From the NCBI GenBank assembly GCA_000697355.1, contig JNEN01001240.1, positions 248,001-312,000 on the forward strand: a DNA stretch of 64,000 nt, in the 5' to 3' direction. The notes below the pieces were generated by a model that saw only the letters and a list, made by a program, of their open reading frames with translations, was not told the origin of the DNA and ran no database searches. The position numbers and the translations under genes are program-made. Of the stretch, positions 1 to 64,000 are shown piece after piece (position 1 is the first letter of the stretch; each line of letters opens with the position of its first letter). Origin of the DNA: Syncephalastrum monosporum B8922. Lineage: Eukaryota > Mucoromycota > Mucoromycetes > Mucorales > Syncephalastraceae.

Positions 1-340
1 CTTAAAGGCAATATAGACGACGGTGTGGACAGGATCCAACAGCGCGGCCGTGAAGCTGCGCGGCGCGAAGAGGTAGTAGGCAAAACGATCCGTAGCGAAG
101 AGTTAGTTGGAGCCCTCGAATTGTTCCCAAACGCCGAGAACGCGCACCAGGACGTTTCTGGAAGCGCTTGAAGCATCTGCGAGATCAAATAGAGAGATGT
201 ATATTGAGCGCAACAAGGATTCCGCGGTCTGATGAGCTTTCGGTCCTCCACACAGAGCATAACTGGGGAGATCCACCTATCGACCATGCACGAGATTTAT
301 GTTGCAACAATGTCGTGCCGACCGAGAAAATTGTGAACAC
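1..340 (-). pseudogene. SEC61-alpha (translocon channel) pseudogene fragment, continues past the left edge
   Basis: Read on the minus strand, blocks typical of Sec61-alpha follow in the right order but not in one frame. VDLP is at 276-265, LYLISQML at 194-171, VLVRVLGVWE at 153-124, and ALLDPVHTVVYIAFK runs to the window edge (about 45-1). An in-frame TAA at 105-103 stands where the family normally has a Gln codon, and at least two frame changes separate the blocks. No usable N-terminal coding region exists between 340 and 643. The blocks are closer together than in the intact protein, so short deletions are likely. No intron is visible between them, so a processed copy is possible. Sec61-alpha forms the ER protein-conducting channel; this copy cannot make it. 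Recognition is from memory of the family; the disruption is seen directly. Confidence 0.72.
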
Positions 341-643
341 TGCATACAAGTAGAGAACCGGTATCGGGAAGTTATATGCAGCTTATCTATGTGGTTCAAT
401 AAAATTCGACTGATACGTTGCTGTCTATCATTGTTTGAGTCTGACACACTCGACTGTATAATATTATCTGATTCATGAGAAAAGTATCAGAACGATCACA
501 ATATGGGTGAGTGTAGTCAGCTTTATCTCTTCTCTTCTCTTCCGCTTTGACTTCACCTTTTCTCTTCGTTCTCTCCTCCTGTCTTGCTACTCTATCACCG
601 TTCACGCTATTACATATTCATTTCTCCCCATTACATTTCAAAT
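341..643. other. Gap before the nuclease-fusion gene
   Basis: No coding signal is visible. The last ~130 bases are rich in C/T (tct, ctt runs from about 520 to 640), a composition common in fungal 5' leaders, and probably belong to the leader of the gene starting at 644. A sequence resembling a poly(A) signal (AATAAA) lies near 399-404 on the plus strand, but no plus-strand gene ends here convincingly. Confidence 0.4.
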
Positions 644-2119
644 ATGGGGGTCAAAAACCTTCATTATCACGCCACAAAAGCCAAGGCTTATGAAGACAAC
701 GTTGACTTGCTTCAACGCCTGAAGCAAGAACACGTGGATATGATCTTTGTCGATGTCTGTTGCGTCTTTTTCGACATGTTGTCAAAAAAAGTCGGAGCTC
801 CCCTGCTCACTTATGACATGTACACACGAAAGGGTATGTATGACTAACAGTAAGCAAAGTCATTATCACGGCCCACTAATATAATGCTTCAAGGCATAGA
901 TATAGGCGGGGCCAGCAGCACAACTTCCAAGCAAGGCCTACACCATGCTCTACATGCATTTACCCAGGACATGATCCAGGCCACCATGCGGCTGACCGCG
1001 GAAGGTGAACGGCGCGCATGTCTCGTTTTGGACAGCGAGACACCATTTGAACCGAAGCGTCGGACCACCATAAAAAGAGAGTCAGACGCAAATCATGCGT
1101 TAAACATAGCCGCGCGTCTATGTCGTCGGTCGAAACAACAGGATATCAGTGATATAATACAACGCCACGCCCGGGCGCATACGCGCTTCACTAGGGATAT
1201 AAAGAAAACGGTCGTCGAGGTACCAAGTAGCAGTCTCACATCCACATGTATATGCTTTACTCACTAGTTACTTTCCATGCTGTACCAATGCAGCTATTAT
1301 TAGCATCCGGCATACAAGAGTATGAGCAAGAAATGTCGTCGCTGCCACCGCTTTCATTCTTTGTTTCTCTACGAGAAGCTGATGCACAAGTTGTCTACTT
1401 GGCGGCATCATGGCCTGGCCGACCGGCCATTATGTCTAGGGATGGCGACTTGTTTGCCTACGGCGGCGCATTAAACTGTTTGGTACGTATACAGACGCGA
1501 GAAAAGAGGGAGATTCCAGGACCCCGCTTCTAATAACTTTTAATATCTCTGTAGCGCATACTGCAAGTCGGATGGGAGAACGACACATTGTTATCCAGAG
1601 TGACAACAAAAAGTAACCTCCTCACAAGTCTAAACCTGAAAAACGCACGAGACGGAAGTGATTTTCGAAAGGTAGAGTTTCGCATATACTGTTGGATTAT
1701 AGCTTATATAAGCATAGGCCGAGACGCGCTTGGCGGTCATTGCGTCTTTGTCGGGAAATGACTATGCAAGCAATCCAAAGAAACATGCATTCAAGCGCAT
1801 CCAAGACATGGTGCTTGAAATAGACCTTACCACTCCCGATGAAGATGCCCTCAATTTGATGGAAAAGGTAATTGTATAACATTGTGAGGAGTACAGGATA
1901 TAGTATGATACTAACAAAAGCAATAGGTACTCGATAAAATCCCATGGCTTTCGGAGTACGACATACGGCGGTACCAGGTGTCCCTACATCAGTTTTGCTG
2001 CCCTTACGTCTTGACCAATAGCGGGGATATATCCACGAAGACTGTCCACCAAGGCATCAACATCAAAGCCAGCACCAAATTGCTGGATGAAATGTACGGC
2101 GAGAAAATCCGTGTGAAGC

Positions 2120-2160
<41 letters not shown>

Positions 2161-5100
2161 GGTAGATATTTGCAGAACCTAAAAATGTGCAAACATAGTA
2201 TTAAACTCCGTGTTTATTGTAGCTACTGATTCGGATAAAGGCTCCCGCTTCACCTTCGTTACCACCAGCTCGGTACCGAAAGCCCTACTCGGTCAAGAAG
2301 TCGACACTGGCGAAGAAGCCAAGAAGAAAAAGCCCACAAAAAAGCCGAGGAAAAAAGGCTCATCATCTCGAAGCCTCAATAAACCGGATGACCCCTCAGT
2401 TGCCAAGAAGCGCGTCTTCAAGAATCAAAGCCGACTGCTCCCGAACGAAGACGGTGAGCTGACCAAGGTGCATCCCTTAAGCCGTGCAACAAGCTCCTGG
2501 TCCGCAGGCTTGTATTCTTCTGTGTTATCTGCTGCAATCAAGCGTAGTCCCGAAGACCATCAATACGCAACACAGCAAGCAAGAGCTGTGACGTCAGCTT
2601 TGCGGAGCGATGTCAAACTAGCAAACAACATGCGATCTATGGCTTTAGAGGTTGCACGGATTGCATTGGAAGACGTCAGCAGGGAGGATTATTCCCCCCA
2701 GCTCAAGCAGCACATCTACCGCAATTTTTTTCAGTCGACTCGCGGCGGTGTGGTACGGGATCCTGTTTCCACCCTGCGCTGGCAAGGTTATGAAGCTGCT
2801 TCGACTTCTGACTCCAGTGAATCATGCGCGCAAAAGACCTGGACCTGGATCTTAAACATGACCACCGCTTACGTCAACGCAGCCATGGAGCGCCTCAATG
2901 ACTTTGCAACTGAGGCATACCAGCAAGTCTCTCCCCGCCTGGACGCTGCAGGATGGATACACAACCCAAACAGCTTCATCGCGTATCCGGAAGACAAAAG
3001 CATCAAGTCATTGGTCGCCATGATGTCAATGAATCCGCCCCTGCGTAACGTTTTATTAAAAGCACGATACATATGGTGGCAGGGTTACGCAGGCGACTGG
3101 TCTCAAGCACCGGTGCTAAACAGTTCTGGGGGAAAACACCCGATGATTGAGTCTCTGGCAAGAGAGCTCGATTCAGTCTTCCGGGCAAACATCATCCACA
3201 ATTTCATCCCAAGATCTATTTCCTTGGTCGACAGTCTTTTGGCGCAACAGGCATTAGTTCCGAAGGGCTGGCCTGTGGACGATCAGTTCCGGCAATGGCT
3301 ATTCAATATGATCAACACAGACGCTGACGTGCGTCAAGCTCTGCTCTCCCACTACAAGCATCTACCATCCGATACGGCAAAGTCGATTTCCCGCTTTATT
3401 CGGTCTCGTCGACGCCGAAATCGTCCAAATGATCTCGTGGAGCTTTGCAACCAGCTGAAAATAATGGCCACAGTACCTGCAGGATGGCCAGAGCACGACT
3501 CAATTGGGGCATACATCTTTGCTTCTGTGTTCCGTGTGCCGCTCCATGCGAACGGCGGCATTATGCCCGATCAAGAAGCCCTACGAACAGTACCAGATGG
3601 CGTCAAAGAGCATCAAGGAATTCAGGAAGTAGTACAAGCGTACCGAGGCCGGATGGAGCGTCTTTTTGGCTCAGTTATCATTGCGCGCGGCCCAAAAGAG
3701 GCCGTCACAACGGAAGGCTTTGATCTCTACGATGGCCTGGGCTACCAGCGTCCGTCATCAGATTCTCCAAAGTTTCTGCAAGCAACGAAACCGAGACAAG
3801 CCCATCGTCTGCTGGAAGCAACATTGGACATGGAGAAAATCCTGCCTGATTTTTCAAGGGATTTTATCAATCCTGTACCGGCTACTGGCCTCTCTCCTGC
3901 GTGTATCCTTTTCAGCGAGAGCCAGCTGAGTCCCATGCTAAACCGTATCGATCTTGTTAAAGAAGACTACAAAACTTATCGGAATGCTACAGACGGGGAA
4001 GAGGGAAAGGTAAAGACAGCTCCAAGGTGTAGATTAAAAAAGGAAACGTCATATTGATACACTGTCGTTTGATCAGAGCGCTGTCAGTTTTATCTTAGAT
4101 ATTGGCGTCAGAGCAGTACATCATAAAGGAGATATTAGGCTGAAGAACCGCCCATACGCCTATAAATTGAAGAAGGTAGTGCCAGGGACTGGAGAAGCGC
4201 AATACACACCGCAATCGTCTTTTCGCACGAACGGAATCAAAGTGATACAAGGGTACACAAACTGGATGCAACCTGCCGCAAGAGGCACAATCAAACGCCA
4301 GCCTATCAGCATTGATCAGTATCTGAGAGACAACGAGGATACCAAGAGTGATTTGAAAGCCGTCTTGGCACTCGATTGCGGTGAAGTCTGTCCGGTGGCG
4401 TCGTTCGCCATGCCCATCTTACCAAGCGGAGGTCCAAGGCGTGGCCTACAGCTTTGCGTGCGTCGACAGGAGGCCTACGGCCTGACAGACCCAAATGCTC
4501 GGTGGCTGGAAGATAAAAAAGACCGCGAAAAAATCAACGACATCGAGGCCCATATCTCAAGACAGGTTACTGGTGCAGGCAATCCACATGCATACATGGC
4601 AAAACTGAGGTCTCACCAGTCGAACAGTAACAAAGACATTCTGAGGAACTTTTACTCGAGGCCCTCTGTTCTCCGGAAAAAATGGGAGATACAGCGTTCC
4701 ATACGGTCACGTCTTGACAGCATTTGCGATTTGCTGCTCGAGTCGGTGAAGCAGGCAAGCAACAATGAGGAAACGAAAGTTTTGGTCGGCGTCGGCATGG
4801 ATGGCCAGAGCGCTGGACCGGCGCGCAAAGGAGCGAGGGCGCCTATGGATGAGAAATTTCTGGAAGCGCTCAAACGAAAAGCAAAGAGTCATGACTTCCC
4901 TTTGGTCCGCCTCAACGAGTATTGCACAAGCCAAATCTGCCCTCACTGCCTCCAGTTGGGTAACGAGGTTTTTACCGAGTACTTGAAGCGCGTGCCCTCA
5001 AACCCATCACCTGAAGCTGAGCCGTACGACGTCCTTCGCGTAAAAACATGTCGCGTATGCCACAAGTACTTCCATCGTGACGGCATGGCTGTGCAAAATA

Positions 5101-5363
5101 TGGCGCTCATGATGGAAACCCTTTTGGTCGCGGGCGAGAAGCCCATGTGCTTCATACCGCCTTTGTCCAGAAAGGATCAAGAAAGCACCTCTGGTTCCGG
5201 CAGGAAGAAAAAAGGGAAGAGAAAGGCACCCAGTGAACAAGCAGACGGGGAGATAAAAAGAAGTAGACTAGTATGTGGCCCCCTAGACAGGGCGGCTCGG
5301 GCAATATGCCCGTATATAGTTTCTATATATATGAGATACCGCAATGAAAAGCTGGAGTGTTAA
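644..5363 (+). CDS. Fusion protein: FEN1/XPG-like 5' nuclease plus Fanzor/TnpB-like RuvC nuclease
   Basis: Eight exons (644-833, 894-1219, 1294-1482, 1555-1671, 1718-1867, 1927-2161, 2223-4009, 4077-5363) give one 1426-residue frame; all seven phases agree. The start MGVKNL resembles the MGI.GL start of FEN1/XPG nucleases. XPG-N, XPG-I and H3TH-entry signatures follow, with D37, D110, E200 and D202 (EADAQ), D222 and D224 (SRDGDLFAYG) and D289 (LSGNDY) as the expected metal ligands. A lysine-rich linker (~residues 420-450) leads to ~550 residues I do not recognise. The C-terminus has RuvC-I (LALDCGE, D1098), the Fanzor-style alternative glutamate (LNEYCTS, E1279), a zinc ribbon (C1286, C1289, C1323, C1326) and RuvC-III (HRDGMAVQN, D1333). 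The tail is basic and could be a nuclear signal. Family knowledge: FEN1/XPG enzymes cut DNA flaps; Fanzors are RNA-guided DNA nucleases linked to transposons. That both activities work together is inference. Two separate genes are unlikely because no stop or promoter interrupts the chain. Confidence 0.82.
2119..2160 (+). repeat. Coding microsatellite (CAACAG)n in the fusion gene
   Basis: A run of near-perfect CAACAG hexamers ends exon 6 of the fusion gene and is read as alternating Thr-Ala. It sits between the XPG-like part and the lysine-rich linker and abuts the splice donor at 2162, so length changes could also affect splicing. Confidence 0.9.
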
Positions 5364-5795
5364 GTCTTGAGCGTATACGATGAGCTGATGCAGCCGGTAT
5401 GGCTCACTGGTGTTCGTACCCTGAGAGCAGACGAAGTTCGTATATAAGCTTTTTAATGTGTGGAGACGACGAGATGATTGGCATCTTCGATACGCAGTGG
5501 GTGTAGGCGACTGATCCGCCGATCAGGAGCTGGATATTTTTTTTTTTTTTTTGGAAAAAATTGATGACCTGCAGCATGCGTTATTTGATCGGTGAATGGT
5601 CCGGCGTCGTTGGAGATGATAGTCTTTACGACAAAGTTTGGACTGTCGCAACTCAGGAAAAGCCGCCGAAGACACCCGCACTACATCAACTTTCTTCAAC
5701 ACAATAGAATTGAAGACTGAGACCAAAAATAAAAAATAAAACAATTAAAAGGAAAAGAAAAGAAGAAATTATTATTTATATTATAAATTACGCAA
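5364..5795. other. Gap between the fusion gene and the next gene
   Basis: Holds the dispersed repeat described at 5429-5545, a run of 16 T (5537-5552) and an A/T-rich stretch (5705-5790) that probably carries 3' ends of the two converging genes. No coding signal is seen. Confidence 0.5.
5429..5545 (+). repeat. Dispersed repeat, copy A (3' flank of the fusion gene)
   Basis: Compared with 53229-53333 in the same orientation. Shared blocks in the same order are CGAAGT(T/C)CGTAT (5432-5443; 53231-53242), a GC-rich block around GCAG(T/C)GGG, and a perfect 15-mer CCGATCAGGAGCTGG (5519-5533; 53307-53321) followed in both by a T-rich run and GGAAAA. The spacing differs by about 11 bases. A single 15-mer match could be chance in 64 kb; the ordered series makes common origin likely. 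Confidence 0.55.
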
Positions 5796-6499
5796 TCAAT
5801 CAGTGTGGGAACCACAGCAGCAGGGTATCTGAGAAGTAAGCCAAGCCCACCATGAGGTATATTGTCGTTCGTCTTTGCGTGGAGCAAGGTCGGGATCGGA
5901 GTGATGGTCCTGCCATAGTAAGTGAAGCCCTTCTTGGTTATCCTGGTAGGCTTCGATTATATCGTCATTATCAGCAGAAGAGATATGTTCATTTCCATCT
6001 AGGAACTCTGACCGACAGGAAGGATCTATGGCATCACGGGCAACTGTGCATACAATAACACGCCCAAAAAGTAGCAAAAGCGGGTGAATTATTACAAGGC
6101 GCAGTTACTGTTTTCGGCATGGGTTACCATAGGCGCGCCGCGCTTTCGCCAGTTTCGCCTCTAAAAAAAGCATCGGTCAAAGTTTGCAAATTATAAAAAA
6201 AAAAAAGTTGAAAAATAGACAACAATGAATGAATTGGACACTCACCCAGAGTGCGGATAAGCTTGGCGGACTGCGCCTGCTCCTGTTCTGTTTGTACCTG
6301 CCATCGGATGACGCGATCCGATGGCGATTCACCTTCAGATTGCTGCTGCCAAGACGGGCCATCGACGTCATTGCTCTACGTAGTAGTTTAGCATAGAAGC
6401 CCCGTGACCTCACGGGCGACAAAATAGAAATACGTTTGGCTTGTGCTGAGCCGCGTAATGTTGAAATGGGTCCACTTCCGGGTCTGGGAATCCTGACAT
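5796..6499 (-). CDS. Small unknown protein, 158 residues, four exons
   Basis: Assembled from exons 6499-6434, 6375-6246, 6160-6128 and 6043-5796 (minus strand); phases agree and a branch-like CTAAA precedes the second exon. The protein starts MSGFPDPEVDPFQHYAAQ, has a Gln/Glu-rich helical stretch (WQVQTEQEQAQSAKLIRTLE, about residues 43-62) that could form a short coiled coil, then an acidic middle, and ends in a Trp- and Cys-containing tail (TSWWAWLTSQIPCCCGSHTD). No membrane segment is evident. I do not recognise the family. One internal exon is only 33 nt. The gene converges on the nuclease-fusion gene; their stop codons are 432 bases apart. The start is the first ATG in frame; a more upstream exon cannot be excluded. 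Confidence 0.62.
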
Positions 6500-6690
6500 T
6501 CGTTTGAAGGGAGACGAGTCAGAAAAACTAAAATATTAACGGCGCACCAATGTCTCGGGTCAATTTCATGCGCGGCATTGTGATTGGAAAATTGGGTGTA
6601 TATTTTACAACGAGGGGGCGAGACACGGTGGAGGATATGAATGTACAAAGAGGAAAGAAAGGAATATAACCAAGAAACTATAATACACTA

Positions 6691-7368
6691 TCACCAAACA
6701 TGGTAAGACATGCGATGATGTTCTTCTGAAACGTCTACACTTGTTTTCGGATCGGTTGAGGAGGAGAGTGTGGTTTGGGGTGACCGATAATAGCCTGCGA
6801 AATCATCTTGGCGTTGTCGAACCAGCGACATCAGGACCGGGTCCAACTCGTTCCTGTCTTGCGAAGACGAGGATGATGGACTCTGACTGTGACTCGGATG
6901 CTGGTGTTGCTGCTGCCTTTGCTGCTCTTTTTGCCAGTTGCCGAGCGAATATCCGTCTTCAAACATGACAACCATTGAATCCTCCTGGTGGTCTATGCTG
7001 TTGTGTTTCGTATGCAAAGATTGGGTCGAAGTCGGTGGTGGTCGTGGTGGGTGTTGCAGAATCGACGAGAAGACTAGGTCGTGCGTCTCGGGCGGGGGCA
7101 GTGGCTGCTGTTGTTCATGCGGTTCCTTTTGCCAAGGCAGGCGTACCTTCTTGCGGCGTTGGTAGTCAAAGTGAATAAAGTCGTGGCTGTCCTCTTGCTG
7201 CCGGCGCATACGGCGAATGAGCAACATGAAGCCCAACACAAGTGCCAAGCCAAAGACAACGCAAATGACGATAATAGCAATGGCTATCGTGGAAAGCTCC
7301 TCTTCACTGCCGTTGCTCTTCGGAGAGCTCTCGTCGTCAAGTGAGGTAGGCACCTGAGAGCTGCTCAT
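6691..7368 (-). CDS. Single-pass membrane protein, 225 residues, function unknown
   Basis: One uninterrupted exon. The first ~26 residues are Ser/Glu-rich and hydrophilic, followed by one strongly hydrophobic segment (about residues 27-50, rich in Ile/Val/Leu) ending in RRMRRQQ. The remaining ~170 residues are hydrophilic, with Gln- and Pro-rich runs and a Ser cluster. The basic residues after the hydrophobic segment suggest a short N-terminus outside (or lumenal) and a long cytosolic tail, without a cleaved signal peptide. This layout occurs in small fungal plasma-membrane sensors and adaptors, but I recognise no family motif. The start is the first ATG after a purine-rich leader. The upstream neighbour is the casein kinase 2 beta gene in the same direction, 309 bases away. 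Confidence 0.72.
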   Translation of the reverse strand: MSSSQVPTSLDDESSPKSNGSEEELSTIAIAIIVICVVFGLALVLGFMLLIRRMRRQQEDSHDFIHFDYQRRKKVRLPWQKEPHEQQQPLPPPETHDLVFSSILQHPPRPPPTSTQSLHTKHNSIDHQEDSMVVMFEDGYSLGNWQKEQQRQQQHQHPSHSQSPSSSSSQDRNELDPVLMSLVRQRQDDFAGYYRSPQTTLSSSTDPKTSVDVSEEHHRMSYHVW

Positions 7369-7677
7369 GTTGTCATGGAAGAAAGAAAAACGAGAAGAAC
7401 AAAAAAAGAAAAAAAAGGGCCCAAATACGGGTCTCCGAAAAATATAGACAGGACCCTCGGCGCGCTCGGGCCGGTCGGTCTTTCTTCAACCCATCCCACT
7501 GCTCATGGATAGCAAATTCAAGGATAATCCAGCGAATACTTCTACTTCGCCAATGGCATCATCATTATAACGTATGTACAAATGAATGGAAAAGGGGATG
7601 GGGGGGATAAAAATATGAGTTTGGGGGAGAGACAAGTTAGAAGGTAAAGAAAGGTAAGGAGGGGAAGATAGGTACGG
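7369..7677. other. Gap between the CK2 beta stop and the membrane-protein start
   Basis: Contains the purine-rich leader of the membrane-protein gene near 7370-7420 and, on the minus strand, the CK2 beta 3' end near 7560-7677. No further gene is seen. Confidence 0.5.
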
Positions 7678-8963
7678 TCATATCCACCGTCTGAAGAAGT
7701 TGAGACCCGAGTCTCTCATGCGCCACCCTTCGACTTGGTTTGTCAGTCGTGCCAATCGTTCATCCTCTTGCTGTTCCACCGCCTGCGATGGGATCGGCTA
7801 TCATATCATAGATATATAAACAAACAGGTCAGCCTCTTTCTGTAATGAATGCGTTGCGCCCCAACACTATAATGACAATAAGCAGGGCGGGCTCTTACCC
7901 ACCACATTATGTTCAAACCCCATGACGGCATCCGCCTCATTCTCTTCCACGTCCTCTGCGTCGATTTCATCATCGTACAGCTCGTCTTCTTCGTCTTCTT
8001 CGTCATCGTCGACTGTGCATCCTGGTGGCCGCATCCGTAACCACTGCATCCGGGGTCCTACACGCGACTTTTCATTCACCCGGAAACCAAATATGCTCGG
8101 CTGGTAAATAGTGCTACGAGGTGGCCGTAGAAGTTCAGGAAAGGACTGGAACATGAGGTGTGCGTACGTCGTGCCGAAGTGTGCACCTAACATGGGGAAC
8201 GCAAGTTAAGAACCGTTGCATAGAGAGCTTTGGTGTAGTTACCGTCGACGTTGACAAAGATGGAGCTGGAAGGATTGTAGAGATCCATGCACCGAGGACA
8301 ATAGAGTCGGACGCTCTCCTTGCCGACTTCGTCAAACCGCCCACAGGGGATAACGGGGCATCGTCCGCAATAGACGCGAGGACAGAAGCCAAACTGTTCG
8401 GAGGCGTAGCGTTCCGCCATGAGCCGCAGACCGTTGCGCGTCAGCAGATAGCGCTGATGGATCAAACCGTACAACATGGCTGCATAGGGTTCAATTACGC
8501 TCGGGTGCACGCGTTCGCGGTGTCGGCGAGGGATCGGTTTTTCTTTCCAGAAACCGTCGTCTTCCTCTTCTTCAGAGTCGTCTTCCTGTTCTAACTGGGT
8601 CGAGTTGGTCAAGCCCGGTGCAGCGCCTCCTCCACCCACCACGTCTTCATCCTCAATGTCTTCTGGCTCGACGTCCAGAATCATGTCCAGGGCCTCAGAA
8701 TAATAGGGAACGATCGCCGATAAACCGGTCAGGTTGAAATCGTCTTCGATGAATTCCTCGGGCACTTCAGCATAGTATTCGTTGCCTGATAATGAGCAGA
8801 ACCAGCTAATCCAGCTTTGGAGCGAGCTGCCCGTGCTGGGTTGGGATTCGTCATCTTTGGAGCATGCCACCAGAGCTTCTCGTTAGCCATAAACCGCCTC
8901 TCTCTCGCTCTGTGTCTTCTTACCGTATACTGGATCAGCGGTTGACGAAAAGAATCTATCCAT
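7678..8963 (-). CDS. CKB1: Casein kinase 2 regulatory (beta) subunit
   Basis: Exons 8963-8924, 8875-8243, 8186-7903 and 7797-7678 give 358 residues. It is the dimerising, substrate-selecting subunit of the CK2 Ser/Thr kinase. Visible family marks: WISWFCSLSGNEYYAEVPEEF near the start, the HQRYLLTRNGL region, zinc-binding cysteine pairs (CPRVYC and CPRC) and the AHFGTTYAHLMFQSFPEL block. Fungal extras are a long acidic insertion (DDSEEEEDD) before the HPSVIEPYA part and an acidic Asp/Glu run after the conserved core. The last splice is the weakest. I used donor GTGGGT at 7902, the only choice that opens the final frame ending FFRRWI; a better-looking donor (GTAAGA, 7898) would give a different, shorter end. 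The first exon is 40 nt, with start MDRFFSSTADPVY. Confidence 0.9.
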
Positions 8964-11072
8964 GACTGACACCGCAATTACGAGACACGTAAGATTGGTC
9001 GAGTCCCTTTGGCAGCCAGTGTAAGTGGGAGGGTTGAACAAGTTTCTTCGTGCGGCGCGTTGTAGCGTTTTGGGTGGTTCAAAGCGCTCGTCCAAAGAGG
9101 AGCGATTGCCTTATTTTGCCTCCCCGACAACCGCACACTCTAGGCGACAAGTCGTTGGTGATAGGACCTTGTGACGTCAGTTTGAAACGCAAACAATGTA
9201 TGCGAGCTTCTCTCGTCCACAAGATGCATTCTACTCCTTTGCCTCTTCTCCTTCTTCTTTGTACAGTAATTTGCAATGATTTCTCCCAATCTTATTTTAT
9301 GTGTTCGACACAAAATGACAACACACCACTGGTTGGCTCAGCTTTGCCATATGAATATACTGCGTCATACTTTTGCTATCTAATCTTCTATCTTTGCGCT
9401 GTTCGCCAGGCGCATTATCGTTCAAGCTGCTGCCCCATGGAGGCGCACCTGTAACCTCGCTTCGGCCATTTAATATATAACCTGCAAAAGGAGAAACATT
9501 GAGATATAATGTAATGGGGGCTATTGGATGTCCATGTCCACGATAATTATACTATGTTGTTCCTGTATGCACAAACACTGCTCACCCTTGTTGTATGGAT
9601 AGCCTCCTTCCCCATCATGACGCCATTCTTCTTCGCCATGCTGCACTCCCCACCTCTTCCTTAATGATTGCTCTGCTCTCATTTTTGTAATGTAACACGA
9701 GTCTTACATACCTTCTTCCTTCGTAGTATACAAGCTACATCTATGCCAAATGTTTATATCCCACTAAGCAAATTATGAATCCATAAATGTATTATATCAT
9801 GTTCACGTCCATGCTAACATGTATCAAAGAGAAAGAAGAAGAGTCGGCGACAGCATGCAACCGGTATTCATCATCCTCATATTCGTCCTATTTTAACTGA
9901 TAATGCGTCCGCAAGCGATGGGAGGAATGTATTTCACCGGAAGTTCAGTAAAGGCTCATTAACGAAATCGTATATTCATACGTAAGTCTGACGAAAAATA
10001 TTCCTCGCTGTTGCGTCATGGAAACATATTGAAGAAAAAAGAGAAAACAAAAAGCTAATATTATAACGACATAGCAAAGGATCCAAAAAGAAACCGATAG
10101 ATTCAATATATTGTGAAGAATGTTCTATGCTAAAACTTGTGACTTATGAAGGGCATTTTTGATCCTACTGCCTTTTCCCTTGAGATCGAGATCGATCGCT
10201 ATCTTCATTAAATAAAAAACGAAAAAGTACATGCCGTAGGCTCAATGTGTCAGTGTAAGGTCTTGGCTAGCTCCTTTTTCATATGTAGACGATACTTGTG
10301 ATCTTGCTTGACTTATTTCGATTGAATACTGTAAAGTTGCAGTGCTCCTATGAAGAGCAAGTTACATGAGACAAAAATGAATAACGGTAGCATAGCACAT
10401 TTATCTTGGTAGATAAAGCATAGAAGGAGCCTTGCTCGCTCATCTTTAACAGCACATTCACGACATGATGAAGATAGCTCTGAAAATGCATACAGAAAGG
10501 AGGAAAAGGAAACAAGAGAGTCTTTGTAAGTACCGCTCGCATACCTTTATATAAACGGCGTCCGAACGCGTGGAAAAGTACCCCCACTATGCCATTGCCA
10601 CGCGTTACGATGTCTTTATCGCTTTCGTCCAGCAAAGTGCGTTCTCAAGGTGTGTCTCATCATTTTATATGTAATCTTGCAATTCGTATTTATCAATAGA
10701 GATGCAGATAAAAATGAGATAAGATGGCCCTGTGCTCGCGCGCATCGGCTGTACCAGACCATGACGCTTTTGTCGAGGCAAAAGGCCAATTAGACATGCT
10801 TTCCTGATAAAATGGGGATGAGTTAGTTAGGAGAAAAGTGATACTGCGCGCGCATGAGCATACGGTAGCGTTCATGGGTTATTGCACCCTTACGATGCAG
10901 CGAAGAGGCTGCTTCGTTCACAGGTTTGAGTGGTGGACTACAGTGTTATGTTGTGAGACACGAGAGATGTTCGATGATTTCTGTGGGCGAACCAAGTCGC
11001 GACGCAATTTTTTTTACACTTTTTTTTCGGTCATTCAGCCGAATTACTTAACTCTCAATCTTCAACGCGTTC
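8964..11072. other. 2.1 kb gap between CK2 beta and the FYR-domain gene
   Basis: The first ~150 bases are the CK2 beta promoter side. From 9480 to 10320 the sequence is A/T-rich and shows no coding signal. A minus-strand stretch at 10350-10800 has short open pieces that can be joined by splice-like signals, but two reading frames fit equally well, so I do not call a gene. The leader of the FYR gene is close to 11000-11072. Confidence 0.45.
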
Positions 11073-12348
11073 ATGCCAGCAACAAGACGAACTTCAAAGA
11101 GCCCCTCAATCCGGGGAGTGGATGTCGCAACGCAGACAGAGAATGAAACGGTGACGATACCCCTCGAGACATTTCGGCGGATCAAGTTGTCCATGATTAG
11201 GCTCAAGGCAGTAAGTGATACCTTCAGGGACTCGTCCTCCTTGTGGTTTGTTTAATATTCTTATGACGCAAACAGGAGCATTCGTATGCTGTCACTCTGG
11301 CCGAAAAATATGGTTCACGCACGTCCAAGGGCCAAAGCACGAGGTATTGTCCAGGAAACAAAAAGGACCTTCGCGTTTCACATGTACCCGTGCACTAACA
11401 CCCTCATTTGTTATTAGACGACGAGCAAGCGGATCAGAACAACTCCACCAGCAGCAGCAGCAGAAGCAGCCGAAGCGCAGTGTACAACGGACGACCAGTG
11501 ACATGACGATGGCCGACGGAGACGAAGACGAATTGATGGATGAACATACAGAAGAAAACAACGAGAATGAGGAAGTGGATCAGTTAGCGGATGAGGATGA
11601 TACGATAGCAATGGGTAAAAAGAAGAAAAACACACGTAAACCCACCAACAAAGCCAAATAATAGACCTTGATCACCTTAAACCGCCTGCCTCGAAACGAC
11701 GCGCCACTCGGCGCAATCCAAAGGAAGTACCAAGAGACGCAGATGGCAAGGTGCTCTTGCCCTTTGAATTCTCATCCATGAAATTAATCAGCCTTGGAGA
11801 GGTCGAATATGATCGACCCGCCTACCACAATGATCGTTATGTCTGGCCTATCGGATTCACCATTGAGCGGTAATTCTCATCTCAAATTGTTCTGGTACCA
11901 AGGCACCAATTCCTAAGTGTTGATTCCTCTCTCTCTCTCTGTTTGTTCTCTTGGGGTGCTATCAAACCACAGGACCTATTTTAGCATGCTCAATCCCGAT
12001 AGCTATACCACGTACACGTGCCGGGTGGAGGATGGCGGGCAATCTCCTTTGGTATGCTATAATAATCGTCTCGGAGACGATCGGCTCTGTTTGCGTCCGG
12101 TCGCTAACACGGTTGAGGGGTTTAAACAGTTCACACTACAAGCAGCCGATGCACCAGACGAGATCATCGAGAGCAGGACACCTTCAGGCGCATGGGTCGT
12201 CGTCACAAAGCGGGCAAATGCCGTCCGCGGTAAAAAGGCCGCAAATGCCATCTCTGGCCCAGAGTACTATGGCTTTTCCAACTCTCTCATCATGGGCCTC
12301 ATCAAGGAGCTCGACAACGTTGATAAATGCCAAAATTTCCGTGGATGA
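11073..12348 (+). CDS. FYRN/FYRC-domain nuclear protein (TBRG1-like)
   Basis: Six exons (11073-11210, 11276-11343, 11418-11614, 11665-11869, 11973-12051, 12130-12348) give 301 residues. The N-terminus is basic, then comes a short (CAG)5 glutamine tract and a very acidic stretch, then a basic patch (PPASKRRATRRNPKEVPRD). The C-terminal half is FYRN (LGEVEYDRPAYHNDRYVWPIGF, then TYFSMLNPDSYTTYTC) followed directly by FYRC (SGPEYYGFSNSLIMGLIKEL). FYR domains occur in chromatin proteins such as trithorax/MLL-type methyltransferases and in TBRG1; here no SET, PHD or JmjC domain accompanies them, so TBRG1 is the closest type. The 78-base intron at 12052-12129 is open in frame but removing it restores the FYRN pattern (SPL-FTLQAAD), so I splice it. 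Probably a nuclear transcription co-factor (inference). Confidence 0.85.
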
Positions 12349-13384
12349 CCTTGCAGAAATAATATTAACAATACCCGCTCTATGGGGATGCCTGGAGGAG
12401 AACAGAAACATCCTGTCGTCATTATTTGTCGTTTTTTACATATGCTTCGTCCCCATTCGTTTTCGTCAAACAGAAATAATAATGGTATTATTACCACATC
12501 GACCCCCCAGGAATAAGATCATGATCGCAGAAAATGAAATAGGTAATCTGCCTTGTTGTCAAGTAGGAGGGTATGAAGAGGGTCTGCTCCAACCAGGGTG
12601 ATATCTAGGGGAAGAGAGGGGGTTGGAAGAGCACCTATGAGTCATCCATGATCTCCTAAACTCGAGAAATTTGCACCTTTTTCTATGCGAGAGCATATGT
12701 AACCTTGGTGTATCCATTCAACGTGGAGGGAGATCTAGGGCTTTTTCTAGTGAAGTCCAGCACCGTCTCCGCCAAGACGATCACTCCGCAGCACAGTTGA
12801 GGATGCTGTGAGGCAGGACTTTGTATGCCCAATGAAGAAGCTGAGCACACCAACATTCAATTTTATGTGTGGCGCCACAAGCCTTCGTACTCCACAGCTC
12901 TTTTCAGGATGGAAAGATTTTCTTTTATCTTCGTTTATGCGCAGCATCTGCTTGGCTCTTTATTGCTGACGGATGATGAAACAATTATAAGAATGTCACT
13001 ATTTCCTTAAAAGTCATGGCACTTTCCTCGAATGGGTGTCCATTCCAGATCGAAAGAAAAGGTTTGAGTGAGCCAGAACTGCAATCTGGATGATTAATGA
13101 TATCAGGTTGACAGGAGGAGTAACAGGACATACGACAATTGTGTGTCCTGTGTGCGTCGCACTGATCACGGTCCAAGTCAAGGCTGCCACACCGAAATAG
13201 GAAATACTGATGTCATCTAGCAGACACCCAGTATCACCATGAAGAGTAAAAAGATCAGAAAGCCCGTTCCGCGCCTCCACCATATAAAAGAGACCCAAAT
13301 TTGTGGCCCAAGCCCCTCATCTTTTTCAACATTCAACCTTTGACTTACACACATACGTCAAAGACATACCACCATAGCATAAAA
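12349..13384. other. Gap before the bZIP gene
   Basis: The first ~250 bases are A/T-rich 3' sequence of the FYR gene. From 12600 to 13270 no gene is recognised. The right end is the bZIP core promoter, with a clean TATA box at 13283. Confidence 0.5.
13283..13289 (+). promoter_or_regulatory. TATA box of the bZIP gene
   Basis: TATAAAA lies 96 bases upstream of the start codon and is followed by a C/A-rich leader (13320-13384), as expected for a strongly regulated fungal promoter. Confidence 0.65.
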
Positions 13385-13786
13385 ATGTCAGCACAGAAAT
13401 GCATGTCGATCGATGCCATCGTAGGCCCCTCCACCCCTCCGCCGGAGCCGCTGTCGCCGCCCGACTCAACATTTGACTCTTTCTCGTCGTCGGGATCCAT
13501 CTCTCCTACCTATTCCGAAGTCAAATACCCAATCTCCACATCTTCCTCGCCGTCATCCGTCACAAGCAAACACAACTCAACTTCTCTCGATGAGCGACGA
13601 CACCGCAACAAGATCGCGTCCGCCAAGTACCGCGCCAAGAAGCAAGCTAGCATGCGCGCTATGGCTCAGAAATTGGCCGAACTTTCGGCGGAAAACGCAT
13701 CTCTCCAACGCGAGCTTTCTCGTGCGAACGACGACAACAAAGCGTTGCGACAGGTCTGCGAATCGCTAGTGGCAAAAACACAGTGA
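13385..13786 (+). CDS. bZIP transcription factor, 133 residues
   Basis: Single exon. The first ~70 residues are Ser/Thr/Pro-rich (a possible activation or phosphorylation region). Then comes the DNA-contacting basic region RRHRNKIASAKYRAKKQA (about residues 77-94; pattern N..AS.KYR) and a leucine zipper with heptads running to the end (LAELSAENASLQRELSRAND). The basic region resembles fungal sulphur and amino-acid regulators of the Cys-3/Met4/Zip type, so a role in nutrient or stress gene control is likely, but the target genes cannot be told. The protein is short, little more than a DNA-binding unit, so it may act with a partner. A TATA box lies 96 bases upstream of the chosen ATG. Confidence 0.88.
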   Translation: MSAQKCMSIDAIVGPSTPPPEPLSPPDSTFDSFSSSGSISPTYSEVKYPISTSSSPSSVTSKHNSTSLDERRHRNKIASAKYRAKKQASMRAMAQKLAELSAENASLQRELSRANDDNKALRQVCESLVAKTQ

Positions 13787-16700
13787 TTTCATACCTCAAT
13801 CCCAGAAAAAAATATCTTTATAATACCCAACCCTATCCTCCCCTTTGTTATCATCCCTTTTCTCTTTCTTGCCAAACCATTTCTTTTTATTCTTTGAAAA
13901 TATTTTAGCTCGTTTCCCAACAAGCCTTGTGAAAAATCCATTGCATCCCAGTACCTTTTTTGTAAATAAATCAACCATGAAGCTAAAAATGATAAAAATA
14001 TTTTGTCGTCGCGCGCCCTAGTTTTCGCAATGATGTTATGTAAAAAATAAACTTTGCTTCATTAAGGTTGCTGCATCGAGGCTAATCCATATCGGGATAT
14101 AGACAGAGCACAATGATGCCATCTCCCCTTCATGCCGCAACTGTCCGAATAACTGGTCTGAATACCTCCAACTTTTTGGTCCATTCTACACCGGTTCGCG
14201 ATCCCATGGTTTAAACCCTGTAGGGATTAGATCAACCAAGGTTACATGGTCTCCCCCTTCTTTACATGCATTTTTATCTTTTGCTCCCCCCCCCCATCAA
14301 ATAGCAGAAGATAACCATCATCTCGATGATAGCATGCTTCGACCAGCTGCTAAGAAAATACCAAATCCAGCAAGTTTGTGCTCTTTCAGGAGGATTTCTC
14401 ACTCTTCGATTTTGTATGTTTTCATTCTCTCTTAAAATTATGTATGCATGCTATCGGTATTTGCATTGTCAAATCATTCTGATATAATCACATACCACAA
14501 AAAAAGCCCGCCAGGAGCTGGTGCCATTTCAGTGACAGTTTCGACGGCCTTCGTTATCTACTGAAAGGAAAAATAAACCAAAGAAATAGTCGCAGGCCCA
14601 GACAATGTTTAAGCAGGATGTTCACAGACATTTTTGTCCCGATACCACTTGTCACCATTACAGTTTAAGACATTTAAGATCCAATGGAATGGCGGGCAGG
14701 ACAAGTGACATTTGATATTGTGGGTGTGTTATATGAGCGAAAAGGAGATAGCAGCATTGAGCGCGTTTACAGGTTGTCAGGTGCTTGCGCTTTCCCTTGC
14801 TATCCGTTTATAGACTCTCGAAAAGCCTAGAAATTGATAGAAAGCTTAAATTGGCGTGATCACTGAAATTTCTCTCCAGCACAAATAATTTAGGTTGGCA
14901 CCATCCTCATGTCTCAGTGATACCGGTCCGCACACATGGAGCACGCGTATCGTGGACGATCGCCTCGGCCTCCCACGCCTATAACACAATGAGGCGCGCA
15001 AGTCGGCACAGTTTTCTTTTTGGAGAACCACTCTCGCAGCATCTGTTTGTTCTCTCTTTAATATTTGTATGTAGAGCACGACAGTGTTGGGTCTTTATTG
15101 TAGGATATATTACGGCAGAAAATACAGAATATTAGTGTAGTATGATACTTCAAGATCATCCTGCATCGTACGCAGCACCACAACGCTTACGTGCGTTTAA
15201 ACATTAGGCTGGAAACCATAGACTGTATACTATAAGAGCGGTACGGGTGCTTGTACCACGCCATTCTGTATGCTATCATGCCGCATCCAAAATGGCATGG
15301 AGGTCGTCTGACATGGTGTTTAAAGAAGGGTGTGCGCAAAAGGATGCTGACGGGATTGCCATGTTCAGATGACATTTTCGCGTGCAAGTTTTCCTTTGCT
15401 TAGAGCGTCCCAGTTTTGAAGAACGTCTACCTTAAAGTAGGTAGACTCCCACTTTGAAGGCGTTAGACTGATTTAGGTAGTGGTCATACGCCGATGCACG
15501 TCGCACGCAACAAAAATCGCCATCAGCCCACCCCAAATCTCCTACTAAAACTAGACCGGCTGGTATCAGCGTATACAGTATTGCAATTTTTTTGGACATC
15601 CATGTACGATGTGTATATACAGTATATACTGACATACGACACATGTGCATCTACGCCCAAAGTAATCGCGATGATATCATGTATAAATGACCAGGTCGAT
15701 CTTTTTGGTCTTCAGGAAAGTAGCTGCCAAGAAATATGTAGCATGCACGTACCAGCATGCATTTCACTTTTAATCAGGGTAGAACCCTGTATGCATACAG
15801 TTGAGGGTTTCGATGGCTTTCTTGTGATTTTGAATACAGCAACTTCCGGATCTTCGACGGTCTCGGAGCCAGACGTCCGTGCGCGCTTGTACATCCCGCT
15901 CCGAAAGGTATCAGCGACATTTAATCGTGTAGTAGCGCAGAAGATTTTTTTCGCAGACATTTAAAGCAATTGTAAACTCGCTCGTGTCGAACCAACCACT
16001 TCGAACCACAAAATTCTTTTAGGGTTGTGCAGCACCGCACTAAACTTAGCACGGTGCATGAGACTCTGGTGCTTTTCGCATAACGCGCATCATACCTTAT
16101 TGACTGGTTGACATGCGCACAGTATGTACAATTAATGTTTATATTTCCTGGGGGGGGTTGCTCTTTTTTACAGCTTTTCAAATGCGAAACAGAGCTGGCA
16201 TCAGAGTGGAACGCGGACACGGTAGCGTACATGAAAAAAATCGACGATGATCGATGACATCATCCCAGTATTATACCTAGTGCTCCTCTGTAGGTTAGAT
16301 ATACTAAAGGAGAAGCAAAATATGCGTAAGGAGATAGTGTTGCATACCCATTTATATTAAAACAAAACATGAGAAGGTGCTCCATTCCTCAGACTTTGCA
16401 GGGAAGAAGGCTACTTCGAGTGAATTCTTTAATAGTACCATGTAAACAGTGGTTAGATAACGAGGTGGGTATGGAGACGTCTGTACAGAACACTAGTAGA
16501 CACAGTATAATTAAATTGCACCGCACTAAGCTATGTACAATGTGAACTGCGATCGGTATCGGTATGGGAGGTACTCTAACAACAGGCGTAAGATGTCAGA
16601 CACACCTCAGAGCGATTAGGTTAGAGTCGATTCCGTGACACCGTCACAATTTAGCATGAGTTGACCCTATACATGTTAAGTCTGGAAACAAAAGCCTGTG

Positions 16701-17999
16701 TCCATAAAGTTTAGATCCAACTGTTTGTCAAAATCAACATCAGCTCTTTTTGATAGAAACTATCGAGAATCACACTATTGGTTTCAACTCATTTGCACAA
16801 GAAAACTTACTACCGTATAAACAGGATATTTTGTTGGAGAAGTACGTACGATATGAATCTGCTCATCGCAAATATGTTTCTACCTGCGCTGAGCCGGGAT
16901 GTGAACTCCTCTACTACTAGTGCTACGCGGAAAATAATCAACAAATAAGAAGTATAAAATATACAGGGATAAACTAGAAGACGAATGATAGATAGCATCT
17001 TGTTGATAGCGACTGTTCGATGCGTTGTATCGCTGTATCGCTCGCCATATATCTCTGATAGTACATTAATACGGTATGTTGTATTCTGCAGTCTTAAAAC
17101 ATCAAAGTAATGGAGTAAGCATAAAACTTACCATTCCAAAGAAAATACGCTTTGAACTAGTCCCATCGAGGTCATTATTGTATATCTGTATCTATTAGTG
17201 TCAAGTAGAGTAGGACGTTTACCCAAAGCACTCAAAGGATGTACTGTATGAAGTACGACGGTATTGTGTGGTGTGACCTACCTTTGTTTTCCATATGTTA
17301 CTTCTGTGTGGTTTGGCTGGTGTCATCCCAGCAAATATATGGTCACGACCGCAGACCTTGAACTGCATTATCCTTTCACATCTACATTGCGCTTACGTAG
17401 TTGCTGAGCACTACAGCTTGTTTTAACACAACTTACTGAACTCCGGTCATGAGAGGCCTGGCAATAGATTCTTGCTATAAATGCACATACTCTTTCATCG
17501 AAGCAAAAACGGCTCTCGTCCTGGCATGCAGAACCTTTCTGCTTTGCTGGAGGACAAAAGCATGCGAGTTACATACGAGAATAGGACGATCAATATATAC
17601 TCTCGTTACTGCTATTGAGCTGCATATTCCTTTAAAAGAGTTGTACAAGCCTATGCAGCTTTATTTCTGCGTAAAGGAACATGCACTTCAAGTAGGTCAT
17701 GGACACGGCACATGTGACGAAGTTTGGAGGATACGTAAAGCATATTGATATGATATAGGGTTAAAGGACGGTGACGAATAAGCACAGCAATGCAAGTTGA
17801 AATGGACATTTGTACAGACGGAAATATATAGGTTTGAAGGCGATCACGCAAGCGTGAAACAGCGAGAGAATGAGGGTGATGGGTGGGTGGGAAAAAAGGG
17901 AAACCCATTTGGAAATCAAAGAAAGGAGACGAGGCACGGGAAAGCGAAGGAAAGAATGGGAAATAGTTGGTATATTATCGATATTGTCATTTTTCTTTG
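13787..17999. other. 4.2 kb gene-poor stretch
   Basis: No intact gene is recognised. Noted items: C-runs near 14285; a perfect 8-bp-arm hairpin GTCTACCT..AGGTAGAC (15425-15446) flanked by two similar copies of CCA(G/C)TTTTGAAG-like sequence; and an open minus-strand stretch (15960-15712) of reasonable codon use that might be an exon or relic. The rest is A/T-rich and unstructured to the eye. Decayed transposon sequence is a plausible explanation for the length, but I see no transposase motif here. Confidence 0.4.
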
Positions 18000-19731
18000 T
18001 TACGTCGAGGTATCCATCATCTCCGTCGCTTCTGTCGCTGGGCTTTCCTTGGTAGTCGAAGGGCGCCGAGACGATGACTGGGAACCGCGTACGACACGTA
18101 GACGCTCCAACCATAATTCGGCTCGCTCAATGGTGTCGGAAAAGACGCCCGAGACAGACCCAAGCATTTCGATCGATTCGTCACCAAAGTTAAGCAGCTT
18201 GATGGACGTTTCATGTACTTGTGGGCCAATGGCAGGTGAAGCCACGGGCGAGGTGGTAGTAGATGTGTTCAGGGCCGCCCAGCGGCCAGGCAGAGCAAGA
18301 ATAAAGCTACGCACGCTCGCCTTGGCCTGTTCCGGCAGACCGGAGCCAGCATACTTGCTAATGACATCGACAACTTTGCGAAGCGTGTCAATGATCTCCT
18401 TCTTGACCGCATTTAATGTCGAGGATGCTGAGGACGGCACGGCCACCGTTTGACTGTCGGATTTCGATTGTCCTTTTTTGTTCTTTGAGCCTTGGGTGGC
18501 AAGCGAGACGAGGAAATTGCGCAGAATGTCCATTTGCTGTTCAATGTGTCGCATCGCATACTGCAGCCAGCTGAGACAATAACGGAGACACTTCATACTC
18601 TCTTCGCTGATGACAGCTGCGGTCGTACCAGCCGCGGAGCCGGCATGCATCACGATTTGTTGCCAGCGGCTGCGGGGAATGGGGGTCGGGTGATGTCGCA
18701 CGGCCGTGGTCGATTTTTGTGACAAGCTGTAAGGGCGGTGGGGTGATGTCGAGCGTGAGGCGGGGCGGGATCGTGTCTTTTTGACTGCAGCCATATTAGA
18801 TCACAATAATTGGCATTCATTAACGAGGTGTGCCTACCTGTTTTGTCATCACGTGGCTCCTCAGCACGCCGTCTTCTGAAACCATCACGTGGCTCATCCG
18901 AGAGTGATGCCTGCGCGAGAGCCGTGGCCGCAGCCACAGCGGCTTCGTCCTCAGGGTCGGGACCGGAAATAGCCAGCTGTCGGCAGCGCTCCTCCAGCTG
19001 TATGAGAAGGACGGGAGTGTGAGTGATCAAAAAAAAAATTTGCCCCAACAAACTTGGCCACTTTTTTTCGTACCTCGGGTGATGCCGATGGGGCCCGTCT
19101 TCCGAACTTGTCATAGATTGGACCAGCAAACGATTCAACCATCTCCACTCCATATTTGACGACTCCGTTCGATTGTTTCGTTGTTTCGTAAGCGCGCAGC
19201 GCCGAGTTGACGAGAGGAAAGTTGGAGACGCGGTTCATGAAATGTGGAGGTGGTTGTGAGGTCGTATCATCGTCTGCCGGAGATTCGCTCGAGAAAGAGA
19301 GACGATTGTTGGAGAGCGAAGACGAAGTCGGGGTAGGGAGCGGTGAGCTTGGAGATGTGGAAGGTGCAGAAGCGTAGGTGGATAGCGGTGGGAGGGTAAT
19401 GTTGCTTGTGGGAACAGTTGTCTTGGCTACATGAAACAGTGCACGTGGTTACCAAAAGTAATTGAGACACCGGTCCAGTGTAAATGTGTGATGTGCGGGC
19501 GTGCGTTTCAAAAAAGAAAGTGTGTCTTCTTGCTTTGATGTTGATATTACCTTTTGCCATATCGCCCAAGGCTTCAGCTGCAAGCTGCACGTCAGGATCA
19601 GGATGATAGTCGTACGAGGAGCTTGTCGAGCTGACGGCTGAGGAACGACGCTGTCGTTGGTGATCGTGTTCTTCATTACCGCTGTTGCATAGTTGAGTTA
19701 TGGACATGGGAGACGAGTGTGATTGCGCCAT
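18000..19731 (-). CDS. OPI1: Opi1-family transcriptional regulator of phospholipid synthesis
   Basis: Exons 19731-19551, 19426-19074, 18997-18838 and 18784-18000 give 492 residues with matching phases. Family marks: NRVSNFPLVNSALRAYETTK followed by VVKYGVEMVESFAGPIYDKFG near residue 120-165, and the C-terminal block SRWQQIVMHAGSAAGTTAAV with ESMKCLRYCLSWLQYAMRHIE. In yeast Opi1 sits on the ER by binding phosphatidic acid and represses inositol-choline responsive genes when it moves to the nucleus. A short basic stretch (FRRRRAEEPRDDK) precedes the second conserved part. The first ~110 residues are Ser/Thr/Pro-rich. The start codon is the first ATG in frame with MAQSHSSPMSI. Whether it still works as an inositol regulator in this lineage is inference. 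Confidence 0.86.
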
Positions 19732-20749
19732 GGCTGCCAAGAATGAAGCAGTTGGAGAAGTGGAAAAGAAGAGAAAAGATAAGAAAGATACTGCAGGCGC
19801 AGAAAGGAAAAAAAAAAGAAGGAACTGAAAAATGCAACTGAAGGGAAAGGAGAAAAATAGGACAAAAGACTTGGGGCAATGTGCATGCGGAACCACTGCT
19901 TTTTTTTCTTTTTTTTTTTCACGTGCAACGCATTGGCCGCTATTTCACTTTCTATGTTACGCCTGCTCTCTCTGAGATTCGCGCCATTCGTTACCCCACA
20001 CCGTTTAGCCCAATTTTTTTTTTCCACTTGACCGTTAACAAGGTACCGTACTTTGTCTTCTGATGTATTATATTCAGCAAAAAAAGGGAAAGATGACGGG
20101 AGTCATTAGCATAATGACGATCTGGACTGCTTGCCGTGTCCGTTACGTGGAGCCTCGACCGAGAGTGAGGAATAAAAAACAATAAAGACTCGATGCCGCT
20201 CGCACACGACTTACGTCACACACAGAGCGGACATAAGTGAATATCGTTGTCCAACCGCCTTGCTGAATAATACTGTGCGTCAACATCCAGTACACACACA
20301 CACACAATAGCATACTACAGCATAGCATCATCTAGCAACAGGAGGGCAGACCACCATGCTCGCCACCTGTTTGCCCTTATTTTCGGTAGGCTCCCCAAAA
20401 ATAAATACAAACCCCATCCACCTTGTTCCCTGTCCATGTGGTCAACTGAACGAAGAGGCTCATATTAGATGAGAAGAACTTGAGGCACACCAGTTTGAGG
20501 CACGTAATTTTATTTTTTTCCGAGTAATTGCGTGGCACAGCATATGAGTCAGATTATGAAGTGTTCCTGATCGACAAGGATCCTCGCAATTTAGGCATAC
20601 GCATCAGTGTTTCGGGGCAGGCGTATCATGGTGCAGATATCCAGTACGAGCAGTCGTAGAACACAAATTTCAGGGCGGGCAGACACCAAGGCGGGGACGC
20701 TGAGTTTTTTTTTGTGTGCGAGCCAGTTTGACCTTGCCCTCTTTCTAAC
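19732..20749. other. 1.0 kb shared promoter gap (divergent genes)
   Basis: Lies between the divergent Opi1 and MCUR1-like genes. It holds several A- and T-runs (19808-19815, 19901-19920), a short (CA)n run near 20292 and no coding signal that I can support. Confidence 0.45.
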
Positions 20750-21634
20750 ATGTTTGCCGCTCATGGTCGTCAAGGTACAACCATTGCCTGTCATGGTAAC
20801 TTCCATTTATTCATTTTACTCACTTTATCCATAGCCCTAGGCCACTGGAATGCATGGAATGCGTTTCGGCAGCCCACGCGCTCCATCTTGAATGCCTCCC
20901 CTCTCGTTCACGCACGCCTTCTTTCTGGATACCATTTCGATACATTTAAATTTGTCGAACGATTAGAAGCAGAAGGCTTCAGCCGAGAGCAAAGCGAGGC
21001 CATCATGGCTTCGTTGCGTGAAGTCATTTCAGAAAGGTACTTTTAGTTTCTGATCTAATCGCTTCTTGTGTCTCACGCGAACGATGCTTGCCTAGTATGA
21101 CCGACCTGACCAAGGGCATGGTATCCAAGGCAGAGCAGGAAAAGGCAAGTGAAACAAAGACACACACGAGTACCCGTCATTAACCTAGCAACTTAGACTA
21201 TTTACACCTACAAGGTCGATTTCGCACATCTAAAGTCAGAGATCCAGCTGCTCGAGAAGAACGATTTCACAATGATGAAAGCTGAAAACGAACGCTTGGA
21301 GGGCGAGATTGAAAAGTTGCGTCAGAAACTACGCGAAGAGATCACCCGAATGCAGGCCAACGTGCGTCTTGACCTTCACCTAGAAAAAGGGAGGATCCGT
21401 GACGAAGCCAGTGCGCAAGAAATCAAAATCAAAGAAACAGATACTCGCATCGAGAGTGAGATCGCTGGTTTGAGGACCCAGATGGAGTCTATCAAGTTCC
21501 AGATCCTGCAGTACATGATCGGTAAAAACTACGCATCACACAAATACGGCCTAGTAGCTGACGTAACTCTTTGAATAGGTACGATAACGGGTGCTGGCGC
21601 CTTGTTCTTGGCTTACCTTCGCATGTTCCGGTAA
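20750..21634 (+). CDS. MCUR1/CCDC90 (Fmp32-type) mitochondrial coiled-coil protein
   Basis: Exons 20750-20774, 20835-21036, 21096-21144, 21215-21521 and 21579-21634 give 212 residues. The N-terminal ~45 residues are rich in Arg, Ala and Ser and lack acidic residues, as in a mitochondrial targeting peptide. The family block FDTFKFVERLEAEGFSREQS is followed by a long coiled coil (about residues 85-185) and one C-terminal membrane span (TITGAGALFLAYL). Family members sit in the mitochondrial inner membrane and act in calcium-uniporter or respiratory-complex assembly. The third intron (21145-21214) begins GC, not GT (AAG|GCAAGT), a rare but known class. The first intron is 60 nt and open in frame, so an unspliced form would add 20 residues; I prefer splicing because it leaves a typical presequence. 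Confidence 0.87.
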
Positions 21635-23016
21635 AAACATACCGAAAAAGACCGTTCCACGTGTACATATTCCCCCATCCCACTTCATATTACGCCTTCC
21701 TTACACGAGCATCATCCCCACCGTCATGGTGTGTCATGTCAATAATTCTCGGCGGAATATGAATGATCTTTTTCTTCCGCACTTATTGTTCGATGTCTTA
21801 TATGTCTAGGGTTGCGTCAAACTTACTACACTTTCGTCTTAGACAGAATAAAGTTACTGCATGAATAGTATCCTAAAATATTCTGTGCATTCTGGAACGA
21901 AGAAATTGATGATTTCACACGCTTGCCGTACACATATAATACACAGCAAAACGGTGAGACTCGTGACAGGTCTAGAGCATTTCTCAATCATGATCCACCG
22001 CCGTGCTCAAATAGTCACGGCTTGTGAACTTCACGATCTATGTCCTATTTGATCAACGAACGTCAAACGTCATGGCTACTGCCCATTCTAGCTTTTACTT
22101 TGTCATAGAAAATGTTCGCCTCTGAAATTTGACTGGTGGGGACCATGTACTCCACACATAACAGCCCTGACGCTCGTGTTTCACATGTATCAGGTTTTCA
22201 ATCGTGTGTTGCTTCCCAGGGTAAGTCTTGCTTCTCGGAACAGTAATAAGGCAATAATAACAGCCAATGCTCTTAGTAAAGAGATGCATATAATCTAGAA
22301 GAAAAAAAGAATGTCGGTCTTGCAAAAAAAAAGACAAGCAACTCAGATCAACCCTTGCGAGCACGCGTGGGTGCGGATTTCATTTCCTCCACGAGTTTCG
22401 ACTTTATCCCACTTTCCGCCCGTGCGCGCGCTCGCACGCATCACATAGAGAGGCGGAGCGTGCTGAGAAGCTGTGTGGGCGGCGTTCAACTGTTTTGAGG
22501 GGTCAGTTTAAGTCCTTAAAAGAGTAAATAAGAGACAAAACCGAACCAGTCGTTCTTATCATCCTGACGCATGTGCACCTCGTTGTCTATCACGACATGT
22601 CCACGGGGTCATGTATCACTTCGTGCGAACAAAGAAGAAGCGGTTCTCGTAGGAAGACTTTTCGGGAAAATAGTGTCTCTTCGGTTTTGCGTATGGAAGC
22701 TAAGAGAAGCCATACATGAAGGGACACAGGGTCGCATGTCTGCATGTTTGGATAAAAAGAGGATGATACGCTATATTTACGAAATCAATGATGGCATAGT
22801 TCTGATGCCATCCCTTCTTATTTCCAGTTTACGGAACGGTGACTCCCGACCCGGTCAACACACAAAGAGTATAGCCCCTTCACAAGGTTTCACTGCTGCT
22901 ACTACTGCTACTGCTGCTGCTGCTGCGGATAAAAAGCCGGCATAAAATTGTTCAACTTTGCATAAGCGTTCTCATCTCTTTCTTTCCACTTTCAAACCAA
23001 CTCCAGCCTTTCCACA
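21635..23016. other. 1.4 kb gap
   Basis: No gene is supported. A plus-strand open stretch at 22571-22942 (124 codons, with a terminal Thr/Ala repeat from CTG/CTA triplets) has no recognisable motif. Its far end overlaps what looks like a core promoter of the next gene (GGATAAAAAG at about 22927). Confidence 0.4.
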
Positions 23017-23394
23017 ATGACACGTACCTGGTCAACCACCGCCATGGAAATATACCCTCACGAATGCATTGTCCCATTCACACCCGCCTTACCATGCCGA
23101 CCATCACCACACCTTTCTTCGAACTCTACCAAGACATCTATACCACCCACCTTTTCATGGCACGATAAACAGCAAATACCCGCTACACTCATGGAAGAAG
23201 ACGACGAAGATCGCTTCGCCGAACTTAGGATAGCCATCTCCGCCTCCTCTCCATCACCAAGACCGCTCTCTTCTTCTTTCTCGACGCCTCTTTTTGGTTC
23301 ACGATCGTCCTCCGCAGCAAAAAACGCACCACCAAGGCGTCACTCGACGACCGTTGTAGCGCCTATGGAAACCATCCTGGAAGAAGAAGAATGA
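23017..23394 (+). CDS. Small Ser/Pro-rich protein, 125 residues, function unknown
   Basis: Single exon. It is preceded by a C/T-rich leader ending TTCCACA-ATG and a TATA-like GGATAAAA about 90 bases upstream, which supports a real gene. The protein has a Pro-rich N-terminal half (HECIVPFTPALPCRP), an acidic patch EEDDEDRFAELRIAI, and a Ser-rich end with a basic motif PPRRHSTTVV that looks like a kinase target site, followed by ETILEEEE. No membrane segment or known domain is seen. Short linear-motif proteins like this are common in fungi and rarely named. Alternative: a non-coding transcript with a chance frame, less likely given the promoter and codon use. Confidence 0.55.
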   Translation: MTRTWSTTAMEIYPHECIVPFTPALPCRPSPHLSSNSTKTSIPPTFSWHDKQQIPATLMEEDDEDRFAELRIAISASSPSPRPLSSSFSTPLFGSRSSSAAKNAPPRRHSTTVVAPMETILEEEE

Positions 23395-24994
23395 AGCTAG
23401 GGGTCAGAGCGTCGTTTTTTTTTTTTTTTGAAGAATTGTAAACAAAGTTGCACTTCCGCCTGTATACACACACACACACACACACATTTTGCTCATACTC
23501 GCGAAGGATCACGCTGATACATCTGATGAACTTGACATCTTTTGTGTTGGTTTTAGGTGGATGGGTCTATGGTCTTTGTGTATATGAATGAGGAAAAAGA
23601 CCACGGCGAAGTGCATTCAGGTAGGGTAACTGTCTTGGAGACGGCCATATCTGGTTTATCCGATTCTTCTTCAGATGATCATTGAGGAGTTCGGCGGTAT
23701 GTACTGCAGGGTGGCCAACGGCACAAGCAGTCTTTCTCGACCCGCCCTTTGTTCCCTTACATTTCCTTGCTACAAAGCGAGAAGCCGGGATCCCCTCATG
23801 CCCCTTAATCATATAGCCTCAGACACGTCCTTTGTGTAACCAATATGAACCACAATCACTTCCTCCTCGTCTATCATTTGCAGTGATTTGGACAAATAGA
23901 TAATGAAAGAGGACGATGGTATATACCACAGGATTTCTGGATGTGTCTCTTAAGTTCAATATATGTTTTCTCGAAATCCATCTGGTGCTCGGCAGGGACT
24001 AGTTCAAGGAATTCCACCCCTAATAACCTAAAATCTGTGGATACCTAGGATCCTTACCTCTTTAACAGACATAGTGTATGTAATTTCACTCACACAAAAG
24101 TGCCACAAAAATGACTAACAGTGATCATTTCTGAAACCTTCAGACAAGTGGAAACGATGTCTTCCATACCTTTATGCATTCCACTGTATTCAGAGGGCAT
24201 CTCGCTCGTATCCATGTCGTCAGTTGGAAACCATCAGGCATATATTATATACTACTCATTCTGGCATGAGCTGTGGTACCGTCGCAGCAGAAAGACACGA
24301 TCCACAGAAGCATGTATGCAGCCATCCAACTCTATCTCCCCCCTGTACACCAGTGCGGCGCTGTAAGAGGAGCATCAAAGCCTAGAACGCTCATATAAAT
24401 AATTAGGTGGTGTGCAGTTTTATGTGCGCGCGCATACATACATGGGGTGGCGTTGCACAAGATCACTCATTTTTTTACTGCTGCTATGATTTCCGCCTGT
24501 CCAGGCAGCAAGGAACGGCACGGGGGCCTACAACAAACAATCCGTCTTGGTGGTCAGTACCACAGCTCTAATTTAGTACGCATACGAGAAACGGGTTACT
24601 TGAACCCTCCTATGGGTGACGGGGTGCGTTGAGCCTCTTGTCTTTTTTTCTTTTTTTTCTTCAGCGAGCTATTGTCCATTTCATTTTAAATAATTTTGAA
24701 AGACAGAATCAGACGAATGCCAACAGGGCTCGTTCGAGGCCTTCCAGTAGAAAAACGGGGAACTACATACCGTTTACTAATAGGCATTAGCAGTAAAAAG
24801 ATGGAGGGTTGCCACAGGCGTGTTGAAATCGGGGCTCCTTGTCCACCACCTCTCCTGGGTTTCTCCTCTCCCAAGAATAATGCCAACTTTCAAGAAGGAA
24901 AAGCAGTTCAAACTCAGCGTTTCAGGCACGTCAAAAAACCACGAGCAAGCACTTCCATTTACAACCTTTTCTGCATCCATTTCATCATCCACTC
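23395..24994. other. 1.6 kb gap with a transposase relic
   Basis: Contains T15 (23415-23429), a (CA)n run (about 23466-23486), the Tc1/mariner-like relic listed separately (23567-23812) and the myosin V promoter and leader at its right end. No intact gene is seen. Confidence 0.45.
23567..23812 (-). pseudogene. Tc1/mariner-like transposase relic (C-terminal part)
   Basis: A minus-strand open piece of 81 codons carries HPAVHTAELLNDHLKKNRIN then WPSPRQLPYLNALRRGLF. The pattern matches the end of Tc1/mariner DDE transposases (DNAP.H.A..V......I..L.WP..SPDLNPIE..W) in spacing, but the catalytic Asp position (D-N-A-P) and the PDLNP(I)E motif are altered. The rest of the transposase is absent on both sides. 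Recognition is by pattern only, so it may be wrong. Confidence 0.5.
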
Positions 24995-27900
24995 ATGCCT
25001 TCGCCACACCTGAGTCAGGCGCTGGAGGTGTACACCCAAGGCACGCAAGCATGGTTTACGGATGACAAGGAGGGTTGGGTCTCGGCGTCCCTCGTCTCCA
25101 AGGACATTACTGCTGATAATGTCAAGATGACCTTTCGCAACGATGACGACGAATCCCGGGTAACTACCGCCACCTCAAACACCCGCTTGATCCTTGCTGA
25201 TTGTTGTCCTAGGAGCACGTCTTTGAGGCCAAGATTGCTGACCTTGAGAAAAATAACGCCGAGTCTCTGCCTCCGCTACGCAACCCGCCCAAGATGGAGA
25301 GCTCTGAGGATTTGACGGACCTCAGCTACCTCAACGAGCCCTCCGGTAATACTGCACTATGCTATACTATCCTGTGTTCTCCCAGGCACTGACTGACGAC
25401 GTTTATTCAACTCAACTAGTGCTAAACACCATTCGCACCCGATACCAGCAACGCATCATCTACACGTACTCTGGTATTGTTCTGATCGCTGCCAACCCCT
25501 TTGACCGTGTCGCGCTCTATGAGCCGGAGATCATCCAGAAATACTCTGGCAAACGCCGAGGTGAGCTCGAGCCTCACTTGTTTGCCATCGCAGAAGACGC
25601 CTACCGCTGCATGATCCGTGAAAGTTCCAATCAGACAATCATTGTTTCCGGTGAAAGTGGTGCCGGTAAAACGGTGAGCGCCAAGTTCATCATGCGGTAC
25701 TTTGCTACGGCCGACGACAAAGAGACCACCGGCAAAAAGGCAAAGAGCGGCGCCATGACAGAAGTCGAGGAGCAAATTCTGGGTGAGTTCAGGAGATCAG
25801 ACAAAGAGTGGTTGATACTGATACGTGTATTTTTCCCCTGCGTGCAGCTACGAACCCTATTATGGAAGCCTTTGGTAACGCAAAGACCACACGCAATGAC
25901 AATAGTTCTCGTTTCGGAAAATACATTGAGGTGCGCAGTCATTGTGGTCTCGATCCTGGACGGTTATCTCATTTTCTCTCTGATAGATCCAATTCGACAA
26001 GCACTGTAACATTGTCGGCGCCAAGATCCGGACCTACCTTCTGGAACGCTCGCGCCTGATCTTCCAGCCCGAGACGGAGCGCAACTACCACATCTTTTAC
26101 CAGCTCTGCGCAGGTGCCTCCGACGAGGAACGGAAGCAGTTGGCGCTCAAACCGTGGCAGGAGTACCATTACATGAACCAGAGCGGCACCGGCGAGATCA
26201 ACGGTGTCGACGATAAGGCCGAATTCCAGCTGACGCAACAGTCGCTCGCCACCGTCGGTATCTCGACGGAGACCCAGAAGCAAATTTTCCAGCTCCTGGC
26301 CGCCCTCTTGCACCTTGGCAACATTGAGATCGGCGGTCGCACAGACGCCATGCTCTCGGATGACGATGACGCGCTCAATATGGCGACCCAGCTCCTCGGT
26401 ATCAATAAGAATGAATTCCGCAAATGGATCGTCCGCAAACAAATCATCACGCGTTCCGAAAAGATCATGACCAACCTTAACCCCACCCAGGCCCAGGTCG
26501 TCCGTGACTCGATCGCAAAGTACATTTACTCCAACTTGTTTGATTGGCTTGTCAGCGTCGTCAATGAGAGCCTGTCTTGCAACGATCTCGAACGGGTCAA
26601 GACGTTCATTGGCGTGCTTGATATTTATGGTTTCGAACACTTTAAAAAGAACTCGTTCGAGCAGTTCTGTATCAACTATGCAAACGAAAAGCTGCAGCAA
26701 CAGGTACAGTACAAAGTTTATCATATGCTCCGTTTTCATGACTCATCAGTGCCTTGTTTTAGTTTAACCAACACGTCTTCAAACTCGAGCAAGAGGAATA
26801 TGTCCGCGAAAACATTGACTGGACCTTTATCGAGTTTAGCGACAACCAAAAATGTATCGAGCTCATTGAAGCCAAGATGGGTATCCTGTCTCTTTTAGAT
26901 GAGGTAAGGTCACCACCCTTCGGGGTCCATTGTGTGTGTATGTATGTGTGTTGATTCACCCTTGATATATAGGAATCGCGTCTGCCTTCCGGCTCCGACC
27001 AAGGCTTCTGTAACAAGCTTTACAACAATTTTGGCACTACCCATCAAGACTACTTCAAAAAGCCGCGTTTCTCAAACAATGCCTTTACTGTGGTGCACTA
27101 TGCTCATGATGTCCAGTACGAGGCCGAGGGCTTTATGGATAAAAACAAGGATAGCGTGCCGGACGAGCACCTGGCTCTGCTGCAGAATGCCGAGTCCCCG
27201 TTCCTCAAGGAGATGCTGCAGCGTGCGAGTGAGATGGCGTCGGCCAACTCGGGTCCTGCTGCTGTAAGTCATGACAACACGGTATGTCCGCATACTGACT
27301 TTTTTCCACCCCCGTTTCACAGACGGACGTTCAGAAGAAGGGCAGTGTGGCCAAGAAGCCTACGCTCGGCTCTATGTTCAAGGTAAAAGGTGGGTCATGG
27401 ACGCGTGCGCAATACTTATATATGTTCTTTACAGCTCTCGCTGATCAACTTGATGGACACGATTGGCCAAACGAACGTGCATTACATTCGCTGTATCAAG
27501 CCAAACGAAGCCAAGACAGCCTGGGCCTTTGAGCCCAATATGGTCCTCGCCCAGCTGCGTGCTTGCGGTGTGCTCGAGACCATTCGTATCAGTTGTGCCG
27601 GATACCCCTCGCGATGGCTCTTTGAAGAGTTCGCTGAAAGGTTCGTCTGACTGGTAAAAATATAGCATGTGCGCTGACAGGAATCCAAGATACTACGCAT
27701 TGGTGGGCCCTGAGCACTGGTACCCCAAGAACGAAAAGGATATCCGCGCTCTGTGCACAGCCATTGTGGACGAGCACATTAAAGACACCAACAAGTATCA
27801 AGTCGGTTTGACCAAGATCTTTTTCCGTGCAGGCCAGGTATGTAGAGCGGGGGATTCGAGGGAAAAAATGGGGTCTTATAGCCCTCCCCCCATCCGCGAT

Positions 27901-30313
27901 GACCTTACTCACAGAGTACGTTAGCTGGCATTTTTGGAGAAGTTGCGCACGGACCGCTGGTCCAAGGTGGCCGTTTTCCTGCAAAAGAACGTTCGACGCT
28001 TCCTGGCGCGCCGCCGGTACCTGCGTATCATGCAGACCATTCTGCGCGTTCAGCAAGTGGCGCGCCGTATCGTGGGCCAACATAACCTCGAGCTTTTGCG
28101 TCAAGAGCGAGCGGCGACGTCCATTCAAAAGTACTGGCGCGGTTACCTTGCTCGCCAGGCTTACAAGCGCCAGCGCGAACGCATCATCAAAATCCAAGCG
28201 GGTATGCGAAATAGGGGAAGAAAAAGAAAAGGTGCAACATAGGCTCATATGACTTTTCAGCGATCCGTGGTTTTGTTGCTCGGAAACACTTTTCCATGAT
28301 CCGCGAGCACAACGCAGCGACTCAGATCCAACGCATTGCCCGAGGATGGTAAGGTGAGACCCTCTACCAATAGCATACTCACGGCGTGGTTCGATATAGG
28401 GCGGCTCGCAAGCGATACCAAAAGACGCGTCTCCATATCATCCGCATTCAGACCTGCATCCGTCGCCGCAATGCACACAAGCAACTGGTCGTCATGCGCG
28501 CCGAGGCACGTTCCGTCAGCCACTTTAAGGAAGTTTCGTACAAGCTCGAGACGCGCGTCACCGAGTTGACGCAAACCCTGACCCAGCAAAAGGAGGAAAA
28601 GGCCAAGCTGCGCAGCAAGGCGACCGAACTCGAAAGCCAGGTGCGTGCCTGGATCGCAAAGTACGAGAATCTCGGCGACCAGGCCAAGGGCTTGGAAGTC
28701 ACCATCGGGCACAAGGACCCGGCCGATGCCGAGAGGCTGGCGTCCGAGCGCGACAGCCTCCAGAACGAATACCTCGTCTCGCTCAACAAGATTAAGCAGC
28801 AGGACAAAGAGATTGCGCGCTTGACCGAGACGCTCTCAACACAGAAAAAGCAAATCTCGGATCTCAAGGGCGTCTCGCGTGACATTGTGGGTAAAGCAAC
28901 GAGCGATACGGCGGTCAACATGGCCGACCTCAAGTCCCAGATAGCCGCGCTCAAGTCGCAGCTCTCGGGCACACTCAGCCAACCACGTCGTCTGCGCCAA
29001 CAACAACAACAGCAGCAACAGCAGCAGCAGCAGCCGCAGTCGCCCAAGAACGGCCTTGGACGACGTCGGAGGGCGCGCAATAGCATGATCAGCGTATTGA
29101 CCAAGGACGACCTCGCTTCAGTTGAACCCGAGCTGGCGGAGCTGCTCCAGAACGAGAGCCTGTTGCAGGAAGGTGTCCTGGAGGCCATGATCAAGCAGGC
29201 GTCGGTGGAGCACGGCGACGCGATGCTGAAGCCGGCGCATGCGGTTGGCAAGTGTGTCCTGCAGCTCTGGCGTCGCAGTTGCTTGTCTGCCTCGGAGCGA
29301 TGGCTCTTGGCCGTATCCGAAACCATCGAGCGCCAGTGCATGGTAAGTGGGGATGATGACACGCGAATGGGGGGGGGGTAATCAAAAGAAAAAGAAAAAA
29401 AGAGGGAAAGGCTGACAGGGAGAACTAGGCATTCACGGGCGAAAATGCCAATGCGCCATGCGCCTTTTGGCTCGCCAACGCACACGAGCTCGCATCAGTG
29501 CTGTGTGCGGTGACGGACAACACAGACAGCGTCGAGAAACTGGTAACGCTCGCCAAGAATGAGCTCCAAAGCGTGCAAGAGACGGTGTACAACCACTGGA
29601 TGACCGAAACCAAGCGGCAGCTGCAGCGCGTGATCGTGGCGGGCGTGATCGAGAGCCAGGCCCTGCCGGGCTTTGTCGTGACCAACAACAGCAGTGTCGG
29701 ACAAAACTCGAGCGTCGCGGTGGAGGACGTGGTGCGCATCCTCGACAGTGTACGCGGTACAGTCAAGGACTACCGCCTCGACGACTATGTGAGCAACCAG
29801 ATGCTCGACGAATTGGTCAAGTTTATCGGTGTCGTGGCGTTCAACGACCTGATTGGCCGCCGTAACTTCAACTCATGGAAACGGGCGATGCAGATCCAGC
29901 ACAATGTACAGCGTCTGGAGGCGTGGTGCGAGGAGCAAGGCCTGGGCGACGCGACGCTGCAGCTCGAGCCCCTGATCCAGGCGATCAAGCTCCTCCAGCT
30001 CAAGAAGTCCAGCATGGAGGATATCAAGATCATCTATGACGTCTGCTGGGTCCTGACGCCGGTCCAGGTCCAGAAGCTGATCCAGAGCTACAGTGCGGCC
30101 GACTATGAAGACCCGGTCAGCCACGATGTGATGCGCAGCATTGCGTCGCGTGCTACGGCGGAAGGCAAGAAGGACGGTGTTCTCCTGCCGGCGGTACCGG
30201 TGGACGAGAGCACCTATGAGATGCCCGCCTTGCGCACGGATGCTGAACTGCCTGCAAGCGTTGATATAAGCGAGAAGCTCCAGCCGTTGATGAAGCTCCT
30301 CGAAGCCAAGTAG
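24995..30313 (+). CDS. MYO2: Class V myosin heavy chain
   Basis: Fourteen exons (24995-25159, 25213-25345, 25420-25782, 25848-25930, 25987-26703, 26763-26903, 26973-27263, 27323-27382, 27435-27640, 27690-27837, 27925-28201, 28261-28348, 28400-29342, 29429-30313) give 1499 residues. This actin motor carries vesicles and organelles to growth sites. Seen: an SH3-like start ([20 protein letters not shown]), the P-loop GESGAGKT (about residues 177-184), switch II region LDIYGFEHF, actin-binding and relay parts, IQ repeats for light chains (for example [14 protein letters not shown] and IQRIARGW), a coiled coil, and a globular tail with DIL domain from about residue 1205. A run of 12 glutamines (28998-29033) lies after the coiled coil. 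Length is typical for fungal class V. Symbol given by analogy with yeast. Confidence 0.96.
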
Positions 30314-30544
30314 AGAAATAGAAAAACATGCCGTGTGATTCTGCCCCGGTCGCTTCTCAATTCTTTCTTCCTTTTTCTTTTTTCGCAATATACCGTCCTC
30401 ATCTAATAAATCCAATCCAAACGCCCCCTCCCCCACGGATCGGATCCAGCCAGCGCATGCCATCCAGCGCGGGATGGTAGTATGTTGAGATAAGGATGAA
30501 CCAAGTATATTGGAGGGAATATAGACAAGAGAGATTGATGGCTA

Positions 30545-31546
30545 CTAGGAGTACCAGTCGAGGAAGAGCAGCACGAGACTCGCGCCGAATAAAAAGATGA
30601 ACATGAATTTGCGGGTGCCCCGGTTGCGCTCCCGCGTCTGGATGAGTTGGAGATTGCCCTGCTCGACGCGCTCGCGGGTGGCGACCGAGTCGGCGTAGAG
30701 GCGATCGGTCTGGAGGGTCTGTGCGTTGAGGTGGCTCATGAGCTGTGTCTGGAGGGTGGATATCTCGAGCAAGGCCTGCTCCGCACTGCGGACCTGGGTG
30801 AGGGTCGAGTTGAGTTCTTCGATCATGGTGGCGTTTTCGCGCTCGAGCATCTGGAGCTGGTTGTCGGACAGGTCGAGGGTCGGGAAGGGCTCTGCGTCGT
30901 CGTCTTGCTGCGGCGGCGGGGTCGGCTCCATCTTGGTGTGGATGGCGGACGATCGAAACAGCTGGTTTTCGCTCTTTTCGATTTCGCGTGTCAGGCGGGT
31001 TTCCTGCTGTGATTTCTGGAGCTGCGATGCCTCCGTCAGACGCTTGTTGAGCAGCCAGAGGATACTGCTCCTGTGCAGCGCCAGCACGTCTTCCTGCTCG
31101 CGATGGGACTCGTGCAGCACGGCGCTCAAGAGGCCGGCGAGACGGTGGCGCGGTTTGGGCTGCTCGAGGCGGATCTTTTCGGCCTGTTCGAGTTCGCGTA
31201 TGCTGTCGAGGCAGCGCTGAATGATGACCTTGGCCTGGTAGTCGATCTCATCGCGCTCTGGATCGGTGAGGCAGGTGACATTGTCGAACAAGGCAAAGAG
31301 CGATGACTCGTCGTGTGGCTTCTGCGGCTGGGATGGCGGAGGCGGCCGCCGGTGGTGTTTCTCCGTCGCAAGGTAGGCTCGCCGTACGCTGGACAAGAAG
31401 CGCTTTAAATCGGTGACATGGGCAGAGATGCGGTAAGCTTCGCGCGTGAATGGATCCTTTTCTCTCTTGCTCCGTTTCCGTTCATGTGGAGGAGAGGGAG
31501 GCGCTTGAGCGGCGAGCTGCTTAAAGTCGTGCGTTCTATTCGGCAT
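30545..31546 (-). CDS. UFE1: Syntaxin-18/Ufe1-type ER t-SNARE
   Basis: Single exon, 333 residues. It acts in membrane fusion at the ER, receiving Golgi-derived vesicles. Seen: the family N-terminus NRTHDFKQL followed by DPFTREAYRISAHVTDLKRF, the LTDPERDEIDYQAK block, a SNARE helix around ENATMIEELNSTLTQVRSAE, and one C-terminal membrane anchor (FMFIFLFGASLVLLFLDWYS) with no residues after it, as in tail-anchored SNAREs. I start at MPNRTHDF (31546) because it matches the family start; an in-frame ATG 78 bases upstream would add 26 residues (MPDLNVSPP). The 3' end lies close to the myosin 3' end (convergent), and the 5' end faces the P5B ATPase gene. Confidence 0.9.
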   Translation of the reverse strand: MPNRTHDFKQLAAQAPPSPPHERKRSKREKDPFTREAYRISAHVTDLKRFLSSVRRAYLATEKHHRRPPPPSQPQKPHDESSLFALFDNVTCLTDPERDEIDYQAKVIIQRCLDSIRELEQAEKIRLEQPKPRHRLAGLLSAVLHESHREQEDVLALHRSSILWLLNKRLTEASQLQKSQQETRLTREIEKSENQLFRSSAIHTKMEPTPPPQQDDDAEPFPTLDLSDNQLQMLERENATMIEELNSTLTQVRSAEQALLEISTLQTQLMSHLNAQTLQTDRLYADSVATRERVEQGNLQLIQTRERNRGTRKFMFIFLFGASLVLLFLDWYS

Positions 31547-31759
31547 ACGGCAGCAGTGTCTATTCTGGCTCGACAACGACAATGGTACGTGGGGAAAGGG
31601 AGGACTGACATTTAAATCAGGCATAGACAGCAGCAGTGTCGATATGGATAAAAAAAGAAATAATCTCCCAGTTTGCGAACCCTTTTTTTTCGTACGCCTT
31701 TTTTTCCCTTTCTTCCTCTTTCCCTCTGTGCATGCCTTACTCGTCTTCCTGACATACGA
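31547..31759. promoter_or_regulatory. Short divergent promoter between Ufe1 and the P5B ATPase
   Basis: Only 213 bases separate the two start codons. The plus-strand side is T/C-rich (31690-31735), typical of a fungal leader. Both genes must share this space for initiation. Confidence 0.5.
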
Positions 31760-34700
31760 ATGTCCACCTTTCCTTCGACTGGACCTCTTTCTGGCTATGG
31801 CACACACGCCCCAAATACCTCCACTCCAAGCGCTCCCTCCACGAGACCTTCATCGCCGGCGTCCCGCCCCGCCACCCCCACCTCCACAACAGCAGCAGCA
31901 GCAGCAACGCAACAACACCAGAGTCATGCTAAGCCCAGAAGAGACTCGGCCACGCCTCTCTTCCACAACCCGAACCTCGACTCACACCCCTCGCCCGCCT
32001 TAGCCGCCCGCGATCGCCCTCATTTCGTGCACGATCTGCACTCGCAACCACACCCACACCCTCACACCCACCACCGCTCCACCGCCCGCGTCGGCTCAGC
32101 CCTGCACCGCAGACGGCGCAAAACCCTGACCCAGAACGACTCAGACGAGGAAGACGAATCGGAAGAAGACGACAGCGACGTGGAGGTCAACACGAGCGAC
32201 GAGAGCAACAGCGACGATAGCGACGACGAGACTACTACGCAACAAACGCATGAAAACGGTTTCAAAAATGATCATCTTCGTATTGGCATGCTCGGCCAAG
32301 AACCCAACCACCAGAGCCTCTTGCTGGATGAAGAGACGCGCGTGACGATCGACGGCTACTGCTACAACAGGATCGCTTTGGCCGCCTATCGACTCGCCTG
32401 CATCCTCTCATGCGGTCTCGTGTGGCTCGTCTTCCGCTGGTGCCCGCATTGGTGGGTCCGCTGCGTCGGCCAGCGAGTGCCTCTCCACGAAGCGGCCTGG
32501 CTCGTCTTCACCGTACGTCCTTTATTCTTACTTCGTTTGACTATCAGCTATTATAATCGGTGCTTCATGTGACTCACCCATCATTGGTTCTAGAACGAAT
32601 ACCAAGAGCAAGAAATACTGCGGCCCACCCGTGAACTTTATGGTGGCACCATCCAATCTGTCTTTTCAGAGACGCAAATCAAAGAGGAGGTGGCGCAGCA
32701 TGGAGCTGCATCCGACCGTGCTTTTGATATGAATGAACCCTTGGACTATCTGACGTTGGTCGACTATCGCTATGCTCGACTCGCATTCCATCCTGCCCTG
32801 CATCGCTTCATGCTCATCGGGTATGTCACATTTTCTCTTTTTCCGCTCTATCTCGCTCCCATTCCGCCTGACCGTCCTTATTAGCTACTGGAAAGGTCCC
32901 AATTGGGTCACAGTCAAAAACGTGAAAACAGGCCTCACCTCGGAACAGTATCGCCAGCGCTTGAGTGTCTTTGGACCTAACCTTATCAACATACGGGAAA
33001 AACCGACCACAAAGCTGCTGCGGGATGAGGTAACACAGAGTTCAGTTCCCTGCATATCTTTGTCTAACATTTACATAGGTCCTAAACCCTTTCTACGTAT
33101 TCCAAATCGGCAGCATTATTCTCTGGTGCATGGATGACTATTATTACTATGCCTTTTGTATCTTCATAATCAGTGCCGTCAGCATCATTACTACATTGGT
33201 CGAGACAAAGAAGGTATGAAGCATACGACGGTGAGATAGCAAACATATCGCTCACGCCAAACAGACCATGAGGCGCATGCGCGACATGTCCAAGTTTGAG
33301 TGCGCTGTACGCACCTTTCGTAATGGCGCCTGTAAGTGAAACGGTGGACAACGGGTAGAATATATTTGAGCTCAACATGCACATGATAACAGGGCGGTCG
33401 GTCAGCTCGGCTGAGCTTGTCCCCGGTGACGTGATCGATATTGCGGGCCTGCAGACCGTCCCATGCGATGCTATGCTTCTCGGCGGCGACTGCATCCTCA
33501 ATGAATCCATGCTCACCGGCGAATCCGTGCCAGTCTCCAAGGTCCCTGTCAACGACTCGGTCATGCGCAAAATGGACCTATCTGGGGCCACGATCGCGTC
33601 CGAGATTGCCAAGCACTTTCTGTTTATGGGTACACGCGTGGTGCGGGTGCGCTCCGGCAGCAATGTCGCGCTTGCCACTGCCATGGTTGTCCGAACCGGC
33701 TTCAGTACGGCCAAGGGCGCCTTGGTGCGCAGTATGCTGTTTCCCAAGCCTAACAACTTTCGTTTCTACCGCGACTCTTTTCGGTTCATTGGCGTGTTGG
33801 CTATCATCGGTAGGTCCATCCTGTTTACTTCTCTCCGAATTGCTGGCTGAATTCATTTCTGGATAGCCGTCTTTGGCTTTATTATCTCATCCATTAACTT
33901 TATCCGCCTCGGCATTGACTCGACGACCATGATCCTTCGCGCCCTCGACCTGATCACCGTCGTTGTGCCGCCTGCACTGCCCGCCACCATGTCCATCGGC
34001 ACCAGCTTTGCCATCAACCGTCTCAAAAAACTCGGCATCTTTTGCATCTCACCGCCGCGCGTCAATATTGGCGGCAAGGTGGACTGTATGTGCTTTGACA
34101 AGACGGGCACGCTGACCGAAGATGGCCTGGATATCCACGGGATTCGTCCGGTGCTGGGCAAACTGTTTGAGGACGAAACCAATGTGTTGGAAGATACCGA
34201 CCCGGCCGACGAGACGAGCGAGTCGACCAAGGCCAGGATCATGCGCATCATGACGTGTTGTCACTCGCTCAAGATTGTCGATGGTGAGCTGATTGGCGAT
34301 CCGCTGGATCTAAAGATGTTTGAATATACGCGGTGGGAGCTTGAGGAAAGTAGCGGCGCCTCCTCGGCTGGTCTCAAGATGACGAGCGAGCTTGCTGCTT
34401 CGCAGGCCAAGAAGAGCGCCAAAGTCGGTATCATGCCCACCGTGGTGCGGCCTCCCGGGGGTCGTCAGGAGCTCTCTTTGCAATTTGTAAGTCGGATACG
34501 CTGCTTCATACCACACATGATGCCTTATACGTGTTTTGCAGGACTCGAATGCGCGATCGTCACCTACGGAGTTTGGTATTATTCATTCATTCGAATTCGT
34601 CTCCGCGCTTCGACGCATGAGTGTCATCGTTCGTCGTCTTGCCAGTCCGTCCATGGAGGTTCTCGTCAAAGGCGCCCCTGAGGTCATGTCCGAGATTTGT

Positions 34701-36652
34701 TTGCCCGAGTCACGTAAGTGAGCCGCGCTAAAAAGTCACCTTTCGCTGATTGCTACGCCTAGTCCCCGAGAACTACCAACAAGTATTGTATTGGTACACC
34801 CACCGCGGCTACCGTGTGATTGCTTGCGCGTCTCGGCAACTGGACGGCATAAAGTGGCATAAGCTGCACAAGCTCAAGCGAAACGAGGTGGAAAGCAAAC
34901 TGACCTTCCTCGGCTTCATCGTGTTTGAAAACAAGCTTAAGCCTCGGACCATACCCTCCCTCGCCACTCTGCGTGAGGCCAAGATACGCCAAATCATGTG
35001 CACAGGTATTTTTTTTTTTTAAAGGAACAAGGTATCCAGATCTGTTTCATAAACTAACGTCGTTTGTAGGCGACAATGTGCTGACGGCTGTTAGTGTATC
35101 ACGGGAATGCAGCTTGGTGAATCCGGCCGCGGAGATCTATATACCAAAGTTCATACGTGGATCGTCGACAGATCCTACCTCCCAGATCGCCTGGGAAAGC
35201 GTCCTTCGTGAAGGCAGTCAGCTGGATGGAGACACGCTGGAGGTAAGCGACGAAAGGTGATCCTCTACTTGAATACCGAGCTTATTCTTTTTTGCCTAGC
35301 CCCGGATCGGCGACGGGCGCGATCGAAATTATTACTTGGGAGTGACGGGCGAGGCATTCCGTTGGATCATTGATTTTGCCCACACCGAGCTTAAGCACCG
35401 TATGCTCGTCAAGGGTGCGATCTATGCGCGCATGTCTCCCGACGAGAAGGCAGAGCTGGTCTCGGAGCTCCAAAATATTGGTTACTGTGTCGGTTTTTGT
35501 GGTGATGGTGCCAATGACTGTGGTGCACTCAAGGCAGGCGATATCGGTATTTCTCTGTCAGAAGCCGAGGCGTCTGTCGCCGCGCCGTTTACGAGCAATA
35601 CGATGGACATTGCGTGTGTTCTGGACGTCATCAAGTAAGTGCAGAAATGTCACCGTATTCTTTGACAATCCCTGACATATTCTATTACAGGGAAGGACGA
35701 GCGGCCCTGGTGACCAGCTTTAGTTGTTTCAAGTACATGGCTCTTTACAGTATCATCCAGTTCACCTCCATCACTCTCCTCTACGCTTTTGGCAGCAACC
35801 TAGGCGATTTTCAATTTTTGTACATTGACCTCTTTCTGATTTTACCGATTGCTGTCTACAGTAAGTTTTCTTTCTGTCTTTTCAGGCTTTAGGAGCATAG
35901 ACTGATTTTTTTTAGTGGGTCATACGGGCGCGTGGCATCAGCTAGATCCGAAACGGCCGACTGCCAGTCTCGTCTCAAAAAAGGTTTTGACGTCCCTGAT
36001 CGGTCAAATTATTATCACGTCGACATTTCAACTTGTTATCTACGGGGTTGTCCAGCGACAAGATTGGTTAGTTTCCATGAAAGAGAAAGATTACTGTATT
36101 GATGCATACCCGTATTTTAGGTATGTTCCGCCTGCGTTTGACCCTGACGGTGACAACATCGAGTGCTATGAAAATACTGTGCTCTTCCTTTTATCCAGTT
36201 TCCAATATATCCTCGTGGCCATCGTGTTTAGCGTTGGACCGCCGTATAGAAAACCCTTATGGACAAATGGTAACTATTCGAAGCCAAAAGTCAGGCCAGA
36301 ATAGAGAAGGAATAACGCTTGTAATTACTTAGATCGATTGGTGATTACCTTGGGCGTGCTTATCGCACTCACTACATGGAGCGTACTCTGGCCCACAGAA
36401 TGGGCTCGTTCCTGGCTCGAGTTGGAAACCCTTCCCTTTAGTTTCCGACTTTTTATTCTGTTCCTGGCCGGCGCCAACCTCGGCTTGTGTCTATGGTGCG
36501 AAAAGTACTTTTTTGGCCATGTCGCGGCCGGCATCTCTACCGCGCTCCAAAAGGCGCGCCAGCGCCAGCAAGGCTACTCGTCCCTCGCCAAGGTGCATAA
36601 AAAAATATATAAGCGTGTGGAGGAAGAAATGGACATTGTAGATATTCGATGA
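31760..36652 (+). CDS. YPK9: P5B-type ATPase (Ypk9/ATP13A2 type, vacuolar polyamine transporter)
   Basis: Fifteen exons (31760-32512, 32594-32820, 32885-33029, 33079-33213, 33265-33331, 33393-33809, 33867-34486, 34542-34713, 34763-35005, 35070-35242, 35300-35634, 35691-35860, 35916-36066, 36121-36269, 36333-36652) give 1358 residues. Seen: a disordered, acidic N-terminus; a membrane hairpin region; the actuator TGES ([11 protein letters not shown]); the P5B signature PPALPATMS in M4; the phosphorylated Asp in [11 protein letters not shown] (D659); the hinge [11 protein letters not shown]; and C-terminal spans with [25 protein letters not shown] rather than PPELP points to P5B. Known relatives export polyamines from vacuole/lysosome and protect against metals. 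The intron at 36067-36120 is open in frame but its removal gives [20 protein letters not shown], the family pattern. Confidence 0.95.
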
Positions 36653-36741
36653 AATAAAAGTATACACAAAGCGGTACAGCGCTTAGAAAGATATTAGTGG
36701 TAGACAGTGCTGCGGAGGCTGATTAACATTACTTGGCTTTG

Positions 36742-37319
36742 TTAAGAGGAGGGTGATGGGGAGGAAGGACAGGAGGAGGAGGCAGACGAGGAGGACGAAG
36801 AAAAAGTAGAAGAGGCGGATGGGGAAGGCGGATGTTGGGCATTGTTCATATGGAGCTGGGCACGAAGTGAGATCACTTCGGCTTGAATATTGCGAATGTA
36901 TACGACAGCATCTCGCAAAATTTGTGCACGGTGGGCCTTGTTGGATTCATCGGCCGTGGGCCGGTGGTCCATACTGGACGCCAGTTCGCTGATCAGATTA
37001 TTCTAATATATGACGAGCATGTTAGTGGAAGAAAAAGTAGTGCATGAAAAATGTGTCAACTTACAAGCATGTCCCTCCGGCGTCGTTCAACCCGATTGTG
37101 TGTCTCTTTGCGCTGTCGGATCCGATCGAGGACGACGTCCGTTTCCAGATCAGATTTGTTGAGTATATTGACGCCGCGAACGGTCAGCGCGCTTTTTCTT
37201 CGTTTAGTTTGGTCGATCCGGCGTGCCATGGTTTCCGGCCCGTAGATCCGGAGACGTTGTTGCAACGGATAGCTCGCGCGTCGCTCGGAAACTGAGGTCT
37301 TGTTGTTGCTATGATCCAT
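36742..37319 (-). CDS. bHLH transcription factor, USF/Cbf1-like basic region
   Basis: Two exons (37319-37065, 37002-36742) give 171 residues. The basic region and first helix read THNRVERRRRDMLNNLISEL, with the H..E..RR residues that contact the E-box CANNTG; the intron falls inside the domain, between DML and NNL. The loop is followed by AHRAQILRDAVVYIRNIQAE and a short leucine-rich extension (VISLRAQL), so dimer formation is expected. The C-terminus is a long Ser/Pro tail. The basic residues resemble USF and yeast Cbf1. Target genes are not evident from context. Its stop codon is 90 bases from the P5B stop (convergent). Confidence 0.88.
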
Positions 37320-38433
37320 GCTGTCTGATGAGCAGCTTTTGTTACAGGGGTGTTTATAAAGAGAAAAGAAAAGAGAAAACAAAAGGAAAAAGGATGACGG
37401 ATGGCACAGGTTATATATAAAGGAAGGACGTGCGTTAAAAAAGACTGCTTAAGCCAGCCAGCGTGCCCTTCATGGCAAAATGGCCTCATTTTGCCTCAAT
37501 ATAAGCCAATCAGAAAATCAACTCGCCGTCTTCCATAGCACCTGGACCCACCCCCCGCGCCCTTTTTTCCGGCCCCTCACCCACCCAGCAGCCCCTTCCT
37601 CTTTTCTGGTCCAGAAAAAATCCTCCTCTATATACTTCTTACACCCTTTTTGCAAGATTTCTGGCTCTGGTATTCTCTTTGTATTGATGGTAAGGTAAAC
37701 TTTCGGAGTGCTATATCGCCCGTTAAAAGTGACTTACATCAACTATGTACCTTTTTAAGTAGCCTAATGTTCGATCTGAATAAAAGTGACATGATTTTAA
37801 TAAAGACTTTGAGCCGCAGACCTCTTTTTCTGGCTGAGGACAGTATACGATTCACAAACCTAACGCATGCCTTCTTTGGATGCATCATTGGTAAAGAGAA
37901 TATCATTGTTTCCTTTGTCTGGAATTCTCGGCGATCAGCTAGCTGGATGAGGATTGCCTTGCACAGAAAAGAAATTATGTTCAAACAAATAGACATGGTC
38001 TTCTGCATGTATATAAACAGCCACTTCTACTTTGTTTATTATCTACACGTACAGCTTCACTCTCGCTCCTTCCCGCGGTGTTTCTTGTTCAAGCTAAAAA
38101 AAAAAAAAAAAAAAAAAGCCTTGCTTCCTATACCTGTTCAACCCGCCTAAGTGCAGAACGGCTATTGGTCAGGTTGCGACAAAGGGTGAATTTGTGGCAC
38201 CTATGTGCCAAAACAGAGAAGTTGTAAAATGCCTCAGTGAAGCAAACAATAATCTGCTTTTGGTGCGACCTTGGCTGAAGATGCCGGCATTTTTGCTGTC
38301 TTCCCATTTGTCCCCAGCCAAAAGGTATAGCCATTTCGATGATTATGTTCTTTCCTAGTAACTTACTACAGCTAATCATAAACACTGGGAATATCCATCT
38401 TTACATACATTACGACTTCAGGTAAAGTTCATC
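37320..38433. other. 1.1 kb gap between the bHLH and Ssd1 genes
   Basis: A TATA-like TTATATATAA (37411-37420) lies ~95 bases upstream of the bHLH start on the minus strand, and a CCAAT box (GCCAATCAG, near 37505) is further upstream. An A22 run is at 38096-38117. A long plus-strand open stretch (37650-38147) in A/T-rich sequence has no recognisable motif and ends in the A-run, so I do not call it. The Ssd1 3' region occupies the right end. Confidence 0.45.
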
Positions 38434-41400
38434 CTAGAATGGATTGACTAGCTCGATTTCCAACGATGGTTTGAGGTGCTTCATATCGGCGCTGATACGT
38501 ATCTGCATCGTATCCAAGAATTGGATACTTTGCACTCCCTGATCTTCTTCCTCCTGCTCTTCCTCAGTAGCGTTCTTTTTTTCTGTCACTGTGGGCGGTG
38601 TGCCCTCGACCATGACCTCCACTTCTGTAAAACCAGTCTTACTTGAGTTTGCTCGCCATACAATGTCCGCCGTGCAGTCATGGACGCTGAACGTCGAGCA
38701 AACATACGGTTGAGCGTACGTTTTCTTTGTGGGAAGCGTTACGTCTTGGATAATTCCAAATTCAATCAAGTAGAGCGCGATAGAGAGTAAGCCTTGTCTG
38801 CTTTGGATAGCCATCACGAGACCTGTCGTGATGGGTGGTGGGCCGGCCATCACCTGCTGATAAATATAGGCGGCGATGTACAGCGCAATGCTCTGCTCAT
38901 AAACCGCCTCCTTGGCCATTAGCTTGACGTTGCAGTGCCGTGCTGTTTTTTCCACGTTGTCCGTCGACTGCGTCTTCTCGCCACCTGTCGTAAAAGATGA
39001 GCAAGATTTTACCACTGGTCAAAAGTCACTTATTACATCCGCCTCTTAGGGTGGCATGAAGCTGCCGCTGGACGACAATACTGGCGTATTTGTGGAGCGG
39101 CTCTGTGAAGATGGTGTACAGTGGCACGCCCAGAGTGTAGTGGCGATACCGCGCAATATCCACCGATTGGGCAGCAAAAAACTGGCAAGTCGGGATGGCT
39201 TGGCGCAGCCGATATTCCAGTGCCAGGCGTCTCTCCTCCGATGAGCAGCTGGTGGCCGCTGCAAGCAATGCCGAAAAATCGGCACATGCTCTGCCTTCTA
39301 TTTCGGTCAGATAATCATAAATGATGTCCTACATGTGGAAAATCAATACATGTGTTATTTTTGTACTAGATATTTACCAAACGTGGATCCAGGGCATGAA
39401 TGCGTGGCTCTTCTTGTCGACAAAGGAGGGCTTGCTCCGGATATTTGCTCGTAACTTTTTGTGCTACTTGACTATTAGCGAGGATGTCTGCTTCTTTGAA
39501 TAATGTCCATGCAGAGGGATCTTCCCGTAAGCACAGCTCTTTAGGATATCCTGTTTTGTGGCACAGATCAAAGACTTGGCGTGGTACGTCCAGACGCAGC
39601 CCGCCTTCCTTGCGCCGCTGTTTGCGAAGAGCGCGACATGCTTCGGCAAGTAGACGCACCTGGTATGGATCAGCTCGGTCCTCGTCGTCTATTATGGCTT
39701 GGGCTTCTTCGAAAGTGATGTGTGTTGAACACCTTTTTTTTGAAAGAAAAAATCCAATGGGTGAGGTGGATCAGAAACGAAGTAACTCTCAGTATGCTGG
39801 CACCCACCTGATAACGGTCATATTAATGCGAGAATGGAGAAGTGTTCCCTTGGGTGTAATGTGACAATGAACGGAATAAGCCAATCTACATTTTGATGAG
39901 TGAGGAAAAAGAAAGAATCTATCATGCGTCCCCACCTGTCCACGCCTGGAAGAAGCGCTGCGCGCTCTTTGATAAAACTCAACGGAAACATGGGTATCTG
40001 CCGCTCGACAAGATCCACCGTGATGGCTCGCTCTTTTGCCTCTTGATCAAGCGCTGTATGCGAATGCACGAGGCTTGCAAGGTCACTGACATGGACGCCG
40101 ATCTCCCAGAGATCATCGTCTTCAATTCTGCGGATGGAATAGGCGCAGTCGACCATGTCTGGATTCCCACCCAGTGTAAACACCGCAGTATTGTTGTCCC
40201 GTAGATCGACGCGGTGTCGATGATTGTCAGGCGAGAGGGCCTGTGCTGATTTGATTACGCCAGGTGTGAACTGTGTATCATCCTTGAGATGATAGTCCGC
40301 CATGAGGGCTTGCGAGTGCACAGGAAACTCGCCCATCCATCCAATTTCACGCTCGATATTGCCAAAAGGGTGGAGTGACGTTGCAGGCCACCGTTGGATG
40401 GCGCCCTACCTAGAATGTAAGTCTATACGAATACGTTCGGCGACGTAACATACGACAAAAACACGATGTCGATATTCGTCCGGATACTTGAGAAAACCAG
40501 CCGGCGCATGCTTGACTGGCACTGCTACGAGCGGTAAACGCTTGTCTGCAGGAATGAACCAGATAATCTTGGGAGCTTGTTTTGAGCCGGTCGATTCTTG
40601 GACTTCGTCCTGCTGTTGGGGCCGGTGCAAAGAAAGAATGCTATTGTACATGGGTTGGATCAGCTGAGTGGATGGGTGTATACATCAAAAGTATACCCAG
40701 AAAAAAAAAGGCGCCGTGGACGCTCCATAATACACACTACACGACCGCAAAACGCAGGACGTCGATCATTGTCGTCGAGCATGCTATGTTCGGGTATGGA
40801 AGAAAGAGAGAGCGAGGTAGAAGGCGGAATCGCGAGCGAAGACCGTCTGCGTGCCTGTTTTTTGGTGGCCTTCTCAGCCAACATGGTATCCACATCCACG
40901 AGCTCGACAGCGACTACGTCTCCATCGAGGGCTCGATTGCGGTTCCGTGAGCCATAGATATATATGCTCGCACCTAGTGTATCACACATGACATGCGCGT
41001 CCGAGCTGTCTTGGCTGTCGACGTGCAGCGTGCCCGAAAAGAGCGCACGCATTTTAAGTTGGTGTGACACATCGGCTAGTGAGAGATGCGTGGGATAGAG
41101 CTGACGACGGATGCCATGGTAGTGTGGGGGATGGTTCGTCGCCATCACAGCCGCGCTTTTGATGTCAGGGACTTACAAAGCATGAGCCCACCGCAATAAC
41201 TCCTTTCTTTCTCCCCAGCGAGTTACCTGACTGACTGCGCGAACGCTGCGTAGGCCACGCTAAATGCAGATCATCCTTATTGTTGACCGGCGCGATCGCC
41301 TGCGGAGTTTCGGAATGGCGGCGAACACGGCCGGATGAGCGAGGGATTGAGGTAGTGGAAGAGGAGGAAGCGGGTAGGCCAGGACCAATAGGGCTGGTGG

Positions 41401-41653
41401 GCGAGGTAGCGGACGAAGGCAAGCGCTTTATTTCAGAAATGATGTCCTGAATAGATTGCACTGCAGGAGTGGTGACCAGTGCGGACGAGCTGTGGCGCCT
41501 GCGTGGCGCGGAAGGGGTTTGTATTTCTTGTGGATCGTCATGAAGCGATGCTGTGGACGATCTGCGATGACGCGCTCCACGTCGACCGCGACGATGACCT
41601 GGGCGTTTCTGGGCGGCCTTGGCCTCGGGTGTTTCAGCAGGGTTCTGCAGCAT
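38434..41653 (-). CDS. SSD1: Ssd1-type RNA-binding protein with inactive RNB fold
   Basis: Exons 41653-41177, 41100-40697, 40640-40454, 40405-39936, 39885-39808, 39732-39378, 39328-39037 and 38984-38434 give 937 residues. Yeast Ssd1 binds mRNAs for wall and polarity proteins and is held in check by the Cbk1 kinase. Seen: a basic Ser-rich start (GHRRGRRGARHRRSS), cold-shock-like parts with IYIYGSRNRNRALDGDVVAV, the linker WPATSLHPFGNIEREIG, the RNB core (LWEIGVHVSDLASLV), and YTIFTEPLHKYASIVVQRQL near the end. Where active RNB enzymes have the D..D.DD cluster this protein reads NPDMVDCAYSI, so catalysis is probably lost, as in known Ssd1 proteins. An upstream leader exon is possible because TTTTTCCCAG precedes the ATG. 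Confidence 0.92.
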
Positions 41654-41891
41654 GGACTGGGAAAAAGAGCAAAAGAGAAAGTGTGGGAACCCAGTCAGAC
41701 CCAATGGACACGCTTTTTCATTCTATTGCAACTGGGACGCGCGCTTCGTCTCGGGGTCGCGTGATGTTTCTATGCTGATTTTGACAGCATCACCCCCACC
41801 CATCCAATTATTCCCCTGCAATCCGACTACGCTTGCATTTAAATTTTTTTCTTTCCCATCGTACCCGCTGTTCGCTTTTCCGCCTTTCTCC

Positions 41892-43173
41892 ATGGATAAA
41901 ACCTACCATATCTACGAGGAAAGCCAGCAAGAAGATCGAACGCACAGCAGCTACAGTCCTCAGGACGAGGTCAAGCACGCTCCTATGCGCGCATCCACCC
42001 ATCATCAGACCGGACGACATCCGTACGGCAACGTCGATATTGATCTGAATGATGAGGGGGGCACTGCACGTCATGAAAAGGGCAAACAACCCATGTACTC
42101 TCGTATCTCGGCTGATAAGGATGTGCACAAGCCAGAGCTGCACCCGCAGCGCCGTGAGTCTTGGGTTGAACGCATTGAGGCGGTTAGCAAAGATGGTAAT
42201 ACATTCAGCGCGGATTAGGCCAGGTCAACTTATCAGCTTTGTTATTTACTGCTCTCGTACGCGCCTATCAGCCTTGCGACGTTCGTCGTTTCCTACCAAT
42301 CCTGACCTTATTATCGACAAGCTGGCTGATACGCTCAACACGATCAGTCCCGGCATTGAACCGTCTTCTTACTTTGACCAACAGCAGAGCAAGAATAGTG
42401 CGGGCAAGGCACCCTCTCAGCAGAAAAGAACCGATAATCGCCACAAACCGGAGAAGCGCATGAGCTGGTCCCAACGTGCTATGTCCTTCTTCACAGCGCG
42501 ACCTGCTTCGGAACAAGACGATCACTCGCAAAAGGGACAAGAGATGAAAGAACCGGGAGGATGGAAGACACAGGCTGACATCGAGTGCGAGGGCTCAGAC
42601 GCAGCCTACGACGACGTACAAGGGACCTTTGTAACCACACAAGAAGACACCTCGCCCGAGAAGGACAAGAAGCCAATCCATACAGCCCAGGTCGTGCCTC
42701 AGATGGATCCAGTCGCTCCTAAACCGACCTATGCCTCGCTTCTCCACACAAAGGACGTTGACATTGAAGAGCAACGCAAATGGTTTAACGTGAATCCCGA
42801 AACGGCACGCGTCCCAGTCCCGCCTCTCTCCAATACAATGAAAGCCCCCAGAGACAGAAATTCGAGCGCGACGCAGGTGCGGCCAACCACTCAGCAAGAT
42901 AACAAGCACCACAAGAGACAACAGAACAATAGGGAAGCTTATCCTACAGCGGAGCCCCGCAAAACACAGCGCAAGGCGCTCCTCGAGAAGGGTACGACGG
43001 AAGTGGATACGCAATTTGACAGCGACTTTGAAAATTGGCGTCACCCGGCATCGCGCACGGTGCATACAACCCGTCATGATTGGCCAGAAAGTTATAACCT
43101 CACCGAGGGCACCGACGAGGATCATCAGCGCCAAAGCAGTGGCACAAGGAGTCGAGTGTTGTGGGATCACTAA
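41892..43173 (+). CDS. Disordered protein of unknown function, 401 residues
   Basis: Two exons (41892-42195, 42272-43173), phases agree. The sequence is hydrophilic throughout and rich in Gln, Lys, Glu and His, with no membrane segment, signal peptide or known domain. A few possible functional islands stand out: NPDLIIDKLADTLNTISPGI just after the splice, EKRMSWSQRAMSFFTARP, APKPTYASLLHTKDVDIEEQ, and FDSDFENWRHPASRT near the end. These could be short binding motifs in an adaptor protein. The start MDKTYHIYEESQQ follows a T/C-rich leader. The gene is divergent from Ssd1; their start codons are 238 bases apart. I do not recognise the family. Confidence 0.72.
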
Positions 43174-45934
43174 AGTATCATGAAATAATAGTAACAATAC
43201 TGGTCAAAGTCATAATAAAGATCCCAAGGAATCAGATTTATGTATGATTGGATCACAATACAAATCGAACTCCACACCTTATCCCACGCAATACAAATCC
43301 TGACGAGTCAATGCTGTTGTAGTTGTTACGCGTCCAAAAGGGTCTCGTAATTGTTACATATAGGGTAGAACCTGTTAAATCCACTTTCGCCGAATTTGAA
43401 CTAGAATATATCACATTTGAATGGTCACGCTAAGCCGAGCAAAGCATGTGTCCTTGGGCGACCCGTCGCCATCGGAGAATGTCCACGTCTGTGAGAAAGT
43501 TTATCATTAAATCACACCACTTACTGGGCAGAGTAGAGATACTTCTTCAGTATATTGCTGGTAGTCAGCTCAATTAGTGATACACAAGTTATTTACCCGT
43601 ATGAGGGGATGCATAGCGATATATGTCTAGTCCGTATGATCTGCGAACAGTGAGTCCTCATCCTGACTACGACTGATTGCTTGCAAGGTTTCCTGATACA
43701 AAATGATATACTACTATATGATCAAATTATCTGTATACCATCGCATTTCAGTACTTTATTCTCATTTCCTTATGGTAAGATTTGTATAGCCTATACATAC
43801 GTAATTCGCGCAAACCATTCTTCAGGTGGGTGTGTTATGCAACTTCTACAATTGTTGACATGGACGATTTCTAGACTACCGTAGAATACTAATAACGTCT
43901 CTGACTACCTTCTTCTATGCCACAGTCTAATTTGCTCCTTTTGCTATAAACCCCTCTCCGGCTACAACGTCTTCATGATTATAAACGCGAGATTAAACCT
44001 TTCAACAGTGGCGGTGATGACAAACAAACAATTAGTGTATCATTTGAAGATCACCGCAATTCACCGCAGAGCACCGTAGTCAGAATAACAGTAACCGCAC
44101 CATAGAGTATCAGCAAAAGCTGCTTCATGTTTACTCAGACGTAATGTATAGATGTGATATATTTGTGATATGATATATGAGATATTTATGGGATTATAAT
44201 ATATGTGAAGATTATATATATGTTCGTGATTGAGGCTATTATTGGTCGTGTTCCCCCCCCCCCCGCTTTCAGAGAGAGAACTGCCCGAAGGGTACGGCCA
44301 CGAGCGCCAGGACAAGAACCAGGAGCCCCGCCGTAGCCAGGAGTGCTAGGACGGGAACCAGGAGCGCCAGAACCTGGGCCAGTGCCGCCAGAACGGCGAC
44401 CAGATATGGAAAAGGCCAGGGGCGAACTGAGAGGATACGAAATTGCGGGAAGACCATGGAAGGTGAGGATACGAATCCACCCTTACGCCGGACGAGCCGC
44501 ACGAGCTGCACGGGCGCGAGCGCCTCCACGGCAGCCCCGACGCCCGGTGACGTTTGGGCATCCCCAAGTCTGAACGGAGCAGGGAATTTTCTTGCGGCAG
44601 TTCTTGACGCTGCTGTTGTTTCTCCCCAATCGCGAGAGCGTTGACGCTCTCAGTTGCGTTTTCCAAGGCCGTTGTTGCAAGATTCTCCATGTCGATAACT
44701 TATGTAATCTACACAAAGAGCAAAACGTATTTATACACTTTAGAAACAAACTTTAATCGAGTGCGGTAAAGTTCAGTGATGAGATCGGAGGAAGATCCTC
44801 GCATTGTCAATTACACGACGATCTCTCGCTACGTAATACATACTGTTATGTTTTTAGTTGTTGATAGACGAACAGAAAAGTACAATGAAATTGATCTTTA
44901 TTTCTCGCGAGAAAGGCCTCTATTTATACTGTAAATGGTCCAATGTGTGGTACAGAGATACGAGTGTGGTACGAGCGCGGTTGCGGGTGGTATTGAGGTT
45001 GGGTCCGAGACTGATCGCACATACTACAAAACCTGCTTCTTTGTTTTTCGACCCCCTTTTCTGTATCGTACTGTCACTGGTAGAAATGCTGCTGAGCAGC
45101 CTACAGTGTACGCAAGGTAAGAAAGTGAAGATCAAACTCTTTCCTTCAGAAGATAGGACGCCAGCCGAGCGACTTACATTTCAGAGCAGCTGAAGTTGTC
45201 AAAATACGTCGAGTTAGATATTTCTCTTTGTCAAGCATTATACATTAAGTGGTCTTTCGCGTGTTTCACTAGGAGTTCAATAATTCTGTGATAAGCTTAC
45301 AGGATTGAGCCGCGGTAATCCTGAGCTGTACACTGAGTCATGTGACATGATTGCGCACTAAGTTGGCTCTTGGTCTTTTCGAGGCTCCTTACGAAAGGCC
45401 CAGCTATAATGCATCAATTCACACCAAAGGTGTTGCATTCCATCCAGTGTATAACATGTGGAGACTACATTTCCTGTTCGGCTTAGCGTGACCATTCAGG
45501 TATGACTTTGTAATGCGATATTTCAGTGAAAGAGAAAATAAGAGTTTCTTTTATATATGTAACAGTTACCACACCCTTTTGGATGCGCGTCAACTGCAGC
45601 AGCATCATTCGACAGTACTAAATATTGCGTGGGATAATTTTTTTTGATATCGTCTCTCTCTCTTTCTCTTTCGTATTTTTCTCCGGCTTCGTTGCGATGG
45701 GATGCAAATGCTGAATGGAAAGAGTTCAGTTCATCTACAATTGCCGCGTCAAGAAAAAAGCCAAAGTGTTCGCTCGCATTCGGTAGGGGCGTTGACAAGA
45801 GGAACAACTAGCCGCAGATTTAAAAAAAACTGTCTCTTGTTCCCTAATTGGTAAGTTGTTGCACTGTCACAAACATAGCGAATGAGTGTGCGTGCCCGGC
45901 TTTTTCTTTTTTGTCTTTCGGCACCCCCTTTTGC
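43174..45934. other. 2.8 kb gap holding an inverted-repeat-bounded segment
   Basis: No intact gene is supported. It holds the 43418-45498 inverted-repeat element (listed), a C12 run near 44253-44264, a G/C-rich block with repeated CAGGAGC/CGCCAG words (44290-44400), and a minus-strand open piece (45807-45523) of fair codon use outside the element that may be a relic exon. Confidence 0.45.
43418..45498. mobile_element. Putative transposable element bounded by 21-bp inverted repeats
   Basis: TGAATGGTCACGCTAAGCCG plus A at 43418-43438 occurs as a perfect reverse complement at 45478-45498, 2.08 kb apart. Weaker similarity (AATAT.(A/G)CATT) continues outwards with an ~11-base gap, so the true ends may lie slightly further out. 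Inside are a C12 run, a G/C-rich repetitive block, and a minus-strand open frame starting MENLATTALENATESVNALA (44690 downwards; 114 codons, ends in a Trp/Arg-rich stretch) with no recognised domain. No transposase motif and no clear target-site duplication were found. A non-autonomous DNA element or two inverted copies of another repeat would both fit. Confidence 0.5.
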
Positions 45935-48663
45935 ATGGATAATACAACGACAGCTGACGCCGACGCAGCACCCGCAGCAATAGACACGACAAAGGGTGCG
46001 CCCAATACACCCAAACCGACCACGAGCGTTAGACTCAACTTTGCTCGATTTAAACCATCGCGTGACAACATGGACGCGTCGCCAGACGAGTCAATGCCAA
46101 AGATGACGAGCGGGAACGGCGTGCCAGAGAAGGGCAGTCGTTTATTGGAAAAGGCAACAACAGCCACAGTAGCAGTAACTGAAGAAGCAAAACAAGAGCG
46201 AGAAACAGCGACAAATCAATTGAACAACAAAGAAAACAGGGACAATGGAGTTGTGGCACCAGTGCCTAGGCCACTTGTCGGACCCTCACGCTCTTCTTCC
46301 TCCTCCTCTCTTCATATCACTACCTCCCCCGCTCCTTCCAATAAAACACTTGACCTTGAGGCTGATTCTGCTGCTAACGAGTCGCTTGCAGAAGAAAAAG
46401 CCGCTTGGTTCAACACACCAGGCTCTTCTTTTCCCATGCTTTCTTCGTCCTTCCATCCAATAAATTCAAAAGGTGAGTGATCGTGGAGTATCACCACTTT
46501 TCCATTCTTATTTCCATGCTTCGTAGACAAAGGAAAACAACGCGCTGATCTGGCCAAGGACACCCAGCGCCGTCGTCTTGAAGCAGATGCTGCCTCACGA
46601 CACGCGGACCCAAGAACCTTTGTGTCTCGGCAACTTTCTTCGGCCCAAACGCCTTCATCACCTCCTCCACGATCATCGTCTTCCTCTGCAGCCCACCACT
46701 CCTTCCCAAATACTAAAGACAACGACAATGACGCTGAGGATGAAGGTTCCAATCACTATATCTTGACTGGAAAGCAGTCGGTGCAGGACTCTACCACCGA
46801 CTCCCGCAACAGAGCAACCGAATTTGAGACAAGCCAGGATCATGCTCGGGCTGATTCACTTGCTGAAACCATCCATACCCTCGATTCGCGCTTGCATTTT
46901 GAACCTATCATCAACCGTCCCACCGTCCTTCGCGATATCGCTCTTCATTTGCTTACGCTTGAGCCTCATGCTCACTGGGAATCGATCCGTCAGCTTGATC
47001 TCAGGCATCTGGGTCTCACTCGTATCGTTAACCTAGACACTTTCTTGCCTAATCTCCACATTCTGGACATGTAAGTAGAAATAGAAAACGAAGCGTACCT
47101 TAACACTTCTATTAGATCCGACAATGCTATATTTCATATCTCGCGATTGCCCCTTTCCCTGCATACACTCAGAGCAAAATCAAACAAGTACGTACATCTT
47201 TTCTCGATATCCTGGCTCATTTGTCGTAGATTGACCGACATCGACTCCTTACATACACTTACAAACCTTCAATATCTCGACATCTGCAACAACGCTATAA
47301 CCTCTTTTGAAGGTATGTTTAGACATCACTCTTCCCTTTTCACTTATATCTTTATGACCATCAAGGCATCAGTCACCTCCACCATCTACGCACTCTACAC
47401 GCAGAAAACAACAAAATCACTTCGTGCAGTCCATTTCGGGATATGAATGGTCTTATACATCTCAACTTGCGCAATAACGCTTTGAAGAAACTCTGCTTCA
47501 GAACCGCTACCATGTAAGTCCCATTGCCACATAAGAAATACCCCTTGACAAAATATGGTAGGGAATCGCTAGAAACTCTGGATGTGGCATTCAACCGGCT
47601 TGATGGTCTCGATTCCATCGAAGGCCTTCTGAACTTGCGTCAGCTTAATATGGGTAAGTCTCATTCCACCTAACACAGACACCTTCCTCACGCTCTATTG
47701 TGTGCAGAGCATAATGACGTCAAATGGATTGAGATTGCCCGCCCAGCAAGGATGCTCAAGGTGTTACGACTCTGCTACAACCGTCTCAAGGCATTCGATG
47801 GTAGCTTCTTTCCAGATTTGCGTACCTTATATCTCGACGACAACCAGCTGCTCCGTGTCATAGGTCTCTCCTGCATTCCGCGACTGAGCAGTTTCTCTAT
47901 GCGAGATCAGGGCGGGCAAAAAGTGTAAGACAAATTATACATTTGATATACTTCACTGACTATGATGATTTTAGTGAGATCAACATGCGTTATCTCCGCG
48001 GCACACGTAAAATATACATGTCAGGAACGTGTCTGAAGCGGATCGATGCCATCCAAGACTTTTTCTCGCTCGAGTATTTGGAGCTGTGCTCTATTCAGCT
48101 CGAGTCATTACCGCGCGATTTTTCACGCCAGGTTCCCAACTTGGCGGTCCTATACCTGAGCAGCAATTACCTGAAAGATATCAGGCCACTTCGAAAATTA
48201 CGACATCTTCAGAAACTTGTCCTGTTAGACAATCGTATCGACAGTATGGACAATATTATTGAAGCTGTCAAGCCACTGACGCGTCTCCATTATCTGGACC
48301 TACGGTAAGTAAAAGAATAGACGACAATGCAAGCCATGTAGTCTTATTCTTGTATTTCTGGCAAGCATGAATACAGTTACAAACAAGATGTATCCAGTCA
48401 CCTGCATGTTCACGCACCGCCAGGAGATCACGCGCTACCTCGTTGTAGAACATGACCACACATGGATGGAACGCGATACCGAGTTTTGCCGGAACCTGAC
48501 TCACGTATGGAGAGAGCGGCGCGCACGTTATCGCGCCATTCTCATTGTGTGCTGCCGTAAGCTTCGTGTTCTCGATGGTACGCTCATTTCTCCAGAAGAA
48601 AAGGACAGCGCGGAAGGCATCGTTGCAGCTTTTAAGCAACAGCAGAATGAAGCACTCGCATAA
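45935..48663 (+). CDS. NUD1: Leucine-rich-repeat spindle-pole scaffold, Cdc11/Nud1 type
   Basis: Nine exons (45935-46472, 46527-47070, 47116-47187, 47230-47312, 47366-47513, 47562-47653, 47708-47924, 47975-48304, 48366-48663) give 773 residues. The first ~290 residues are disordered and Ser/Thr-rich. Then comes a chain of leucine-rich repeats (for example LDLRHLGLTRIVNLD, LQYLDICNNAITSFEG, HLNLRNNALKKL, VLYLSSNYLKDI), ended by a capping region with YPVTCMFTHRQEITRY and CRKLRVLDGTLISPEEK. This order is typical of fungal Cdc11/Nud1 and animal centriolin, which anchor the septation/mitotic-exit network at the spindle pole. Many exon borders fall within repeats with matching phases, supporting the chain. 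The symbol is by similarity; a general LRR protein is the alternative. Confidence 0.85.
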
Positions 48664-48818
48664 GTCAAACAACGGAATATCGAAAATTCGTTTTGTATTA
48701 TCAGTGTCTGTCTCTCCACATGGTTCTGGAAAGATAAGGGGAACAGGAATGGTGAAGTAGGAAGGTGACGTGTTATTTGTGTGTCAGTGTGTAGTCCTCG
48801 ACTATGAATGGAAAATGA

Positions 48819-49675
48819 CTACAGCTCCATGCCATGCGCTTCGTCTTCGGAGGATGCATAGTCAACCGAGCTCATTTCATCATCATCCGTGCTGTCGTCT
48901 GCTGCTGCATCGGCGGCTTCTTTTGTTGCGTATCTTGAAACATAGTCTACCGAGGCGATTGATTGGTACACTGATTTTTAAGGTTTGTGTATCGCATACC
49001 TTTCACCTTCGCTTCATATTTGGGTGCTTCGCGCATCAGCAGAGCGGCAGCCTCACCATTGAGAGGGTCGGTCGGGTTTGGATAGCGCAGGAGCTGTGGC
49101 AGGAATACTTCAAAGATGTTGATCATGTCTGCAACCAAAGGAATCAGAACAAGTTTGCTTAATTCGGAAACATTTTCGGTCTTACCAAACATTGGGCTCC
49201 ACGTCTGGTTAATCACATCAAGACATACAGAACCGCTCCTAATGGACAAAAAGAAGGGGGGAAAAGGAAGAATGGTATCAGTTTCGGAAGGTCCTTGGCC
49301 AGCTCAAAGCTTATCCTCAACTCACACTTCGTCAATATTGGGATGGAAGATCCGGTTCATGAAGCCAATGCTGGGTGATTTGTACGGGTACTGGTCAGGA
49401 AGCTCGACATGCACCTTCCAGATGCCACCAGCAAAAGGTGCTACACAAGTGAAATTAGCACTTGACTTGTTACTTTTTTTGAATGGACTTACTATCAGAT
49501 GGCCCTTGGAAACGCACGTAGAATTCCTGCATGTTGTCATTGACCAGAGTGACTTCGTAATCACTCATTAAGCTATAACAGGGTAGTCCTCATAAGTCTC
49601 ACTGTCATATAGTAGCATACCCATAGCTTACAGTTTCATGACATCGGTCTCGATTCGCCTTCGTGGAGTGGACAT
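48819..49675 (-). CDS. UBC8: Ubiquitin-conjugating enzyme E2 H (Ubc8 type)
   Basis: Exons 49675-49632, 49572-49493, 49440-49326, 49238-49186, 49128-49000 and 48946-48819 give 182 residues, the usual length. It passes ubiquitin from E1 to substrates; in yeast Ubc8 works with the GID ligase to degrade gluconeogenic enzymes, and in humans UBE2H pairs with the CTLH complex. Seen: [33 protein letters not shown], the active-site Cys in [13 protein letters not shown] (C85), [20 protein letters not shown], and an acidic tail ending [11 protein letters not shown], all characteristic of this subfamily. The start [12 protein letters not shown] is the first ATG. Confidence 0.95.
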
Positions 49676-51813
49676 TTGTGTGAACAGACAGGTAAAAGGT
49701 ATGAAGACCAATCTCTTGACGTCGTCCTCTCTCTTGGTCCCATGAATTGAAACAGCGATCGTCCTAAGCGACTGAAAAAACTTCCTAATTAGGCACCTTC
49801 CTTTTACCTGATCAGTTATGCTGATATTGTTACTGCTCCTGATGCTGTTATGAGTGCGATCTGGCTATAACGCTGATGATACTGAAGTGATATAGTCTTG
49901 CTAGATATAATTGTCATAGGACATACAATCCTGCTATTGGGGGGCTGACCAGGGCCTAGGGCAACCTCGTACATGAGTCGATAGGAGGTTGCACCTATCA
50001 TCGATATCACACTCCACATTGCTCTGCACTCTGGCAAGCGAGAATACGTTTGAACGGGTAATTTAAATGTTTTGAGACCATACTGCAAGGGTCGGTTGCT
50101 ACAGAGAGTAGGCCTATGATATGTAAAGTTTCACAGAGAGGTGAGCCCTCATATCCGACCTCTCTCAGATACTTAGAAAGACGATAAGACATACTGAGGT
50201 ATTGACCGACATACCGTGCTGGTTGTGAAAGCATTTTCAGAGACTACACGGCGAATCTTGCCCAACGGTATGAACTCTTGCCTTTTTCAATCTTTTTTCA
50301 CCTCGAATGCTGCCTTTTTTCTTACGAAACATGTATGAAATAAGTTGGTATAAATGCCTTGGTACAAAGTGCAGAATTTTCTTAGAATATGATCGATATG
50401 GATGCTATCGCTTCACTGTTCATTATTTGAAGGTTTATCAATGAGCATGCGGATATTATTTTCATACTATGAAGAAAAATTACTTTCCCTTTGTCATGGT
50501 GGTCACCACCACACAGTTGCTCGAGTTGAAAGTGTTTTTCCGCCTCATTATTGTTTCTTCATATTCACATGAGTTTACACAATTCTTCCTGTGGGCATTA
50601 TCTGAAATCTTATTGAGGTAATGTTGACACAGTAATTTTTGGCAAAAAACAAAACAAAACAAAACAAAAAAAAATACAAAGTAGATCTTACTCTTGGAAA
50701 GTATAACCCAAAGGAAGACCGAGAAATGGTAACTAACAAGAACAAAATGTGAAAAGGAATACTGCAGCATGGAAGATAGTACAAAATAGTACCAGCCAAA
50801 AAAGACGATTTACAGTGAGGAAGCTGTGGATTTTTGCCCTTACCTTCTGCGCACTACGTGTGCGATGTCTCGATTTACAGGCGGGCGTTTTCATTCTTCT
50901 ATCTCTTTTTTTTTTCTTATTTTGAAGCTTTTCAATATGGGTCATCATCTTACTCGATCATGTTGTCTTGAGGTTCTATAACAGCCTGCTAAATATGACG
51001 AGCCTGATTTCGCGTGCTCAGTGATGTAATTCTCTCTGAAGGGAGCCAGATACTAGTTGTTCTTCACACTATAAAAACACTTTATACAGAGATCGTTATC
51101 TTTATGTCGACTTTGAGAAGTACAAAACTATAGAATAATATATATATTTCCCTACTAGGATGTCGTGCCATAGCCATCCTTTTATATACCGTTCCCGTAC
51201 TGGGTGATGGGCGTCTCGAATATGACTCACCATTCGAGGTAGAGAAGATACTGTTATCTCCACTAGTACATATTCTTCTTATGCGAACGAATAACCTATA
51301 CTTCACCATGTTATATACTTTAATGTTGCGATGTGTGACGTTACCCACATGGATTACGTCTTATGGATGTAGTTCTGCCTCCGGAAAATAAAGTCACGAA
51401 CCAGGATAGCGCTGTCTGTCATATTAGATTAATCACCATACAATCTGCTCATCTGTGCCATTGCTTGAGACCATAAAGACAGATATCGCGTGTGATTTTA
51501 CTAACTGAACAACGTCATACAAGCAGTACTGTATATTGTATTGCCAAAGGCAGATCAATTTCGCCGTTTCAAGGATAAATTGTAATAGCAGAAGCCGAAC
51601 AAATCAAAATTCAGATCTCGGTACGATATCAGGATGTGGCTGAAAAGAAACATTCATGTATTGAGTATGATATCACTCGCCAAGCGGCTATAGCCGAATG
51701 GTTCAATTATCCTAAACAGTATCCATACACAGTCTAAAGCTCCGTATTTCTAGGCTTATGCTATACATTCTGTATTGCTGACGCTATGGAGGCGTCGAAA
51801 GATAATAACTTAT
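49676..51813. other. 2.1 kb A/T-rich gap
   Basis: Promoter side of the E2 gene at the left. Minus-strand pieces at 50100-49900 (for example ATSYRLMYEVALGP) look like eroded coding sequence in two frames; I cannot name the family. From 50240 to 51800 the DNA is A/T-rich with short T and A runs and (AAAAC)n near 50648. No gene is supported. Confidence 0.4.
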
Positions 51814-52417
51814 TTATCCGCGATAGGAAGCCATTGCTGCTTCTGGAGATGACTTCACGCATACCTTGCCAACCCTCGGAAGAACCAATACTTTGAAATG
51901 CATCACCTGTACCATCAAGGACGTAAAACCACAAGGCGCAAGGCGTTGAAGAGGCTGACCTTCGTCACTGTGGACTATATGTATCGCACCTCCTGCTACT
52001 GGCGTTTTAGCGCGCGGGCTGACCGACGACTCTGAGATTGCTGGCTTGGTCCTAGGCACGTGTGCTATAATTAACGTCTACGAACTACATAATAGCCCTC
52101 GTGTTAGTCCCATCCCAAAAAGTTTAACCCAAAATAACCGTTGCCTGACAGTGAAACAGAGAAGCTCACACTGTATGGCGCTGGCATAATTTGGGCAGCC
52201 TCTTATGACAGTAAGTGCTGTTAGAAGCTGCTTTTCAATGCGATAAGTGAACCCCTAAATAAGTCCATACTTACACGTTGCCATCAGATGTGCTGGGCAA
52301 ATATCTTCCTTGATAAACAGCCTGTCTTGCTGACTCCACTCCGTACGTGACAATACCATAAGTGGCATCATACGCGGCACCTAAGCATCCTAACAAAAAT
52401 GTTCCATCTAATATCAT
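51814..52417 (-). CDS. Possible unrecognised small gene (two or three exons)
   Basis: Two stretches look coding on the minus strand. The first (52417-52270) reads MILDGTFLLGCLGAAYDATY then GIVTYGVESARQAVYQGRYL up to a perfect donor GTAAGT at 52269. The second (about 52054-51814) follows GCCTAG and reads TKPAISESSVSPRAKTPVAG and onwards to a TGA-type end. Their phases fit directly (GT + G), giving about 130 residues. An extra exon between them (CPNYASAIQ..) is possible. The first ~20 residues are hydrophobic and might enter a membrane or the secretory route. A TATAAA lies near 52449, upstream. It may instead be a relic, because repeat copies lie next to it. No family is recognised. Confidence 0.38.
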
Positions 52418-52464
52418 AGTCTAGTCATAGCATTAACTTCGGCTTGTTTATAAGAGCATGTGGA

Positions 52465-52770
52465 TAAGTGGATAAAGATACAGAGGAAAGAGCACAGGGC
52501 GAGGTAGAAATGGAGGTGAAAGAAAAGAGAATACGCGTCCGTGCTGAGCGAAGAGTGCGATAGGTTTAGATTCTTAGCAAGAACGTGCTTTGACACAACC
52601 AAGTGCCCTTTGAAACGCGAATGAGTCTGTTGTCAATCACATCTGACATTTTTCTCTTGTGTCTTTTTCCCATTACGTACACAACTTGCACAATCGCATG
52701 AGAGAAGTCCCAGCAGCTCTCATTATATAAAGGGTCAGTCATTTACCATGTCCATATTACCTCCCGGTTT
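52465..52770. repeat. Dispersed ~300 bp repeat, copy 1
   Basis: Matches 58925-59235 in the same orientation along its whole length. Perfect shared words include AATACGCGTCCGTGCTG (52530-52546; 59005-59021), CGATAGGTTTAGATTCT (52558-52574; 59033-59049) and TTTCTCTTGTGTCTTTTTC (52651-52669; 59122-59140). Copy 1 lacks 14 bases present in copy 2 next to ACAGAGGAAAG. It lies just upstream (minus strand) of the possible gene at 51814-52417. Confidence 0.85.
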
Positions 52771-53228
52771 TCTAGCTCTTTATATTTTTGTGCACTGGCT
52801 AGTAAAATGATCTGTAATTACTCACCGTGACAAACACAGATAGCCACTGGAATTCGCCTCGAACAAGTCCAAGGTAAGCTCTGCCAATAGGCAGGTGATA
52901 TATTATATTGTTGATTGACCAACATTGGTATCAACCAATGTGCCTTGTCATATTCGCAACTTTTCTTCTCCTCTTCAAGTTCTTTGTCTTGCTCTTAGTG
53001 ATTTTTTTTTCCTGCCAGTAAGTGAGAATGACGTATGCCATGAAATTGAATTCTTGATGGTATGGGTCTGTTTCACATTATCTGTAGTTCTCTCCACTAC
53101 CTCTCTCCTCTTCGTCAGTTATATGACTCCATAGTCATGGTTGCTTTTAGCCCCTACGCCGGCTCTAGTACCGGGCGGCGACCCGCGTGAGGTGGGAGAT
53201 TTCAATGAAATTTCGGATCATTCGAATA
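52771..53228. other. Gap upstream of the P450 gene
   Basis: A/T-rich sequence with no coding signal that I can support. Confidence 0.4.
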
Positions 53229-53345
53229 AGCGAAGTCCGTATGCATGGCTCATACTGTATGTGGGAACGGCAATTTTTTGATGTGCAGCGGGATTGCGAC
53301 CGACCTCCGATCAGGAGCTGGGTAAATTTTCGGAAAAGATTTAAT
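53229..53345 (+). repeat. Dispersed repeat, copy B (upstream of the P450 gene)
   Basis: Partner of 5429-5545, same orientation, with the perfect core CCGATCAGGAGCTGG at 53307-53321 and an upstream block CGAAGTCCGTAT at 53231-53242. It ends ~70 bases before the P450 start codon and so probably contributes to its promoter or leader. Confidence 0.55.
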
Positions 53346-53412
53346 TTAAAAGGAGTGCACTTGCTGCGATGGTTTTCCTCCGCAAGCTGATCCATCGTTT
53401 CTTCCTTATCTT

Positions 53413-55554
53413 ATGGACTCCATCGTCGATATATACGAAAAGTATCTCCTGCCATTGACGGTTCAGGCAGATAAGACCTTGCGAAAGCACAAAAAATTGT
53501 CCATCGGTCTCGCGGTTGCTCTGACGACGGCGTATATCGTGACCCAACGGATTCTCAAGCCGCCCAAAGCCTTGCGCCAAGTACCGCACGTGAACACAAT
53601 AGGCTACTTACGTGCCCGCTATACCGCGACGCCTCTTGCAGAGATTGTCAGAAAGTACACACTGCCTGCCGCTTTGAAAACAGATCATGGACTGTACACG
53701 GTTTGTGTAACATACATAAATAGGAGAACAAATGACTGACTTCGATACAGCGTTTTGACCAGAATGGATGGCTTCTCCACATCACAACACCTGATTTGGC
53801 GAAACGATTTCTATTAAAAACTGGTATGAAAAAAAGAACCTGTTCGATGTAATAATACTTATCCAGATGTAATGTTTATATATAAGATGTCTTTGCAAAG
53901 GCCGACCTTAAAAGCCAACTCGAGGGCACTATGTCGGGCCGATTTTTTTACGGCAGAAACATCCTTTTTACCAATGGTGCTGAATGGAAGAAGCATAGAA
54001 AGGTATAAACATACGCTTATAAAGTTTACTAGTTTCTTACGCTACATTTCCAGGTTGCAAACCCTGCGTTCCACAGAGCTATGCCTGTTGAGTTGTTTGG
54101 AAGGCTCACACACAAGCTCTTCAATGCCATGGACTCCCCTGACGTCGATTATGATGCTGTCGATGTTCACGATTTAATGACTCGCTGGACTCTGTCAGCT
54201 ATTGGAAGCGCTGGGTAAAGTTTACTTTCACACCACCCTATGAAGTTTATTGATTTGATTTATTGCTATCTCTAGATTTGGATTCGATTTTCATGCGTTC
54301 GAAGACAAAGACAATAAGTGGGTTCTACTATACGACAGGGTCATTACAGCAGCCCGTGACTTCAAATATGCCATGTTTCCTTTCTTTGATCGAAACTTAT
54401 TGTGGATCAACCGTACGCGCCGTGGCAAGCATGAAGACCTCACCCAGTTCTTGAACTTAATTGATGGTATTATTGAACACAAGCGTAAGGTGATTCAAGA
54501 CCAAGAGTTCAACGACGTCAAAGAGAGCGAGCGAGATCTTTTGACGTTAATGATTGAGAGCGAGAAGGCCGGGGAAGGTGCTTTGACGAATGAAGAGCTC
54601 AAGGTATGAGACATTATATATTCATGCAGTCTATAACACGTCTTCTAACTGTTTTTGAAAAATGTTCATACGTAGAGCAACCTTTGTGTCTTCTTCCTTG
54701 CTGGTCACGATACTACAGCAAATGCTTTGACATTCGCTATCTATTATCTTGCTGTCAACCCTGTAAGCACTAGTCTATTTTCTTCAGGACACTAGTAACT
54801 TTTTCCTCTGTTATCCAGGATATCCAAGAAAAAGCAAGACAAGAAGTCATCGATGCCTTTGGAGATGATCATAATGATATACTGCCTACGGCTGAAGAAA
54901 CCAAAGAGCTCCAATACATCAACTGTATCATCAAGGAGGTGAGTCATTATTGTTACATTTCGATTTGAAGCGAGCCTGACACTGACTCTTTGTTAGACGC
55001 TGCGCATGGCACCTCCGGCTACAGCTGTGATCTCTCGTTCTTTGACTGCTGATACCGAAATTTCTGGAATGGTATTCCCTAAAGACACCCGTGTGATGCT
55101 AGACATCTATGAACTCCATCACAATCCGAAAGTCTGGTCCAACCCCGAGAAGTTCGATCCCAACCGATTTCTGCCGGGCGGCGAAGCTGAGCAATTGGCC
55201 TCAAGTGGGGCCGGTATGTCATGGATACCGTTTAGCAATGGCGCGCGACAGTAAGTGAAAAGTCACCACTAAAACTAGAAGAACACGTGTGTCGACAGGT
55301 CATTGATCGAACAAACTTAGGTGTATTGGTGCAAACTTTTCTTTAGCGGAGCAGCGCGTCCTCCTGCCTCTACTATGTAAGCCATACCATTAAGCTACCA
55401 GTCACATGTTTGCTAATCATAGATTAATGATATAGTGCGTAAGTTTGAATGGCGCCTCCCTGAAGATTCGCCCCATAAGGATAAACCAATCACCGGTAGC
55501 ACTGGCGTCCTCTCCATGGTGGATTTAAAAGTCTCTTTCAAAGAGCGATATTAA
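53413..55554 (+). CDS. Cytochrome P450 monooxygenase
   Basis: Ten exons (53413-53700, 53751-53823, 53887-54002, 54054-54214, 54276-54603, 54676-54762, 54819-54938, 54997-55250, 55321-55376, 55436-55554) give 533 residues, a usual length. A hydrophobic segment (about residues 32-45, IGLAVALTTAYIVT) anchors it to the ER. Seen: WKKHRK in the C-helix region, the oxygen-binding I-helix AGHDTTA, the ExxR motif ETLR, the PERF-like FDPNRF, and the haem loop FSNGARQCIG with the ligand C477. Mucorales carry expanded families such as CYP509; this may belong there, but that is from memory. The substrate cannot be told. No biosynthetic cluster genes flank it. Confidence 0.93.
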
Positions 55555-56758
55555 AGAATACCAGTTCCACTTTGAAGCGTTCTTCCTCGTCTTTATACCC
55601 ACATCATCTTACCACTTTTGAATGCGCATTACCCTACACTCTACAATAACAAATGACGCCTATGTAGAGTGTGTATATGCTTACCTGATTTTGTTCATCC
55701 TGGCGTGATTGATTGATGTACTTAAGCGTATCAAGTACCGCATTTGTATGCATTCATGCATTTTGATAACGATAGCAAATGATCGTGCAGACGGCGAGGA
55801 CTATATTAGCGTGCACCGGAGAGCCTTACACCTGAAAACCAGACGTGAAGAAGGCCCACAAAGCACATCGCATCAGATATTGCTTTCAAAGCATTTGATA
55901 TGGACTTGAGTTGGTACCTGTTCTGATGTGTATCCATGAATGGTGGCGTGACCACCAGCTAAGAGTGAGTGCTGCCTTTTTGTCAGTGTGCTGTGTCGTG
56001 CGGTCTTGTGTTACCTCAGACTCGAGGTACAAGTGGGCATGTTTGAGCTTGTGCAACGCGCCATGCCGGTCGGCGTGCGGCAAAAGGAATCTGCATGATT
56101 GCCGGTTTCTGTGAATGCTTGCTGCCGTAGCAGACAGGTCCTCGTTGCAACACTACAGGAAAGAAATCTTGTGAATGGAAACCAGAAAGAAGGGTAAACA
56201 AGAAAAAGAATAAATCAGTGCAAGATGGTGACCATCCAAGGCTATTTATACCTGATGCTCGGCACCCATTGTCATTTGTTCAGTGAGGCTTCACCATGGC
56301 TTTCATTTCGCCTTCAGCGAGCTGCAAAAACAAGATCACATTGATTGAAATGTGTTTGGAAGAAAAATATCCGGAATGATCGAGAGATTGGGGCACGTAT
56401 TTTTCCCAAAGAAAAAGGGGTGATCGTGGTCCAATCTGACTGTGATGCAACGCGACTGGCGGAGTGAATTTTGCTCTGTCCACGGCAATGAGCGCACGCG
56501 CCAGGGGTGTCAGACACAAGAGCGAAGCAGACGTCTGGCGATGGATTCACTCCTGGGCGCGTAAGGCTAAGAGAAAAGCGGCATTTGGTGCTGTCAGTCG
56601 GTACTGCTTGCACCAGGTATCTTTTGCGTTTCAGACGATTCATTGGCCTACTTTGCTGTCACGCGGTTCACCTTTACCGAAGGACACAGAAAAAAAGACC
56701 TTCATGAAGATTGGCGTCAGGTACCGTTCACGTTCCAAAGTGTTCTACTTTGCCAGGC

Positions 56759-56819
56759 GCTCTGTCCGGGAATTGAACCGGGTCTCCAGTATCTTGCTTG
56801 CGTTCTGTAAGGACAGAGA
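56759..56819 (-). pseudogene. tRNA-Asp-like relic
   Basis: On the minus strand the ends read TCTCTGT .. ACAGAG(C), which pair like an acceptor stem, and the 3' part GGAGACCCGGTTCAATTCCC closely matches the variable and T-arm of fungal tRNA-Asp. The middle is ~10 bases too short, the D-arm and a GTC anticodon loop are not visible, and the T-stem has one C-C mismatch. So it is not a working tRNA; it may be a remnant or a tRNA-derived short repeat. Confidence 0.45.
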
Positions 56820-58461
56820 AGGAGGACTGGATGGGAGAAAGGCAGAATAAGATTTAGGGACGAGTGAGGGAAGATTACATAAAACAGAAAAAGGGACCGT
56901 TTACTTACCCAGCACGCCGCCGCCGCCGCCGCCGTCGCCGTCGCCCACACATCCACCCGTCCACCCGTCCACCACGCACCCAACAGACCCCACTCTCAAA
57001 TGATATGGACTCATACATATGGAATTATACATTTCTCTATGGTAGAAATACACTGAATTTATTGAAAAGGAACGACTATTCTATGCTACCAGCCATGTTG
57101 TTTGCCTTCAGCGGCCTTCAATGCAATACATTTGATTTTTCCCAATGCAGTTCATCTTCCGCTATGATGACCTTCCTTGCACTCTTTCTCTCCATTCTAA
57201 CAAAGAAAAGACGATAATGACATCGTAGAGAGACGCTTGAAATTTGTACAGAAACCTGAGAGAAGCAGTATGTAGATCAATTGTCTTTTGACTTCAAAGC
57301 AATAAAATTCAAGCGTCCAGAAACGAGCATAAAGTTGCCTTTTTTGGGGCGTATCTGGTTTGGCAGAGGGACCAGAAGCCTTGATCTCGCCTGCCATGGA
57401 AGAAGAAAAATAGAAAAGATAACGTAGAAGGATTATCATTTAATCTTAACAGTATGAAAACAGACGTATCATACTCTATGTATAGCATCATCTTATACAA
57501 CACCGTCTTTTTTGAAGGAAAAAACGACATTTTGTCGCCAGCTGAAAGGGCCAGCACATGATCATCACACCCAACGCATGAAAGCCGGTGTACTGCGCCG
57601 CAAGGTATTCGGGTATCTGGCCCACTTTTTCATGCTCCTTTTTTTTTTTTTTTCTTTTTTCTTCTTTCTCTTGTTTTCCCATGGTGGTCTGCTCTACGCG
57701 ATGCAACCGAAAGTAGGCACCTGCTGGCTGCTGGTCGCTGGTCAGTATGGCTCTTCCCGCGGGCTGCGTTTGTGACGCCCTGGCTTTGTCGGGGGAGGGG
57801 GACGGTCGTAAGATCCGATAGAGTAGGGACAGTGTGGTTGTGGACTGCCGCGCGTTGCGTCACACGTGCATCCAACGCATTCACTCAAGATGGTTCCAAG
57901 CCATGGATCCCATCTACGTTGTGGGTGCGGAGATACCAAGACAGCAAGAACATTCTATGGCAAGACTTGCCGGTGTCAACTACCGCTCAAGCTCAAGTGC
58001 CTCTGAGTGTCAAGCACCGCTCGGTGTCAATTACCACTGGCAGAGAGTACACTTGTTCCGCACACCTTTACTTTGCCAATAAAGACCCATGTGTGGCATT
58101 CTTCGATACTCCACACTTTATAGTTTTTCAAAAGCTCAATGTAGTTGTCTGTGGCTGTTGCATGCTGGTCTACTTTGCCAACCTCTTTCTTGTGATCGAT
58201 CAAAAATCTTCTCTGGGAGCTGAAATTATCCAAGGAGTAGACAGTAGAGCCCACACAGGTGTAACCTGCCCTTCAGAAAGGATGGTGGCGCGCGTGCTAC
58301 TCACCTGTGGTGATCTCTGCCGGCAGCGACTGAGGCGCGGTTCTCGTTTCAAGACCGTAGGGTGCGGCCCCGTCAGCGACTTGGCCAGTCGTTTTCTAAC
58401 CATGACGATTGTGGTGGGCAATAACAATGGGCATCGGTTCGGCTGGGCAGGCGTGGCCACT

Positions 58462-58527
58462 CCGAAGCTGTCAAAATCGACCCCGAAGCTGTCATAGTCG
58501 ACCGATGATGGGGGGGGGGGGGGGGGG
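58462..58527. repeat. 21-bp tandem pair followed by an 18-G tract
   Basis: CCGAAGCTGTCAAAATCGAC (58462-58481) is repeated as CCGAAGCTGTCATAGTCGAC (58483-58502). Eight bases later a run of 18 G begins (58510-58527). A G-run of this length on one strand can form four-stranded DNA and often varies in length between copies or reads. Confidence 0.85.
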
Positions 58528-58924
58528 TTTGCTTCACGAACCCCGTCTAATCCTTTCTGTTTTCTCCTCGGCGAGGTCGTAAGCATCGATATGGCGCAAA
58601 AACGCCATCTGCTCCCAACTGTGTACAAATGGTTCGATCGAAAACGGTTTCCGACGGGTAGAAAAGACGGGAGTGCGTATGTGATACAGGAACGCGTACG
58701 CCAATAGGAGCCCAAAGGACGTCAATGGCACCGATCTTTCCGCTTGAAGCTTCAGCGAAATTCGCCTATCGCCTAAAACCCCACAAGCACTGCTTCAGCA
58801 CATCCATGGGTATCGGATTGGAAGCGAAAGCAATGCCGTGACGTGCCAGGAGCTTTTTGTGTCTTTCTCAAGGTCCTTTTTGAAGGGGGCTTGGCCCGTG
58901 CATCGGCATATGACCGCTCAAGCA

Positions 58925-59235
58925 GACCGTTGATATAGGCACAGAGGAAAGCAGCATATTCATTGAGCACAGGGATTGGTAGAAAAGGATGTGCAAGAAA
59001 AGGGAATACGCGTCCGTGCTGGGCGAGGAGTACGATAGGTTTAGATTCTCAGCAAGGACATGCTACGACACGATTAAATGGTTTTGGAACGCAAACGAGT
59101 CTGTCAACGCTTTTGATTGACTTTCTCTTGTGTCTTTTTCGCATTGACGTACACAGCCTGCGTAATCGCGTGAGAGCAGCCTGAGCCGTTCTCCTTATAT
59201 ATAAGAAGGTGAGCATCTCCCACGTTGATATCTTC
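58925..59235. repeat. Dispersed ~300 bp repeat, copy 2
   Basis: Partner of 52465-52770 (shared words listed there). On the minus strand this copy overlaps an open piece running from 59400 to 59104 that reads CKSTKGILFDCAHHHFMLLS and onwards; copy 1 is stopped in the corresponding frame. It ends ~240 bases from the Rer1 start codon. Confidence 0.85.
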
Positions 59236-59474
59236 CATCAATCCGGGACCTGTTACAGGTCCTGAAAGGAGCATAAAGTGATGGTGAGCACAGTCAAATA
59301 AGATTCCTTTCGTACTCTTGCACATCCAGCTGAAAGAGACAGCGGGAGGATGCACCAATAGAAGAGTCCAAGCAGAACAGGCCAAATGCGGTCGTGCCAC
59401 GTTTCAAAGTCCGCTCACCTGACTTTAGGAACGCTTCTTGAGCTAGTGAGGCGGGTCTCTTGTACTTTCACGCC

Positions 59475-60307
59475 ATGAACGACATTTCGGGTGACGCTAA
59501 CGAAGGTCCTGCTTCTAACCTTCTCGCTCAAAAAGCTGTTTTGGAACAGGTATGCCCTTTTTCCGTCAAGCTACATGGCCTAACTCGATTCTTTCGACAG
59601 CGTTGGCAGCGATTGCTGGATCAGGTCACTCCCTTTGTTCAGTACCGATGGATTGGCTTTGCCGTCCTCATGCTCCTGTTCATTACGCGTATCCTCTACG
59701 CGCAAGGCTGGTATATTGTCACGTAAGTACGGCCACTACTGGTTAGCACATAAAGCTCATCGCATTCTATAGGTACGCCCTGGGTAACAATCATCAAGAT
59801 ACGGCTGGTTTGCACATATCTTAACGCTTTCTTTTCTTTTCTTTCCTTTTCTTTTTAAAAGGCATTTACCTTCTCAACCTGTTCCTTGCCTTCTTGACGC
59901 CCAAGTTCGATCCATCGATTGACCTCGACACGCAAGAGACCGAGATGGAAGAAGGGCCTTCTCTTCCTACCAAGGCTGATGAAGAGTTCAAGCCGTTCAT
60001 CCGACGACTTCCCGAATTCAAGTTTTGGTATGTATGGTATGGGTGAAAGGAGAATATTGGAACTAATACCAGTTTCAGGTATTCCGCCACCAAAGCAACT
60101 GCGATTTCCTTGTTCTGCAGCTTCTTTAGCATCTTTGACATCCCCGTGTTTTGGCCCATTCTCCTTATTTACTTCTGCATCCTCTTTGCCATCACCATGC
60201 GCAGACAGATCAAGCATATGATCAAGTATAGATACATTCCTTTTGACCTCGGCAAGAAAAACTACCATGGTGCTTCCAATGTCGCCAGTAGCAGCCGCAG
60301 CAAGTGA
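59475..60307 (+). CDS. RER1: Rer1, Golgi-to-ER retrieval receptor
   Basis: Exons 59475-59549, 59601-59722, 59773-59783, 59862-60027 and 60079-60307 give 200 residues, the usual length. Rer1 is a four-span Golgi protein that returns escaped ER membrane proteins in COPI vesicles. Seen: [20 protein letters not shown] (first span), [38 protein letters not shown], and [20 protein letters not shown] then the [19 protein letters not shown] tail. The third exon is only 11 nt (encoding parts of T-Y-A-L-G). It is required because skipping it would break the frame and the conserved [11 protein letters not shown] motif. The intron after it carries long CTTTT runs. Confidence 0.94.
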
Positions 60308-60435
60308 TCTACCCCTCTCCACCCTTATTTCTTCGTTTTTCCCCATCAGCCCGGTTATCATACATAATGTAGAGGATTTGGTTTCTGCTTTGAACAAATG
60401 TACTTTTATCAAAACGTCTCGTATATATAAATGCT

Positions 60436-62132
60436 TTAGCACACAAACTCCAGATCCACATCGAGAGGATGGGAAGAGCTCAGCTGGGGACGCTGAGCGT
60501 ACTTTTCCCGCAAAATATCGCGCACGCTGTTGAGTAGCTCCTTGTACGATTGTCTTGGGTTCTCACGCAGCGTCGCTAATTATTATATACCATCAGTTAT
60601 GAAAGTGTTAATCTCCTTACTTTGAACTCACAAGTCAGAGCATAGCTCATTGCACCAGTCGCCTTGCCAGCCTCTTGAGCGTCTGCAGAGGTCTGATCGT
60701 CCTTGCAGCCTGAAAACATGATCACATCCGCAGGCGAGCTCAGCTCTTCGCGGTTCGTGTCCTCCATCTTGCGCGTCTTGAACAGCTGTTGGCCAAGCTC
60801 CATGATGGATGACAAGGCCGCCTCACGATTACCCGAGGCAGCATAGGCCAAGCCAGCCTCCAGAAGACCCTTACCGGCATCCTTGAACAGGTTTTGGTCT
60901 TTCACAGTGCCCTTCGTCGAATACGTATAAGGCAAATCCAGGACCGTGGCAGAGTGGCAGCTGTCAAAAAGCGCTGTCAAGCGGCAGCCCGCCGGAAGCG
61001 GCTTAACAAGGATCTCGTGCAGCTCCTACCCAGCGCACCTTAAGTCAGCACATTTGCGCTTATATCTTGCAGATTACGTACATCGTCAATGATCTGGCCA
61101 GAGGTACCCTCGTATTGGTCATGGTCTACTGGGTAGATCGTCTCATCGACGCCGTCTGCTTCGTCTCCGGAGGTGTCCTCCACCTATATACAAAGGCGCC
61201 TTTTCAGCATCCACTCTCTCGTCTGCTACCCTGATACCTACGAAGCCACCGTGTCCGCTGTAATGGAAAAAGAACCTGTTTGACATGTAAGCGTCGTGCA
61301 CAAGCGGGATTTTGCTTGCTTACGAGTCATTTTCCTGCGCGTCATTGACGAGCCACTGCATGGCCGAGATAATGTTGGCGCGTGTGGGAATGAACTGAGG
61401 CTCGGATTGGTCATCCGTCAAAATGACCATATCCTCCTGGATACCCTGTTAGATTATGTCCTCTTTGATACCTCGCTGACGCACCTCCTTGAAACCGTAT
61501 AGCTCCATAATGAAGCTTTTTATATTGTGCACGTCGTTGATACAGCCTAAAAGAGGATCAGTAAACGAAACACCTGAATGTGGGTCGTATTACCATTCAG
61601 CTCGTTAGGCGTGTTGAAATAGTTGATACCGATCAGCAGAGCGCGCTTCCGTCCACGACCTGTCAACGGTATCAACAGAATGATGCAAATTCAGTCGAAC
61701 TCCGGGCCAAAATAAAAAAAAAAATTAAAGCTTACAGTCCGACAGTTTGTAGTCGACCTTTTGCTTCTGGGCACTGGGAGCAATCGAGAGGAAGAACTGG
61801 TCATTGTCCTCTTGCTCCATGAGCGGTTCGCCATAGCCTCGGTGGTAGCCAAATGGGCGTTGACCTTTGTCGCGGTTAAGTTTCTTTCCTTTAGATGCGT
61901 GTTTCCTATTTTCCTAGACTGTGTACTACCTTCCGAATTGTACGAAGACTGCTGATGTATATGGAGGAGAAAATGAGCCTTTTTCTCTCTTTTTCTTTGC
62001 CTTCTCAGAGGTTGGCAGTACCTGGTGGTAGCCTCCATAGCCACTTTGGGTGTCATGGTACGAGGGTGGCGCGTCGGGCTGAGGGGTAGCGGGAGGGTAT
62101 CCGGATTGGTTATAGTAAAAGTCGTCTGACAT
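60436..62132 (-). CDS. MCA1: Metacaspase (type I, Mca1-like)
   Basis: Exons 62132-62022, 61883-61736, 61659-61594, 61546-61485, 61436-61324, 61275-61242, 61183-61082, 61025-60632 and 60575-60436 give 389 residues. It is a Ca-activated Cys protease that cuts after Arg/Lys and is linked to fungal stress and cell death. The prodomain is Tyr/Gly/Pro/Gln-rich ([19 protein letters not shown]). Seen: [24 protein letters not shown], the catalytic His in FHYSGHGG (H175), [13 protein letters not shown], the catalytic Cys in [10 protein letters not shown] (C235), and the end [16 protein letters not shown]. The first intron's acceptor is uncertain: I use 61884 (phase fits), although CTTAAC near 61878 suggests a later acceptor that would need another donor. 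Exon six is 34 nt. Confidence 0.93.
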
Positions 62133-63107
62133 GGTTATATTAGCAGCGAAAGAGAAGAAAGGAATAAAGAGAAAGAAGTCGAGACGCACATAACTTTTAA
62201 AGGTCGTCGCGTATGGGGCGCTGCAAACCGGCGTAATGCGTGTGTGCAACCAAGACGCGGAACCTAAATCACGCTTATATTCCAAATGATTTGCTTCGGC
62301 CGCCAAACTGAAAACAAAGCGCCAGCTCATAGTTGCAGTCGCATAAATTATGGCTTTCGCATTGCGGCCTGATTTTGCGTGACTCTCCCACCATGAAGGT
62401 TTATTTCGAACCCTGCACGCAATCTCTTTAACTGAGGTTGTTGGATAGCACCTGAAGCGAGTGTCCAAGATCTTTCGTCCCAACATAGCAGAGGAGTTTC
62501 TCCAAAACCCATACTCCTGACCCAACTGCACAGAGCAAATGGAAGCCGATATGCAAAAGAAATATTCCTCTCCGTTTGGAAAAGTTATACGCAGAAAAGT
62601 CACAGAAGTCGTATGGTCAAGCCTTGTACGCAAAGGGAAACAATTTTGAGTGCAGGGTCAGGAACATAATGCCGGTCTCAGCAGCACATTGCTGTGTACA
62701 ATACAACGCGTAGCAGCAGGGGCAGATGTGGAGTATTCTCTAAGGCTATAAGGCAAGTGTTTTTCGACACTCGGAGTCTATCTATTCAAGTCCAGCTTGT
62801 TTGGACGTGAAAGGCAAGTCGTTGTCGTGCTTGTTATACATATCTACATACATTTATCTCACACGAGTTGAACAGAAACAGTATTATCAGGTCCCAGTAC
62901 ATACTTGTGATCAAATACAAGGCTTGCAGCTTTATCTTGATATCAAAGATGAGCTAGTAAATCTAATCCTTCCTACAGTTACCATTTTCGCTGTTTTGCC
63001 TCTCGTCTTAGCCCAAAATGACTAAACTTCGCCGCAAAATTTTGCATGACATTGCTTCTCGTATATAAGGCCGCAATGATAATGCGGGTCAGGTTGCGAA
63101 TACCTCA
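62133..63107. other. Gap between the metacaspase and a small gene
   Basis: Metacaspase promoter at the left. A plus-strand open piece (62801-63022) ends in a hydrophobic stretch but has no supporting signals. The right end carries the TATA box of the next gene. Confidence 0.4.
63062..63069 (+). promoter_or_regulatory. TATA box of the small gene at 63108
   Basis: TATATAAG lies 46 bases upstream of the ATG at 63108, close for a fungal TATA box but within the usual range. Confidence 0.5.
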
Positions 63108-63457
63108 ATGATTTCAGATTCGATCGAATGCCAAGAGGTGTTGTTGTTGGTGGACCTCTTTGCGTCGCTCGGTTTCAGAAAGAAACCAGGTACGCCTGCA
63201 GGTCATGAGCAAGAAGAGAGAAACGCAGACATTCATTGTCCCACTTGACGTCTTTCTTCTTTGCATATTATCCAGGTGGCTCTGTCGCGCGTTTATTTAC
63301 AACGTATAACAGAGTTCTGATCGAAGGAATTAGAAACTGTGTAGGTTCGTTTTACATCACGATTAATACGGAGAAAAAGTATATAGCCATCCACGCTGTG
63401 ATAACAGGATTAAAGAGGTCACTAAGTAAGGTATGTAAATTGCTGGTCGCAGTGTGA
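63108..63457 (+). CDS. Small unknown protein, 87 residues, two exons
   Basis: Exons 63108-63189 and 63276-63457; phases agree (CCA G | GT GGC) and the acceptor ATTATCCAG is good. The product begins MISDSIECQEVLLLVDLFAS, continues RLFTTYNRVLIEGIRNCVGS and ends with KRSLSKVCKLLVAV. It has alternating hydrophobic and basic residues, no signal peptide and no motif I know. A TATA box is close upstream. Its last 36 bases overlap the final exon of the minus-strand transcription-factor gene (stop at 63422), so the two 3' ends overlap tail to tail. A non-coding transcript or a relic would be the alternatives. Confidence 0.45.
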
Positions 63458-63945
63458 GGGATGGTCCCATACTGCACAGCACAAACACAAAAGAATTCCT
63501 GTATTAGTTATACATGTATGTTTTGTTCTCCCGAGCTTACCAGTCCAATCAAACCCATTCACAATTCCCAAATCAGAAAAGGGAGGGCCTGTGGTCGACA
63601 GCAAATGCTTCCATTTTGGCTTAGTCGGCGGCGGTAACATGCCTGTGACAAGCTGATGGACGCGCATGGGTGAAGTGGAGATGGAAGACTCGGACGATCT
63701 TCGGCTATCCACGCTGACGCTCTGTTCAGACGAAGGACACCAGGGATCATCTTCCGATTCGATCAAGCTGAGCAAACTGTAGATAAGCTGCTGCAGTTGC
63801 TTTCCCGTGGACAGTCCGCTTGTCATTGGCCACAGACATTCATCAGCACTGATACGAGCGTAATCGCGAGCGACAGTAGCCAGCTCTGGATTGCTGTTCT
63901 TGCTGTCGTAGATATGAATTAACATCGCTTGATAGATCGAATAAC
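63422..63945 (-). CDS. Partial gene: C-terminus of a probable fungal Zn2Cys6-type transcription factor
   Basis: Only the last two exons are in the window (63945-63541 and 63471-63422); the upstream intron runs past the right edge. The protein end reads GYSIYQAMLIHIYDSKNSNP, then ELATVARDYARISADECLWP, a Ser-rich linker, and closes with GLPPF-like and GFDWTVWDHPS sequence. The pattern Y.IYQ...IHIY......PEL...AR..... is usual for the end of the fungal-specific transcription-factor domain, where large regulators of carbon or drug response finish. The DNA-binding part is outside the window, so the class is inferred. The final donor (GTAAGC at 63540) and acceptor (GTGCAG at 63472) are good. Confidence 0.6.
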
Positions 63946-64000
63946 CTGAATAGGGATACAGTCAGTTAGATCGGCCGACTTATCATTCTCTCAATCTACT

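Follow-up and report, generated by a model that had tools for sequence, protein, structure and literature searches.

Does one gene of the fungus Syncephalastrum monosporum B8922 join two nuclease-type domains in a single protein, and what would such a protein do for the DNA that carries it? Fanzors are eukaryotic RNA-guided nucleases, and how they help their transposons is an open question. An earlier note on a 64,000-nucleotide stretch of this genome (hereafter the window) had proposed that a gene at 644..5363 fuses a FEN1/XPG-type flap nuclease to a Fanzor/TnpB-type RuvC nuclease. The best explanation, which we consider probable, is that the locus encodes a fusion protein of a mobile element, in which guided cutting would be coupled to EXO1-like end processing and would favour homologous recopying.

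One open frame spans an XPG-type and a Fanzor-type domain

Hand splicing of window positions 644..5363 on the forward strand reproduced the single 1426-residue, eight-exon frame of the earlier note, with all ten residues named there at their stated numbers. The introns are all GT-AG and 46-74 nt long. Exon 1 (644..833; residues 1-63) starts with MGVKNL and carries metal ligand D37 (752-754), and exon 2 (894..1219; residues 64-172) carries ligand D110 (1031-1033). Exon 3 (1294..1482; residues 173-235) holds the XPG I-region, with READAQ (E200/D202 at 1375-1383) and SRDGDLF (D222/D224 at 1441-1449). Exon 4 (1555..1671; residues 236-274) is followed by exon 5 (1718..1867; residues 275-324), which encodes GNDYASNPKK with ligand D289 (1760-1762), and by exon 6 (1927..2161; residues 325-402), which ends in a (Thr-Ala)n low-complexity stretch. 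Exon 7 (2223..4009; residues 403-998) encodes a Lys-rich linker (about 435-447) and an unrecognised middle, and exon 8 (4077..5363; residues 999-1426) an RTNG motif, the RuvC residues D1098 (4374-4376), E1279 (4917-4919), and D1333 (5079-5081), and a C4 zinc ribbon (C1286, C1289, C1323, and C1326).

The length of 1426 residues holds for the window copy but not for the family, whose protein stops after residue 1397. At 5274-5276 (forward strand), the codon for residue 1398 reads TGT in the window copy; each of the five further near-identical copies whose right end is sequenced has TGA there. Loss of the family stop adds 29 residues that are peculiar to the window copy, and the right end of the element, near 5333, precedes the stop of the window frame at 5363.

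Could the two halves instead be adjacent genes that are transcribed separately, or an artefact of the gene model? Intron 6 does lie close to where identity between copies C164 and C162 changes in a step, around residue 400; the alignment is poor there and the sequence of low complexity. Yet C164, C179, C166, and C162 all have this intron at the corresponding place, and in phase 1. All seven introns recur in the diverged copy C166 (about 43% identical) and in C179, both of which also share the intron position and phase at exon 1. Moreover, BCR43DRAFT_559548 (P0001) of Syncephalastrum racemosum is one annotated protein with both parts that continues across the junction of exons 6 and 7. The identity is 42% across 83% of the query, and the model deposited for it breaks off within RuvC. 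The first methionine after the junction that is common to the window copy, P0001, and C166 is residue 615. We consider separate genes very improbable. Five loci in this genome of 27.5 Mb carry XPG-type and RuvC parts of the family together, and the claim that both reside in one protein stands on profiles with crossed controls (below), on the exon structure kept in C166, and on the annotation of P0001 as a single protein. At the level of sequence, the XPG and Fanzor-type fusion is real.

The N-terminus is a divergent member of the XPG superfamily

Motifs and profiles place the N-terminus (about residues 1-330) as a divergent FEN1/XPG-superfamily domain. It shares with the Rad2/XPG superfamily (EXO1, FEN1, GEN1, and XPG) an MG(V/I)xGL start, seven carboxylates in order, and a GxDY region; its signature READAQ...SRDGDLF...GNDY is EXO1-like, the EADAQ being shared with EXO1. 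The seven carboxylates, which we take to match those in FEN1/EXO1 numbering, are invariant across the window copy, C166, and P0001, as is RuvC-I D1098, and D110 is invariant in alignment A1. A loose XPG ligand pattern made for this analysis was matched in 17 of 20,000 shuffles of the protein.

The domain is nevertheless too divergent for Pfam XPG_N, which matched neither the window protein nor alignment A1; MGxxGL and D37 were seen by eye. XPG_I was matched in all five members of alignment A1 (best E 9.1e-5), but scored below threshold in the window copy (16.5 bits against a cut-off of 24.9, E 0.012) and under the curated cut-off in P0001. In a profile-profile comparison (hhalign), the XPG part matched host XPG genes with a probability of 91.5 (E 8.8e-7) over residues ~194-339 only, which supports homology in the I-region and helix-two-turn-helix; the I-region alone gave 73.7, and the GNDY stretch of exon 5 aligned with the GxDY region of the host genes. 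The crossed controls, XPG part against Fanzors and Fanzor part against XPG genes, gave 0.1 and 0.06, i.e., no match. The solved proteins closest to this domain are EXO1, weakly. Hence, the reading of the N-terminus as FEN1/XPG-type was right as to the superfamily, but its best solved relatives are EXO1 and not FEN1. The host genome has five XPG_I genes, none of them near a match to Pfam TNB.

We also compared copies for selection on this half. Over 325 XPG codons, dN/dS is 0.23 between C164 and C162; between the near-identical C164 and C179 it is 0.545, and selection looks weak.

The C-terminus is a Fanzor-related RuvC and zinc ribbon

Bao & Jurka described a Fanzor/TnpB pattern, D-X(125,275)-[TS][TS]-XX-C4 zinc finger-X(5,50)-RD, which matches the window copy, C179, and C166 (read through breaks). 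None of 20,000 shuffles of the protein contained this motif, and none contained it together with the loose XPG pattern. Pfam TNB, whose cut-off is 26.3, scored 32.8 bits in the window protein (E 8e-8). The catalytic glutamate E1279 sits at the alternative position (E_alt), six residues before the zinc finger (E1279, YCTSQI, C).

The RuvC and zinc ribbon matched the genome's own unfused Fanzors with an hhalign probability of 98.0 (E 1.9e-13). That alignment was built from C154, C167, and C40; a single unfused Fanzor fragment by itself gave no useful profile match. Unfused Fanzors were recognised at C46, C154, C167, C105, C75, C146, and C40 (among L001-L008), and no XPG-like match is listed near these loci, whose 5' halves were read in part. 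They share with the fusion an RTDG-type motif before RuvC-I. Among solved proteins, the nearest profile match was Parasitella parasitica Fanzor1 (PpFz1, E 0.0018), followed by SpuFz1 (E 0.033). Together, these matches identify the C-terminus, by its sequence features, as a Fanzor-related RuvC and zinc ribbon.

It differs from Fanzors at RuvC-I. DPG at RuvC-I is near exclusive in Fanzors (PMC10711439), and the unfused Fanzors of this genome have DPG where RuvC-I was read, whereas all five rows that cover RuvC-I in the fusion family have DCG, DLG, or DFG. We therefore place the family as a Fanzor-related branch and not as canonical Fanzor1. Between the two domains, a middle of ~600 aa has no recognisable relationship: a profile of residues ~450-1113 gave no PDB match and Pfam matches at chance level only. 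The earlier note had put the middle at ~550 residues and suggested that it could hold the RNA/DNA-binding lobe; no WED/REC lobes were recognised in it. AlphaFold models were too poor to use, both for the S. racemosum relative with an exon-piece alignment (18 rows; mean pLDDT 42.7) and for window exon 8 (5 rows; pLDDT 36.3).

The missing DPG and the sub-threshold XPG_I score raise the question of whether one or both nuclease halves are non-catalytic, the XPG half being, for example, a DNA-structure-binding module or the RuvC half a guided DNA binder. Most copies are decayed, some of them lacking catalytic or zinc-ribbon residues: C94 has glycine for the glutamate, C16 lacks one XPG ligand, and part of the zinc ribbon is missing in C147, C16, and C116. 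However, between the window copy and C166, at about 43% identity, none of the seven XPG ligands and no member of the D/E/D triad differs; P0001 keeps the same residues as far as it reaches, and C186, C3, and C166 retain the glutamate, the four cysteines, and RD. We regard loss of catalysis as improbable.

The fusion gene is carried by a multi-copy mobile element

The locus belongs to a mobile element present in several copies, and this copy begins upstream of the window. Seven near-identical loci were found in the genome, six of them with the same right end in different flanks; contig ends truncate four of these seven. The right end (5294..5333, forward strand; GGCTCGGGCAATATGCCCGTATATAGTTTCTATATA...) is sharp: homology between copies stops there, 57 nt past the family stop codon in the six. 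There is also an internally deleted copy (C147), and two loci (C38 and C184) are right-end remnants. Copy number and the sharp common end support the association with transposition that the earlier note suggested. They stand against a single-copy host gene without a transposon link, for which we found no support; all DNA copies read come from one genome, and we give that reading almost no credence.

Upstream of the gene, positions 1..643 belong to the mobile unit, which runs left to window-equivalent -1737 and shares this part with C179. The unit also carries a decayed fragment of SEC61A (SecY family), of which the end occupies positions 1..103 (reverse strand) and whose Pfam match (window-equivalent -113..63) is under the cut-off in the window copy and over it in C179. 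No transposase was noticed among the unit's open reading frames, read by eye, and the fusion gene is the sole recognised intact gene of the element. Whether the element is active at present is uncertain, since frameshifts or stops interrupt the other long copies and the stop of the window copy is gone.

An inverted copy of the right end stands to the left in C180 (2 mismatches) and, more weakly, in C79 (5 mismatches); with up to 6 mismatches allowed, neither the window copy nor C179 showed a left inverted repeat. By eye, no target-site duplication could be resolved at the copy ends, nor an insertion motif: the ends are rich in A and T, and only two of the near-identical copies yielded a left end.

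These ends bear on a reading in which the fusion is real but its XPG domain trims DNA or RNA flaps at excision or integration of the element, with no resection of a guided break. XPG enzymes are structure-specific, the inverted repeats of related copies contain internal palindromes, and the XPG half shows purifying selection, all of which would suit trimming. The lack of a recognised transposase in the unit and of a left inverted repeat in the window copy argue against it, and on balance we think it unlikely, although the observations do not tell it apart from resection.

In further homologue searches, region 1000-1400 found none among 3660 candidates, a three-sequence profile search recovered P0001 only, and viral contigs searched with the N-terminal alignment gave no match.

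Predicted hairpins at the 3' end and a proposed mechanism

Three consecutive predicted hairpins (5277..5329, forward strand) lie between the family stop and the right end and form a candidate omega-RNA scaffold. The fold of 5274-5333 has a z-score of -2.37 against 100 dinucleotide shuffles; in longer folds of the 3' end the second hairpin stays, the first and third not always, and z ranges from -0.6 to -1.99. Rfam had no match within the window. The SpuFz1 omega-RNA is reported to occupy the corresponding place, between stop and right end (PMC10432273).

The earlier note had proposed a guided cut with subsequent trimming of the displaced strand; such an action is an inference. We likewise infer a guide RNA, guided cutting, and XPG nuclease activity from sequence, and suggest the following scheme. 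The C-terminal ~950 residues would act like a Fanzor loaded with an omega-RNA that is read from the three-hairpin 3' end, with flanking DNA as the guide. The complex would cut a matching site, either the empty site after excision or the site on the homologous chromosome. Less surely, the XPG domain may then act on the ends or flaps from the cut, removing 5'-strand DNA as EXO1/FEN1 do, and repair of the break might then copy from the element-bearing template and not simply re-join the ends. One molecule would thus couple cutting with end resection. The fullest version, a self-propagating dual-nuclease RNA-guided element whose built-in EXO1-like resection steers each cut into homing, is possible, though we hold it tentatively.

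A natural fusion of a Fanzor with an EXO1/FEN1-type domain would imply that processing of the ends, once the guided cut is made, is important to the element, and it makes the homing idea directly testable. Editing tools that join a resection factor to a guided nuclease exist; if the homing reading is true, the element would be their eukaryotic counterpart. The fusion could also serve genome editing as a naturally occurring scaffold that links guided cutting with resection.

We found no published report of a Fanzor or TnpB joined to an XPG/flap endonuclease, and nothing on Fanzor or on XPG in transposable elements in the Mucoromycota literature, in searches that largely left out subscription papers and preprints outside PMC. 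Fanzor and FEN1 came together only in a review on large-cargo integration. The S. racemosum protein with the same fusion is uncharacterised. Compared with Fanzor1 (SpuFz1 of Spizellomyces punctatus, 8GKH; PpFz1, 9CF0), the fusion is alike in its RuvC with a repositioned glutamate, C4 zinc ribbon, RD, and motif spacing, in inverted-repeat ends (here in related copies), and in a structured RNA-like stretch from stop codon to right end, and its internally deleted relatives recall ghost loci. It differs in ~400 extra N-terminal residues with the XPG-type domain, in D[CLF]G for DPG, and in a middle lobe that is not recognisable. Bao & Jurka (2013) mention neither XPG nor a fusion in the main text on MCi-2, a Fanzor element of Mucor circinelloides; as described there, MCi-2 resembles the present element in having multiple copies whose 3' part is almost constant while the 5' regions vary.

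An XPG-Type Nuclease and a Fanzor-Related Domain Share One Open Frame

The gene model of the earlier note was borne out: eight exons, from 644 to 5363 on the forward strand, form one open frame of 1,426 aa, and every residue named there lies at its stated place. All introns are GT-AG and 46–74 nt long. Exon 6 closes with a GCAACA-type repeat (2119–2160) encoding a Thr-Ala tract, which is unequal in length in C164 (the window's contig) and C179. A search of ~5.8 billion proteins (7,990 candidates scored) found a single relative, Syncephalastrum racemosum BCR43DRAFT_559548 (1,166 aa, 42% identical over 83%), which a three-sequence profile recovered again (7,996 candidates scored); these searches depend on words shared within the first 500 residues and could miss distant relatives. 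In the genome of the window itself (27.5 Mb, 198 contigs; the window is C164:248001–312000), the copy on contig C166 is 81% identical to the S. racemosum protein across residues 380–969 of the latter, which points to a probable origin of the DNA in Syncephalastrum or a near relative.

The frame might instead represent two adjacent genes. In splice-aware alignments, C166 has seven introns whose order and phases agree with those of the window gene, although the proteins are only ~43% identical; intron 6 lies in a poorly aligned low-complexity stretch, where its position is equivalent rather than exact. All seven are also present in C179, and in the decayed C162 copy, where the aligner called extra introns at damaged places. 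The XPG-type and RuvC parts occur together at five or more loci (C164, C179, C162, C166, and the remnant C16), a sixth, C77, retaining the middle part together with the tail of the XPG part; these counts are lower bounds, with 33 of 75 candidates scored. In S. racemosum, both parts lie within a single annotated protein. We interpret the window gene as one gene rather than two, and its XPG plus Fanzor-type architecture is almost certainly real at the sequence level.

Each Domain Resembles Unfused Genes of the Same Genome

Pfam XPG_I matched the N-terminal domain below its curated cut-off of 24.9 bits, both in the window protein (16.5 bits, E = 0.012) and in S. racemosum (21.6 bits, E = 2.8e-4). 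It was found in all five members of an N-terminal alignment (best E = 9.1e-5); Pfam XPG_N gave no match for this domain. In a PDB profile search, Exonuclease 1 supplied each of the top five matches; these cover the I-region with E of 0.033 to 0.5, a weak result if taken by itself. Comparison by hhalign with XPG-family genes of the same genome gave 73.7% over the I-region, and a second comparison gave 91.5% (E = 8.8e-7), spanning READAQ, SRDGDLF, and GNDY; the crossed control, XPG part against Fanzors, gave 0.1%. The seven carboxylates are invariant across the window, S. racemosum, and C166 proteins, and one is gone in remnant C16. Elsewhere the host has five XPG_I genes, the fused gene not among them, which by sequence we take to resemble XPG/RAD2, FEN1, EXO1, and GEN1, the fifth being an MGVRGL protein.

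At the C terminus, Pfam TNB scored above its cut-off (E = 8e-8) and was found in five of six members of an exon 8 alignment, the sixth presumably being the S. racemosum protein, whose sequence stops before TNB. The top NCBIfam match, guided_TnpB, scored 26.5 bits, well short of the 100-bit cut-off. The best PDB profile matches were P. parasitica Fanzor1 (E = 0.0018) and SpuFz1 (E = 0.033), followed by an unrelated protein (E = 0.051). A second Fanzor group in this genome is unfused and carries DPG in several copies (among loci L001–L008); its profile (C154, C167, and C40) matched SpuFz1 at E = 2.6e-5. The fused C terminus matched the three-member unfused-Fanzor profile at 98.0% (E = 1.9e-13), and the crossed control, Fanzor part against XPG genes, gave 0.06%.

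The TnpB/Fanzor motif is present in the window protein, as is the repositioned glutamate. DPG and E_alt are described as Fanzor traits in excerpts of PMC10711439; the fused group, however, has DCG, DLG, or DFG where the unfused Fanzors have DPG. The glutamate, four cysteines, and RD are retained in the window, C186, C3, and C166 copies, with a stop codon right behind the fourth cysteine and a frameshift close by in C166. Glycine replaces the glutamate in C94, and the zinc ribbon is incomplete in C147, C16, and C116. Residues ~450–1113 had no match in PDB and Pfam profile searches, and the ~950 residues following the linker would equal or exceed a whole Fanzor1 in size. Within this middle part, in exon 7, a P-x-GWP motif occurs twice (residues ~748–766 and ~820–839) in the window, S. 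racemosum, and C166 proteins, perhaps as an internal repeat.

A Fanzor-like guided cut by the fused protein is probable. Coupling of such a cut to EXO1-like end processing is the best explanation of the fusion, unproven and held at somewhat less than even confidence; the trimming of a displaced strand proposed in the earlier note would be one form of it. Excerpts of PMC3627910, PMC10711439, PMC10432273 (SpuFz1), PMC11423790 (Fanzor1 structures), and PMC12045711 (TIGR-Tas) do not mention an XPG fusion.

The Fused Gene Lies in a Multicopy Element

Near-identical copies of the C164 element (~97–99% DNA identity) lie on C179, C173, C176, C24, C156, and C13. Six of these seven, C164 included, end at window ~5333 with differing flanks beyond; in C13 the match stops earlier. 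Contig ends cut the element in C173, C24, and C156, and a contig start cuts it in C176. The unit common to C164 and C179 begins at window-equivalent −1737, C179 having ~350 bp more, and no similarity between them was found left of −1737 in the 3.6–3.8 kb read. At ≤3 mismatches, the genome contains 11 matches to a 23-mer taken from the right end (reversed control, 0). One of the 11 stands in inverted orientation on the left of C180, a diverged copy, and C79 has a weaker inverted match (5 mismatches) at its left; hence, related copies have inverted repeats. None was found at the left of the window copy or C179, allowing ≤6 mismatches. Instead, these two carry ~2 kb with a decayed reverse-strand SEC61A fragment (SecY family; 1–103 and upstream in locus L062), which Pfam scores above cut-off in C179 and below it in C164. 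Two long SEC61A genes lie elsewhere (C156 and C60), and we read the piece within the mobile unit as a captured host gene fragment. Mucor Fanzor elements with variable 5′ parts appear in excerpts of PMC3627910. Target-site duplications were not resolved, and no transposase was noticed on inspection of the unit's ORFs by eye.

The C147 copy (L059:2722–3558) is internally deleted, so that its left part abuts the last ~455 bp. C38 (L066) and C184 (L067) are right-end remnants; all three recall the ghost loci described for SpuFz1. Downstream, ~2.8 kb past the element, a reverse-strand open frame (8187–8882) resembles casein kinase 2 regulatory subunit beta.

Predicted Hairpins at the Right End

Codon 5274–5276 is TGT in the window and TGA in all five other near-identical copies having this right end. 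This places the end of the family protein at residue 1397; the frame of the window copy continues past the element end into the flank. The 60 nt from this codon to the right end are predicted to form three hairpins in succession (−23.9 kcal/mol, z = −2.37). Folds of 120 to 400 nt up to the right end gave z of −0.78, −0.6, −1.99, and −1.91; the second hairpin persisted in all four, the first in three, and the third in one. Since six 120-nt control windows in exon 8 gave z of −0.12 to 1.49 against −0.78, the right end is only slightly distinct at equal length.

Nine subfamily ends were folded singly with mononucleotide shuffles. Six right ends (C164, C94, C186, C162, C38, and C184) gave z of −2.16 to −4.0. 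All six have a GGGC/GCCC stem (just three pairs in C184), four have the first, GAGCC/GGCTC-like stem (absent in C94 and C162), and three the third (C164, C186, and C184). In the end of the deleted C147, a single stem of this kind is predicted (z = −0.87). The inverted left ends of C79 (L058:3512) and C180 (L055:4025) fold poorly (z = 1.54 and 0.1) despite their right-end sequence, as if hairpins were needed on the right only, to judge from two decayed ends. In S. punctatus, the ~80-nt omega-RNA is located downstream of the stop codon and ahead of the right inverted repeat (PMC10432273), the same position as our hairpins. By this likeness of place, they are a candidate omega-RNA.

The Halves of One Copy Have Separate Histories

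C162 (L050) shares the XPG half (window 1–2240) at ~0.9 nucleotide identity and the Fanzor half at only ~0.5, the drop from ~0.9 to ~0.55 coming near exon 6/7. These halves of C162 thus have separate histories. On the simplest reading, C162 would be a recombinant element, formed by one recombination at the domain border near residue 400. Between C164 and C162, the XPG half gave dS 0.229 and dN 0.052 (ratio 0.23, 325 codons), and the comparison is saturated past residue 400. For C164 and C179, dN/dS is 0.545, from few changes (22.5 synonymous and 41.5 nonsynonymous).
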